Assembly: GCA_900095095.1 (NCBI GenBank)
Contig: FMBT01000337.1
Coordinates: 186,001 to 250,000, forward strand
Source of the DNA: Fragilariopsis cylindrus CCMP1102
Lineage: Eukaryota > Bacillariophyta > Bacillariophyceae > Bacillariales > Bacillariaceae
Direction of reading: 5' to 3'
DNA: 64,000 bases
Positions 1 to 64,000 of the stretch are shown here, piece by piece; within the stretch, counting starts at the first letter, position 1, and every line of letters begins with the position of its first letter. The position numbers and the translations under genes were made by a program. The notes under the pieces are model-generated. The model did no database searches. It was not told the DNA's origin and saw only the letters and a list, made by a program, of their open reading frames with translations.

Positions 1-641
1 CGTATCCAACAATTTTAATAGAATCAAACCAATCACCTTCGCCCATTTCTAAACGAACTTGATCCGAATACGTCCAATTCATAATATCATCTCTTGTTTT
101 AGGTGGACCGCCCTTTGGATGAACATTGTTTGCCAATCGATGTAATACTTGATATGCTTCTATGTCCTTAAGTTGTTCGGTTGGTTCGGCAACAATATCA
201 ACAGTCTTTTCCTTCCCATGCTTATCTTCCATTTCCTTTACATATTCATTGTACTTCGCAATACCCATTGATGTACGAATTTTTTCAGTAGTATCGACTT
301 TAAATTGTCCCATGCATCGTAATAATTCTAATCCAATATCATCACATGCCTGTGTAGTACGTGAACGTGAACGTGTGTGTGTGTGCCGATTAGTACAGTT
401 GTAATAGTAACCGAGGATTCAATATTGACAGACAATTAATATTCTACTAGTGCTAAAATAAAGGAAGGAAAATCAAACAAACATTTTGGACAAATCTCGG
501 TGTATTGTATCTTACCTTTCCATCCTTTCGACATTCTCTAATGCTCAAGATATCTGTCTTACAAGGGATGTTATCAGCAACTTCTTCATCATCGTTACGA
601 ACGAGAGTTTCGATATGTTTGTACAGTCTATTGAAAGCCAT
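1..641 (-). CDS. Twin CX9C (CHCH-type) protein, 3' end cut by window edge
   Basis: Two exons are visible: 516..641 (42 codons, starting MAFNRLYKH) and 349 down to the window edge. The donor reads gtaag on the minus strand at 515-511 and the acceptor is acag ending at 350. The first exon carries C27-x9-C37 and the second exon opens with C-x9-C (CDDIGLELLRC), so splicing creates a twin CX9C pair with six residues between the helices. That is the signature of CHCH proteins, which are usually oxidised by Mia40 in the mitochondrial intermembrane space. The protein continues with a charged, helical stretch and a WTYSDQVRLEMGEGDWFDS segment. I cannot match it to a named subunit; assembly factors or complex I/IV accessory subunits are possible. 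The track start upstream (683) is a TTG, so I use the ATG at 641. Confidence 0.7.
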
Positions 642-1453
642 TATTAGTTCAATTATTTGATTCAAATGACGATTATTTGTCAACTATCTATTACAACTAC
701 TACAGTAGCTAGGATCACCAGGGATTTGTTTCTTCTGTTTTGCTCTTGCAATGTACAACAACACACCAGTCAAAACGCGAGGAGAGATGTTAATAGCACT
801 CGTAATTTATTGCTATTGTTGATGGCGTGTGCCTTAGCGAAGTTTTGTGTTGCTTTTATTACTCTTCGTAATGCGCGCTGTTTCAGCGCTACAGTAGCTA
901 CGGGGTAGGGGGGGGGGGCTGCTGGAAATTATATTACCAAACTTTTTTACTTATTTGTATCACTCTACTAACGCTTTATACTTTAACGGTATATGGATTT
1001 GTTACGCGTCATTTGACACACACTATTACTAACTTACCGTTCTAGTGCATGAGAATAAGATAAAAATCTCAATTAAAATATATACTATGTACAATGATGA
1101 TGATGCAAATATAAAATGTACTGTATAAATGTGTAAACCGCATGGTAATAAATCAGAAGAAGATAAGAAATAGCACCTCTATAACCCCTTCATTATTAAT
1201 GGCTATCATCAATAGAGATCATTATCTTATGTATACATGTAATAATTATCTTCTTCTTCCTTCTCTTCACGATGAACAATAATATACACAGTCAGATTAA
1301 ATTCACAAGATCAAAATAATGTGAGAGGAGGAAAGACAATGTAATAGATGCGAGATAATCCTGGAAAGAGATAGAATGCTTACTGATTCTGTGGAACCAA
1401 TATAATGCTACTAGAAGGCATAATTATTAATAGAGCGTTACAAGTAGTAAGTA

Positions 1454-1864
1454 CTTCCTCCAGTCAACGGAAATTGTCGCGCGGGCTATGACGTGAAAAT
1501 TAACACGCGCCAAAGCACGCTATCATTCAAAAAGCTAAATAATGCCCAAAAGATAACTAGCAAATACTAGTAAAACTATACAAAAACTATACATCATTCA
1601 ACTGTGTGCAACTCTATCAATAAAGAAGATCTTTCAAAATTTGAAGGTTCCATCTAAACCATTATTCTACACAGATTTCATATATCAACATCCCAAAGTT
1701 TTACCCTAGCATCTTTCCTGCTGAAATAGGCCACCTGATAGACTAAATTAGCATGTGTGAAATGCACGTTAAAAAAATCAAGGTTGACCGTTGAACGTGT
1801 TAATAACGCGTGCTAAATTTTTAACGTGATAGCCCGCGCGGCAATTTCCGTTGACTGGAGGAAG
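1454..1864. mobile_element. Stowaway-like MITE with TA target duplication
   Basis: The stretch starts cttcctccagtcaacggaaa and ends with its inverted complement. The terminal inverted repeat is nearly perfect for about 37 bases (one mismatch in the gcgcgggctat part) and continues imperfectly for some 20 more. It is flanked on both sides by TA (1452-1453 and 1865-1866), the target duplication used by the Tc1/mariner superfamily. The 411-base length and lack of coding capacity make it a non-autonomous element. The terminal cttcctcc resembles the ctccctcc end of plant Stowaway MITEs, but kinship is inferred only from that and the TA site. Confidence 0.8.
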
Positions 1865-2270
1865 TAGTCAAATAGGTTTAGACTGAAGTAGAAATTATGA
1901 GTACTAGCTATTGTAATATGTTGAGCCTGTTTCGTATTGTCTATCACAAGTAATGTGATGTCGTATATGGAAACCAATTCAGAGTGATTAGTAAGTCACT
2001 AGTCTTCAGAGCCGTAGCCGATATCATGCGCGCAAGCACGTGATATAATAACTTATATGAGATAATCAGAAGCCGGTACGTCTACCGTCTGTTAATTATG
2101 TCGTCGCGTCATCATACATCATACATAATTAAAAAATATGAATCAAATTCATTGATGATAATCACTCTCAAATTAGTAAAGATAGAAATATAACATCATT
2201 ATATATCAAAAAAAATACAACAAAGAGAGTGCAGAGCTCTGTATAGATCTACCACCAATGGTTTAGAAAA

Positions 2271-2308
2271 GAAGAAGAAGAAGAAGAAGAAGAAGAAGAA
2301 GAAGAAGA
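2271..2308 (+). repeat. (GAA)n microsatellite
   Basis: About 12 consecutive GAA units, non-coding. Confidence 0.95.
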
Positions 2309-3146
2309 TGTTAAACATTTGATCTTGATCTCTTGCTTAATATTATACACCTCCAGTCATGGCATAACAAAATTCAAGTCTGTACTCAACTACGTATGGT
2401 AATCCAAACAGCAGGACCAAATAATATCCAACAAATTTTCACCACGCCCTCGTATGTTTTCATACTGGTACTTAGCTCTAGATACAACATTCATTCACAA
2501 CAACATGCCAACATTTATATTGTGTTTACCAGAGTAGTAATCACTGTAATTATGGAGATACAGCTGTGATTTTGGTCTATTATAGTTGATCATCATATGC
2601 GGTTGCCACATAAACACTCTAAATGTCATTTCATCCCAGCCAGGAGAGAGGATTTTACAATCACAGTTTGCCATAGGAATCAACTTGATCCTAATACTGT
2701 GAGTTGATTGATTGTTTGTTGGAGTAACAGTCCAACCAATCAACTAAGTCTTCATAGCTTTAATTGGCTACGGAGGAGCATCCACAGTGCATAAGGGTAA
2801 CTAATGGACGATGATCTCAGATTTGAATACTACTGGTATCAGAACTATTCGAGAAGAGGCATCGGGTATGGTGGAACGAAATAAAATAACAGGTAGTTTG
2901 TGATTGACTAAAAGTCTCCCTCCACAAAAATAAAGTGACACGTTAGGACTATTACCCTTAAAATAAGCAATCGTCTGCGTTTAACATTATCTGAAGCGAA
3001 TTACTTTGCTAGTTCGTTTGAATAAACATATGGTGTTCAGTGTAATACATAGTAATTCTAGATTATAAAATAAAGAGATTAAGTAGGACCGCGATATTTT
3101 TGATGTGGAATGTTGTCAATCTTAAAAGCGAAAAATATGTAAATAT

Positions 3147-3569
3147 CTATTTACGACGACCAGTTGAGCAAGTGTGTTGACCACGAACTCGGATTCCCCA
3201 CCAGTGACGTAAACCACGATGGGCTCTAATTTTCTTAAGACGTTCAATATCATCACGAAGCTTAGCATCGACATTTTGGGCGAAAACTTGTGTGTACTTT
3301 CCAGTTTTGAAATCCTTTTGTCTGTTCAAAAACCAAAGTGGGATCTTGAATTGACGCGGATTTTGGATGATAGCAACAAGCTTTTCAATTTCATCGGCAG
3401 TTAATTCACCTGCTCGTTTGTTAACATCAACTTCTGCCTTTTTACAGATAAGATCAGTAAATCGACGTCCAAGACCCTTAATTTTTGTTAGTCCGAAAAC
3501 AACATTACGCTTTCCCTCAACATTTGTATTAAGAATACGAAGAATGTGCTGAAATTCAGCTCCTTGCAT
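3147..3569 (-). CDS. RPS18: 40S ribosomal protein S18 (uS13)
   Basis: A 140-residue single-exon frame with the full uS13 fold: [11 protein letters not shown] at the N terminus, the helix-two-turn-helix segment [11 protein letters not shown], the [10 protein letters not shown] and WFLNRQKD blocks, and the RNA-binding tail [20 protein letters not shown] followed by HTCSTGRRK. It sits in the small-subunit head and contacts tRNA and the B1 bridges. The protein ends about ten residues earlier than animal and fungal S18, which carry a GRTVGVSKKK tail; the stop directly follows GRRK and no extra exon is evident downstream, so this may be a lineage feature. No frameshift is present. Confidence 0.97.
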
Positions 3570-4706
3570 TAATGAAGAAGACCTGTATAGTCATTTGTTT
3601 GTTGTTGTTGTTGTTGTTGTAGTAGTAGCGTAACGATACAAATCAATATTGTGTGAGATAACAATGGTACGTCGTCATCTAGATGAGATGAGAAAACTAA
3701 CACTTTCAAACATCAACGACATGCAAACAACAAGCACTCTACACAGATAGCCATATCCTCAAGCATGTTTTTTTCTAATTGAATTGCGTATTACTTACAT
3801 CTTGGTTGTTTATATTTCAGTTATTTAATAGATGTAGGGTTGTTTCACTTCGAGGACGCTAACGACAACGCGGATGAAATGATGATCGCGATAATGTAAG
3901 ATGACGGAGGTTAGCGTAAGTAGGGGCTAAGTTATGTCACTTTTAGTAAGCAGGTAACACTAATATTCCACACGTGTGCAGTTTGGGGGTGAACTGAAAT
4001 AAATAAATAATTTATTAATTGCTCGCTCATACTCCCCCGCCCCCTCAAATGCGAAAAGGAAAGACTAACCAAGGACATACCATAAGAGTGGATATACGCC
4101 TAACGGACACTAACCTCACACTTCTAATAAACACTATTTACATACGTTAATAGCATAGAAGTCCTCAGTCTAGTGAACTTAGGTAGCTAGACACATTTAC
4201 ACTGTTACCTCTAGTCTAGATATAGCATCTGTTGGATTATTATCCTCTACTACTGCAGATTCTTTATCTTTTACTGTACTACGAGGATGTTGTATGTAAA
4301 AAAGTAAAGTTTATGTATAAGAATTTAAATAGTTGTTAAACCATATCTATAGTAATGATATATCATGTGTACACATTTACATCAAATAGACCTTGGGAGC
4401 GCATTATCGTGATAGGGTGTCAGTGTGGTGGTTGTTTTCTTTTCCTTCTTCTCTTGGATTATCGTTATATATGTATTGCATTGTATGTATCTTTGGACCA
4501 AAAAAAATCGATGTGGTAGAATATCATCTTTTGTGTTCTAATTTATATTCATTTTCCCATCTATGCCAAACGTCACAAAAACGACGATATAGTACTTGTA
4601 CTTCTTGTTTGTTGAACGAATGAATGAAAGAGAAAGATACATTCTTCTTGTATTCGATTCGATTCGATTCGATGATTCGATTTCCCCCCACCCCTGATTA
4701 TTATCT
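3570..4706. other. Intergenic region between RPS18 and HSF
   Basis: No supported gene. A short (gtt)n run lies at 3598-3619, in the likely RPS18 5' leader, and an attcg repeat at about 4660-4680. Open frames at 4393-4839 are shadows or chance. Confidence 0.6.
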
Positions 4707-6419
4707 TCAAACAGGACAGGAAGTATTTTGCATTTGGTGTAGGTCGTCTTGGAATGGACGAGGAGAGGATGATGATGGTGGTGGTGATAGTGATGACGAT
4801 GAATCGATATTAAGCATAATATTCGATATCATGTCATGAAATTTATCAGTAACAGTATTAGTAGTATCACGCGTCGCTTGGACTGGCGATGATGAGGATA
4901 TAGAAGAGTAGTTGCTTCTTTTTGATTTTAAAATCATCATCTGCCGTTTCATCATTATGTTGTTCTCGTTCTTCTTCTTATCATTATTACAAGCGTTATT
5001 CCTATGAGGAACTTCTTCAAAGTGTTCCAAATAACGGAAAGGTTGACCTTCAAAGAAAAGTAAATCCCCACCTTTGATGACTTCAGTTAAGGTTACAGGT
5101 GCGGGGTATACTTGTTTTTGTTGACGGTGGTTGTCAAAACTAACGGTACGATTGTGGGGCGATACATTCCGAGGGAGAGGTGAAATAGTACCTATAGTAT
5201 TCATAATAATATCTGGTGGAAAATAATCAGACCTGCTGTTACTGGGGAATAATGATGATGATGATGATGATGTCGTGGTTGGTGATGATAGTCCTGTTGT
5301 TGTACCTGTAGTAGCACCCATTCCTTCTGATGAGTAAATCGTGTTTAGGATCGTGTGTAGACTACTGTTGTTCGCTGTTGATGTTGATGGTGTCTTCATA
5401 TTATTAGGATAATTTGAAGGAATAATTGGTATGAGCGAAACCAGCGAATCTTCAGATGATATCATATTTATTCGAGGAGATGATGACTTGAGAGACTTCA
5501 CACTGTCTGGGGATATAATATGATTATGATTATCATCATGAGATTGTTGTACCGATGATGAGTCTTCATGTTGTTGCTGTTGTTGGCAAAACGTTGACGT
5601 TAACATGGCTCTGTTATGATCTTCGATATAGAAATTTGGTTCATCTTCAGGTGATAAACTCTTTCTAACTTTAGTACCTTTGATTTTTTGACGGACCATT
5701 CCTTTACATAGATGGCGTTGACCACGAACAAAGCAATTATGATAATATGCCCCTTATCTGGTCCATGTGTAAGACGTGAAAAACCATATAAATTCAATTG
5801 ACGTTGAAAGGATGCATACTTCGTTTGATTGAAGAAATGTGGCATTACCTCCGTAACAAATCCTTTGGTTTGTGTACCATAAATGCTTTCCCATGAGGCT
5901 GCCAGCAAACTATTGATTTTTCTGATTTGACTCCTCCTCCTTCGATTTCGTCCATCGCATCAAGCATGATATGAAGTTTCCATGGAAATCTATATATTTT
6001 CATTAAAAAAACAAGAATGGAATGGAACAGGGTGGGGAGTAGATCAATAAAACGATAGTGTGATTGAGTGAGTAAGTGAATGAGTGAGGGATTGCGTGAG
6101 ACAGTCGATAGACAAAACATTCTGTCTCTAGTGAATTGAAGATAACAAATAACAATAGAGTACTCAATACTTGTGCTACAATACTTGTATTGTGTATTGT
6201 ATTGTATTGTATTGTACAGTAAGTACAGTACAGTATAACATAATTTTTTACTTGAACTTACGGTGTTATAACCCCTCCTTTCGCAATCGACCGTCCTCGA
6301 TCATTACTATTATTTCTTGAATCTAAACTGACACTGGACGACGAAGAACAGTGCTGTTGACGACCGGAAGTCATTGTATCGTTGGTTGTAAATTCTCTCT
6401 CTGCGCTAGGAGACATCAT
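4707..6419 (-). CDS. Heat shock factor family transcription factor
   Basis: Exon 1 is 6262..6419 (start chosen at the MMSPSAEREF methionine) and exon 2 is 4707..5989, with a gtaag donor and a tatatag acceptor. The splice joins ..VITP to FPWKLHIMLDAM, the start of the HSF DNA-binding domain. The recognition helix reads NQTKYASFQRQLNLYGFSR, followed by a CFVRGQRHLC-like block and MVRQKIKGTK. The rest is low-complexity (Ser, Asn, Gln) with a GDLLFFEGQPFRYLEHFEEV patch near residue 310. HSFs are strongly expanded in diatoms. The frame breaks twice inside the domain: at an A run on the plus strand (5858-5860) and a C run (5750-5753). One extra base at each restores HKPKDFVTEVMP and PDKGAYYHNCF, so assembly error is more likely than decay. 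A longer N terminus from 6575 is possible. Confidence 0.88.
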
Positions 6420-8095
6420 GTATTGAGTTTGAGTGAGTTGGTTGTTAGTTATATTATAGTAATTAATAAGTATTCGATCTGTGTATGTTTTGAAATGGGT
6501 TGTGTTCAGTATCTGCGAAGAATGAGTGAAAGAATGCAAACGGTATCTACAGTGTATGTGTGTGTGTAAGGCCATTTGTTCTTTGAGAGGAGAATCTTTT
6601 TAAATACGTAAAAACATCGTGTAAAAATGTACTTTGAATGAATGTTTTTTGAGAGCGAACAACTTTACCGCTATAACAATTTATCTTGTGATTTCCACAC
6701 TCTCAGTGTCGTCGCATTGCACATATTTATTATGCCCTACCAGATGTTAGCATTAATTTGGCGAACCGAAGAACCTGTCGATGTCATGACGTAATGATAA
6801 TATTTGAGCAGGTCGAAGTTGCACTTTCACAAAATTGAGCCGGCACTTATTATATTTTATACTAGCACACACGATTCAGTAGGCTAACGTCACGTTACTG
6901 TACCAACAGGAACATCCTCGATTTGGAAAATAAAGAAAATAAGCGAAAATTCATAACCCCCAGCTGTGGTTGAGCCATCGTACCTGCAGTAAATGCACTC
7001 ACTCTCCGCGCTAAAAGAATAATCCAATCATGCACCATAAGTCCGAAGTCGGCACAGCGAAAAGTAGAAGATTGGGAAAAAGGGGTGTCCTATCATACAT
7101 ACATACTAGTATTATGTATTATTTAGGGAAACCAGCAGTATTATATGTGAAAGTCATTCAACAACCTAACCATCACCCATTGTCTTGTTTTCATTGCTCT
7201 TGGTTTTGGAACAGCAATTTCTGGGCATGTCCCTAGTGCTACCTGCAGCAATTGCTTTGAAATTATCATTAGAAGGGAGAAAAAATGTTGGAGAGATCTC
7301 TAGCTAGTACATGAATAGCCACAAAGGATTAAATAAACATGGCATGTTGTTATCTAACTAACTAACTAACTACTAACTAACTAACTAAATGAAAAGAAAG
7401 AAAAGTCACTGAGTCCTTTGACATCATTGAAGAAGTAAGTGTTGTTGGACTAGACTGCAACTATCAAATAGTAGTAGAAATAGTAGGGTAGTATTTGGTG
7501 CACATTATTCCTGCTACTTTCAAGGTAAAAAGGTACTCAAAATTGCATAGGAAAGCATCCTTTGATGAATGATGCTCCTATTTTACCAATTGTTATTGCA
7601 CGCTACACATGCAGTATCTTATTTCTGAGAGTAAAAAAATGCTTAAGAAATACCAATGTATGATTCTTTGAACAAGAATCTGGAGATTTTGACAGAAAAT
7701 AGATAATAGCTAAGTTTTGATCAACACTTCCATCTCTCAACATGTACCGCTGTGGAGCGCTCTATGGTGGTGCTTGTACATTATCTTACAGTACAAGACA
7801 AAGCAAAATGATGAAATGATGTGCTGCTATGCTACAATGATGAAAACAAAAGGCAAAAACAGTGGACTTCTAAACACTACAACATTTTGAATAAACCAGC
7901 TTTTTCAAGGTCACTTATCTTACAAACAAGAGCAAAATGTAGCACTGAATCAAATGAATGAATCTGTCAAGAATAGGATATATGTAATAAAAACTAAAAT
8001 GGGGGATTGAAGAAACTTGCATTGTACGCTTTTTTAAAATTAATTTCGATTTTTTTCGCTCCTCGCCTCGTCGTGACAATTATTGCTTGGAACTT

Positions 8096-8153
8096 CGGAG
8101 AAGATCGCGATTGAGAGACGAACTCGGAAAAGATCACGATTGAGAGACTCTGT
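8096..8153. repeat. 29-base tandem duplication
   Basis: Two adjacent copies beginning cggagaagatcgcgattgag and cggaaaagatcacgattgag, with a few mismatches. Confidence 0.85.
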
Positions 8154-8433
8154 ACAGGCCCAATAAAGACGTCAAGAAGAGTAGGAAAGTCCACGGTCTC
8201 GATCGAAAACAGAGCAAACAAAGTAACAGCCAAGTGTAATGCTTATATTTTACTCCTATGCAGAACGAGAAGTAGTGGACGATACACAATTGAACAACGT
8301 AATCCCATCAGCACACAAGAAAACAAGAAGAAAACTTGCTTTACAAGCTAGGCACATACAGGCAGGTCCAATATTCGAGTATTTCGTTCGTTCTATCGGA
8401 TTTGTTCTTCGTACAGCACACATTATTGTTGCA

Positions 8434-8482
8434 TCAAACAAACAAACAAACAAACAAACAAACAAACAAACAAACAAACAAA

Positions 8483-8520
<38 letters not shown>

Positions 8521-8535
8521 AAACAAACAAACAAA
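8434..8535 (+). repeat. Compound (CAAA)n-(A)n-(CAAA)n tract
   Basis: About 12 CAAA units, then a run of roughly 35 A (8485-8519), then about four more CAAA units, ending some 55 bases before the E2 start codon. All four open frames across it are artefacts of the repeat. Confidence 0.95.
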
Positions 8536-8590
8536 CTGCGACAAAATAAAACGAAACACAAATTATCATTAGGACAATAAAACAGGGATT

Positions 8591-10698
8591 ATGTCGTCGT
8601 CGTTGTCGTCGTCGGGTAATAGTAGAAATATTAATAAAAACAAAGGTTCCGGATATGGTGGTAATGCATCCGATGAGACACAACGAAATAAAGGTAAAAA
8701 GGCAGCATTAAAACGTGAAACTAAAACATGGAAAGATTGGCAAGTAGAACTTAAGACGTTTTTAAAACAACAACAAAAACAACACGATAATAATGATAAT
8801 AATGTTGGCACGAATTCTCTAACAAATGGAAATAGTAACAACAATAATAACCATGTTCGAAGAAAAAAGAAGGACCGTGATAATAGTCTCAATAATAATT
8901 GTGCTGTCATCATACCTTGTGATACTATATTAGATACATTAAAAAAGGTATAAGATCACAAGCAATGATTGGTTTTGGCAACAACCACAAAGGCAAACCT
9001 ATATCTACGCATTAGAAATTTGTTTGTTTTTAACAAAGTATTCACCAAAATCATGGGGTAATCCTGAGGATGAAGAATCTGTTATAGCAGCATTTGAACA
9101 ATTAACACAAACATCAAAATTACTTGTAAAACAACAGCAACAGCAACAGCAATTGTTGTCATTAGGTGGTAGGAGTGGAAAAAGAAAAGAAACACCAATC
9201 GAAGTTTCTAATATAGATAATGATAGTATGGATACCTTACAATGGTTCAAAAATGAATTATCAAAATGTTCTACTCTGATACATCAAAAGATTCAAATGA
9301 TAATGATTTAGTACTACCAACAACTATAATTAAAATACGTAATGATGCAATGACGATTATTCAATCAATTTCAGATGTTCCTGAATGTAGTATGATGGAT
9401 CCACATGATTATTACAGACAAAAATTACGCCCATTAGCATTTGATATGGTTAGTGTTGCTACTGATGACGACGATGATAATGGTAATGGTAATGGTAATG
9501 GTGGTTTTGAATCACCGAAACATTATTTTTGTCCTGGTGGTGGATATGAACGAACGTCTCAGGGAAGAGTAGCTGGTGGTGGTGGTGGTAATAATCATAA
9601 AAATAAGAAGAAGAAAGTTTCCAATCCAAACAACAAAAGTATGAAATCATCAGCAACTATACTATGGAAAGAATTATCAACATATCCAACAGTACTTCCT
9701 ATTGAATATGGTAGTTCAATATTTGTACGAGCATTAGAAAATGAACTAGATAAATTACGTGTATTGATAATTGGACCAGATGATTACAATTCTTAACAAC
9801 CGGTGGTGGTTCTATTCGATTTAATCCTAATTTATATGCTTGTGGAAAGGTGAGTTGATATGAGAGTGTTCTAAAAAATTGAGTTCTTTGTTTCAGCACA
9901 TTAAAAGAAATCGACTTTGTTGTTGTTGTTGTTGTTGTTGTTATAGACAAACTAACGATAAAACTTGTTCTGCAATAATTGTGTTCGTGTTGGTTTGTTT
10001 CATTTGGGAAATTTGAAAAGGTTTGTCTTTCATTACTCGGAACATGGACTGGTCCGTCATGGATCAAAACAGAATCTACGCTTTTACAGGTATTAATCTC
10101 AATTCAAAGTTTAATCTTAGGTACATCAAATCCATATTTTAATGAACCAGGATGGGAACGTAGCGAGGGAACACCTCAAGGAAAAGTACAATCTGATAAG
10201 TACAACGAGAATATACGCAAACAAACTTTTAAAGTTGCTATATTACCATTTTTAAAAAGTTTACTACATCAAAAGGGTGGTGGCATCAACGACAACAACA
10301 ACAAATACGACGATGTTCAAGTACTCTCCACAAATCCCGGCCAACAACAACAACTAGTACTAACAACAAAAGAAAGGCTCCGCCACCACATGGTAACTTG
10401 TCGTCGAAGAATCAATTTGAAGAATTTCATGATATTATTGAAAATCATTTTCAATTGAAGGAATCTTTAATTAGGAAACAATTATTTCAATGGTTAGAAA
10501 AAGATAAATCATTGCAGGATTTGTATACTGAATATTGGAATGTTTCTGATGATATCGATGAGCAACGAAGATCAGCTGCGGCTTCAACTGCAGTTGGAGG
10601 AAGAAAAGGAAAAAGAGATAGTAATAAACAATCAAGAGTATGTCTGCTGCTTCACCTATAAAAACGAATAATGATGGTGTAATTCTATTGGATGATGA

Positions 10699-10731
<33 letters not shown>

Positions 10732-11089
10732 TGAAGTTGTCGACAGCAATAATAATTCCAGAGCCTTACTTCAGACGCATGGGACAAATAATTTTGGGAA
10801 CAAAAAAAGTGGCGACGGAGGTGAAATTATCGACCTACTTGTCGATAGTGATGACGACGAACTAATGAATCGCAAACCGGCGGCAGTACCTACTGTAACG
10901 AATACATCCAACAAGGTCTCTTCTGAAGTCGAGGAAGTTGATGAAGATGAAAGCGACGACGATTATGATTGTGCTGTTGGTGCTGGTAGTGATGATAATG
11001 AGAATGGCAATGCGACTAACAATCCACCGACGGCACATATACTAGGGGCGTCCTCATTGGAAAATGACGACATTGTGGACCTCACCTAG
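8591..11089 (+). CDS. BIRC6/UBE2O-type ubiquitin-conjugating enzyme with SIM-rich tail
   Basis: Three exons: 8591..8947, 9016..9849 and 10021..11089. After a low-complexity start come a UBC domain and a tail. The UBC part shows SSIFVRALENELDKLRVLII, GPDD, TTGGGSIRFNPNLYACGK and, across the last intron, VCLSLLGTWTGPSW; the Cys in GKVCLSLL is the expected thioester cysteine. PYFNEPGWERSEGTPQGK and YNENIRKQTFKVAIL match the BIRC6 class best; no BIR domain is present. About 25 residues expected between GPDD and QFLTTGGG (the TPY..YP..PP segment) are absent at about 9782-9790, with no room for an intron. The tail holds three SUMO-interacting-like motifs: VILLDDDD, EIIDLLVDSDDDE and IVDLT at the C terminus. 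Frame breaks occur near 8941-8946, 9280, 10345 and 10636, mostly in or beside simple repeats. Either a badly assembled active gene or one in decay. Confidence 0.82.
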
Positions 11090-11981
11090 CTTATGGAATT
11101 TGGCATCCAATTAGACAGGAGCTGCTACTAAATGAAAATATTTATCCTGATTTTGTGATAGGTTGCGACTCTTACTTCAAACTGGAATAGAACGAAACTA
11201 ACATCGCCTTCGCGGTCCGGTCCGTTGACTAAGAATAATAATGGAAAAGAAGAAGGAAAAGGACTATCTTAGTTTACTAAAGATATGGGCAAATGGACAG
11301 GCAGGAACTTGCAATCAAAAATATACACATACCACATACACGCATAAACTCTCTCTCTTTGATCCCTAGTAGGGTTGAAACATATCTACTATCAGATATA
11401 ACATGCAGTAACTTTTTTGCAATCTAGACATATCTCTTTTGCGAAAGTTATGAGACTGTGGTTCTGTCAGTCCTAATTTATCAAAGAAGATCCACCACTT
11501 ACTCATAATGTTCAACTAGATACATTCCCAGAATTTCTAAATTTTAAAAGATGATTGCTTGAATATATAGAATTGCTGTGCGTCGCATTGGCAACGACCC
11601 TTGCAAGGGAGTTTGTTTATAACAATCGAACTATGGTCACGTCTTCAGTCTAAATAAAAAAGTTTCGCATTAAAGAGTTTTACTAGTACGTATAAAATAT
11701 GAATTGGTTTCTGTTGGAAGTCTGATTTCATTTTATTGTTTAGTTTATTTTTGTATTCTATCGTATACCCGAAATCGAAAAAGGCAAGATAACAATGCAA
11801 AGTCAATTAATTACTTAAAATAATAACTCGACTTTTCTTCCCAAAAAAATGTAAATATGCGATACATACGGTCCGAAAATAATTGTTCGACGTCGTCGTA
11901 GTATTAACATAATAGCAGTTCTCTTTCCATTCGTACTGTCAGAGAATTATTTTTGTTCATGGATCGAACTATGTCTTCTTT
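11090..11981. other. Intergenic region
   Basis: Nothing recognisable; AT-rich, between the 3' ends of two convergent genes. Confidence 0.6.
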
Positions 11982-12200
11982 TTATTCTTCTTGTGTCTCC
12001 TCCTTCTTAGCAGGTGGTGAATCCCCATCTTCGGTCTTGAAACTTTCTTCGATGATCTTTCTCGTCATCTCGAGGTCCTCTTCGAAACTCTTGGCTGGTT
12101 TGCCGCTCAAAGAAGTGACACGAGTTGATCCAGACTGGGCAGGAGCAAAGGCAGATGCCAATGTAGGAAGAAGAAGAACAGTCGAAAGAAAGAATTTCAT
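11982..12200 (-). CDS. Small plastid-targeted protein with ASAFAP motif
   Basis: A 72-residue single-exon protein. MKFFLSTVLLLPTLASA is a classic signal peptide and is followed directly by FAPAQSGSTRVTSL, so the cleavage site is ASA-FAP, the bipartite plastid-targeting motif of diatoms and other heterokonts (Phe at +1 is required for import). The mature part, about 40 residues, is charged and probably helical: FEEDLEMTRKIIEESFK followed by a Glu/Lys-rich end. I do not recognise a family. The function is unknown; a soluble stromal or thylakoid-associated small protein fits. Confidence 0.85.
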   Translation of the reverse strand: MKFFLSTVLLLPTLASAFAPAQSGSTRVTSLSGKPAKSFEEDLEMTRKIIEESFKTEDGDSPPAKKEETQEE

Positions 12201-13306
12201 TGTCGTCTAGTAAGTCGCTATAGATTCAGTTTTTATTTTGTGATACAATGGGAAATTGTAAAAAAATGGTAACTTTTAGTTTTGACTTTTTGGATTCGAA
12301 CGCAAACAGCTTGAGGAGTACGACAGATGTTTGTGTAATGTGTGGGTAATAAACAAACGATGAATAATGAGAAATATGTACTGGCAAACATCCTGTGACG
12401 TACGCGTGGTGCGCACAATCGCTCACATTACCTTGTTTTCTAAATCTTTCTTTAGAGCTAAGTTAGTACTACAAAACTACTGTACAAACTGCTTCTTACT
12501 TACTTTAAAATAGGACTTCAGTGCTAATGTTCCTAGTTTTCTCTAGCCTTGATCAGAGTAACACATGAAGTTTTACCTCAAATACCGAAGATCCTTCTGA
12601 TGCTATTCATATATATAATGTCAATCATTAGCTCTTTTGGAATCATCAGAAACATCCTAGATTTATAAAATATGTGGAATTAATATAGAAAAATCATTCA
12701 GTTCCTCAGGGAAAAATGAAGGAAAATGTAGTCAGCAGACTACAATAAAACACCCCATTTAAATCACTAGTGTGTTAGTATCTATGCTCTGATGATGTGG
12801 TATATTTGTTTATTAACAAAATGCCGCCAAGAATTCAAGAAAGTATCTATAGTAATATACTAGGAACTTATGGAGGATTGTAATGTTTTTCTTCTTCTTC
12901 ATTCCACCTAGTACATGAACAATATGATGCCATATAATCAGTTACTCTAATTATGACTACATTGCTGTGTTTTAAATAGGAAACTTAATTAAGTAGATAC
13001 TCCTTTTCATGTTGCTAAAAGACTTCCTATTGATAGAACCAGAAGCGGCGGATTGGATTGCAAGAACTCTAACTAGTTGTTTGTGAGGAAACTTAAGTTT
13101 AAAAATATTACTATTTGAATATGATGTAGATTAATAATTTAGCTAGTTGTACACGTTTTTAATATTATTTACCTAGTTTCTATTGTTACATTTCTCCAAG
13201 ATGTATTTATTCACAGTACATCTCTTGAGGTATCTTTATTTATAGAGATTTCTCCATGATACTGGTATTTATTTATAGAGATTTCTCCATGATACTGGTA
13301 TCTTTT
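12201..13306. other. Intergenic region
   Basis: No gene supported. A perfect tandem duplication lies just after the LRR stop codon (13235-13300). Confidence 0.6.
13235..13300. repeat. Perfect 33-base tandem duplication
   Basis: Two identical copies (13235-13267 and 13268-13300) starting tttatttatagagatttctc. It lies in the likely 3' UTR of the LRR gene. Confidence 0.95.
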
Positions 13307-16300
13307 TTAAGAATAAAGGATGTGTTCTTCTGGTAGACACACAGTACAACAGTCACCAACATCCTTGCACATTTCACAGTTAGCATAGATCTGAATATTA
13401 TTCCCACATATCTCGAATGGTATTCCCACAGACTTGTTAAAGCCATTGCCAAAAATGGAGAAATATTGGAGTTCTGGGATATTAGCAATCTCTGTTGGAA
13501 TTGTTCCTATTAGTTGATTAAAATCTGCTTGGAAAAATATAAGTTGACTCATTGTTCCAATTTTGGATGATATTGTACCCGATATGATATTCCGATCAAT
13601 ATCTATATACTGTAGTGAAGTAGATTCATATAGATCTTCAGGTATCGGTCCGGATAGGATATTTCGATCAAGGTCAAGCTTTTCCAAATACATCATATTT
13701 CCTACCCAGCTCGGAAAGTGACCTATCAGACTATTGCGATCAAAGTCCAACTCCTCCAGATATTTTAAATGTCTCAATTCTTTTGGTATTGTTCCTCTCA
13801 TATTGTTTTCATCTGAAACACGAGAAAGAAAGAATGATTGTTGTTAGCAAACGATCCAAAGCACGATAGACGAAATACGCAAAAAATGGATAGCAAATTA
13901 TTGATTAACGACCTACCAAGGTTGAGTTTTGTAACACGGTTGAAAGAATCGCATGTTACACCTCCCCAAGTACATTCGTGCCCAGAACTCAAAAATCTCT
14001 CATCCTGACACGGAGTTGTCCCATCTCTTGTGCATGTCAACCAATCGTCGCCAGAGGTGTAGAAATAAAGAAGTACCAACGTATATCTTTGAGCAAGGTT
14101 TACATCATCAGGGCATACTTCAAATAGATCTTCATCCGTCATCCAAGAGTTTGCTATGGAAACAGGGTGCTGAGAATCATCAAATGATTCTATTCCAGAC
14201 AGAACGGTAAGTTGTTGAAAAATGTCTACCTTACGTTGATACGAAGAGATGTTGCACGGCAAAGTGGAGATATTGATGAGAAGGCTGAGTCTTTATATGT
14301 TGGAGACGTTGATGGGAAAGCTGTATCTTTGAATGTTCGTATGCTCGATGGCGACAACGTTTTCGACACTTGTACGGGACTTGCTGGTGGAGGTGTTCGT
14401 CTGATAAATATACCCGGGGGTAGTCGCTGAGAAAAAGTCGAGTCCTCAGGCTGAGATGGAGCTATTGATGGACTTGTAGAAGTAATACCCAAACTGTCAG
14501 ATGGTGGAGATGATACTTGACTACTGGTAGGTCTCGATGAAGGATTAGAACTTGCCCGTAGTGATGGCTTATCCGATGGTGACAATGACGGATCAACGGA
14601 AGGGCTTGTTGTAGGTTGTTGTGTCGGATTTGCACTTGGGGAAGCGATGGCACGGCACTTCCAGTGGGAGCATAAGTTGGTGAAGAACTTGGATAATAAC
14701 TACCCGATGGCTCATCTGATGGAGATGCACTAGAACTAGAGCTAGGAGATCCACTGGGTGAGCTACTCGACTCTATACTCGGACCATCCGATGGAGACAA
14801 ACTTGGCCCGTCAGATAGAATGTATGACGGAGATGTGCTCGGACTAGAGCTAGGAGATCCACTGGGTGAGCTACTCGACTCTATGCTCGGACCATCCGAT
14901 GGAGAAAACTTGGCCGTCAGATAGAATGTATGACGGAGATGCGCTCGGACTAGAGCTAGGAGATCCACTGGGTGAGCTACTCGACTCTATACTCGGACCA
15001 TCCGATGGAGAAAAACTTGGACCGTCAGATAGAATATATGACGGAGATGCGCTCGGACTAGAGCTAGGAGATCCACTGGGTGAGCTACTCGACTCTATAC
15101 TCGGACCATCCGATGGAGACAAGCTTGAACCGTCAGATGGAGCATATGACGGAGATGCTATAGGACTAGAGCTAGGAGATCTAGTAGGTGACCCAGTTGA
15201 CAAGCTTGGTCCGTCACTAGGGACAAAACTAGGACCATCTGTTGGAACACTTGGCTCTGTACTCGGACCATCTGATGGAACCAAGCTTGGCCCATCAGAT
15301 GGTATATATGACGGAGATGCACTAGGGCTAAGGCTAGGAGATCTAGTTGGTGATCCAGTTGACAAGCTTGGTTCATCACTAGAGACAATACTAGGACCAT
15401 CTGTCGGGGTAAAACTCGATGCAACACTAGGTTTTAAAGACGGATAATTCAATGGTGCTGCTGACGGAGATACACTAGGGCTAAGACTAGGAGATCCAGT
15501 AGGTGATCCAGTTGACAAGCTTGGTTCATCACTAGAGACAATACTAGGACCATCTGTCGGGGTAAAGCTCGATGCAACAATAGGTTTTGAGCTTGGTGAT
15601 GCTGTAGGAGAAAAAGAAGGATCATCTGATGATGCCGCCGACGCGGAAGCACTGGGGCTGCCGGCCGGGTTTCTTGAAGGAGCTTCACTAGTAGGACTTA
15701 CGCTAGAACTTGACGTTGGTCTTCCAGTAGGTTCTTCAGAAGTATTGACAGACGGAGAGACGCTTGGGCTACTGCTAGGGGCATCACTTGAGCTTTCAGT
15801 TGGTGAGGCACTTGGTCTCGCAGATGGAGCTGGACTCTTTGTTGGGGTATTACTTGGAGCAGATGAGGGGAAGTAACTTCCAGATGGTGATTCTGATGAA
15901 CCAAAACTGGGACTACTAGTAGGCGTTGCGGTTGGCGTTGCGGTAGGCGATGCGGTAGTCGATGCGGTAGGCGATGTGGTAGGCGATGTGGTAGGCGTTG
16001 CAGTAGGCGTTGCAGTAGGCGTTGCAGTAGGCGTTGCAGTAGGCGTTGCAGTAGGCGTTGCAGTAGGCGATGCAGTAGGCGATGCAGTAGTCGTTGCAGT
16101 AGGCGATGCAGTAGGCGGTAAAGATGGAGAGCCTGTAGGGGGTGCTACGGTGGGAGACCCAGCAGGCGTAGACGATGGAGATAAAATTGAGAATTCAGTA
16201 TCCTCGAACGGAACAGGTGTGACTTCGGCACACCTCCAAAACAGATCAGTCAGCGCACATGCGCAATTTTGCGACTCTGTCGTCGTTTCTTCATTTGCAG

Positions 16301-16754
16301 TTAGAAATCTGGAATATGTACATTGACCCCATGAGGTGCTATCTGGTAGGATAGAGTCACACGAATTTCCATCTGTAGGAAAGAAACTGGGGCACCAAAA
16401 TCGTCTCACGTCCTCGATACGCCCATTTACTACCAGTGAAGGTCCAGACAATTCAGAAACTAACTCGAAGGAAGGAATTTTTGATGATTGTGGATTACTG
16501 ACTGATGTGTTCCCAGTGGGTGTAGTTGTTTGTACTTGTTGATCATCTATTCGTGTACCGATTTGAATTTCAAAGTCCACCGGAGGAAGATTTGGTGGAG
16601 AAGTGGGTCCTGGTATTGGGATATCGACTACAAATCGATGCTTCAATATTTGATGCGTCGATGTTTCTTCATCATCTTGTTGAAAGTCGTTCGCTTCAAT
16701 CCCTTTCGGCAAGAGGGAGATTATTATTGCACAGTATTTCAAGATAAGATTCAT
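13307..16754 (-). CDS. Secreted mucin-like LRR surface protein
   Basis: Exons 13917..16754 and 13307..13812, with gtaggt donor and tttcag acceptor. Order: signal peptide (MNLILKYCAIIISLLPKGIEA), a Cys-containing domain at about residues 110-190 (RRFWCPSFFPTDGNSCDS, CTYSRF, CACALTDLFWRC), a very long Ser/Thr/Pro stalk of PTATPTATP and PSDGPS repeats, then the LRR module typical of diatoms: CPDDVNLAQRYTLVLLYF, W..C and ECTWGGVTCD caps, and LRRs such as LEKLDLDRNILSGPIPEDL. The C terminus is Cys-rich (CEMCKDVGDCCTVC). No membrane anchor is seen, so it is probably secreted to the cell wall; the stalk is a likely O-glycosylation target. The frame breaks where one copy of the 108-base repeat is two bases short (14904-14914). 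A second shift occurs about 14640. Confidence 0.85.
14736..15201. repeat. 108-base coding minisatellite
   Basis: The block ctagagctaggagat recurs at 14736, 14844, 14950, 15058 and 15166, giving periods of 108, 106, 108 and 108. Each full unit codes 36 residues of the PSDGPS stalk. The 106-base copy is short by one base in each of two homopolymers. Confidence 0.9.
15919..16115. repeat. 12-base coding minisatellite
   Basis: About 16 units of ggcgttgcagta and variants, encoding the PTA/TPTA run of the LRR stalk. Confidence 0.92.
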
Positions 16755-17712
16755 TCTGTTGTACTCCCTATGTGCTGCATGAACGTAAAATACTCGTTCC
16801 TTTCAAATTGTTGGATGATTCGCAACCTTGTACCGTATATACAACTGTACAATTGTAGGTGCTGGAATTGTGCGGTGATTTGTAATGCGGGTGACAATAA
16901 CACAAGTAAAAAGTCAGTATTTTTTTAAGTTTTTAACTTTTGAAGTGTGAAGGTCGGCGAGCGTTCACAATGAAATAACGACTAATTATCACTTAACGGC
17001 GGTTGTAATCGCAAACCATCATTACCTCTACGTATAACGACTACGGTATTTACACCCGCGCGGGACTCGATGCTCTTGCTCACGAACAAGAGGATAAACT
17101 TAAGAATCTTCTTTTTTTGTTTTGGAAAGCAAAGCTCACTTCAAGTTATTTACTATACACATTTATAGGATTTTGTTGTGAATTGAAAGCTTTAAATCTC
17201 CTACACCACAGGTAACACCGCACCAGCATATACAATAAAAGGATTGCACTTTGCCTACTCTTCTGTTCCATCTAATGAAGTGTAATAGTAGTAGAAGGTA
17301 CATAAATATTTTAGGTAGGTAGGTGTTAATGATTGGTGCCATTGAACAGTTGCATGATGTGAATTTTCATGTAAAATAGATATCAATCCTACATGTTGAT
17401 AATGTGATCCCTTTCAATATAATAATACTAGAGGTAAATAATACAAAATAACTCTCAAAATCTTAAACTCAAGAAAAATCATACTTGATTCCACGTGGAA
17501 GGCCAAAAATCGCACGTACATAAGGTGCGACGCGACGACTAACGTTACTTTTATTTTACTAGTGTGTATCGTAATGAATTTTCATGACCTAAATCATTTA
17601 TTTCCTCTTTTCGCATCCACCCTCTTTGTCACAGACGACTACAATACAATTGCACAAAACTACAACCAATAAAGAAAATTTATAGCCGAAAAAAAAAGAA
17701 GGAAAAGAAAAT
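16755..17712. other. Divergent intergenic region between LRR and OLA1 genes
   Basis: No gene, repeat or RNA recognised; it must hold the promoters of both genes. Confidence 0.6.
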
Positions 17713-19777
17713 ATGCCTCCTAAAGCAAAGAAGACTGCAGAAGATGAAGATCTTGGTTTGATGAAGGCCGCTCGTTTCGGTCGTGTCAAGAATACTGTAA
17801 GTTCGAATGATGACTTATCGTTTTAATAGTATCCTCAAAGCACGCACTGGTGACATGGAATCAAATCAAATCATCCTCAACCTCGACTTCATATCTTTAA
17901 ATGCTTTTGTTTCCTCTTTCAGTTAACGATGGGCTTTGTAGGATTACCCAATGTTGGAAAGTCTACCCTCACAAATCTTTTAAGTGGAGCAAATCATGCT
18001 GAGGCGGCAAATTACCCGTTCTGTACAATTGGTACGTATATATTTTAATATATAATACAGCACTAATTTCTTGTCGTACACGTATGACATAATATCGTAA
18101 TCGCTTTATGTACGCATAATCGTCAAACTATATCACAAACACTAACAAATCGACCTGTTGGTGGTAACTTCTTCCATTCATGACAATAATAACAACAACA
18201 AAACAAAACAAAAAAATTGTAGATCCGAATGTTGTTCAATGTGTTGTTCCGTCGAAAGACTTCAAATACCTAGCGGACTGCTACAAACCATCAAGTATTG
18301 TACCTGCAGTATTAAAAGTTACGGATATTGCTGGTTTGATTAAGGGAGCTAGTGAGGGTGCTGGTCTTGGTAATGCATTCTTATCTCATATTGCGGCAGT
18401 TGATGGAATTTATCACTTAGTTCGAGCCTTCGATAGTGATGAGGTTATCCATGTCGATGATAGCGTAAATCCGATCCGTGACTTGGAAACGATTCAGGGT
18501 GAACTTTGTCTGAAAGATAAAGCTACGTTGGAAGCTGTCTTTATCCGTGAAAAAGATCGAGTTCGCAAAGAAAAGGGTTTGTCCAAACAGACAACAGATA
18601 TTCCTCTTGGTGAAACCTTTCTAATGGCGCATGAAAAGGTAGGTTGGTGCCCTTGGTACTGCTGTACGACGATAAGGAAGAAGTTAAAAAGAAAGATAAG
18701 ATTTATCACAAAAAGAAATTATTTATGGTGTCTAACTGATGTTCTGCGTTGTATCATTTATTTTATTCTTTACAGGCAACGAAATTGGTTGGATCAAATA
18801 CTCCTATTCAAACAGGTGAATTCAAAGATTCTGAAGTAGATATCATTCGTGATTGGGGTTGTATCACAACTAAACCACAGATCTACATCGTCAATCTGTC
18901 ACAGAAGAGTTTTCTTCATAAGGGAAACAAATGGCTTCCTAAGATTATGGAATGGGTGAAGACTCATGGTGGTGGTCAAATATTGCCAGTCTCATGTGAA
19001 TTCGAACAGGCTTTAACTGATTTGAAGGATGATCCAGATGGTCAAAAAGGTAAGTTGAGTGGTCACACCAACAGCAGGATCAGCAAAAGCAAGATTGTAT
19101 ATCAATGTTGATATTCTGCCTTCTTGAGCAAGATTTTAAAGTATGGAAATCTCATAGATTGATTATGTCTTGTACTTATGTTTAATTTTGTTTTTGTGTA
19201 CACAAATACATACATATATTGCCTACCGTGTTAGCTTTTCTTGAGCAATGCAAGGAAGAAGCTGCGAAAGCTGGACTTAAAGGTGAGATACGGTCGATGG
19301 TTCCTCGTTTGATCCGTGCTGGTCGTCAGGCTCTATGCTTGCAAAGTTTCTTTACGGCTGGACCGAAGGAAGTTCGATCTTGGACAATCATGCAAGGGGC
19401 TAAAGCACCTCAAGCTGCCGGTACGATCCACACAGACTTTGAACGAGGTTTCATCAAGGCTGAGGTATGCGCGTTTGCTGATTTCAAAGCTCTTCACAAC
19501 GGAAAAGCTAGTATGGCGGAAGTCAAGGATGCTGGAAAATATCGACAGGAAGGAAAGCAATACACTATGCAAGATGGTGACATTGTTGGTACGTACAATA
19601 CTAAAATAAATCTGAGAAAAATGTTGTAACAGCGAATCTTACGATGAGTGATTAATCTCCTTCGCCACTCAATTACTTACCTGGTGCTTCTATCTCTTTC
19701 TTTATCCTTCTTTCTACATATATCTCCCAACATATAAAGTATTCATGCACAATACAACAACTGCAAAGAAAAAATAA
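17713..19777 (+). CDS. OLA1: Obg-like ATPase 1 (YchF family)
   Basis: Six exons: 17713..17796, 17923..18031, 18223..18638, 18776..19049, 19235..19588 and 19740..19777, all with GT-AG borders and consistent phase. The protein starts [19 protein letters not shown] and shows the P-loop GLPNVGKST, the G3 region [20 protein letters not shown], the VNLSQKSF segment in the place of the relaxed G4 (NLSEK in animals), and a C-terminal TGS domain ([29 protein letters not shown]). The last small exon gives the expected end, [20 protein letters not shown]1 hydrolyses ATP rather than GTP and binds ribosomes and eIF2. The coding sequence has no frameshift. Confidence 0.96.
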
Positions 19778-19866
19778 ACTTGAATTCGCATGATATATTA
19801 TATTATTATGTTCTGCCTTTTATGCTAGTATATCTAAATAAATATAGAATCCTATTTTTGAATGAA

Positions 19867-20606
19867 TCACTGTTGTCCTGTTACGCCTCTCCATATTCTT
19901 TTGTACCAAACGTTTTTAGCCTTGCGTTCTTTACGTCTCCGTTCAAGAACTTCATCGGGTCTTTCTATTCTCTTCGTATTATCAAAGTCTTCTTTCATAA
20001 TATGATTTAATTTGTCCATCATTTCATCGTGTTCCTTATCCATCACTGCTTGACGATCCGATCTAATGGTTCGTTCCACGACGCGAAAGCAAGGTAAACA
20101 AAGAAAAAGAAATCAATAAATAATTATCATGAGTGTGATGTGCGATGAATAGCATATACTATTATTTCGAGATCCGAACGGAAAATCAATCATATAATAT
20201 ACAGAATCAAAGAATAAGCAATCGTAGGAAGCATTGGTTTATTGTTAAATATCCATCGTTTTGTACTAACTTGTACAATGCATAGAGCGTCGGAATATAC
20301 GTACTTAGAAATTCTACCTTGAAATGCATCTCGTTCTTTATTCTTGCCCTCAATACCACTCGATACTACCCATACTCCTAAACCACAAAATAAAAACATA
20401 GGCACTCCCGCTTTTAATACATGCATACTTCCATCTTCTTTATCGCCCTTTCCGCCGCTGCTTGTTGAAAGCTGGCGTCGTCGTCGACATATACTTACTT
20501 GTTGATCAATAATCTTCGTCCCTCTACTACAACTACTACTAGAAAACAAAAATGGATGAAAACCACGAATGATACGACGATTTATTGCACTATGGATCTG
20601 AATCAT
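19867..20606 (-). CDS. COX16-like mitochondrial inner membrane protein
   Basis: Exons 20305..20606 and 19867..20062, joined in phase (ISK to SDRQAVMDKEH). The N terminus is basic and serine-rich (NRRIIRGF, SICRRRRQLSTSS), as in a mitochondrial presequence. One membrane segment follows: GVPMFLFCGLGVWVVSSGI. The rest is a charged helix ending with DFDNTKRIERPDEVLERR. The order GxP-transmembrane-charged helix-RP motif resembles COX16, a cytochrome oxidase assembly factor, but the match is judged by pattern only. The start is uncertain (an upstream ATG at 20723 is in frame). It converges on OLA1, with 89 bases between the stop codons. Confidence 0.55.
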
Positions 20607-21301
20607 TGCTTTGAATGCTATTTTAACTTCCACAAAAATGTTTGTTTTGTTTGTTACTTTGTCTAGATTAAATGTCAACAAGTATATCGCGTTTTGCTCA
20701 GTAAAAAAAGTGGAGATGATCATCGCTCGTCGTCATCGTCGTCATCATTCCCATCATTAAAAAAAAATCACAACATAACCACTTCCTTTTTGTGTTTCTG
20801 TCACGTTAAGCCTGAGTTAGCTCCTCGTTGACATGCATATAAATTTTATGAAAAATCGAAAAATCGCATCCCCCATTTTAAATTCGTTTTACAGGCGACA
20901 CTAGACTATTGTAGCAGGACTCATGTTCTAGCTTAGCAAATGTAGCTAGACTAGCTACACATGCTGTATATAATAGCAAGACGAAGAAGGAAAAAAAGTG
21001 GGTCAAATTTTGCCGATGTAATTTTTATATTCAATATGTTAATTCATACTCGAATATAACATTGTTTTTCTAGATTGAATGAGCTACATTACTACATCCT
21101 ACTTGTAAAAAGAATGCTATAAGTATAAGTCATTTCTGTCTAATAAAGGAATTCCGTTACTCTTTTCCTTATATGAACTGGTTATTATTTATACATTTGT
21201 ATTTGCAACCAACAACGTCAACAGAGTATGTATATGTATATGTATATTTGTACTATTATGAATGTTCAATATGTACAGTGTATTAGAAGGTTTGTTGCAA
21301 T
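20607..21301. other. Intergenic region
   Basis: Nothing recognised apart from a short tatgta repeat near 21225-21245. Confidence 0.55.
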
Positions 21302-22315
21302 ATTACCATCCTTTTCTAGGTGGTAATGATATGCCATTATGCGTAACTTCAAACGGATCATCTTAAATAATGTATTCAAAATTCGTTGTAATGGGTACTT
21401 ATTATTGTTGTTTGTGGATACTTCTGTATTGTCGACGACGGCACCGACGACTGTGGATTTGATTACACCTTTTAATTGTCTTGTTGGTATATCAACATGG
21501 TCCTTAATGAGTTGAGTTAATTTTGGTTTCAATATTGTAGTTACTTTTGATGGTCCACAGGGGAATGATTCAACTTTCATTCCATTTCCTGCATATAATT
21601 GTACAGATGGTAATGCAGATATACCTAATACCGATTTAACAAAATCTTTATTCCGTTTTGAATGTGGTAATTCAGCCCATATAATTGGTAATAATAATTC
21701 ATTGTTCTTGTTGTTGTTCGACGTAGTAGTAGAAATTTTTTTGCTAGTAGAAATGTATTACACCACCAAGTCCTCGTGCCAATGCTTGAAATTTGGGTGC
21801 CAACGCCTTACATGTTTTACACCATGGTGCAAATACTTTAAGAACAATCAATTTGTCAGCGTTATTTTCAGAAGGGTTCTATATTCGACTTCATTCGTAA
21901 TTTGATAAAGTCCATTTTTTCCGAGTTTTGGAAGCTGTTGTTGGTGTTGGTGTTGTCGTGTTTGTTGTTGCCCACCGGCATTGTTGAGCGCATTGATGCG
22001 ATTGCGAGCTGTGTTGAAGTGACGAAAACGACGACGGCAGAGCTACCGGTGATGACGACGAAGACGCCGATCGTTGTAGCTTCGCTGTTGGTAAGGACGA
22101 AGTAGAAAAGGATTCTACCAAGATTACGCATCATTGAAAAACAAAAATCCTCCCATTAATGGCAATGACAACATCATTATGATAGTTTGTGCTAGGCCAT
22201 CGTCAAAATGATTACTATTGTTATGTGAACGATCTATTTCGTTCAGTGATTCCAATTTTTTTCTTCGTGAGCCTGTTGTATTTACTTCATACTTGTTCGA
22301 ATTCTTCTTACTCAA
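21302..22315 (-). CDS. Thioredoxin-like protein with WCKTCK active site
   Basis: The readable core is DKLIVLKVFAPWCKTCKALA followed by PKFQALARGLGG, a thioredoxin beta-alpha unit with the redox pair in WCKTC instead of WCGPC. Downstream come IIWAELPHSKRN, SVLGISALPSVQLYAG (with the cis-Pro of the fold) and FPCGPSKVTTILKPKLTQLI. Ahead of the domain lies a hydrophobic stretch (TIIMMLSLPLMGGFLFF), which suggests a membrane-tethered or signal-bearing protein. The best C-terminal reading ends PFEVTHNGISLPPRKGW at 21302, which needs one added base near 21363. At least three other frame breaks are needed between 21700 and 22130, so the N terminus and any intron there are unclear. A membrane-anchored plastid or secretory thioredoxin is the favoured guess. 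Confidence 0.7.
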
Positions 22316-23049
22316 TGATCAGCCCAACAATTACATCATGATAAAAGAAATTCCAAAAGTTGAAAGTTGAAGTCGACAACAGAACCAAGAAACAGCATGC
22401 ATTTGGAGCAGACTTTTCGCCCCCTCGATGGGGAAAAGAGAATGAAGAATTACGAAAATGGTGAAAAAGGCATAAGCGATGCTGAAGGGCCTATCTTTTG
22501 GACGTTTCAGTCACGGAAACATCACATCAATGTATTAATTTTATTTCAACTGGAACATGGCTGAGTCGAGTGAGTCGAATGGTTCGACTCATGAGTTTCA
22601 AGTTGAATGGTTCGACTCACATGAGTTGAAAAATCATTGGTACTAGTATAGCCCCAATATTTAGACTGATTTGAAACGTGTCATTGAAGCTGGTGCTGCT
22701 GACGACACCATCAGCTTGGTGTTCACACACAGAAATTCGAAAATCTTGTACTAGTACTTCTGAATTGTTCTGTGATGGTGAGTGTAAATGGCATGTTCAA
22801 TATAGCAAATACGAGAGGTACTTGTTTTTGATTGTTGAATGGTTGTCAAACAACGTTGTTCTAGTTTTACGGTTCAGGATACGAGATTTCGAATGATAGA
22901 CGTAATAAACCCGGAAAGTGTAGTGTACGGATAGTTTAGTGCAGACATAGACACAGGATCGACCTTCAAATAATATTATTACTATCATTATTAGTAGTAG
23001 TAGTAGTAGTAGCAGTATCATATTATTATTAGTGTATAACTATAATAAG
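22316..23049. other. Divergent intergenic region with imperfect repeats
   Basis: Two imperfect copies of a gaatggttcgactca block (22576-22640) form a mixed direct and inverted repeat (gagtcgaa/ttcgactc). No gene is supported. An agt/tag run precedes the start codon at 23050. Confidence 0.55.
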
Positions 23050-24297
23050 ATGAGGTTTCTTCTATTGAATAGTCATGTTCGACGCTCTGCTGTCGCTGCC
23101 AGTAGAGCCGCTACCGCTACCACCGGCGGCAACCATGCAGCATCAAATGCAGACACCAATAATATTACTAGGGCGACGACGACGAAGAAGTCGATGCTTT
23201 CGAAACCGAAAGCGACGTCAACAACGATGATGACGTCAATAGTTTCAAATAATAATAATAATAAGAAGAAGAAGAAGGATACCATCAGGTCATGGGGTCA
23301 ACAATGTTCTCCAAATTGTGGTTGTGTACTACGATTTGAAACCACAATAATCGATGACAACAACAAAAATGAGCAACGGATCATTGACTGTAGATACATT
23401 GCCAAGTCGGTAGTTACTACTACTACTACTACTGCAGTCGACATCAATAATGACAAACAACAGCAACATCAGCAACTGGTGCCTGTTTTTACCAACACAC
23501 GGAAACAACGACCGATGTTACAAGAATGTAAGTGTCAATCACTCCATAAATTAGCTCAACAGGTAACATCATTTTTAGTTAATAAAAAAATGAATGATAT
23601 AAGATCAATGAATGATTCATTTACATCATCAACACGATCAACTGTTGCATTTCGACATTCTGTATTAGTTGAAAACAACTTATCACAAATGATATACATT
23701 GTTTTGATATTGTTGAAGAAGCATATAATGGTATGATGAATCAAAAAATACCAACCAAACGTCGATATAATCATAATGACAATTTTCATAATGTATTAAC
23801 AGCTAAATATTACAACAACAACAACGACGACCACTTGTGGAAAATAAATATGTAGAAGAAGATCATCATCATTATCACACCATCATCGTCATTACATGAA
23901 TAAGCAACAGCAACATCAACATCATTATAGCCGACGACAAAGTGCAACAAAGGGAGGTTTCAGCAACAGCCAGCAACAGTAACAAAATAGGTACAAGTAG
24001 CAGCAGTAGTAGTATGATCGGTGCTGATAATAATCATACATCAATATCTACACCAAAAGACACATTATCTACTCGGTTACGTATCTTTGATATTAAAGCA
24101 GAAAATAATTGTTCCTGGTGGGTTGATAATCATGATTATTATGCTGAGCAGCAGGAAGGATATCATTATTCTTATTACAACCAACGAGAACATGATAACA
24201 ACAACGATATCATCACTACCAGACAGAAAAAACAGTTTAATGATTGGGTTTCTATGTCGATGAATTATATCAAATTCAAGATGCTGCTTCTGCTTGA
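23050..24297 (+). CDS. Unrecognised protein with CSPNCGC and CKC motifs
   Basis: The start MRFLLLNSHVRRSAVAASRA is basic and serine/alanine-rich, as in a mitochondrial presequence. The conserved-looking core is RSWGQQCSPNCGCVLRFE, then RIIDCRYIAKSVVTT, PMLQECKCQSLHKLAQQV and NDIHCFDIVEEAYN. CxxxCxC plus CxC could bind metal, but I know no family with this layout. The second half is rich in Gln, Asn, Ser and His, and ends with a conserved-looking DWGFYVDELYQIQDAASA if one G is added to the run at 24246-24248. Other frame breaks lie near 23690, 23830 and 23900. The 3' end converges on the hydrolase gene. Confidence 0.55.
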
Positions 24298-24415
24298 TTT
24301 ATTAATTATATATGGATTCGATGGTAATACATATGATTGTAATTAATTTTTGGTTAGGAAAAATGTAACTTTATAATCTACCTTGTACTTGTATTCAATC
24401 ATAGGTACTATCGTT

Positions 24416-25583
24416 TCAGAGAATCATTAAAGTTCCAGTAGTAGTTTCTTCCTTCTTTTTCTCGTCAATCATAATCTTTCCACAGTTTTCGGATTGTGTA
24501 TAATATACTAATGGCCAATCATGACCAAAAATTTCGTCTTCTTGGTTATTATTTTTGCCTGGTCGTAGATTTGTTACATCATAACAAATATTGATATTTT
24601 CCAAATTTACTGGTTTATTTGTTGATGGTACTGGATCATCTGTATTTAAATATTGTTGTGTATAATCTGCTTTTATACCACCAATGAATTTGAACCATAA
24701 TTTATACCAAATATACCACGTTGTTGGAATGGATCTAATAATGTAAGTTGAACAAAAGGCTTACTGTTGTATTTTTTCTCTTTTTATTAACTTCGTCAAC
24801 AGCAGAATCAGCAGTAAATGCACCTACTGATATACCAATGAAATGAATAGTTTTTAAACTATTCATTGCGCTGTCTTGATTTGCGAACAATTCTTGAGCA
24901 ACAATTTTACCTATACGTTGTCCATTATAACTTGCCTGTAATATATTCGTACTATATTTACTCCAATCAACAATATGATTATAATAAGCATTATTGTTGG
25001 ATTGTTGTTGCAACCGTTTCATTAATTCATCAGTATATCCATCTTGTCCACCAGCACCATGAAACACAATTGTTACATGTTCAACATCATTCCAAGAACC
25101 TCCTTCACTAGTCGACGAAGGTGGAGGGATAAACCTACTATCATTACCACTAGTTGAATCCTTATCATTTTTATTATTAATAGTATTTGGAATAAATAAT
25201 GAACCAATTCTTGAATATAGTTCAAGAAGAATTGGAGTGGCAACTACGAATAACAAAATAAATTTATTTCTTGTGAATAGTCCGGAGATATTACTGTTGT
25301 CAGCGGAAAAAGAAAGTGAAGTACTAGATTGTCGTTGTTGTTGTTGTTGTTGCTGCTGCCGCTGATGGTGGTGTCCCAATCGTCGCTGTACTGGTCGTCG
25401 TTCTAAGAATTTATTAATATCCTGTTGTTGTCGTGACGACGACGACGACGTTGTCCGTAGTAAACCGGCAACACCCCGATTTATGATATTATCGACTGGA
25501 AGGGCATGAGTAATAGTATTCGTAGCATCGAAGAATGCTATTGTTGCTAGTACGCGTATCAACAAAACTGTACTCCTTGTCAT
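24416..25583 (-). CDS. Secreted or anchored alpha/beta-hydrolase (lipase-like)
   Basis: Single-exon gene. The N terminus is a signal peptide (MTRSTVLLIRVLATIAFFDA), then a Gln-rich stretch and a membrane segment (KFILLFVVATPILLELYSRI). The hydrolase fold begins with VTIVFHGAGGQDGYTDEL, whose HGAGG is the oxyanion-hole strand, and the nucleophile elbow is FIGISVGAF, with the G-x-S-x-G serine. LTLLDPFQQRGIFG is the strand that carries the catalytic Asp in related lipases; HDWPLVYY near the end may supply the His. Frame breaks fall in an A run near 24773-24780 and near 24680. The substrate is unknown; an acylglycerol or ester is likely. Confidence 0.72.
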
Positions 25584-27233
25584 GGTGGATTGTGTGGTGT
25601 GGCTTATTTGTTGTACTGTACCTCTCGAATCTTGGTTGTGTACTGTGTACTCGTAAAATACTTCGCCAAATCACGAACAACGGAAGATTTTACAATAATG
25701 GCTGATAACTATGATTTTATGTTATGAACGTACCTATCATCATACACAAGTTGTAAGCACTAGTAGGACTTATTATGATTATACAGTTCTACTACACATA
25801 ATCATACAAAATTATGTTACATAGGTTGACACAACTATTCTTTTGGCGCGCCTTTGGAGACCACTAAGCAGGATAATCCAAATAACTATATAATAATTCT
25901 CATAAAATATTGTGATTACTTGCTAAGGAGTATGTTCTAAATTTTTAAATTTTTAAAAAACACTTATTTAACAGAATGTTCGAATTGTGTCCAATGATAA
26001 TTTTACGTTGAGCGATATCTACGACAATACTACGACACATTTTACTTCTAAGAAAGGTTCTTACCGTCTATTGATCGCGGCAACCTGCCACCCTCGTGGT
26101 ATGCGTTCCATGGGTAATTGAATGTAAGTGACATTTAAGCCATGTAACAATTCTCGCTAACGTTCGTCTGCTCTACCGTAAAGGAATCGCTACTCACTCA
26201 AATGTCGTGTAAAAGCTACGTACGAACTCGTCAAGGTACTCACACCGACCTAGCGGTAACAGATTGTACAGCGGTAACAATAAAGAAGAAATCTTGTCAC
26301 GTTTTTAACGTTGTTTTTTCTTACTCTTTCTTGTTTTTGCTCTCTGACCTTTTTTTCGCACGCCTTTTTTCTTTGAAACTGCCCCCACCAAAGACAATAG
26401 TAAGCTTTTCCCGTGATCTAGTCAATACAGTACGAAATTCAATGACAGCAGCACCCTAAAATTCTTAATTACCAACTACACCCGTCAAGTTTTCTTCTAT
26501 TGCTTGCTCCTATCTTGAATGAAGTCACACTTTGGCAAATAAAATATAAAAACAAATAGTGTATTACAACCAATCCACAATCCATTTACTGTAAGTAATT
26601 GTATATAAACCTTGATTACAAAAGATTAATTGATCATGGCGGTAAATTATAGAAAGTTTATTGGCGCCCCCGCCTACAACTACCGGTAGAAAGAATGAAA
26701 ATGAATCGTATCGAATCATTGCTTTGTAGTTGTGCAAGTCCAAATTGCATTCATTTTTACGTCATGATGTGACATATTATGCTGCTTTTTCCGTGAAGGA
26801 TGTTTTTTTTCTGTCTTCGTGACCGGATTTTGTTCTGCCTGATGAATGAATTAGAGAGATTTAGCCCGCCATTTTTTCGATCGATTCGATTCAATCCCGG
26901 TTTTGATCCTTGCAGTCAATTGTGTTTGTTTGTGGGTGGGGTGGGGTGAGAGAGAGAGAGAGAGATGAAGAATTGCTGCATTTTTTTGTTTCGGAATTCC
27001 CCGGAACTTTTTTCTTCATGGATTCCATGATTGCTTTCTTGTTGCTGCGCGCTACATACTAGTAGTCTGTCTTCATTCTATTCCGAGTTAACTGTATCGC
27101 ATCTCTCTAACTATAGATCTTTCTGTTTTTTTTTTTCTGTTCTCGTATGCAGTCAGTATTATTTCATCGTTCATTGAGTCCAGGAGAATCAGAATCAGAA
27201 TCATCCAAAAAAGATTAAATACGAATAATAATA
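25584..27233. other. Intergenic region upstream of AP2 gene
   Basis: 1.65 kb with no supported gene; contains a (ga)n run at 26949-26966 and a t run near 27130. The open frame at 26202-26459 has no family resemblance. Confidence 0.55.
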
Positions 27234-30200
27234 ATGAATGAAAGATCATCCACAAGAACCACATCGAAAGCAGTAGCTATGAGTAGTTGTACAGCAGTAC
27301 AAGATGATTTCACTACACCTGATCGATCAAAGCAATGTTGGCTGCTGCAGCCAACGGTCATCATGGACATCATCATCATCATCGTCATCATAATAGCACA
27401 GAAGAAAAGAAAGAAGATCGAATGAATAGTAGCAACAATACCACGAATGATAATATCAATAGTAGTACTAATAGTACATTAGTAACACCATCTGATTCCT
27501 TTTCAACAGCTGCTGCAAATAGGAAAGAAAATGCTGCTGCAGCTGCACGAGCAGCAGCATCGAAGAAGAAGAATACGACGACGACGACGTCTGCATCATC
27601 TGTGTCTACAAGTACAAGTATGATAAAACAGGAGGATAATAAACTAGTTAGATTTGATAATAACAATAACACAAAGAATCAACAGCAGCAGCAGGATCAG
27701 GAACAACAGAAGAAATATGTTCTGTAGGATCTGCTGATGGAGGGGAATCATCATCATCATTATCTCCAACTTCTTCATCAAAACTTGGTTTAGTATCTCG
27801 TAGAGGTAGAAGTACATCATTATCATCACCGGGTAGTCGATCATTAGTACCACCACCAATCGGTGCTATACCATCAAAGGAAGCAGCGGAAGCTGCTGCT
27901 GCTGTATTAGAATTTAAAACATTTCGTAGTCCGGAACGGAGATACCAAAAAGAAACTAAAGATGATGAGAATAGTGAAGAAAACAATAATAATAGCAATA
28001 GTGTTGGTAGTAGTATACACCCTCCGAATTCATCATTAGCACCAAGAGATAATACTTCTACTAAAGCTTCCGGTGATGATACACTCCCCAAGAAAAAAAG
28101 TTCAACAGCAGCAACATTAATATCAACAACAAGTGCTCATAATACATCTTCGTTCAAAAAGAGTAGTAATGTTACTTTTTCACCGGTACCATTACCGAGA
28201 ATTTCTGGTGATAAGGTGAGAGTTTTTGAGACAAATAGTTTATCTTTTGAGAGAGAGAGAGAGAGAAAGATATCAAATAAGGATGTGATGTTTATTTCTC
28301 TTTTAATTCTCTGGGTGTGATGTCATGTCAGTGTGAATGGATTCTCATTTTTTTTTTTTTTTTTTCCCTCGTTTTGTTATGATGATAATCACAGTTTATG
28401 AAAACACCTATAAAATCACCGACAGGAGGACGATTCACAAGTCTACCAACTTTAGACGATGATGCATTGGGGTCACCGGGTGCTATATTTCTTTCTCCTA
28501 CTCGTACTCCAACGTATTTTCATCATATCGATAGAAATGCCACCACAACTACCAATCTGAAAGATAGTGCCGTTTCTGCCATTGGTTCTTCTACGGATTC
28601 ATGCACGAACGTCACCAGAGCAGCACTACCACTAACGCCACGAACACCAAAATATGGTGCTGGTGGATTTGGTGGTGTTGGTGATCAATTGGATGGTGGT
28701 CGACTCTTGGCAACTCCTACAGATTTTGCCTATGATTATGGGAAGAACACTGGAACAACGCCTGGTTCCTTACTCGATACATCGAACGTATTGGCATGGT
28801 TGCATTCACCCACAGCGAATGGATTATTTTCACCGGGTGGACTGGGTTCTATGTTGAATACACCTCGGGCTGGTGGTACAGGATCAATCCTAAGGACACC
28901 GCATACACCGACGTTTAGTACATCCTTCTTCTTTTCAGATGTTGCTGGTTTGCCAAGAGGAGATTGTGCATCACCTACCAAGTCTCCTGCAAAATCTCAT
29001 ATTGGTGTTGCTGCTGCAGCTGGGGGTGGTGCCACTGCCACCAACGCTTCTGATCCTGGCGGAAAACAACGAGGTACGAATAATGGTCGTGGTAACAACA
29101 ACATTATCTGTATTTCTCCTCTGTCCTCATATCACAAATCAAAGAATGGTCCATTAGGACCGAATTCTCCCAAGATCAATTACAAGGATATGTTTGCATC
29201 TCCTGCCGAACGATCAGGAATGGCGATGCTGGGACGAAAAGCTCATGGTGGTACTACTGGTGGGGTTCAACGTGGAGGTAATTTAGACGCTGTTCATTTA
29301 GCAGAACGCGATTTGATGGAAGATGAAGACCTGAGCGTTCTGCTACAGTTAGCTTCTAGTACACCTCGTCCGGCAGCGGCAGTATCAGGAGGATCAGGAA
29401 TTTCCACCAACGATCGTACGGCTGTGACATCATCAGCATCTACTACGACTGCTGCAGATGGTACGACTGTCTTCCGATCATCGTCTCGAGATGGCAAAAA
29501 TGGCGAGAATGAAAACCTACCGTCGCTTCAGCTTCCCATTATTGGTGATCAAGCCGGTGATGTACAAGGTACAACGCTTACCAGAAAAATTCATTCGCGA
29601 GATCACTATGATAATATGACAGATGATCGAGGAATAAGACCGATTCATCAAACGAGTGGCGGATCTACTGTTGGTACCACAAAAAACAATAATGCGTCCG
29701 ATAATGGGTATACACCACCAATCACCGGTAGTATGCAACATCCAGCTCAACGTAGCGCTTACCCTATGCCAACGCATTTTCCTCCCCATCACGAATCACC
29801 ATATTATCCTTCATTACATCCTGCGATGACACACGGAGGGAGTATGCGTGTCATTGTAGGTGGACCGCCTCCAAATCGTGGAGGGAAATCTTCTGGGGAT
29901 TCGTCACAGCGTGTTCGGACCTATACGATCGGTCCTCGTGGGGAATACCCACCACCTCCTTACCCTCCTCCACCGTCACATTATCCGCATCATCGCCCAG
30001 CTCATCCTCCACCTCATGCTCATCTACATCCACACTATAGTCGCTATCCGCCGCCACCACCTCCTCATCCTCACAGCCATAGTCAAAACGCACATAGGCA
30101 GCATATGCCTCTGTATGGGGGAGCACCTCCCACCAAAGCTAAAACGGGGAAGAAACAATCATTGGGGAAGACAACTAATACTAGTAAAACTGGAGTGAAA

Positions 30201-30671
30201 CGTCCAGCTACAACATCGGCACCGAAAGCACCACCATCCGCGAAAAAGGCAAAGAAACCGTCATCACAGAGCGCACCAAAGAAGAAAAATAGATCGCCAC
30301 CACTGGTTGACAAGGCAGAACGTCTTGCTGCTGCAGCAACCATAGAAGCTGTCAATCAAGCTAGTGGTGGAAAGAATAACAAGGCTGCGGCTCTTGCTGC
30401 AGCTATTCTTCGGGGCGTTACTATGCGGCCATCGGGAAAATGGCAAGCACAACTTTACTTTGCGGGGAAATCAAGATATATTGGTGTTTTTGATACACGG
30501 GAAAAAGCAGCTCTTGCGTACGAAATTGCAAGAGAAAAATTGAAATCCGAAAAATCAGCTGAAGGTGGGGGTGTATTGAGTCCGAAGAGAACAGAAGCAG
30601 CAGTCAACGCAGCACGGAAAGCGGCGTTTGAAGGTGTAAACGAACGCGATCCTAGGCTAGCAGGGAAATAA
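27234..30671 (+). CDS. AP2/ERF-domain transcription regulator with low-complexity His/Pro region
   Basis: Exons 27234..28215 and 28395..30671. The DNA-binding domain is near the C terminus (30411-30545): RGVTMRPSGKWQAQLYFAGK followed by SRYIGVFDTREKAALAYEIA, with the WQAQ and YIGVFDT strands and the LAYE helix of AP2. A long disordered N-terminal part is rich in proline-directed Ser/Thr sites (SPTRTPT, TPRTPK, SPTKSPAKS), which hints at cyclin-dependent or MAP kinase control. A His/Pro-rich block (HYPHHRPAHPPPHAHLHPHY) and a basic nuclear signal (KKAKKPSSQSAPKKKNRSPP) precede the domain. Exon 1 has frame breaks at two A runs (27329-27331 and 27713-27715), each fixed by one A. Diatom AP2 proteins are mostly uncharacterised; targets are unknown. 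Confidence 0.88.
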
Positions 30672-31072
30672 TTCTTTCACGGGGTTGAACAACAACAAAC
30701 AATTTTTTTAACAATACATTTTGTCAATGATAAGTTACTAGATAAATACTAGATTACTGTACTTCAAGTAGTGTATTATCATTATTATTTGCTGGCATTT
30801 CTCCATGGAAAATTCACTCAAATTTTTAATTCTAGAAACATCTAAACTTAATAAAAATTACAAATTATCGAACATACCAACGCCAATTTATCTTTACATA
30901 ATAATAATTGTAGCAGCAGGAAGTAGTTGTGTACGGTGCAAAGCACTCAGACATCAGCTGAAACGATAGATCTAACTTCCGTTTGCTTTTTTGTCTGATA
31001 TTCATTTGGATATTCAATAAAAGTAAAATCTAATCTAATTATGTAAATTAACAATCTGAGGGAGTTCTTTTT
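30672..31072. other. Convergent 3' intergenic region
   Basis: AT-rich; nothing recognised. Confidence 0.6.
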
Positions 31073-32869
31073 TCAAATGTTCATCTGACGCAATGCATTG
31101 TATTCCCCACGTTGTCTTCCAAACCCGTATTGATCCTTTAGAAAGACATGCCATATGCCGTAACCAAAGAAGACTAAGGCAAAGAATCGGAACCAATGAA
31201 AACTCCTTGATTTTTCCTTCTTCAATGTATTATTTGAAGTCGGAATTTCCAATGGCTCGCTTTTATCTTTATTAGGATTGTTCGTACTACGACTACTACC
31301 CCCGGTATTCCCTCCTCCAGCGTGGGACACAACATAGTCGTCATCAATAGCAGGACCAAGCCTAGTTTTGACTTTTTGAGGATCTGGGAATTGTTTTACA
31401 ATGTTCATGTTGTCAATAGTTTTCGCAGCAATTTCTTGACACGAACCAAAGAGGGATGCAGAATTAGTATATTTATCAGGTATTTCAGGAATCCATCCTT
31501 CCTTTACACCTCTCGAAAAATCCCATTCCGCGAATGCTCCGCCTTCCATCTTTAGTGTATAGAAGAACCAGCCACTTGATGCACCAGTATCGACACTTTC
31601 ATACGAAACCATTTGAGCTTGGACATGATGTTCCAAGAATTCCTTCCTTTCTTCGCTCAACGTTCGCTCCATCATTGCTACCTTTTGATCCATCTGATTT
31701 TTTGGGTCCTGAATTTCTTTCATAATTTCTTTCACCATTTCCTTCGGTAGAATATCATATGCCGCACTCCATTCACCAACAATCCTTGAAACTCCATTAG
31801 ATGGTTTAGTGTTCTTCGGATGATCTTCATAACAACAACTAGATGTTTCTTTAGCAAGTTTGGCACAGGTATATGCAATATGCTGCTTTGGAGAAAGGGC
31901 ACGTTCGTTTTGATTAAAAACATGATAGTAGTGACTATCAATGTAGGTGTTGTTGTGCAGATTAGAATCATCCCACCATCCATTATTCCAATTGGCAGCA
32001 TTAAACGAATCAGTCATGTATACCGCTGTATTATCTCCCATAATATCTCGAACGATTTTGAACGCATCGTTACTGTATTTTTCAATCTGAGTCTGGGGAC
32101 AGTTTACAAACGGAGAGTTTAAGATACCAAAACCTGTAACTACATCTCGCAAGTTGTCATCCATGATGGCTTGCGATATGTCCTTGATGGCATCGAGGCT
32201 TCGATTGACGTTTTCCGGCGACGTAATCCAATGCTGACACTCGGAAGCTTCTGGTAAGGATTCTCCAGTAACTTCGAAGCCATCCTGTGAACCAAATGTT
32301 GTATGCATATCGATCCAAACGTTGATGTTGTATTGTCGACACCAACCAACAAATCGAACAAAGTACAACCATTGTCCATCGATCCAAGGTTCGTCATCTA
32401 AAATATCATTCATTACATAATGTGGAAGGGGAACTCTTACGTACTCAACATTTGCCACTTCTGACAGGAATTTAACATCGTCCTTCGTTACAAAATTATC
32501 CCAATGAAAGCTCATATATTCCTTGGCGAGTGCCTTATTGGGAAATGAACTGAGTAAGGTTTTTTCATCCGTAGGATAATCTTTTGTAATATCCTCCGTC
32601 AGTGTTTCAATCAAATGTGGTTTACAGGAATACAAATCGCAATATTTGTGTTTTTGACTGGAGGCTGGTGGCGCACTGATTTGATTAGGATAGAAACACC
32701 AGTCCCCTTGTAGTTGACATGAATTCAATGCAAATAAATATGGAGTAATGAATCTTTCTGCCAAAAGCCACCCCCCAATATTCACGCCTCTAATAAATTG
32801 TTTCTCAGCGACGACACTGGCAGTACAAGCGACGGAAATAACTAAAAGGAATATGGTGATCAATTTCAT
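31073..32869 (-). CDS. Membrane-anchored GH5 exo-beta-1,3-glucanase-like protein, acid/base Glu replaced
   Basis: A 598-residue intact single-exon protein. Signal peptide (residues 1-21), then the GH5 hallmark FIRGVNIGGWLLAERFITPYL, as in fungal exo-1,3-beta-glucanases. Further blocks are NVEYVRVPLPHY, NINVWIDMHTTFGSQDG and NNTYIDSHYYHVF. The nucleophile is present: E366 in RIVGEWSAAYD. The acid/base position is not: family members read NEP, here N251-S252-P253 (codon TCT at 32114-32116). A membrane span at about residues 556-576 and a basic tail follow a Ser/Gly linker. In diatoms such proteins are expected to act on chrysolaminarin or callose-like beta-1,3-glucans. Without the acid/base residue it may be inactive, a binding protein, or use another residue. 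Confidence 0.88.
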   Translation of the reverse strand: MKLITIFLLVISVACTASVVAEKQFIRGVNIGGWLLAERFITPYLFALNSCQLQGDWCFYPNQISAPPASSQKHKYCDLYSCKPHLIETLTEDITKDYPTDEKTLLSSFPNKALAKEYMSFHWDNFVTKDDVKFLSEVANVEYVRVPLPHYVMNDILDDEPWIDGQWLYFVRFVGWCRQYNINVWIDMHTTFGSQDGFEVTGESLPEASECQHWITSPENVNRSLDAIKDISQAIMDDNLRDVVTGFGILNSPFVNCPQTQIEKYSNDAFKIVRDIMGDNTAVYMTDSFNAANWNNGWWDDSNLHNNTYIDSHYYHVFNQNERALSPKQHIAYTCAKLAKETSSCCYEDHPKNTKPSNGVSRIVGEWSAAYDILPKEMVKEIMKEIQDPKNQMDQKVAMMERTLSEERKEFLEHHVQAQMVSYESVDTGASSGWFFYTLKMEGGAFAEWDFSRGVKEGWIPEIPDKYTNSASLFGSCQEIAAKTIDNMNIVKQFPDPQKVKTRLGPAIDDDYVVSHAGGGNTGGSSRSTNNPNKDKSEPLEIPTSNNTLKKEKSRSFHWFRFFALVFFGYGIWHVFLKDQYGFGRQRGEYNALRQMNI

Positions 32870-33566
32870 CGTTAGACTTTCGTTCGTATAACGTTAGTTG
32901 TTCGACTTTATTGCATTAAAATTAATTAATCTTCGATGTTGTGTAGAATTTTGAGTGAAATAGTGAGCTTCTCTCCTTAGTATTCGTCTTGTCCGTGGCT
33001 TCAGCAACAGCAACGCACAGTACAAGCCCAGTTGATAAGTTGAAAAATTGTCACAGCGGCGTTTTTGTAAGAAAAGACAAGATCATAAGATTGAAAATGG
33101 CAAAGATTCGAAATTCATTCGCTTCGACTTGTTTTTCATAAGTAGCCATCACTACAATCTCAAAAGGTAAAAATTACAAATACTGACTGTATCATGTTCC
33201 TGCGAAAATAAAAATTGAGCAAACTATTCTTAGATTTTCCTGTCGTCCCCTATCAAACACAAAACTTCCATGAAAAAGGGGGAAGTTTTGTTTTTTATTG
33301 TTTTACATTTTTGCGCGTACCAAAAATGAATGGATGCGAGGTTGTGAAATTCACTTATTTTTTAGATAATATTTTTTACATGCTTTCTTCGAGATTTTTA
33401 CGTGCATTCTCGAATCTTTGGCTCGTCATCCAACAACAAACAAACGATACTGTAGCTGCCACACTACTGCCTTGTACCTTGACGACAAGTTAAGAGAGAG
33501 TTTTCGTTCCAATACAATTATAGTATTTCATTTAGATTGATATTCGGAAGATCAGAATATATCACC
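32870..33566. other. Divergent promoter region of GH5 and pyruvate kinase genes
   Basis: No gene, repeat or RNA recognised. Confidence 0.6.
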
Positions 33567-35665
33567 ATGTTTTCTCAAGTAATTGCAAGACAATGTTGTC
33601 GACAAGTAACAAAGCAAGGAGTAGTAGTACCTGCGATGTCAGGACTTATTTCGTCGTCGTCGTCGTCGATGATGATTAATTCACGTCGTAGTTTCTCGGA
33701 CACGAAGTATACTGCAACACCACTTAAAACGAGCTTCAATCTAATCGATCCAATCTTGATTAATAGTAAAATTGGATCCTCGGAACACTCCCGTCTACCA
33801 CTGACGAAAATTGTTGCTACCATTGGACCGACATCTGAACAAGCAGAACCATTAAAAAAAGTCGTTGAAGCTGGAATGAAGATTATGAGACTGAATTTTT
33901 CCCATGCAACAACCGAAGAAGTCGAATTACGATTGACTAATCTTGCATTGTGTCAGGTACGTCATTTTTGTTTTTCTTTTTGACCTTACTATTATTAGGA
34001 GGGTAATCTGTCAAAGCAACATAATTTTTTGTTCTGCTATTCTTTCTTTTTGACTGTTGATGAAAGTAAATATGAAAGAAGACAAAAAAGTTGACTAACC
34101 ATTTTGTTGTTGTTGTTGTTGTTGTTTTATGTGTAGGACTCGTACGATTTTGATGGTCCAATCGATAAGGTACAAGACGTCCGAGCTACACTTCTTGATA
34201 CACGTGGACCAGAGATCCGATCGGGTAAATTAGCTCACGATGATTCGGGACATGAGACTATTCAACTTCAAAAGAATGACACCATTACACTTCAAACCTC
34301 TGAAGAATATGCAGAAGCATCAACAGATAAAGACCTGTTCATCAATTACAGCAAATTACATTTATGTATGAAACCTGGAATGAAAGTGTTGTTAGATGAT
34401 GGAGCTGCAATCCTCACCGTTGTATCAATCAACGAAAGCGATGGAACTGTTGTTTGTAGTGTCGACAATTCAGCAGAGTTACGTAGTCGTGCCGGTGTCA
34501 ATATACCTAATGCTGAAACAGACTTACCAGCTATGTCTGAAAAGGATAAAACAGATATCAAATATGGGTTAGAAATTGATGTCGATTATGTTGCTGCATC
34601 CTTCATCCAAACGGCTGATGGTGTAAGAGAAATTCGAAATTATATGATAGAATGTGCGAAGGAATTAGGTGTGGCTGATCGACCATTGCCTCTTATCATT
34701 TCTAAGATTGAAAGTGCATCAGCATTGAAACATTTCGATGAAATCCTTGAAGAATCGGACGGTATAATGGTTGCTAGGGGTGGTACGTCGTGATATATCT
34801 ATGATTTTGCTGAAGTATGCAGTCTGTCAAAGATTCTCACCGTCAATTTGTTTTACTAATGCTGTTCATGCAAACCGTCTCACCATTGTTATTTATATAC
34901 GATCTCTTTCTTGAACTGTGTTCATCATACTTCATTCAACTATTATTACGAATATTCTACTGCTCTGCCGTTAGACCTGGGAGTTGAGATTCCAATAATG
35001 CAAGTTACAAATGCACAAAAGGAGATGGTAGCTGCGTGCAATTCTGTAGGTAAACCTGTCATAGTAGCAACCCAAATGCTCGAAAGCATGGCAAAAAATC
35101 CTCGACCAACTCGGGCTGAAGTTTCTGATGTGACTAATGCCGTTTATGATGGTGCTGATGCAGTTATGACAAGTGGTGAAACAGCCAAAGGCAAATACCC
35201 TAACGAAACGATCAAAATGATGACGGATATCATTTTATCAGCCGAGCACTTTATGCGTCAGGTTCCTTGGATAGTTTATACGCTCCTCGATCAAGTTTGT
35301 TCACGGGTGACAGTAGCGATCCTATGACTGCGGTCGCCAAAGGAGCGGTCGCGGCCAGTTTAACTAACGACTGTAAGGCTATCTTGGTTTTTACAGAGAC
35401 TGGTAAGCTACCTTCCTTGGTAGCTGCTTTTCGACCGAACTGTCCAATTGTCACCTTTTGCCCCACTAGCAAAGTTGCCCGTCAGCTTATTTTGACCAGA
35501 GGCGTCTACCCGATAGTTGGACTGCAGGATACTACTGACGACGAAGAAATGATTGAAATTGCTATGAAAGAAGCTGAACGTATGGGCTTTGTCTCTAAGG
35601 GGGACTCTATTGCAGCCATTTATGCCGATCCAAAATCTACCACTTTCAAGCTTGCTCAAGTATAA
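33567..35665 (+). CDS. Pyruvate kinase, probably mitochondrial
   Basis: Exons 33567..33956, 34137..34782 and 34975..35665. Catalyses phosphoenolpyruvate + ADP to pyruvate + ATP. Seen motifs: [39 protein letters not shown], the B-domain edge, [30 protein letters not shown] with the catalytic Lys, MVARGDLGVEIP across intron 2, and [14 protein letters not shown] with [13 protein letters not shown]. The first ~45 residues ([15 protein letters not shown], then RRSFSD) look like a mitochondrial presequence. Diatoms are known to run the lower half of glycolysis in mitochondria, so this is a credible member of that set. One frame break in the C domain, at the gg run 35269-35270: an extra G gives [12 protein letters not shown]. 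Start ATG at 33567 preferred over 33537. Confidence 0.92.
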
Positions 35666-35797
35666 TTAAGTAGATTTTTATATGTACTAAAATTACATTT
35701 ACTACAAGTTCAATTTATTCGTCTATAGATGGATGTAAAATATTGCTTTACTTAAGATTAGAACTTTTAAATCTAAGCCAGCAGCTGCGTACTTGTA

Positions 35798-35838
35798 CTA
35801 CTAGCTACTAGCTACTAGCTACTAGCTACTAGCTACTA
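35798..35838. repeat. (ctactag)n short tandem repeat
   Basis: About six 7-base units between the convergent pyruvate kinase and sufD stop codons. Confidence 0.92.
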
Positions 35839-35889
35839 CATGGTAAAGAAGGTATTGGTGATTTCAACTAGCTGTCGTCGCGTTTTTAT

Positions 35890-38141
35890 TTAACTACTTT
35901 GGAATTCACCCCTAACCGCTCGTTCGCCCTGTGGCACAACGTTTTGTAGACGCTTGATCAATCGACTTTGAAGTCCCTCTTCACTATCCACAGACTGTAG
36001 CATAACTGGGTCCACCTCGCTGCAAACATCATCCGCAAATGCATACATCAGGAGATTCCTTGACTGATTAGTATCAAGCCCTCTGGATCGGAGGTAAAAT
36101 AGTTCTTCTTCGGACAAATCGGAAACGGTAGCACCATGAGTACACTGTACATCATCGGCAATAATTTCTAAAGATGGTACCGCCCATGCACGTGATCTAT
36201 CACTCAATAGGATAGTTCTGGATATTTGTTGACTATCTGTTTGCTGCGCGCTCTGTTCGACACGGATACGGCCGCGAAAGGCTCCAGTAGCTCTTCCTCC
36301 GATCATATTCTTTTGGATCTGCTCGCTTGTGGTACCTTGAGCGGCATGATGGATGTTTGTCTTACAATCTGTTCTTTGATTTCCGCCAGATAGGAAGAAT
36401 CCATTCAATTTGACATGTGCACGTGGTCGTAACAAGGCAACCGAATGAGCGATTCTAATTCTACCACTTCCACCGACGCTCATCACAGTTCCTGCATAAG
36501 TTCCATCATCACCTATTACATTAACTTCAATAGCATCTAAATGTGTGTCCTTCGTTGCGGCACGTTCTGCTTCTACATAACGTGCGATTGGTTCGCCCTC
36601 ACCAAAGCTGTTATCACTTTTTTCAACACCGGCAGTTACCATACCTCCAGTCTCCTCAAGGAACGAGTGTGTAACATTGGCACCCTCCTTAACAAAAACT
36701 TGTGTATATCCATTGTAAAGTTTAGGAACAGCCTCACTTTTGTCATCTAAATCAACACATGCCTGTACAACAGACAACCGACTCTTTTCTTCAGCAACAA
36801 CTAAAACTCTTGGATGAAACGCCATACCATCACAGTCGGAATTCTTCGCCGCCCCTCCACTATTTGTTACAGCATTCAGGATCAAAACTGGTTTAGGATG
36901 TTCATCGATCCCTTCATCAAGACCTTTTGGTGCTCGGACATATGCAACGGCACCAGTCCGTCTGGTATTTAATGCCGCAAAACAAGCTGTTCCTTGTTGT
37001 GTATTAATAGCGAATTGGGAAATAGGTTCACCTAAGTTATGATCAGGTCCACTAAGTTTCTTGAACGAATTACAGTATGTGTCCTCTCCGGTCGGTACGG
37101 GTGCTGCAAGTTCATCCGTGTGTCCATCTGTCAGTCTGGACAAGTATGATTTTACATCCTCAGTAACGACGGAACTATTATCATCAATATTTCCAATATT
37201 AACAGCCAAATCATCCTTCTCTATTGATAATTGGGGTACAAATCGACCATTAATGTATACCAATCGAGCCTGACACTTATCATCTGGAATCCAACTTCCA
37301 CCATTTTCTAATTGTACTCTGTAGTCTGTAATTTCCTCTTCGGTCAATTCTACAATCTTACCATTATCTTCACAACTTCCGGAATAATCCTGGTTGACCA
37401 TACTAGATACATCAAAGTTCCTCCACGTTTCTGCATTCCTCCTCGGTGTAGGTAAACCAAATTCTTCCAGTCCAAAGGCAGGTACTAATGGTGTCCAGGG
37501 TAGTTTCGTACTAACGTATGGAGTCCATTCCTCGTCATCTTCTGGCAGTGCGATCTATTTAAACAAAAAACAAAAATATATATACATATAATGAGAATGA
37601 AGTAGCCGTACTTCGAACAAACAAGACACTGCTTGATCAATACACACACACACAAACACACAAAACATATATATACATACATCATTAATTAGAGGGACTG
37701 CTGTAGTTAAAATCTTTCTCGCATCATCAGCTAACGAGCCCATAATCCCTTGTTGGTCTTCATTCCTAATAAATCGCCAAACCACTTATCACATTGTTCA
37801 TCAAGGTTGGAGCGACGTGATAAACGGAAGGATTCATGGTCAGGAACTTCGTAGTCGACACCTGCAACATATTCCTTTTTCTTAGTCTTCTTATTATTTT
37901 TATACCCTTCAGAACGTTCACCGTCTCCGCATCTTCATCGGTAAGATCCGCTTCCGGTCCTAGGCCGATACTAACGCGTAGTGATGATGTCGTTGACGAT
38001 GAAAAAGATGACACTCTATGATTGGTGCCGGTATTCGAAGAAGTAGTAGTGAAAGCAGATGTGGTGGTGATATGATGATGGCATCCCAATAAAGACAACC
38101 AACACAAAATAAGGTAACGTTTTCCGATGGTATTTTTTCAT
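35890..38141 (-). CDS. sufD: Plastid Fe-S scaffold assembly protein SufD, nuclear-encoded
   Basis: Exons 37681..38141 and 35890..37554, spliced in phase (PLIND to IALPEDDEEW). SufD is a partner of SufB and SufC in plastid Fe-S cluster assembly. The SufD beta-helix core shows RIRIAHSVALLRPRAHVKLN, GRATGAFRGRIRVEQSAQQT, SDRSRAWAVPSLEIIADDVQ, CTHGATVSDLSEEELFYLRS. LPTPRRNAETWRNFDV matches the family's N-terminal W motif. The preprotein appears to start at the ATG at 38141 (MKKNTIGKRYLILCW, in frame after adding two bases to an A run), giving a signal peptide ending HITTTSAF, a plastid cleavage site. Two more frame breaks in exon 1 (A run 37876-37880, and about 37766) are also cured by one base each, giving DHESFRLSRRSNLDEQCDKW. 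Exon 2 is intact. Confidence 0.94.
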
Positions 38142-39670
38142 AGTTTTGTTTTGTTTTGTGGATGAATGTGGGTTGGCAAGAAAGCGGTTGGTTGTGTTGT
38201 GTTATGTTTATATAAATACACTAATGTCAGATTGGATTCATTCTTTGTAGTTGTTAGAGTCAATACACTCACAACCCTTCATGCATACCTATGTATCAGG
38301 CTTTCATGAAGTTGAAATCCGGAATACAAATAAAATCCTAGTAGAAGATTGAACAAACATCATTCTTCGTCACCGCAAATCACCGAGGACGTAAATTCAG
38401 GGAATAATGGACAGACGTGGAATGGACTGAAAAAATCTGCCTGACGTCACGTGCACACAGTAATACTTTACAGTGTAGGCAAACAAAATAGTAAAAGTAA
38501 GTCAATCGCGAAAAATATTTATAATGGATCACCTACAGTAACTTACAGTATTAATAATTATTTTCCGCGAAAATTATCGACGAATGATTGTGTGCGATTT
38601 TTTCGCCGAACGAAGTTTCGGGGAGGAAAATTCGTAAAGGGAGAACGTCAATGAAATTTCATTACCGGATGCTCCTGTTTACAAATCCCTGCAGTACATC
38701 ATGTTGTAACAACTACTACATATTTTACATCACACTTTGTTCCGAGTACTAATGCTTTATCTTTTAACCTTTACTAAGGTGTTTAGGTACTTCGATGGTA
38801 TTTTCCTGTGGATTTTTGACTTCTTGTCACCGTGCAGACACTACTAGTTGTCAACAATTATTCTAACAGGATAAATATAGATGCACTTTATGTATTATTT
38901 ATTTTCCATCATCTTCCCTTATGGCTTGCTCTCCCTTTGTCTTTACTTTCGTCACAGCAGACCTTCAGATTGCTCTGTTTTTTGAATCTACTAGTATAGT
39001 TGCTTTCAAGCACATGGAACTTCCTTTTTAATATTATTCTTTCTAAGATATCTCTTTACTATTTATTTTGTACATATTTTTGCACCGTTACTTCTACATG
39101 CTTCTATATATATATATATATATTCTGTTATTATTATGAGCAACAGTGGAATTTGGATGCATTGCCGTATCTGATCTTTAAACATTGTCTCTTGTCTAAT
39201 AGTACGATGCTTTGATTGATATTATTATGATTGAAGGGGAGCATCAAATCAATCCACCTGCAAAAATCTAACAATATCCTCAAACTTGAGATACAAATTT
39301 TAGATGGAACGTTCAGTTGCTACATTGAATATCCGTTATGGTTTACAATAAATCAACCTATAATGCCCTGTCATAGCATAAAAACCAAGATCACAATCAA
39401 TATTGCATCAGGCTTAGGATATTAAGAAACTTAAATACAATAAACATAGTTAAAGGTTCAAAATTCTTTCCTACGTAGATTTTTTTTTAAATAATAGTAG
39501 TACGTTTTATTCTAGTACAACTGCCATAGCGATATTAATTTTGTCGACAAAAGCGATAGTGTGTATGTTATCGATATGTCAAATTTTGATAATAGACTGG
39601 GAAAAGGTATTGTCAAACAATATGTTTTACAACAACAAAAAGCAAAAGATAAGGTAAGTGTATCTCCCAA
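38142..39670. other. Intergenic region
   Basis: No supported gene. A (ta)n run lies at 39106-39122. A possible isolated first exon (ATG at 39575, MSNFDNRLGKGIVKQYVLQQ, then a gtaagtg at 39656) has no visible partner exon. Confidence 0.5.
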
Positions 39671-40286
39671 TCAACCCCAAAATACGTCCTTCTTTTCACC
39701 AGCTGCATCGTGTTTGTAAACTTCCATCAGATCAAGTGCCTTCTTCTTGTTATCTTCGTAGTAAGGGAAAATTCTCTCGCAAGCCTCTTTTCCAGCAAGT
39801 TTCACCGCCGTTTGATATGCCGTTTCTCTCTTGTTGATTAAGCATTCCATGTGCGTAACTGCCTGGTTCATGCAGGCTGCTGGAAATGGGGAGGAATCAG
39901 ACGAATCCTGTTGTGGAATATAAACATAAACCAAGCGAGAAGCAGCAAAGATGAAATCAAGGAGAACGGTATTTATCATCAGAAATATATATTATGCAAA
40001 ACTATTCTTTTTTTAAAGCGTAAAACACGTAAACCATGGCATTAATAAAGATATAAAGTACTCGCATAGAGCGATGGAATCGATAGGCCTTGCTTACCTC
40101 AGAATTCGAAGCACATGATTTCAAAAGTTCCTGTGTACTAGCGCACATTTTTTGGAAGGCTTCGGCTTTTGGATTTTCCGCTTTCCGAAGTGCGTAGGAC
40201 TTTTCTTGGGCGCTTTTGAATACATCAGCAGGGATAGATTCCACGGGGATGCCCTTTGCTTTTGCGTACTCTTCAATATCCAACAT
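39671..40286 (-). CDS. Twin CX9C (CHCH-type) protein
   Basis: Exons 40098..40286 and 39671..39907, phase 0, 141 residues. Exon 1 holds C48-x9-C58 (CASTQELLKSC) and exon 2 C75-x9-C85 (CMNQAVTHMEC), so the coiled-coil-helix-coiled-coil-helix pair is formed by splicing, as in the gene at the left edge. The C-terminal part is helical and charged (KLAGKEACERIFPYYEDN). Such proteins are typically trapped in the mitochondrial intermembrane space by disulfide relay. The 16-residue gap between helices is longer than usual. No specific family recognised. No frameshift. Confidence 0.75.
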
Positions 40287-40896
40287 TATTATCGTCTCTA
40301 TATATTACCGGTTATTGAATCAATCCGAATTATATTACCAGTCGACTTAGGACCTATGATATTTGTATCACCTAAACGCTAGAGATGTGCTAAAGTAGTG
40401 TTGTTGTTGCTTTGTTGTTTCATATCGTTCGCCGACTATTCAGGGTCGTATCGTCGGGTGCTTATTTTGGGTCAAAATGGGATATACAAGTTATTCTATC
40501 GCGCATTCAGTCATGGATGATTGAGTCCTGGTACAAGTGAGATCCCGGTACAAGTGAAAGTCGCTAGTACTGGTAATACAGTACATCATACACGTTGACA
40601 AGAAGACCACACGACACAAACTACTGTAGAAGCAAAACTAAACATTTACTTTTTTCACAAGTTAGCGCTGATCGCTTGACAAAATTTTACTGTCCAGTCT
40701 AGCTACAAGCCCACACGACACAAACTAGAATCAAAACTAATCATTAACTTTTTTCACAAGTCAGAACTGATCGCTTGACAAAATCATATAAACATATTGT
40801 CCAGTCTAGCCACGTTTGAGTATAACAAATAGAATAAAATATAATACTACGACGTCAATTTTTGTTTTGTTCTTAAAATTTCCATCTTTTGTTATA
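40287..40896. other. Divergent promoter region with a tandem duplication
   Basis: Holds the ~103-base duplication 40608-40812; otherwise nothing recognised. Confidence 0.6.
40608..40812. repeat. ~103-base imperfect tandem duplication upstream of orphan gene
   Basis: Copies begin cacacgacacaaact at 40608 and 40712; both carry ttttttcacaagt, ctgatcgcttgacaaaat and tgtccagtctagc. Divergence with small indels shows it is not recent. Confidence 0.9.
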
Positions 40897-42098
40897 ATGT
40901 CATCACGAGAAAATCGCAGAAGGAGCCGTTCGGAATTATCTGGAGTAGAGCAAGATTCTGTTGTTGCCACTCGTGTCCATCGACGCCGTAGGACAGAATT
41001 TTCAAGCCCCGCCAGGCTTATATTACCTCGACTCACCGAGGTAACCAGATACTTCAATAGAAATGAGTATGTCATAGTAAAAGAGGCGCACGCTAAGGTG
41101 GGTCAGCTTGTAAGTAACGATGGCCCATACAGACGAAAACTGCTCGAGTTGACTACGGAGAGCATTAATCACCTCAGAGATTCAACACAAGGACGAGTAC
41201 AAGTACAAGAAAATGCTGATGAGGTAGTTCTTTCAGCTTGGGATAATATAACTTACTATTGGGCCAGGCAGTCGGACCATCGTGTCAAGAAAGAAAAAGC
41301 AACTGCTTTTGCTTCGATGGGTCGTGAAAACCAAAAGTACTTCCCTTTCATTGCTATCAGCGATTGTTTCAGAAAGAATGACTGGCTCATTGCTGGAGAA
41401 GTCAACAGTAGTCAAATTCTGGCAACGGCGATAGGGAAGAAGACATTGCTTTTGTTCTTCCGGAAGATCAAGCACGCATTTCTACACCTTGTGCATAGAT
41501 ATCTTCGAATTATTCACTTAGAAGAATGGACAGACGATCTCACCCCAGAAAAGTACACTCCGTACAATGCAAGATATGTCGGCAACAAATATTTATCAGA
41601 AGTCGGTGATCACGACGAGGAAGAAGATTCAGGAGGACCAATCCTCCCACGCTACAATAACAAGATGCTTTCGGACGATGACAACCAACTCTGTTTGTAC
41701 TACAACCGACAATTCCTTGAACTGACAGACGAACAGGTTGATGGTTTATTAACTATGCATATTACTTCGATCTCGTACAACGTGAGGGAACACGTCACAA
41801 TGATGGTGGTTGGTCGTTTCTATTTAGTCGAGCCGTGACCAACAATATTTTGACTGAGGATTTCTTCGTTCCTGCAACCAACGGGACACTCGTTCATAGA
41901 TCCAGTACTGCTGCTAGTGAGACTACTTCGAGATTGGGTTCACCTCCTCCAGTAATGACTCCCGAGGACAACCGTGGATATCCTTTGTGGCGTACTCTTG
42001 GCCACGTTCCCTTCGAACGACCCGTGTTGTCTCCTGCTACTAGAAATAGAACTGTAGTTGCATCGCAATCGAGTTCGCTTTTTCCAATACCCAGCTAG
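40897..42098 (+). CDS. Orphan protein of about 400 residues
   Basis: Starts MSSRENRRRSRSELSG. An Arg/Ser-rich head is followed by a compact, mostly helical region (LPRLTEVTRYFNRNEYVIVK, WDNITYYWARQSDHRVKKEK, RKIKHAFLHLVHRYLRIIHL) and an acidic stretch (DHDEEEDSGGP). The frame closes at 41838 and continues in the next frame from EPVTNNILTEDFFVPATNG to a Pro/Ser-rich end; one added C at 41833-41834 joins the two. Codon use is more even than in the repeat-rich neighbours and Asn/Gln runs are lacking. No family recognised; a lineage-specific or transposon-derived protein is possible. The RS head resembles a nuclear or RNA-binding signal. Confidence 0.55.
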
Positions 42099-42511
42099 AT
42101 CTTGTAAATAAATGCACACCAATGTTGCATCGATACCGTGACGCATCTTCCAAGGGTGGACAAAAGCCACTACACGGTAATGATAAAGTCAGTAACGTTA
42201 ATGCAAAAAAAAGTGGGCGATGCTTATTCTGTAATATATTTGTCATAATTAAATACCACTGTAATGAATTAGAATAGATATAGTATTATCTAATCTTATA
42301 CTTTAACCTTGCATTTAAAACTATATTTTTAAATATATGAATATCTATGTATGTATATATATATATATATATATATATAATATGTTCGATGTGTTTTTAA
42401 TGAATTAAAGATATCGAACCTTGCAGATCAATTCATAGTGATTTTTCTCTTCATCAGATATATTTCTCTAACACAATGATTATAGTTTTTAAACGCCATG
42501 TCGTTATTACG
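42099..42511. other. Intergenic region with (ta)n repeat
   Basis: A (ta)n microsatellite at about 42352-42379; nothing else. Confidence 0.7.
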
Positions 42512-44229
42512 TTACGACTTTACCGCAACTTCCCAGCAGTCATCTTCATCGGAGGAATTGCTACTAGTATCTTTCAGATACGATCCTTTACTGCTGCTGG
42601 TCACAATCTTTTTTGATAGATGCCGTACAAGTAAATTTCGAAAACCTTTCTTTTCAGCTGGTGGTTGTTCTTCTTTTTTAACACTAGAAGGCTCTTCTAT
42701 TCTAATACTTGGAGGCGCTAGTCGCATATTGTCTAGGAGATCATGGAGTCCATCTGTTCGTTCCCGTATGTCAGAAGAAGAACTGTTGTTGTTGTTGTTA
42801 TCATCTCCGCCATCGTCGTCATTATACATTTCGTCGATGTCGATTTCGCTACAACTTTTATGTCCATTAGTACTAGGACTTGCCTCCGCTTTTAAATTGC
42901 GTACACTTTGTGATGAATGACGCTGTCTGCTAAGACTACCTCGTCGGCTTTTGGTTGAAGATAATTGTCTAGGATTGCTGTTGCTGTTGCTGGTGTTACC
43001 GTCGTCGTTGTTATTATTATTTTCGTCGATATAGAATGGTTCACTCAAACTTTTACGCCCATCAATACTTGGACTTATCTCCGATTTCAAATTGCGTACA
43101 CTTTCTGATGAACGACGCTGCCTACTAAGACTACTTCGTCGGTGTTTGATTGGATTAGTAACATCGATATTTGAAGAGCGCCTGCTGAGATCACTTCGTC
43201 GGTTTTTGGTTGAAGATGATAATCGAGGGTTGCTGTTGTTGTTGTCATCTCCGCCATCGTCGTCATTATTGATTTCATCGATGTCGATTTCACTGCAACT
43301 TTTATGTCCATAAGTACTTGGACTGTCTCTGTTTTAAAATTGCGTACACTTTGTGTTGAACGACGCTGTCTACTAAGACCACTTCGTCGGTTAGCAGTAG
43401 TAACATCGGGATCTGAAGAGCGCCTGCTGGAACTTCGTTCAGATTGTTGTCTTGAAAAACCACTTCTTCTACCTGATTGTTCTGGTGTATTAGTCTCAGA
43501 ACGATCGGCCCTATTCTTTATAGCTGTACGATTATCACTCTGTTTCTTCCTTTTGTCATTATTTGTATCAGTATCAGTATCATCAATACCATCATCGATA
43601 TCAATATACTCAATATCATCAATAACATGGCAGCTGTTGTCGGGTTCATGAATATCTGATCTATTACAGAGAAGAGAAGTCTTCAATTCTTCGCACTTGT
43701 TCGATTTTATAATATTCAACAAAAGCGCCTTCATACGTTCCGACGACTGGCTCTTTCTCATTAAATTTACAAATTTGGAAATTTCAACCTCAAATCTCGT
43801 CGTTGTCGCTGTCGCTGATGTCGTGGAGGTCCAACGATAGATCCCAAGAAGTACTACTCTGGTCTGGATAAAATGTTGCGCTGTTACGTCTCTCTTTCTC
43901 TCTATTTTCTTTCCTGTTCTTGTTCTCGTTTTCTTCACAAGATTTCTGGTCTGGAAATTCGGGATGCCAAGAAGTATTACTCTGGTCTTGAGAAAATGTT
44001 GTTGTTGTTGTACCGTGGCGATCCCAAGAATTATTATCAATACCTCCTCGACTTCTTTCTTATTCTTCTTTGTTATCTTACAATCGCCTATCATATCGTA
44101 ATTAGAACTACAACTATCGAGATTATCTGAGAAAAGTGACGATTCTGGGCCATCCTCGACCTTAGGAAAGAATCGTCCGTCTGTATTGCCTTTCCCGGTA
44201 AAACCATTCATTTTCATAAACCTACTCAT
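42512..44229 (-). CDS. Ser/Arg/Asn-rich protein with internal repeats
   Basis: Starts MSRFMKMNGFTGKGNTDGRF. The middle and end hold at least three copies of a module of the form RRSxLSRQRRSSxSVRNxK(S/T)E, followed by SPSxxGxKSxSE and an acidic-Asn run (DIDEMYNDDDGGDDNNNN). The repeats alternate basic RS clusters with acidic clusters and are good kinase targets (RRGS, RRSS). C-terminal segment: RNLLVRHLSKKIVTSSSKGS, then an acidic DEDDCWEVAVKS end. The frame changes near 44110, 43780, 43330 and 43088, and codes the same repeat before and after, so it is one gene. No family recognised. Confidence 0.55.
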
Positions 44230-44430
44230 TTTGTTGCTGTATTCTACGAGAGAGAGAAAAAAGAAGATATGGCGTACTATACAGATTGTAGACGATTGAC
44301 CGATGGCGAGTTGTTGGTCTATAAAAGAATGTAAAATGATACCCTGAATTGCTTCGTTGAATCATGTGCACCCAGTCAAAGTTTCTACTACCACTAGGCT
44401 TCGCTCGGAATAAAGTTTGTGCATCATATG

Positions 44431-44527
44431 CCTTCATTATTTTAAATACTAAGAATAGAACTATGCCGTTTTTGCTAATGGGCCTTCATTATTTTAAATA
44501 CTACGAGTAGAACCATGCAGTTTGTGC
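44431..44527. repeat. Pair of ~45-base direct repeats
   Basis: ccttcattattttaaatact is repeated at 44431 and 44483, 52 bases apart, followed by similar agaactatgc / agaaccatgc tails. Confidence 0.9.
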
Positions 44528-44624
44528 CGAAGTTATTGGTAGAATGCACTTGAGACGAACCTTAGATAATCATTATTTATACCGATAATGACTTCTTGGT
44601 CATTCCTACATCACATCATACATA

Positions 44625-44830
44625 CTTCCTCCAGAGAACGCTAATTTACTGCATACTATCGTTTAAAAATTTAGCGCTTGTAAAATAGCACTAAAACCTT
44701 AAAATCTACCCAATCGACAGGAAATTACAAAAATAAAATGAGATTTTGAAAGTTTTCGAATCACTCTCGAACTTTTGGGTCTTAATTTTGATAACGATAG
44801 CTGATGTAAATTAACGCTCGCTGGAGGAAG
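44625..44830. mobile_element. Second Stowaway-like MITE
   Basis: Starts cttcctccagagaacgctaa and ends with the inverted form (ttaacgctcgctggaggaag). Inverted repeats extend some 25 bases, then about 10 more (tatcgtt/aacgata). The first ten bases match the MITE at 1454. TA is present on the left side only; the right side reads ga. About 206 bases, non-coding. Confidence 0.7.
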
Positions 44831-45102
44831 GAATAGTATAAATTGGATTTGGCCGGCGGGGCCCAAATTGGGGGTTCTTTTAAATTTTCGAATTCTTCTC
44901 AATTCTCCCCCAAAATGAAAGCATGTATCAGTAAAAAATAAAAATCAATCTTTAAGAAAAAAATGATCACGAACACAAATTTAACAGCAACAACCAACAG
45001 CAAAATCCCAACAAGAACCATAAGCAGAACAACCTTCGGATTATTTTCTACCAAACACGGCAAAGCCAATCTGAAACCTCTCCCGCTTGTATTAAATCCA
45101 AT

Positions 45103-47359
45103 ATGTCTGCGAATCTTGATAACGCCTGGGGAGATGAGGAAGGTCTCGACATTAGTGATGATGGGTTCGGTTGGGAAGATGACGATGACTTATTTGGAAA
45201 TAGCGAAGATGCTACTACTAGTCATATATAGACGTACCAGAGATCAAAGGAAATGAAGAAGACAACGATGACAATGACAACGGCGAAGATGACGACTCTG
45301 GTCTCGGATTTCCCTCCGCTACTCCTGTAACGGCATCTATACCACCTCCTGTTTCGTCTCCGTCTCCTACAGAAGAAGAATCACAAATCGGTTGGGAGGA
45401 TGATGACAACTTATTTGGAAATAGTGAAGATGATGGTTATGGAGAAGAAGTACTTGAGACGACGACGACAGCCGCAGCAAAGTTCCAACGTAATCAAAGC
45501 AAAAAACCGCCGCCGCCACCACCACCACCACCACGGGAACAACAACAACAACAACAAAATCCTCCTTCTGGTATGATGCCAATCAATCGCAATCCACAAA
45601 TTTCAAAAATGGTCGAAAATCTTTCAAACTACGTTACGTCTTTAAATCGAATGCTTTCTTCAATCAACGCTGTCTTGGAATTGAATATAACACCCCCCAA
45701 AAGGCTGAAGAGCTAGTGGAATACTATGGCAGTCGTCCTAAACTTGCAGAATACACTCGATCAAAAGAACTTCATAGGATGAACTACAAGGTAGTATTGC
45801 CACACGGTCATGTAGAAACTAACAAAGAACGCATCCTTGCCGATAATCTATTGTCAGACAAATCCCTTGTTTCACGTGCAGCTAATCAATCATTGCTCGC
45901 CGATCTTCTGCACGTCATTACTGGGAATGATTTGATTGTTCAACCACAATATTTTGCGATATGTGTCGCAACGTGGTGTGGATTTATCATTCATATTGGT
46001 GATCAAGGAGCAGACATGGTTGACTGCCGAGCTACACTTTCCATATCCTTGCCAACAGAACAAGGTGACCGCTTGAGTATTGCTGAAGTTTCTGTTCTCG
46101 TCATCTTTTCTCCTAGTCAACCAATGGTTGAGTTTAAAGTACTGAAAATTGATGTTCTTTTGGAGGACCACTCTCAACTTGTGGGTGTTGCCGAATTTAT
46201 AAACGCGATGGAAGGTCATAATAATTATGAAGATGATGGTTTACAAAATGATGTATCAGCTGATATTTACCGTGACGCATTCCTGGAAAACTCTCAACGT
46301 ATGCTATCTTTGTCGTCGAAAGGGATGAAGTCGGCATTGATGCAAATGGATTCCGTCATTAACATAAAAGGAAAGTTACAGAGTATTTCGAACTTTATTC
46401 CAGGGACAGACCAACTTTTGGCTGCTGCAGAGGAAGAAGCAAAAGCATTCACGGAAGCTAGAAATCAACAACAACAACAACAACAACAACAATCCGGTAA
46501 TGGATTTCCCCGTCCATCACCGCCGCCGCCGCCACGACCTAGTATTTCAAACTTTATCCCAGGAGCAGATCAACTTTTGGCTGCAGAGGAAGAAGCAAAA
46601 CTGTGGAAGTCAGAAACAGAAAGCAACAATCTGCTGGTCATGAATTTCCCCGTCCCCACCACCGCTGCCACGAGCTCCTGGTTCTGATGAATATCGACCA
46701 CAATCGATTCTGGGTGGCCTCGTTCGCAGCGGATGGAAGACTCTAGCTAAATCGGTGGTACTTCCCGACGATGATGATCCTGCAATTTATGGTGAATCAG
46801 TACCGCCACCTCGAGTTGGAGTTTATAACGAACCAAGCGTACCAATGTCACTATACCGAAAAGAAGATACAGCTCCCGAAAAAACTCAGAATCTTACAGG
46901 AAAGATGAGACAACTAATGATCACATCTACCACCAAAGAAGAACGACGTATAAAACAGGATCAAATAGATCCGGTTCCAAGATAGGTGAAGTAAAATCGA
47001 CTGAAAATGAGATCCAAACTGAAGTGCTTAATTCAATTGCTGCAAAGACTATAGATGATCTCAATCGAAATGCTGATAAAAAGAAAGATGAAGCAATCGA
47101 TTACGATGGCTGGGACGATTTCGGTCTTGATGATGATGATTTGGATGATTTGGATGATACATCAGGTTCGCAAAAGTTGTCTGTAGAAGAGGAGTCATTA
47201 TTTGTTCATTCATCAGATGTTATAATAGTCGATTCGCCGCCATTGACACAGGAACAATTCCCTGTCATTGAGACGAAGTATAATCCAGAGGATGATATTG
47301 TTGAGACTCGGAAACGCTGGGTGAATCCACGGCCGTATAGACCTTATATAAGAGGCTAG
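45103..47359 (+). CDS. Acidic protein with repeated Trp-Asp motifs, function unknown
   Basis: Starts MSANLDNAWGDEEGLDISDD. Acidic Trp motifs occur at the N terminus (GFGWEDDDDLFGNSED and GWEDDDNLFGNSED) and near the C terminus (DYDGWDDFGLDDDDLDDL). The middle is folded: MVENLSNYVTSLNRMLSSIN, ELVEYYGSRPKLAEYTRSKE, then a beta-rich part (FAICVATWCGFIIHIGDQGA, LSIAEVSVLVIFSPSQPM). A second pair of repeats, ISNFIPG(T/A)DQLLAA, flanks a Gln run and a Pro run. It ends with WVNPRPYRPYIRG. Acidic Trp and DLF motifs often bind trafficking adaptors, but this is inference. Frame breaks near 45230, 45693-45698 (C run), 46640 and 46982; the first and third stay close to simple repeats. Confidence 0.6.
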
Positions 47360-47984
47360 CTAGATTTTTTATTATCGGGTCTACCTTCGTATGATATAGG
47401 AAGTTATTGTGAAGAATATGCATTAGAAATGAATGAATTACAAGGAATGTTTCAGTTTTAATTCTTCCAATTGATTTTTATAATTAATAGGTATTTTCTA
47501 GCAGTAGTAGGTCGCGTCCTATTACAATTAGTAGCACGTCGTGAGGCATTGTGTGCATGTGTCGTTATATGTGTCTTGTTTTATTCTATCATTCCTGAAA
47601 GAGCCTATTGTTTTGTTCAATCTGATAGTAGAGCATGCGGCTCCAATATTGCAGGCAAGTGAAAAGTGCAAGTGAAACGGTGATACCAATTCAGTATGTT
47701 TGGGCTAGTGGTACGATTATGATGACGAGTTATAGACGGTGCTTGTTACCATATACAGTATACAAGATGTGCAAGAGGTGCAACACCATCTATAATATTA
47801 TATCCAACAATTAATTCAGTTCTATGATTGATTGATTGATTTCATCCGTACAAAAGCAATAAATAACATTACAATTGTACTCTATTTTCGCACAGTATTC
47901 AATAAGTTAAAAAATAATTTATAGATTATATTATATTACATTGAACATTATGTTATATTATATTATCTTTACTTTATATTCTAT
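47360..47984. other. Intergenic region
   Basis: AT-rich between convergent genes; nothing recognised. Confidence 0.6.
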
Positions 47985-48911
47985 TTATAAATATCTTTTC
48001 TTTTCAAAGAATTTTTTCCAATACATCACTTGTCCCACGGACATTAAAATCACTAATAAAGTTTCAATATACGTCCATCTTGTTAAACGATGCATAATTT
48101 CATAATTCATATTATAATGTATCCCTTCTCGATTGCGTAAAAAATCAAAATGATCTTGTAAGATATTCCAATCTAATTGTATTTTGGCGGCTTTATCAAT
48201 TAATTGTGCCGCACGTTCACCATCGGGACCTTCTTCGAAGTCCTCTAATGTTCGACTGGTTTGTTTCGTAAACGTATATTAAACCCTAAATCAAATTCAT
48301 TTTCTTCCTCATCATCCTCGGAATTATTTTGAAAACATATTGAAAATTTAGTCGATGGTGGAATTTTTTCTAATGTAAAATCACCTTCTTGTAACCCTGG
48401 TGGTGCTTCATATAAGGATTGACCATTCTCTAACTTAGCAACCTTGACTGCTAATTCGTACGTATCCACATCATCATGTAATACCTCAAATGATCCACTT
48501 TTTTGTTTCGTTTTAATTTAAGTTGGATGTATAGAGTTTTCAAATACAAACACAAACACAAATACAACAATACGTATGAGGATGAATAAAAAGAAGAAGT
48601 GAGATGACGAGACGAAATGACATGACGTTGTATGGTGTGATTATTATTATCATTGCACAATGAAAATTTAATTTATTCATTACTTACGTTATTATACATG
48701 TACTACCAACATCTATAGGTGTCGTATATATAAAACATTCTTCACTATCAGGTTCAATACTAATTGCATAGGATGCATCAACGACGACGATGTCACAAAT
48801 CAATGATAATAATGCTACTAATAATAATAATATCAATGATAATGATGTCGCAGTATTACGTGTACGTGTTATTGTAGTAGACATCATGGTCAAATTATTT
48901 GCTAGTATCAT
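47985..48911 (-). CDS. p24/TMED cargo receptor (GOLD domain)
   Basis: Exons 48688..48911 and 47985..48497. Signal peptide (SLSLILLLLVALLSLICDIV), luminal GOLD domain with paired cysteines (EPDSEECFIYTTPIDVGSTC .. KFSICFQNNSED), a luminal coiled coil (GERAAQLIDKAAKIQLDWNI), one membrane span (TYIETLLVILMSVGQVMYW) and a 12-residue tail with KKFFEKKRYL, that is, the FF COPII signal and a K(R)xx COPI signal. p24 proteins cycle between ER and Golgi and select cargo. One frame break at the ttt run 48260-48262 (AAA on the coding strand); adding one A gives NKTSRTLEDFEEGPDGE. An alternative start is the methionine at 48887. Shares a divergent promoter region with TSG101. Confidence 0.92.
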
Positions 48912-49375
48912 ATTGTGTATTCTGCCTTGATTTCACCCCTCTGATATGCTAACTAATGTAACGAGATTCGAATATGGTAATAGAAAAATGTTTGCTTGTT
49001 GTTCGATCTTCTTGTAATTGATCTAACAAAGAGAGTAAATGACCATTGTTAAAAATTTGACGAAAATAATTGTCGCGATTTGAGAGAGTCGAGACACTTT
49101 TAGATAGTGACTGAAATGTTGTCTATTGCGAAAATTCGAAAAATGAACGTAAAACCGCAAGACTCAAACCTCAAACTTCTTTCAACCGTATCAAAAACAA
49201 CAAGCAAACAAATTCGAACTTTCCTTCTTCGACAATCATTCTTGTCTACAGTATTCGGAACAAAGCGGCAACGGCAACGCAGCATCTACTATAGTATATT
49301 AATACACGAAACACACAAACAAAAAAGCAAGCAAACAACAAATACAATAGTATCTATAGTAATAATTATACAACC
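48912..49375. other. Divergent promoter region between p24 and TSG101
   Basis: 464 bases serve both genes; no recognisable motif. Confidence 0.6.
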
Positions 49376-50908
49376 ATGGTCCAAGATCCGAGAGTCACGA
49401 CGTTGTTAGGTCGGTTAGGTGGTTTGTATCGAGATCCAGCACGAGTGGATCGAGATACCTCTAGTTTATTAAAAAGTTCAGTGGGTACACATTTAACACC
49501 AGGAATATCACCACTTGTTGAAAATAATGGCGATTCCTCCCATTGTTTAGTATTACAGGGCACGATCGCGATAGTCTTTCGTGGTATGACCTACCAATTA
49601 TTAGTGGATATATATTTACCACCCGGATATCCAATCCGACCACCTGTATCATTTGTACGACTGGCAGAAAATATGGTACGTTTTTTTATGTAATGATATT
49701 ATTATTATGACTATTATTATTGTGTTCGTGTTTGTGATTGTGTTTGTGTTTGTGTTACTGCTATTACTGATGTTACTGATGTTACTGCTCCGCTCGTCAA
49801 TCGCAACTCAATTACTCATCTCTCTCTTCTCTGTCTCTCTCTATTTCTATTCCTGTCAATAATAAAATATCATCTCTATAAACTTTCTTCCTGGATGGAT
49901 GGGATGAATACTGTACTGTACTTTACTATAATACAATACAATACAATACAATATCCACAGTATCTGAAAGAAAGTCATCCTCACGTTGGAAGTGATGGGA
50001 TGGTGTATATGCCATATACACATGAATGGAATCCACGTACACATTCCTTAATTGAAATGGTCGTGGCAATGAGTAGTGTCTTTTCAGCTGATCCACCCGT
50101 GTTTACTCGAGCAGCTCCAGCTCCCGCTCCTCCGCCGTTGGAGACACCACCACCACCACCACCCGCATATTCGAGTTATGTATCATCCACTTCTAACAAT
50201 AATAATAATAATGATTCCGAACGGTACATGCAAGAACAAATTGCTGCTATAATGGCAAAAGAGATAGAAGAAGCAAATTCGGCTGCAGAAATTGCACGTA
50301 AAGCTGATATGGAGGAACTGGATCGGAAAGAACAGATAGAAGCACAACGACAATGGGAAACAAAAAAATGTGAACAAATTAGAATTGATGTCAATAAAAA
50401 AATACGATGTTATTTACAAAATTTTACAGAAGAAACAAGAAGTACCTTGTCGGCGGATTGGAGAGATTCCGAACAATTAACACAAACAAAGAAACAAATT
50501 GAGCAAGAGATACAAGATTTAACTAATAAAAAAATAAAATTGAATCGGCACATTACTACAATGGACAATAAAACGACAGAAATTGAAAACTGGTTAGAGG
50601 AAAGTAATAAGAATGATGATACTACAAATAATTTGAAGCAGGAAATTAATGTGGATGATATCTGTCAACCTGTTAATAAATTGAATACACAACTGTTAGA
50701 GTTGAGTGCCGAAAGTGCTGCCTTAACGGATGTGATGTACTTTTTAGATCGTGGTATGTATATGAATCAAATTGATTGTACGACACATCTGAAAATGATA
50801 CGTAAGCTTGCCAAAAGACAATTTCTGATTCGAGCACATTTGATTAAAATTAATCAATATACTGTTAGTCAACAGCAGCAACAACAACAACAACAGCAAG
50901 TAAATTAA
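49376..50908 (+). CDS. TSG101: ESCRT-I subunit TSG101/VPS23
   Basis: Exons 49376..49675 and 49961..50908 (MYLKES junction). The UEV domain reads YQLLVDIYLPPGYPIRPPVS and continues FVRLAENMYLKESHPHVGSD, GMVYMPYTHEW, SLIEMVVAMSSVF. The catalytic Cys of true E2 enzymes is replaced (YMPYTHEW), as in TSG101. Next come a Pro-rich stretch, a coiled coil (about residues 190-330 with KKQIEQEIQDLTNKKIKLNR) and the steadiness box (ALTDVMYFLDRGMYMNQIDC followed by LKMIRKLAKRQFLIRAHLIK). A Gln run ends the protein. It sorts ubiquitinated cargo at endosomes and recruits ALIX/ESCRT-III. No frameshift. Confidence 0.94.
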
Positions 50909-51715
50909 ATAATATAAGATTAAATTATTAATACCACCAATGTGCTGCAAATTGCTTCCCTTTTTTGTGACTCTTTTTATTCGATAACCTACATGATGAT
51001 GATTACAACAGGGGTCGTCACCACTACTCGATCGGATTATAAACAGCATTTACATCTAAGTTCCTTCGATGCTGAGCCTAACTATTTTTCATTACTGAAT
51101 TTATTCCTTAGTAGCTCTTCCAAACATGCATTGCAGAGTTTTGAATCCTGTTCTGTATTATGTTTCCCAGATTTTCATTGCTCAATGTGGCTGGAATTTT
51201 CCGAATTTTTTTCTATTTTTGATAGAAGATTGATTGTTCTTGTGCCTCTATCTGTTGATCTTTCTGAAGCTGGCTAACAATTGAATATGCTCATAAAGAA
51301 AAAAAATAGAGGCTAGAATGGATATCTTTTTGTGATAGTAAAAAAGAAACAATGACAATGAAGAGATTTTAAAAAACTTATATTCATTCGTGATTGATTT
51401 TGGGATTGAAATTATTTGGGCGGTCATTTTACACATTTCCTTGAGTCACATTTCACATTTCTGATCCGAATCGAATCCCGAAATATTTTAATAAACTTAA
51501 TGAACAATGAACATCATAAAAATGAAGTTGATGCTTTTGCTTTCGGATTGGTGTGATCGTATTCTGCCGTGACGATTGGTGTGTTATATTTGATTTTGAG
51601 TGTTTACAGCATTGTATTTCAGCGTTACTGTCGCCTCCGATGTTCACCCGGTGATCAGTGAATCGAACAAGAATTGAATCAAATCGAATCGAATCGAATC
51701 GAATCGGAATACAGT
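50909..51715. other. Intergenic region
   Basis: No supported gene; ends with an (aatcg)n run before the glycosyltransferase start. Confidence 0.55.
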
Positions 51716-54700
51716 ATGTTCCAAAGAAATCTTCATTCCAAGAAAAAAGCGCTGGAGTCATCCTCGTCATCGATTCTATCCTCCGACATCGTCGATAATA
51801 TTGAGAAAGACAAGAACGCAAATCGATTCAATACGAAGTTGACGAGAATAATAAATCTCCATCGAAGGTTGCTGCTAAGATTATTTTGTCTTCTGTCCTT
51901 TACTTTGGTAACATTAAATCTATGGTATCAGCCTCAGCCCACCCCAAGACGAATACCATGATGCAACATATTATATCAGTGCCAACTCTACGGATAACGT
52001 CATCATTTCAACGCAACAGCAACGAACGAAGCAACAAAATTTCATCATACAACATGGTTTGAATCAGAATCCAATCGCAAACCATGCATGTGACGGATAT
52101 AGAGGGATATACCATATTGAAAAGGGTGACATCGGTGGGGCGGCTGGAACTGTTTTCTTTCAATTTGTTATCGGTCAAATTATATGGGCGGAGAAATATA
52201 ATTTCAAACCTTGGGTGTACCTTAATAACGTTAGTCACATCGTTTATGATCCTATAGTTCACGGAAATAATACCGGTGTGAACTTTACGATGCAAAAGGG
52301 TACGGAAATTTCATACATTCAACGGCCGATGGGACATAGAAGAGATGCGTATCCAGGACAAACCGTTGTGAATAATCCTGACAATTTGCGATCTTTTCAT
52401 TATAATTTTGATGGAAATGGGGTTTGGGATAATTACTTTGAACCTATATCTGATTTTATTCCCGGTGATAAATCGTGTCAAGATAAACCCCTAGTTACTA
52501 TGGACTTATACCAAGTAACACCAGGCGTTCATGGATTTTCTGGTGCACCAAAATGTTGGAGGTACGAATATCTTCCAGATTATATAACAAAGCCACATAT
52601 ACCCCTGAATGACTGGTTGGCACCTCAACGTCAATCTGCCCACGATGTATTGAAAAGATATATCCGATTTAAGCCTCATATTAAAGCCAAAGCAGAATAT
52701 GTTAATCCTTCCTGTTCCATCGAGACTAATAATGCATGTCTTGGGATTCATATTCGACATTCTGATAAGGCCGCTGGTCGACGAATACTTGATACGGATG
52801 AATTTTTACCGTACGTGAAAGCCTTTTTAGATGCTGGAGGGAAATGGATATACCTTGCGACAGATTCGGAGAAAGTTGTTGAACACATCAAAACTACATG
52901 GCCAGAGAATGTTCTAAAAGTTATTCGATCAATGGGAGATGACGTGGTTCGTTCAAATGACGAACAGGCTGTATTTGATATTGGTTCCCATCATCGTACC
53001 AATACAGAAATTTTAGTTGAGATCCAAGCTTTATCATATTGTCAATTTATGATTCATGGACTTAGCGCAGTAACTGAATCCAGTATATGGATCAATATTG
53101 ATTTGCATTACACATCCGTAAATTTAGAAGATCCTGATCATTCCAACGAAAATGAATTTGGGGATCTGGTGGGAAAGGTACTGACTGGTGGGAATGCTAG
53201 TCAAATTTTGGAGAAAAGAAATTCCATCAATAATAATAATATTAATAATTGGTGGATGCCTAAATCATACGAAGTGCAATTTTCAACGACCACTCTAAAT
53301 CAAAACCAAAATCAACTGCCGCATACTCAAGCATGTGATGACTCTACGAGTGGCATTCTTCATATATCGCACGTTGGTACGAATGCAGGTACCGGAGTAG
53401 CCTTCTTCACATCTGTTTTGAACCAACTCTTGTACGCAAAGAAAAATAATCTTACGCCATGGATTCACTTGAGTAACGAATCGAAATTGATCTACGATGA
53501 TGAAATCCACGGGGCAGCATCAGGGGGAGTCTCGGTGATTGAAGACATTCAAGATGTATTGATGATTACCATGTGGAGAATGACAACATCAACAGCTCAT
53601 TATTATACCCTGGTCCTGTGGTCGTTGAAAGTAGTAGACAGAAAAAAATATCACACTTCGTGGAAATGGCATCTGGACAAGCTATTTCCGTGGTGTCTCA
53701 GACTTTGTTCCAGAGAGTAAATCTTGTTCTGACAAGCCAGTTCTTTCCATGGATGAAGGTATGGTTTCTGCTATGAACTCGTGGAGTCCTTGGTCAAGCA
53801 AGGCCTGGCAGTATGACGATATTCCGAATGAATTCTGGAATCCGAAGGGTTTGACTTTGAAATCGTGGCTTGAACCAAGAGGATAAAAGCCAATGATATT
53901 GTCAAAAGATATTACAAATTCCAGCCTTTTATTGTTGAACGAGCTCAACAAGTGAACCCTTTCAATTCAACACCTTGTCTTGCTGTACATTTACTCAATA
54001 CCGACAAGGAAGGAATACATCGGGAAAAATTTCCCCCCAACAAGTTTCGGGAATACTTCGACGCATTTGCTCGTGCCGGAGGTAAGCATATTTATATTGC
54101 CTCCGATTCAAGTCGTCCATTAGAATACATTATGGAGCATTTCCCATCTAATATACAAAAAATGATTCGGACTCAGGGTCCGTATGTTGTGCGGTCATCC
54201 TGGAAATGGCCTCCTCATATGCTTGAGAATCATCATCGTACCAACTCTGAAGCTCTCGTTGATATATTGGCGATGTCGAAATGCCAACTTCTATTGCACG
54301 GTAATAGTGCAATATCTGAGGCTACAATATACTTGAATTTAAATCTTCACAACAATAGTGTCAATATGGAAGATCCTGATAGGTTGAGTGTTAAAGAATT
54401 TGAAGCCTTGGCTCGACGAGTAGTAGAAATTCCAAGTGATGAGGCAACAACTGTCAATGCAACGAAACTTCAACAAAGGTCTACTACAAAAATGAATGCT
54501 ACAAAGGGTAATCTCCCTCCTCCTCCTGAGAATAATAACGTAGGAATTATTAAGGGGAATCATGATCGGAAATGTAGAAGAAATGCTATCGTTTATCTAG
54601 CACAGAAAAAACACTCTAGTTATGAAAGGGATAGTTATGGAAATTTACTAAAATCATTGGAATTAATGAATACAAATTATCTTTCTGTTCACAACCATCA

Positions 54701-55775
54701 GAATAATACAGATGTAATAATATTCCATACTGATGATTTCAATCAAGACGATATGGATATAATGGAAACTAAATTCGGTTCATCTTTTCGAGAAGGACTT
54801 TATTTTATCAATCTACAAAATACATCATACTGGCAACGTCCAGTTGGCACCGTAACGACAATCCTTCTGCTGATTGGTATGCATATCCACTTTTCTCAGA
54901 AGGATACCGACAAATGATGCATTGGTATGCCATCGATATATGGCGTTTTTTCAAAGATTACGGAAGGAACAACAATTGTTCGTATGAATATATAATGCGT
55001 TTTGATGAAGATTCTTTTCTAAGATCAAAATTAGATTATGATATATTTGATTATATGAAAAAGAATGACTATATTATGGTTTTCGTCTTTGTTCGTATGA
55101 GATGCAAGTAACACAACGGATATGGACAATTTGGACTAAAATGACATCGAAGAAAGGATCACAAGTACCACCACCGATACGTGATATTGATTTGAATATG
55201 TGTGGTATATACAATAATTTTTTCGTTACAAAATTATCCTTTTTTCAAGATGACAAAGTACAACGTTTTTTGAAATTAGTTGATCGACAAGGAATGATAT
55301 ACCGGAGACGATTAGGTGATTTAATGATCCATTCTATGGCGGTATATGCATTCTCACCATCTGAAAAGATACATCGATTTTTGGACTTTACATACGAGCA
55401 TAGTACAATTAATACAACAACTGGTTGTGTTATTTGGGGTGGTATCCAAGCTGGATATAATGATCCAAATTCAAATAAAACATTAGATAAGTTTTATCAA
55501 GAAAAGTATTAGATCATAATTGTGCAACAACAACATCAGCAATAAGAAGTCCTCATAATCCGCCACCACTGGCAGTCATCGATACATCTTACTTGATCCA
55601 AGATGATTTAAGTCCAACTTATCAACATCATCTTCCATCAGAATATGCTTCTACTACTACTACTACTACTACTACTTTGAATAAAAATGAAAATGGGTAT
55701 GGTAAGAAATTGAAACTAAAAACGATCATGGCTGGTAAAGTTGAATATCCTGGTCAAGGATTGTTAAGTGGTTAG
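51716..55775 (+). CDS. Three-domain Golgi glycosyltransferase: two fucosyltransferase-like modules fused to GT15
   Basis: Type II membrane protein: 50-residue cytosolic head, anchor LLRLFCLLSFTLVTLNLWY, luminal rest. Module 1 (52059-53190) has CLGIHIRHSDKAAGRR and GGKWIYLATDSEKVV, matching the HxRR..DK and YLATDD blocks of the FUT8/NodZ-like (GT23) fold. Module 2 (53330-54400) repeats the same layout but reads CLAVHLLNTDK, without the Arg that binds GDP-fucose. Module 3 (54560-55510) resembles GT15 mannosyltransferases (Kre2/Mnt1): YRQMMHWYAIDIWRFFKDYG, YEYIMRFDEDSFL, LDYDIFDYMKKNDYIYGF. Uninterrupted frames (52059-53720 and 53952-54917) cross both module borders, so the fusion is real. Frame breaks, mostly one base, occur near 51955, 53560, 53660, 53885, 54850, 55070 and 55502-55505. 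GT activity is inferred. Confidence 0.8.
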
Positions 55776-56002
55776 TCTATTTTAGGTTTTCAGCAGAATT
55801 GTTACTCCTCGCTCAGTAGTCTACCAGTCACTTAATTAAACTGTATAATATCGTCGTTAATTTAATCAATTATTTCGGTATTAGCTCTAGCTAGTGTATT
55901 GCATATCCTATATTGTTGAGTTTGGCGATCGTCCCATCGCACCTGTGACTACCATTGTCTACCATCGTCGACTTTTTGATGTGTACAATTGTATTGATTG
56001 TA

Positions 56003-57130
56003 TCATTGTGATTGTAATATATCCCATAATTCATCATCTGATTCAAATAATGATTCTATTCCAGGTCGATTTAAATATGGATAATCACCAACAAAGCATT
56101 CAGCATCAGGGACATATATATCTGACATTGCACTTAAAGATTCAAATGTATCAGATGTACTTAATAATATACCAGCAATTGGCATACCAATTTCTATATT
56201 CAAATATTCTTCCTTAAGTCGTGAATGGATTTGTAATTCACGATTTTCATCATCATTTATCTTTATACGTATCAAATATGGTATACCTGTTATTTCTTCT
56301 AATACATCACGATCATTTTTATAATCTTGAAATTCATTTAAATTATACTCTTCAATTGATGAATTATCTTCAACAACACATACGTCATCAATCCGTCCTA
56401 ACAATATTGATCCATATAAACCAGCATTATCACGTTCTTCTCTACGATTATCATTACTCCGAAAATTATTAAAGAAATTGTCATCATTCTCATTATCATC
56501 AAACATCCATGGATCAACTAATTGTCTTCCACCTAATAATTCCCAATTCCTTTGTCTTGCTTTAAAGTCTGGTGATAGTATAGCCCAAAATGCAAATAAT
56601 GAACCAACTACTGTTGCCAAAAAACTACCAACCACAAATGATAGAAAATAGGAAAAAAATATACCAATAAAACCAATAATTGATGATTCTAATAATCTAT
56701 TATATGTTTCACGTTTTGTTTGACCCCAATACGTTGCGTATTGTAATCCACTTGGACTACCAACAACTAATAATTCGTTTATATCATCTACTGGTAATGG
56801 TACTAATGCCATATTTAGACGTGTAGTCGTAGTATACATACTAGGTTCTTGCTGTTGTTGTTGTCGTCGTTGTTGTCGTTTTCGTTGTTGTTTTTGCAGC
56901 TGAAATTTTTGCTGTCGTCGTCGTTGTTTAGGTGCTAATATCATTGATGATGATAATGATGATGATGATGATAGTGACGTCGTCCAAGCTGCTGCTATTT
57001 GTGCTGTTATTACCAACATTATCATAACATAATAATAACAATAAAAAGCAATATTGTTTCTTCTTCTTCTTCTTCTTCTTCTTCTCCCTATACAAGCACA
57101 GGCTGTATGAACAACCGATGATGGCTTCAT
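56003..57130 (-). CDS. Plastid-targeted membrane protein, conserved in algae
   Basis: 375-residue intact frame. N terminus MKPSSVVHTACACIGRRRRR, then a hydrophobic signal (YVMIMLVITAQIAAAWTTSL) with an AAAW junction resembling a plastid cleavage site, then Gln/Arg-rich low complexity. The folded part begins SPSGLQYATYWGQTKRETYN, followed by two membrane spans (IIGFIGIFFSYFLSFVVGSF, TVVGSLFAFWAIL), LSPDFKARQRNWELLGGRQL and a soluble acidic domain with VLEEITGIPYLIRIKI and IEIGMPIAGILLSTSD. It resembles uncharacterised plastid membrane proteins of algae; I cannot name the family. A possible role is in thylakoid maintenance. No frameshift. Confidence 0.72.
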   Translation of the reverse strand: MKPSSVVHTACACIGRRRRRRRRRNNIAFYCYYYVMIMLVITAQIAAAWTTSLSSSSSLSSSMILAPKQRRRQQKFQLQKQQRKRQQRRQQQQQEPSMYTTTTRLNMALVPLPVDDINELLVVGSPSGLQYATYWGQTKRETYNRLLESSIIGFIGIFFSYFLSFVVGSFLATVVGSLFAFWAILSPDFKARQRNWELLGGRQLVDPWMFDDNENDDNFFNNFRSNDNRREERDNAGLYGSILLGRIDDVCVVEDNSSIEEYNLNEFQDYKNDRDVLEEITGIPYLIRIKINDDENRELQIHSRLKEEYLNIEIGMPIAGILLSTSDTFESLSAMSDIYVPDAECFVGDYPYLNRPGIESLFESDDELWDILQSQ

Positions 57131-57329
57131 CTTGCTTCTTTTACTGTTTGTACCCTACTTTATTGATTACTTCGTTAGAAAATAATGTGTGATTATGTGA
57201 AGTGCGAAAGTGTGTAGATTTATTATTTATTCTACTAATTTTACGACAACGAGATGATAAAAAATCTATCGTACATCAAATTACTTATAGCCAAAATCCA
57301 ATTAAATAGTAACAGATTCATTAGAATAA

Positions 57330-57412
57330 GCATTCTTGCCCGAGTTGGTCTAAGGGGTTGCACTTAAGATGCACTATACGTCGTATGCGGGGGTTCGAAT
57401 CCCCCAGAATGC
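57330..57412 (+). tRNA. tRNA-Leu (UAA anticodon)
   Basis: 83 bases. Acceptor stem gcattct/agaatgc pairs perfectly. The D arm is present, the anticodon loop reads cTTAAGa with UAA at positions 34-36, followed by a class II variable arm (atac-gtc-gtat) and a perfect T arm ggggg-ttcgaat-ccccc. The long variable arm and UAA identify leucine. One mismatch is seen in the anticodon stem. No intron; the 3' CCA is not encoded. It lies between the plastid membrane protein gene and an empty region, in a background of low GC. Confidence 0.95.
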
Positions 57413-59340
57413 ATAATTCTTCTTTTTGTCTATCAGAGACTCTTCTTTTCATTAGGATAGTATTATGAAGTTTCAACTATTCATTTTGGTAAAGAATTAA
57501 TTGACTTTAGATGATGCTGATGATTTCTAACTTCTCCTTTGTTTTTTTGTTGTTGTGAAATCGCAAAAGACATTTCATAGAGAAGTAGAGAATGTGGAAA
57601 GTATTGTTGTAGATAAGGAAAGAAAGAGCAATCGAGAGAGATCCAACCCTAACCACCCTGACCCTGGGCAAATTTGTAGATACTGTTATGATGGGTTACT
57701 GCTGCTCATGTTATTGAGATCAAGAACCATATATATAGCCAGATTGCTGCTAAATTAAATATGCGGACTAGCATCCTCATCCTTTTGTAGCTTCAACAAT
57801 GCATGATACATGATGTTGTGCCAGGAGGGTTATTTGCAAAGTGGTTATGAGAATCCATGCATAGTATGCGAGTGAGTGTCCAAATAATTCAACAAATAGC
57901 AGTGCTGACCAGTATTGATCCAACCAAGCTACTACTACTCTAAGAGTGCAAGTAATAGTAAATGCTCATAGCCAAATCCAATGGACAAATCCAATGGATA
58001 GAATTTAACAACAACAACAACAACACACACAGTAAGTCTACAACAACACACATAGTGAATCACATAGTAAGTCTATAACAACAGCACACAAAATCAGTCT
58101 ACAACAACAACATCTTTATGAATACACTACTTTTGACTACTGTTTACTAGTTCTGTTGTTCCTTTTCTTTCCCCTGTGCTGCCTTCTGGTAACCATATCA
58201 GCAGAGACTGTTGTACACAATCATAATAGGCTTTATACAATCATTTCATCAGAAGAGGCTATCACACAACGGTTAGTATCAAACTGATGGATTCCATTAT
58301 CAACACTGCTATAGGTATCATTGTGTATTGGTGTTTGCCAACTCGTTTGTGGCTTATGAATATCTGGAATAGATGATTGTATTTCTTTGTATCTTCTAGT
58401 AATCTGAATGGTCAAAGATTCTGTTATTGCAGCTGTTTATGATCCTATTTGATGAGAGGTTTCTCCAACAAAATCCATAAGTAGAAGATATATAACAGAC
58501 ATAAAGGATTGATGGTACACTTTTCTAACTTGTTATGTATGATACTAAAATAAGTCTAATACAAAGTGTTTTGTAGATTATCACTGATAACAACAGTAAA
58601 ACATATGTCTTCATTTGACATCTAGTCACTTCAAGTATTTACTATAATATTGACCGCAGCGGTCCTGCCTTTGCAGACAGGGCACCGCCATTTGTTCGCT
58701 ACAGTCCATTTTACTAGTTATCAAACTCACCTCACCCTTGGTAATGTGTGAGTGGTAAGAAAGAAATGCATATCAATCCAACTGATTCCCTTCTCAAATG
58801 GAAAAGTTTTCTTCTATCTCCACTCACCATCAGCTCATCACTCTGAAAGTGATGAGATGGCTCATCTGGTCTGTTCAAAAATTTGTTGTAAGTTCTATGT
58901 GATTATGAGAAGGTAAATTTTACCACGGACTCTCCACTTCTGCTTATTTTAGTAAGTGTTTAACAGTAGTCTTTATAGTATCATTCCTGAAATTTGCAGT
59001 TGCAGCATCTTTTAGGTGATAATTTTTCCTTGGGGTTTTTCGCGCTACTACTACTTGTACTCCACCAATCACTTTCATTGCCATGACACATGAAAGTCTT
59101 GCCTCTTAGTTCCATTATGTAGATAAGAAAAGCAGCAGCATCAAGAAAAGGTAGCAGTAAAATCCAATCAATTTGATGCTAATTTATAGAATTCTTCTAC
59201 ATTGACTGATGCTATTGTTGCTATTGTTGTTGTTATCGTTTGTGTGTTTAACGTATATCTGGCATGTCTAAAAATAAGAGGGGTGTAGCTTGTATCCGTG
59301 ATTCACAGTTCACGTTTGAAACAAAATCTCAGGCGACAGC
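57413..59340. other. Large intergenic region downstream of tRNA
   Basis: No supported gene across 1.9 kb. It contains caa-rich imperfect repeats (58005-58115) and a perfect palindrome gaccgc-a-gcggtc at 58652-58664, followed by a short cctg/cagg stem, in a locally GC-rich patch. Confidence 0.55.
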
Positions 59341-60255
59341 ATGCTACATTCCTCATTCCGACTTACAAAAAAGGAAAAAAGAAAAGCCTATGCTACAATA
59401 TATTTCAAAGGAGCGGTAGTACGACTTACAAGGAGTAGCAAGGTCGTTCATCGAAAAACAAATCTAGCGGAAGAAATGGACGACAACGAATCTTTGATGC
59501 TGCCGTCGAAATTGTATGCTAGTTACAAGGATCGTTCAGAAGAAGAAAATATAGGCGACGTAGATCATGAAAGTTTGTTACATGATATTCTCTCATTACT
59601 TTCTACTCGAGGAGATATCGTATCTAGTACTAAAGGTGGTAGTTTAGATTTCAACATCATCAACAGCAACAACATCAACATCAATAGCAATATCAATAGA
59701 ATAGCAATAGTAACAACAATAACAAACAGTCCCAACAACACTATGATGAGGATGACATTGTAGCGTATTTCATGAAGATCATCACTGAAGATTCGTTACC
59801 ATCTTCAGTTTTATTCAAATACAAGAATAATAACAAGAACAAGAACAAGAACAATGACAATGACAATACCGGCAATGTGATCAAACACGGAGACGGCAAA
59901 GATAATGACCTTTATTGGATGAATGGTCTATAGCCTTACGATACATCCATGATTTGCTACCTCATATCATCGATACTCCCTTTGAAATTCATTCCATCGC
60001 TAGTCAATCTATATTATTTTCGTCGTCGTCGTCCGTCGTCGTCGTCGTCATTGAGAGAAGACTCAACAGCAACGGCAACATCAGCCTCAACCTCAACTTC
60101 AACTTCACACTGGACATTATGTCTACTACTCTGTACAAAATCTTTACAACAATGTCCTTCACCGTTACAGAAACGATGGAGAAGATGGCAAAGTCTTGTA
60201 TGTGAAACGTTACGACTCTTTCAAGACAATTATAATGATCATCTAAACCAGTGCG

Positions 60256-60301
<46 letters not shown>

Positions 60302-61994
60302 GGGTGGCGGTATCGGTGTGATAGTTTCTCTTTGGGTATATCACATCGTACCAGCATGTATTCATGTTATAAATCAACTTCCCATCAAGGATTCATATTA
60401 CGTTGCAATTTTTTCTGGTATGGTAGGAATAACTACTTACGTTTTAGAAAGAATTTTGATGCAAGAATTATGCTATACTCACCACAAAAATCTACGTCTA
60501 TCCACTAACAACGACAGTAGAAAAAGTGATAATGAAAGAGATAATGCTGATCTCGACGGCACCAATAATAATAATAATACTACGTCTCAGTTTTCGAATT
60601 CATTATCAATTATGTATGATACAATCCAAACAATCAGTACAACATTCTTTAATCGCTTTGATAATATCTTATGCTCTGGCAACGATGAGTTGACATCATT
60701 ATGGATGGCTCCTTACTTACGATTGCAACCCAGTATAAAAGAAGATGATGAAGAAGAAGATAATAACAGTCGAGATAATGATGATGATGACATTAACTTT
60801 GTAATATACAAGGATAATATATCATGGTGGATGATTCATCACAACAACAATTGTAATGAACCACAGGAACGGATTGCAAATATGGATACTTCTATCAGTG
60901 GAGTAGGTCTTGCATTACTTGCGATGAAGGCTTTTCATTATAAGAAACGACCGATGGTGTACCATCCAAGATATATTTGGATCGTTTGGTTCCCTCATCT
61001 TATAGCATTGTTGAAGAAATCATCTGAAAGTTCTTCTTCTCCATCTGTTGTACTATTAGAAAATGAATCTATATCGTTTCTTCAATCACTTATTCAGATA
61101 ATCCCAGAACAATTTCTTGTGTTGGAAGAAGAAAGAAAGATATATGACGAATCAGATGCTTCTTCTTTAGAACTCTTTCATCTCCTATCGAATCGATTAA
61201 CAGCTCGAATATCAAAAACAACAACAACAAGCTTAACAGCAACAGAGGAGGAAGATGAAAACGAAGAAAAGGAGCATTCATCATTTTCATTATCATCATC
61301 TACTAATGATGAAGAAGTTGAATTCAAATTGCGTTCCCAGTATATCGTGGGTCTTATCAAGAATCTACTGGATCGGTTTACTACAATTAGTCGGGTACAA
61401 ATTGTTGATAAACTGACACAAAATAATAGTTCTATTCCGCCCGGTCTTCAAGCAAGATTTTTAGATTTACTTCGACCAATAATTATATTAATTTCTTCTT
61501 CTCAAGAGGATGACGATGATGATGATGATGATGATAACGAAACCGATGATGAGGCATTACGTGTACTATTATGGAATCTTCTTATGTCAATTATTAATAA
61601 TAATTTACTCAAAAAGTACTGGAATAAAACGGAACAAACTTTAATTAATGTGGATGATCTAATCAATTATGACGTTGAAATTACAATTGGGGCTATTACT
61701 ATGATTCAAATGTGGTCATCATCAACAGTCAAGAAGAATGGAAGGAAATTTCTACCAGCTTATGATGATGAAGGGAATAATGATCGAAGTAAGTATAATA
61801 ATAACAATGAAAATAATATCAATATTGGTAACATTGGAGACGAGCTTCAAGGATTCTATAATGTATTGAAGAAACAACTAAATTACTGGTCAGAAAATAA
61901 TGATACAAATAGTAATGTGGTGGTCCCCCACCACCACTATCGTCTGTTTCTACTTGATAGTGCTATCAGTCACACTATAAATACTATCTTTTAG
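59341..61994 (+). CDS. Glomulin/ALF4-like protein, low-complexity rich
   Basis: Reading continues in shifted frames to the stop at 61994. The start is uncertain (59341, or the MDDNESLMLPSK methionine at 59476). Folded parts: LLDEWSIALRYIHDLLPHII, GIGVIVSLWVYHIVPACIHV, GVGLALLAMKAF, a VYHPRYIWIVWFPHLIALLK block and YIVGLIKNLLDRFTTISRVQ. Helical-repeat layout with an HPRYI..PHL..LLK block recalls the YAP-binding/ALF4/glomulin family, cullin-RING regulators, but the match is weak. Asn, Ser and Asp runs come from trinucleotide repeats (for example 60261-60300). Frame breaks near 59690, 59909-59910 and 60030; the second is fixed by one C. Confidence 0.5.
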
Positions 61995-62376
61995 AAGTAG
62001 ACACAGCATAACTTCTTTGCAGAAAGTGGGCGATAGTATAGATATTTGATTTTACAGTAGCCTACCTCTTTCACTAACTGTTGGATGAAATGATATAAAA
62101 TTGGTTCACAATAGTTTTGAGGCTTTTTGATTTGTGTTGTAGATAAATGAAGCTATTATGATTATTGTATTTGGACTGTAAAACTATAACAAATTAAATT
62201 GTTTTATTTAACTCTTTTAAAAAGTGAGATATATAGAAATTTGATTTACCTCTTGCTCGCTGATGAATAAAATATAGAGTAGTTGTACATTTGATATGAG
62301 ATTTTAATTGTATCGAATATAAATGATGTTCATTATAATTATTAACTTTGAATTGCAGTAAAACTATAGTAACAAC
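61995..62376. other. Convergent 3' intergenic region
   Basis: AT-rich; an approximate repeat of gatatatagaaatttgattt flanks occurs near 62040 and 62230. No gene. Confidence 0.55.
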
Positions 62377-62907
62377 TTAAATTGCTTGAGCAAGTACAAC
62401 ACCTTCAAATTTATCTTGGAACCATTTGATGGCATCTTCCTTGGTAATTTTGTGACTGAAACCAATACGAGATCTTCGGATCTTTCTCTTAGCGACACGG
62501 GCACCCTTTCGTGTTAAGTTCACGAAGAAATCCATACCGTAAATTCCGGTGGTAGGATCGTATTTGATACCTAAATCGATATGTTCGTTAATACCGAATC
62601 CAAAGTTACCAGTCTCCGAAAAATTCTTTTGTAACAGTTCATATTCTTTGACCTTTAATCCACGTTCTAGAATTTCAAGTGCCTTTTCACCACGAACGGT
62701 AACATGGACAGCGATCTTTTCATTACGACGGATACCGAAGGAACGTAATGTGTATCGTGCCTTCGAGTAACATGGTTGTTGACCTGTCAATTGTTCTAAC
62801 ACACGGGCAGCACGGGTTAATCTATCACCAGATTCACCAACACAACAATTCAAGATCAGTTTGTCGACCTTGATCTCCTTCATACAATTTTGTTTTGCTT
62901 CAGCCAT
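62377..62907 (-). CDS. RPL11: 60S ribosomal protein L11 (uL5)
   Basis: 176-residue intact frame with all uL5 blocks: [80 protein letters not shown] and a basic tail [20 protein letters not shown] followed by [12 protein letters not shown]. It binds 5S rRNA with RPL5 and forms the central protuberance. Length is as expected for the family. No frameshift. Confidence 0.97.
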
Positions 62908-63561
62908 TTTGAGATAATTTTCTTGGTGGGGTATATTGTAGGTTGATGATACTGTTGATGATCAATATGATGGTGATGCGATTGTTGAAAAATTAATCGC
63001 GGGCTGTAACCGTTTTGATGAAACAAAATTTTAAAAAAGAGAGAAATAATCTGCGTATCTCTTAGTACTAATTCTACGTGATTAAACTTTAGTAAGAGAG
63101 TAGAGTTAGAGGTAGTATATAAAGTAATCATCATACCTATGATACATACGGTACCAAAGTAAAATCAGATATTTTCGATCCACTCTGAATGTGCGCGCGG
63201 CGAGACTCATTATTGAGCATAATTGAAAATTTGATCACGCAAAATTAATGCTAATTCTCCGTCCGATGATTTTTCATCAAAAACAAATTTGTTACCTAAC
63301 TTAGTACTACTTCGTTGATGCGTTCTCTAAATCGCAGCGTGACGACTCGCCACCGAATAAAAAGAAAAGGCAAAAGGAGAAGTATCGCTTATTGTAGATG
63401 AGACATCAGCCATTAATTGAGAGTTCCTCTTTTTTCCATTTTTAATTTTAAAATCAACACACGCCACGCCACAAGGCCACAAACAAAAAAGTCATACATT
63501 ATAAAAATTAAGCACCTCGTCATATTATTACTATCATCTATACAAAATTGATATTGATACC
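62908..63561. other. Divergent promoter region of RPL11 and right-edge gene
   Basis: Nothing recognised. Confidence 0.6.
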
Positions 63562-64000
63562 ATGCTGAAATCATCCCCATTTGTCGCTATCTTGTTTGCT
63601 CTAACAGCATGGGCACTTCTTCCGAATGCTAATACTCACGCACAGAAGGTCGACGATGATCGCACGAGTGCCATCGAGGACGATTACGAGCAGGAACAGC
63701 AGAAAATTGATGATGATCGTCTTGTCACAACGACCTCATCATTATTTGAAATGGTTCTTTACCCTACCCCGGAAGATTTTAACGCTGTAACAACCATCAA
63801 CGTACAACAAACGATCAAGAATACGCTCTTACTATCATCTTCTATCACAACAGGTTTTGACTCTCTTGATAGTATCGTAATCGATATTCAACGAGTAGAA
63901 TTGAAGGAAGATTACTATGATGGAATTCTCATTAGCAACAACAATAGTAACAACTCCACGTCCCTCGTCAAGGCCTCACTTATCGAGTTTGAAGTTACAA
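63562..64000 (+). CDS. Secreted protein, 3' end cut by window edge
   Basis: Open frame of 146 codons running to the edge, without stop. Signal peptide MLKSSPFVAILFALTAWALL followed by PNANTHA and an acidic, probably processed stretch (DDDRTSAIEDDYEQEQQ). The rest is Thr/Ser-rich with possible beta strands (TTINVQQTIKNTLLLSSS, DSIVIDIQRVELKEDYY) and Asn sites (NNNSNNSTS). No family recognised; secretion is the only supported inference. Confidence 0.65.
   Translation, partial: MLKSSPFVAILFALTAWALLPNANTHAQKVDDDRTSAIEDDYEQEQQKIDDDRLVTTTSSLFEMVLYPTPEDFNAVTTINVQQTIKNTLLLSSSITTGFDSLDSIVIDIQRVELKEDYYDGILISNNNSNNSTSLVKASLIEFEVT

Follow-up and report, generated by a model that had tools for sequence, protein, structure and literature searches.

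A gene on the forward strand of the analysed window (51716-55775) comprises, from 5' to 3', an anchor-like segment and two homologous modules (M1 and M2), then a linker that leads into a GT15 module, and last a tail whose codon usage is coding-like. The window is the whole stretch of 64,000 nucleotides. We consider it probable, with some reserve, that this is one nuclear gene, presumably of a diatom, whose product is a type II Golgi membrane protein with three consecutive glycosyltransferase modules on the lumenal side. Of these, M1 and M2 would be GT-B modules that arose by tandem duplication and are distantly related to FUT8 and NodZ, the C-terminal GT15 module would be of the GT-A type, and the protein would have roles in fucose and mannose transfer. 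The order of GT23-like and GT15 modules is probably a new fusion architecture. Neither a GT23-GT15 fusion nor a diatom GT15 was found described in the open-licence literature searched, in agreement with the preliminary description, which knew of no enzyme with this module order. The gene is laid out as follows:

51716..51925, forward strand: N-terminal segment in the open frame from the start codon (ATG at 51716), including a stretch that resembles a type II signal anchor
52086..53138, forward strand: M1, FUT8/NodZ-like, in a single uninterrupted frame
53139..53330, forward strand: linker between M1 and M2, 64 amino acids, Asn-rich (192 nt, open in frame)
53331..54380, forward strand: M2, homologue of M1, with three frame switches within it in the window contig
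54381..54572, forward strand: linker between M2 and GT15, 64 amino acids, no hydrophobic segment (192 nt, open in frame)
54573..55512, forward strand: module of the GT15 (Kre2/Mnt1) type, split into three frame pieces; its first ~290 nt are assigned by position only
55491..55775, forward strand: coding-like C-terminal tail in a different frame, perhaps included in the protein, with its stop at 55773-55775

The fusion gene is directly preceded by a Vps23/TSG101-like ORF with UEV and Vps23 core domains at 49697-50908 (+). Elsewhere in the window, a GH5-type protein (Cellulase, PF00150, E=2e-7) with a C-terminal hydrophobic segment is encoded at 31076-32893 (-), and a long repetitive Ser/Pro/Thr-rich ORF resembling cell-wall proteins at 14871-16802 (-).

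The assembly containing the window comprises 67.9 Mb in 818 contigs. A profile search for silicon transporters (PF03842) yielded 27 matches in the genome (best E=1.1e-226). This suggests a diatom and supports a stramenopile origin, although such transporters possibly occur also in other silicified stramenopiles. Several of the loci examined are present as two copies in the assembly. Contig C574 aligns to most of the window in eight pieces (counting those above 500 bases) and is treated as the other haplotype of the region. The whole alignment contains 303 single-nucleotide variants (SNVs), 132 single-base indels and 72 longer indels. Two 4-kb bins at ~28000-36000 of the window are free of haplotig differences and represent a collapsed or homozygous stretch.

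The frame of M1 has 600 codons and extends into M2. Both module borders are open in frame in the window contig and in C574. Linkers remained open in 0.5% and 0.8% of 20,000 shuffles, and openness alone is modest evidence, because non-coding DNA nearby is likewise open in 54 of 546 overlapping stretches. A codon-usage scan favoured the same frame across both borders. Its training set, nine ORF segments of the same genome with 3,696 codons in all, includes a paralogue of M1 and unverified ORFs, so amino-acid composition contributes to the score. Codon usage is coding-like in the pieces from M1 onward, weak at ~53.5-53.7 kb and not coding-like in the anchor frame. The tail scores 0.30-0.45 in windows starting at 55490-55670. 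The modules likely form one fused gene, because the frame is open across both borders in both haplotigs with coding-like codon usage. The preliminary description had proposed a single gene with an anchor, two fucosyltransferase-like copies and a Kre2/Mnt1-type module, and had excluded two neighbouring genes by continuous open frames over the module borders. Open borders and coding usage through the linkers support that exclusion. The gene, the homology of the modules and the GT15 assignment stood, while the anchor and the GT23 likeness turned out weaker. The borders are open in both haplotigs, but the coding region is not one frame. Seven frame switches, which the preliminary description leaves out, occur in the window contig, as located by frames and codon usage:

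~51.91-52.02 kb, forward strand: one switch between anchor and M1 (intron or error)
~53.55, 53.63 and 53.88 kb, forward strand: three switches in M2
~54.87 and 55.08 kb, forward strand: two switches in the GT15 module
~55.49 kb, forward strand: one switch ahead of the coding-like tail

Inside the gene, the differences between C574 and the window amount to one SNV, one 3-base indel and five 1-base indels, with one more 1-base indel upstream of the gene. The SNV is silent in the M2 frame (Leu to Leu), and the indel of 3 bases leaves the frame unchanged. The 1-base indels at 53574 and 53879 coincide with breaks of the window contig, while those at 53758 and 54672 break C574 where the window frame is intact. 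Frame-shifting 1-base differences between haplotigs are unexpected for real alleles of a working gene and are expected of long-read assembly indel errors. Some of the frame breaks are probably such errors, since two switches sit at one-base haplotig differences. Five of the seven switches are common to both haplotigs and may be real lesions, errors made in both contigs or, at the anchor junction, an intron. The ratio of 1-base indels to SNVs in the gene is 5:1, well above the average of the whole alignment, and four other 4-kb bins (starting at 20, 24, 56 and 60 kb) also contain more single-base indels than SNVs. Similar breaks are present elsewhere in the assembly, as silicon-transporter matches on three contigs (C600, C639, C77) overlap in different frames. 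Pyruvate kinase pieces in the window (33483-35662, +) show a frame change at ~35.21-35.33 kb between the barrel and the C-terminal domain, due to an assembly indel or an intron; the gap of 116 nt between the domain matches leaves room for the latter.

The anchor-like segment includes a hydrophobic stretch at 51869-51925, following RR, with a 19-residue mean hydropathy of 1.86. Its frame differs from the M1 frame in both haplotigs. In C574, the frame joined to M1 reaches back through a less hydrophobic stretch (hydropathy 1.21), and this frame has a better codon usage between 51770 and 51950 than the anchor frame. At the junction of anchor and M1, the frames can be joined by 19 GT-AG combinations, of which one contains an in-frame stop. 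One of these combinations is:

51908..52019, forward strand: candidate 112-nt GT-AG intron leading from the anchor frame into that of M1

Alternatively, the frame change stems from an assembly indel close to 51942, a site at which the two contigs are one base apart. Judged by frame fit, none of the 19 intron combinations is preferable to an assembly error. The N-terminus of the predicted protein is uncertain.

M1 and M2 are homologous. The C-terminal halves share 41% identity over 213 amino acids (E=2e-54, with the M2 half taken from C574) and the N-terminal parts 38% over 74 amino acids (E=3e-15). The module also exists alone, because contigs C711 and C760 (99.8% identical over 9.7 kb) carry a stand-alone single-module protein of 581 amino acids, 40% identical to M1. 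This paralogue has an N-terminal hydrophobic stretch and keeps the motif HIRHGDK. The donor-site motifs of the tandem modules are:

52749..52769, forward strand: HIRHSDK of M1, equivalent to FUT8 His363, Arg365, Asp368 and Lys369 (HMMER profile alignment to FUT8)
53988..54008, forward strand: HLLNTDK of M2, with the Arg of HxRxxDK replaced by Leu (alignment)

Equivalents of the FUT8 donor residues His363, Arg365, Asp368 and Lys369 are all present in M1 and in the paralogue; M2 lacks Arg365. The column aligned to Glu373 holds Gly in M1, His in M2 and Glu in the paralogue, with a gap beside the column.

The preliminary reading of the tandem modules as GT23-like is plausible but weak after the profile searches. 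FUT8 came first in Pfam, in a PDB profile search and in Foldseek; the searches overlap in the sequences used and are only partly independent. For M1, Pfam reported FUT8 as the sole family at E<=1 (E=0.011, 14.9 bits; PF19745 cut-off 27.6 bits). Searching Pfam with the three module sequences added just one further family, NodZ, matched by one of them (E=0.18). A profile made of the three sequences retrieved FUT8 chains as the best seven of 23 PDB matches (E=0.0077 to 0.012), which count as one family and not as seven separate supports. With a poor structure model (pLDDT 45), Foldseek ranked FUT8 first of 1,234 matches (E=0.0093) and POFUT2 third. On the other side, no curated GT23 cut-off (PF19745 or PF05830) was reached by any module, FUT8 was absent from the PDB matches (E<=10) of M1 as a single sequence, and the unrelated NCBIfam model TrmB scored M1 at E=0.025. 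The C-terminal half of M2 and the full-length paralogue had no GT23 match in Pfam, and the scan of this genome with PF19745 yielded nothing above the curated cut-off. FUT8, NodZ or POFUT occupied 16 of 50 rows in VIA-align, with universal stress proteins ranked above FUT8; His66 of the model falls on FUT8 position 363 if the range starts are matched gaplessly.

Pfam reported neither O-FucT nor GT10 for M1, the M2 C-half or the M2 N-part at E<=1. Elsewhere in the genome, O-FucT has 14 matches and GT10 two, so the fusion protein need not be the sole fucosyltransferase. Searches of viral contigs (queries: M1, the paralogue and two of the GT15 pieces), of genome contigs (module alignment) and of phages (M1) found no relative; as these collections are without eukaryote genomes, the result says nothing about other diatoms. 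The PHROGs and NCBIfam searches found no relative.

The Kre2/Mnt1-type module named in the preliminary description was recovered by the profile search. PF01793 matches 55069-55509 with E=4.2e-13 (49.8 bits, cut-off 25) over profile positions 253-324. The preceding piece matches positions 152-210 below the cut-off (E=0.025), and the order is consistent along the profile. In a PF01793 search of its own genome the locus scored 47.2 bits, and the only matches above the cut-off were this locus and its haplotig. The PDB returned Kre2 (1s4n, E=7.2e-10), aligned without gaps over 72 residues, and Ktr4 (E=5e-8). The first GT15 piece had no GT15 match in the PDB; for the second piece, Ktr4 (E=0.097) ranks behind an unrelated formyltransferase (E=0.024). 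A search of the genome with the C-terminal half found no other relative. Weak PF01793 matches occur on two further contigs, C205 and C40. These two contigs encode a stand-alone protein (L021:2532-3914, -) with an N-terminal hydrophobic stretch, which matches PF01793 at E=0.001 (19 bits, below the cut-off) and possibly represents a distant GT15-like family. The GT15 motifs are:

54998..55012, forward strand: RFDED, assigned by motif
55213..55224, forward strand: NNFF, with Asn316 kept, Ser315 replaced by Asn and Glu318 by Phe (ungapped alignment to Kre2 1s4n)
55309..55401, forward strand: RLGD (Arg347 and Asp350 kept) to TYEH (metal-ligand His377 kept), from the Kre2 alignment

RFDED stands at what we take to be the expected place of Arg234 and Glu236 (second metal ligand) of CaMnt1, with Glu exchanged for Asp. 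The alignment to Kre2 1s4n also revealed replaced acceptor residues (His312 by Gly, Trp314 by Tyr) and a replacement of Ala351 by Leu. Residue roles and numbers originate from Candida Mnt1, as given in the available part of the source, and were transferred onto the Kre2 letters in this analysis (PMC11077754). His377 is described there as metal ligand, Asp350 and Asn316 as donor-binding, Ser315 as donor contact, Glu318 as active-site residue, and His312 and Trp314 as acceptor residues. Since an SNi-like mechanism is favoured for Mnt1 in the same text (PMC11077754), the loss of Glu318 need not abolish catalysis. The predicted acceptor site differs from the fungal one. Membership in GT15 denotes a family relationship by sequence, and no fungal-type mannosyl transfer is claimed, because Glu318, Ser315, His312 and Trp314 are replaced.

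M1 is the likeliest fucosyltransferase of the predicted protein, M2 is probably non-catalytic, and an altered acceptor specificity is the best reading of the GT15 module. Beside the observed homologies, borders and motifs, we infer localisation, donors, order of action and product. M1 would bind GDP-fucose and transfer fucose. M2 would be a degenerate copy, non-catalytic or acceptor-binding because its donor-site Arg is lost, and may hold the acceptor or the fold. The GT15 module would transfer a GDP-sugar, probably GDP-mannose, onto a non-fungal acceptor. It would need the fusion for entry into the Golgi, since the second linker is not hydrophobic. GDP is the carrier of both donors, so a single Golgi glycan of wall, mucilage or glycoprotein would receive two sugars from the fused protein. 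The earlier proposal of a machine adding fucose and then mannose goes further than the data: the donor-site Arg is gone from M2, Gly stands in M1 where FUT8 has Glu373, and Glu318, His312 and Trp314 are missing from the GT15 module.

The tandem modules could instead belong to another nucleotide-sugar GT-B family, or be non-catalytic domains, and not be fucosyltransferases at all. Sub-threshold FUT8 scores, the missing PDB match of M1 alone, similar scores of unrelated models, universal stress proteins above FUT8 in VIA-align, the Gly of M1 at the Glu373 position and the low confidence of the structure models all fit such a view. It conflicts with the first place of FUT8 in the Pfam, PDB-profile and Foldseek searches, with the fact that Pfam adds no family but NodZ for the three module sequences, and with HxRxxDK kept in M1 and the paralogue. 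On balance it is doubtful, though a serious candidate. The distant relationship to FUT8 is preferred for M1 and M2.

A decaying pseudogene, fused by duplication or readthrough and since broken by real frameshifts, would account for the seven switches of the window contig, five of them common to both haplotigs, and for the key catalytic residues gone from M2 and the GT15 module. We regard this as improbable. The haplotigs differ at five single bases in the gene, yet otherwise only by one silent SNV (Leu to Leu) and one indel of 3 bases that keeps the frame. Codon usage is still coding-like from M1 onward, though weak at ~53.5-53.7 kb and absent in the anchor frame, and comparable breaks exist in the silicon transporters of C600, C639 and C77 and perhaps in pyruvate kinase, where an intron is possible. 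Even less credit is given to two adjacent genes, one with the tandem FUT8-like modules and another for GT15 alone. Each module type is found alone, in the paralogue and in the weakly GT15-like protein of C205 and C40, but both haplotigs have an uninterrupted frame from M2 over the linker to GT15, coding usage continues across the linker, and no hydrophobic anchor is located ahead of GT15. The single fused gene is the preferred reading.

A 2024 survey screened diatom genomes for GT23 without finding a member, and called the occurrence of fucans in diatoms into question (PMC11468063). A 2025 review mentions predicted GT23 genes in several microalgal phyla (PMC12507850). A divergent FUT8-like family missed by the curated FUT8 model could explain the reported absence of GT23 in diatoms. 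The main interest of the gene is that of a pointer to unrecognised diatom fucosyltransferases; the gene and its stand-alone paralogue are targets for knock-out or expression. A GT-B/GT-A fusion would be a physical hint at two sugars on one product. Thalassiosira weissflogii and C. weissflogii are presumably the same species. A fucose-containing sulfated polysaccharide has been reported from eight diatom species, with high mannose in the T. weissflogii material (PMC7896085). The secreted material of C. weissflogii contains at least three anionic glycans, among them a fucose polymer and a glucuronomannan, which are separable (PMC13063451), so the mannose may belong to other molecules. It is a speculative idea, to which we assign little probability, that diatoms own an undetected FUT8-like branch and that the gene, a tandem copy fused to GT15, encodes a bifunctional synthase of a secreted fucose/mannose polysaccharide. 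If true, the enzyme would serve a diatom polysaccharide whose glycosyltransferases have no assigned genes.

FUT8 of animals (GT23) shares with M1 and the paralogue the motif H-x-R-x-x-D-K at the GDP-fucose site and was the top match in three kinds of search. The tandem modules differ from it in a score under all cut-offs, the changed Glu373 position of M1, the second module without Arg and the fusion to GT15. Brown algal GT23 proteins, compared by description only, are likewise stramenopile proteins far from FUT8 (~22% identity on average), with His363, Arg365, Asp368, Lys369 and Ser469 conserved. They have been proposed as fucan synthases, and the available part of the source describes no GT15 fusion (PMC11468063). 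NodZ, a bacterial GT23, and POFUT1/2 were among the weak matches of the modules; they differ as bacterial or protein-O-fucosylating enzymes, and no module matched them over a cut-off. The fungal GT15 enzymes Kre2, Mnt1 and Ktr resemble the C-terminal module in an ungapped C-half and in the equivalents of Asn316, Arg347, Asp350 and His377, whereas five residues are replaced here and two GT-B modules precede the GT15 part. GT15 is already known from beyond the fungi, because cryptomonads are reported to have GT15 genes and GT23 genes as well (PMC6260743). The bimodular GT2-GT74 fucosyltransferase of Dictyostelium combines other GT families than the fusion described here, but is a precedent for a fucosyltransferase and a second glycosyltransferase module in one protein (PMC11468063).
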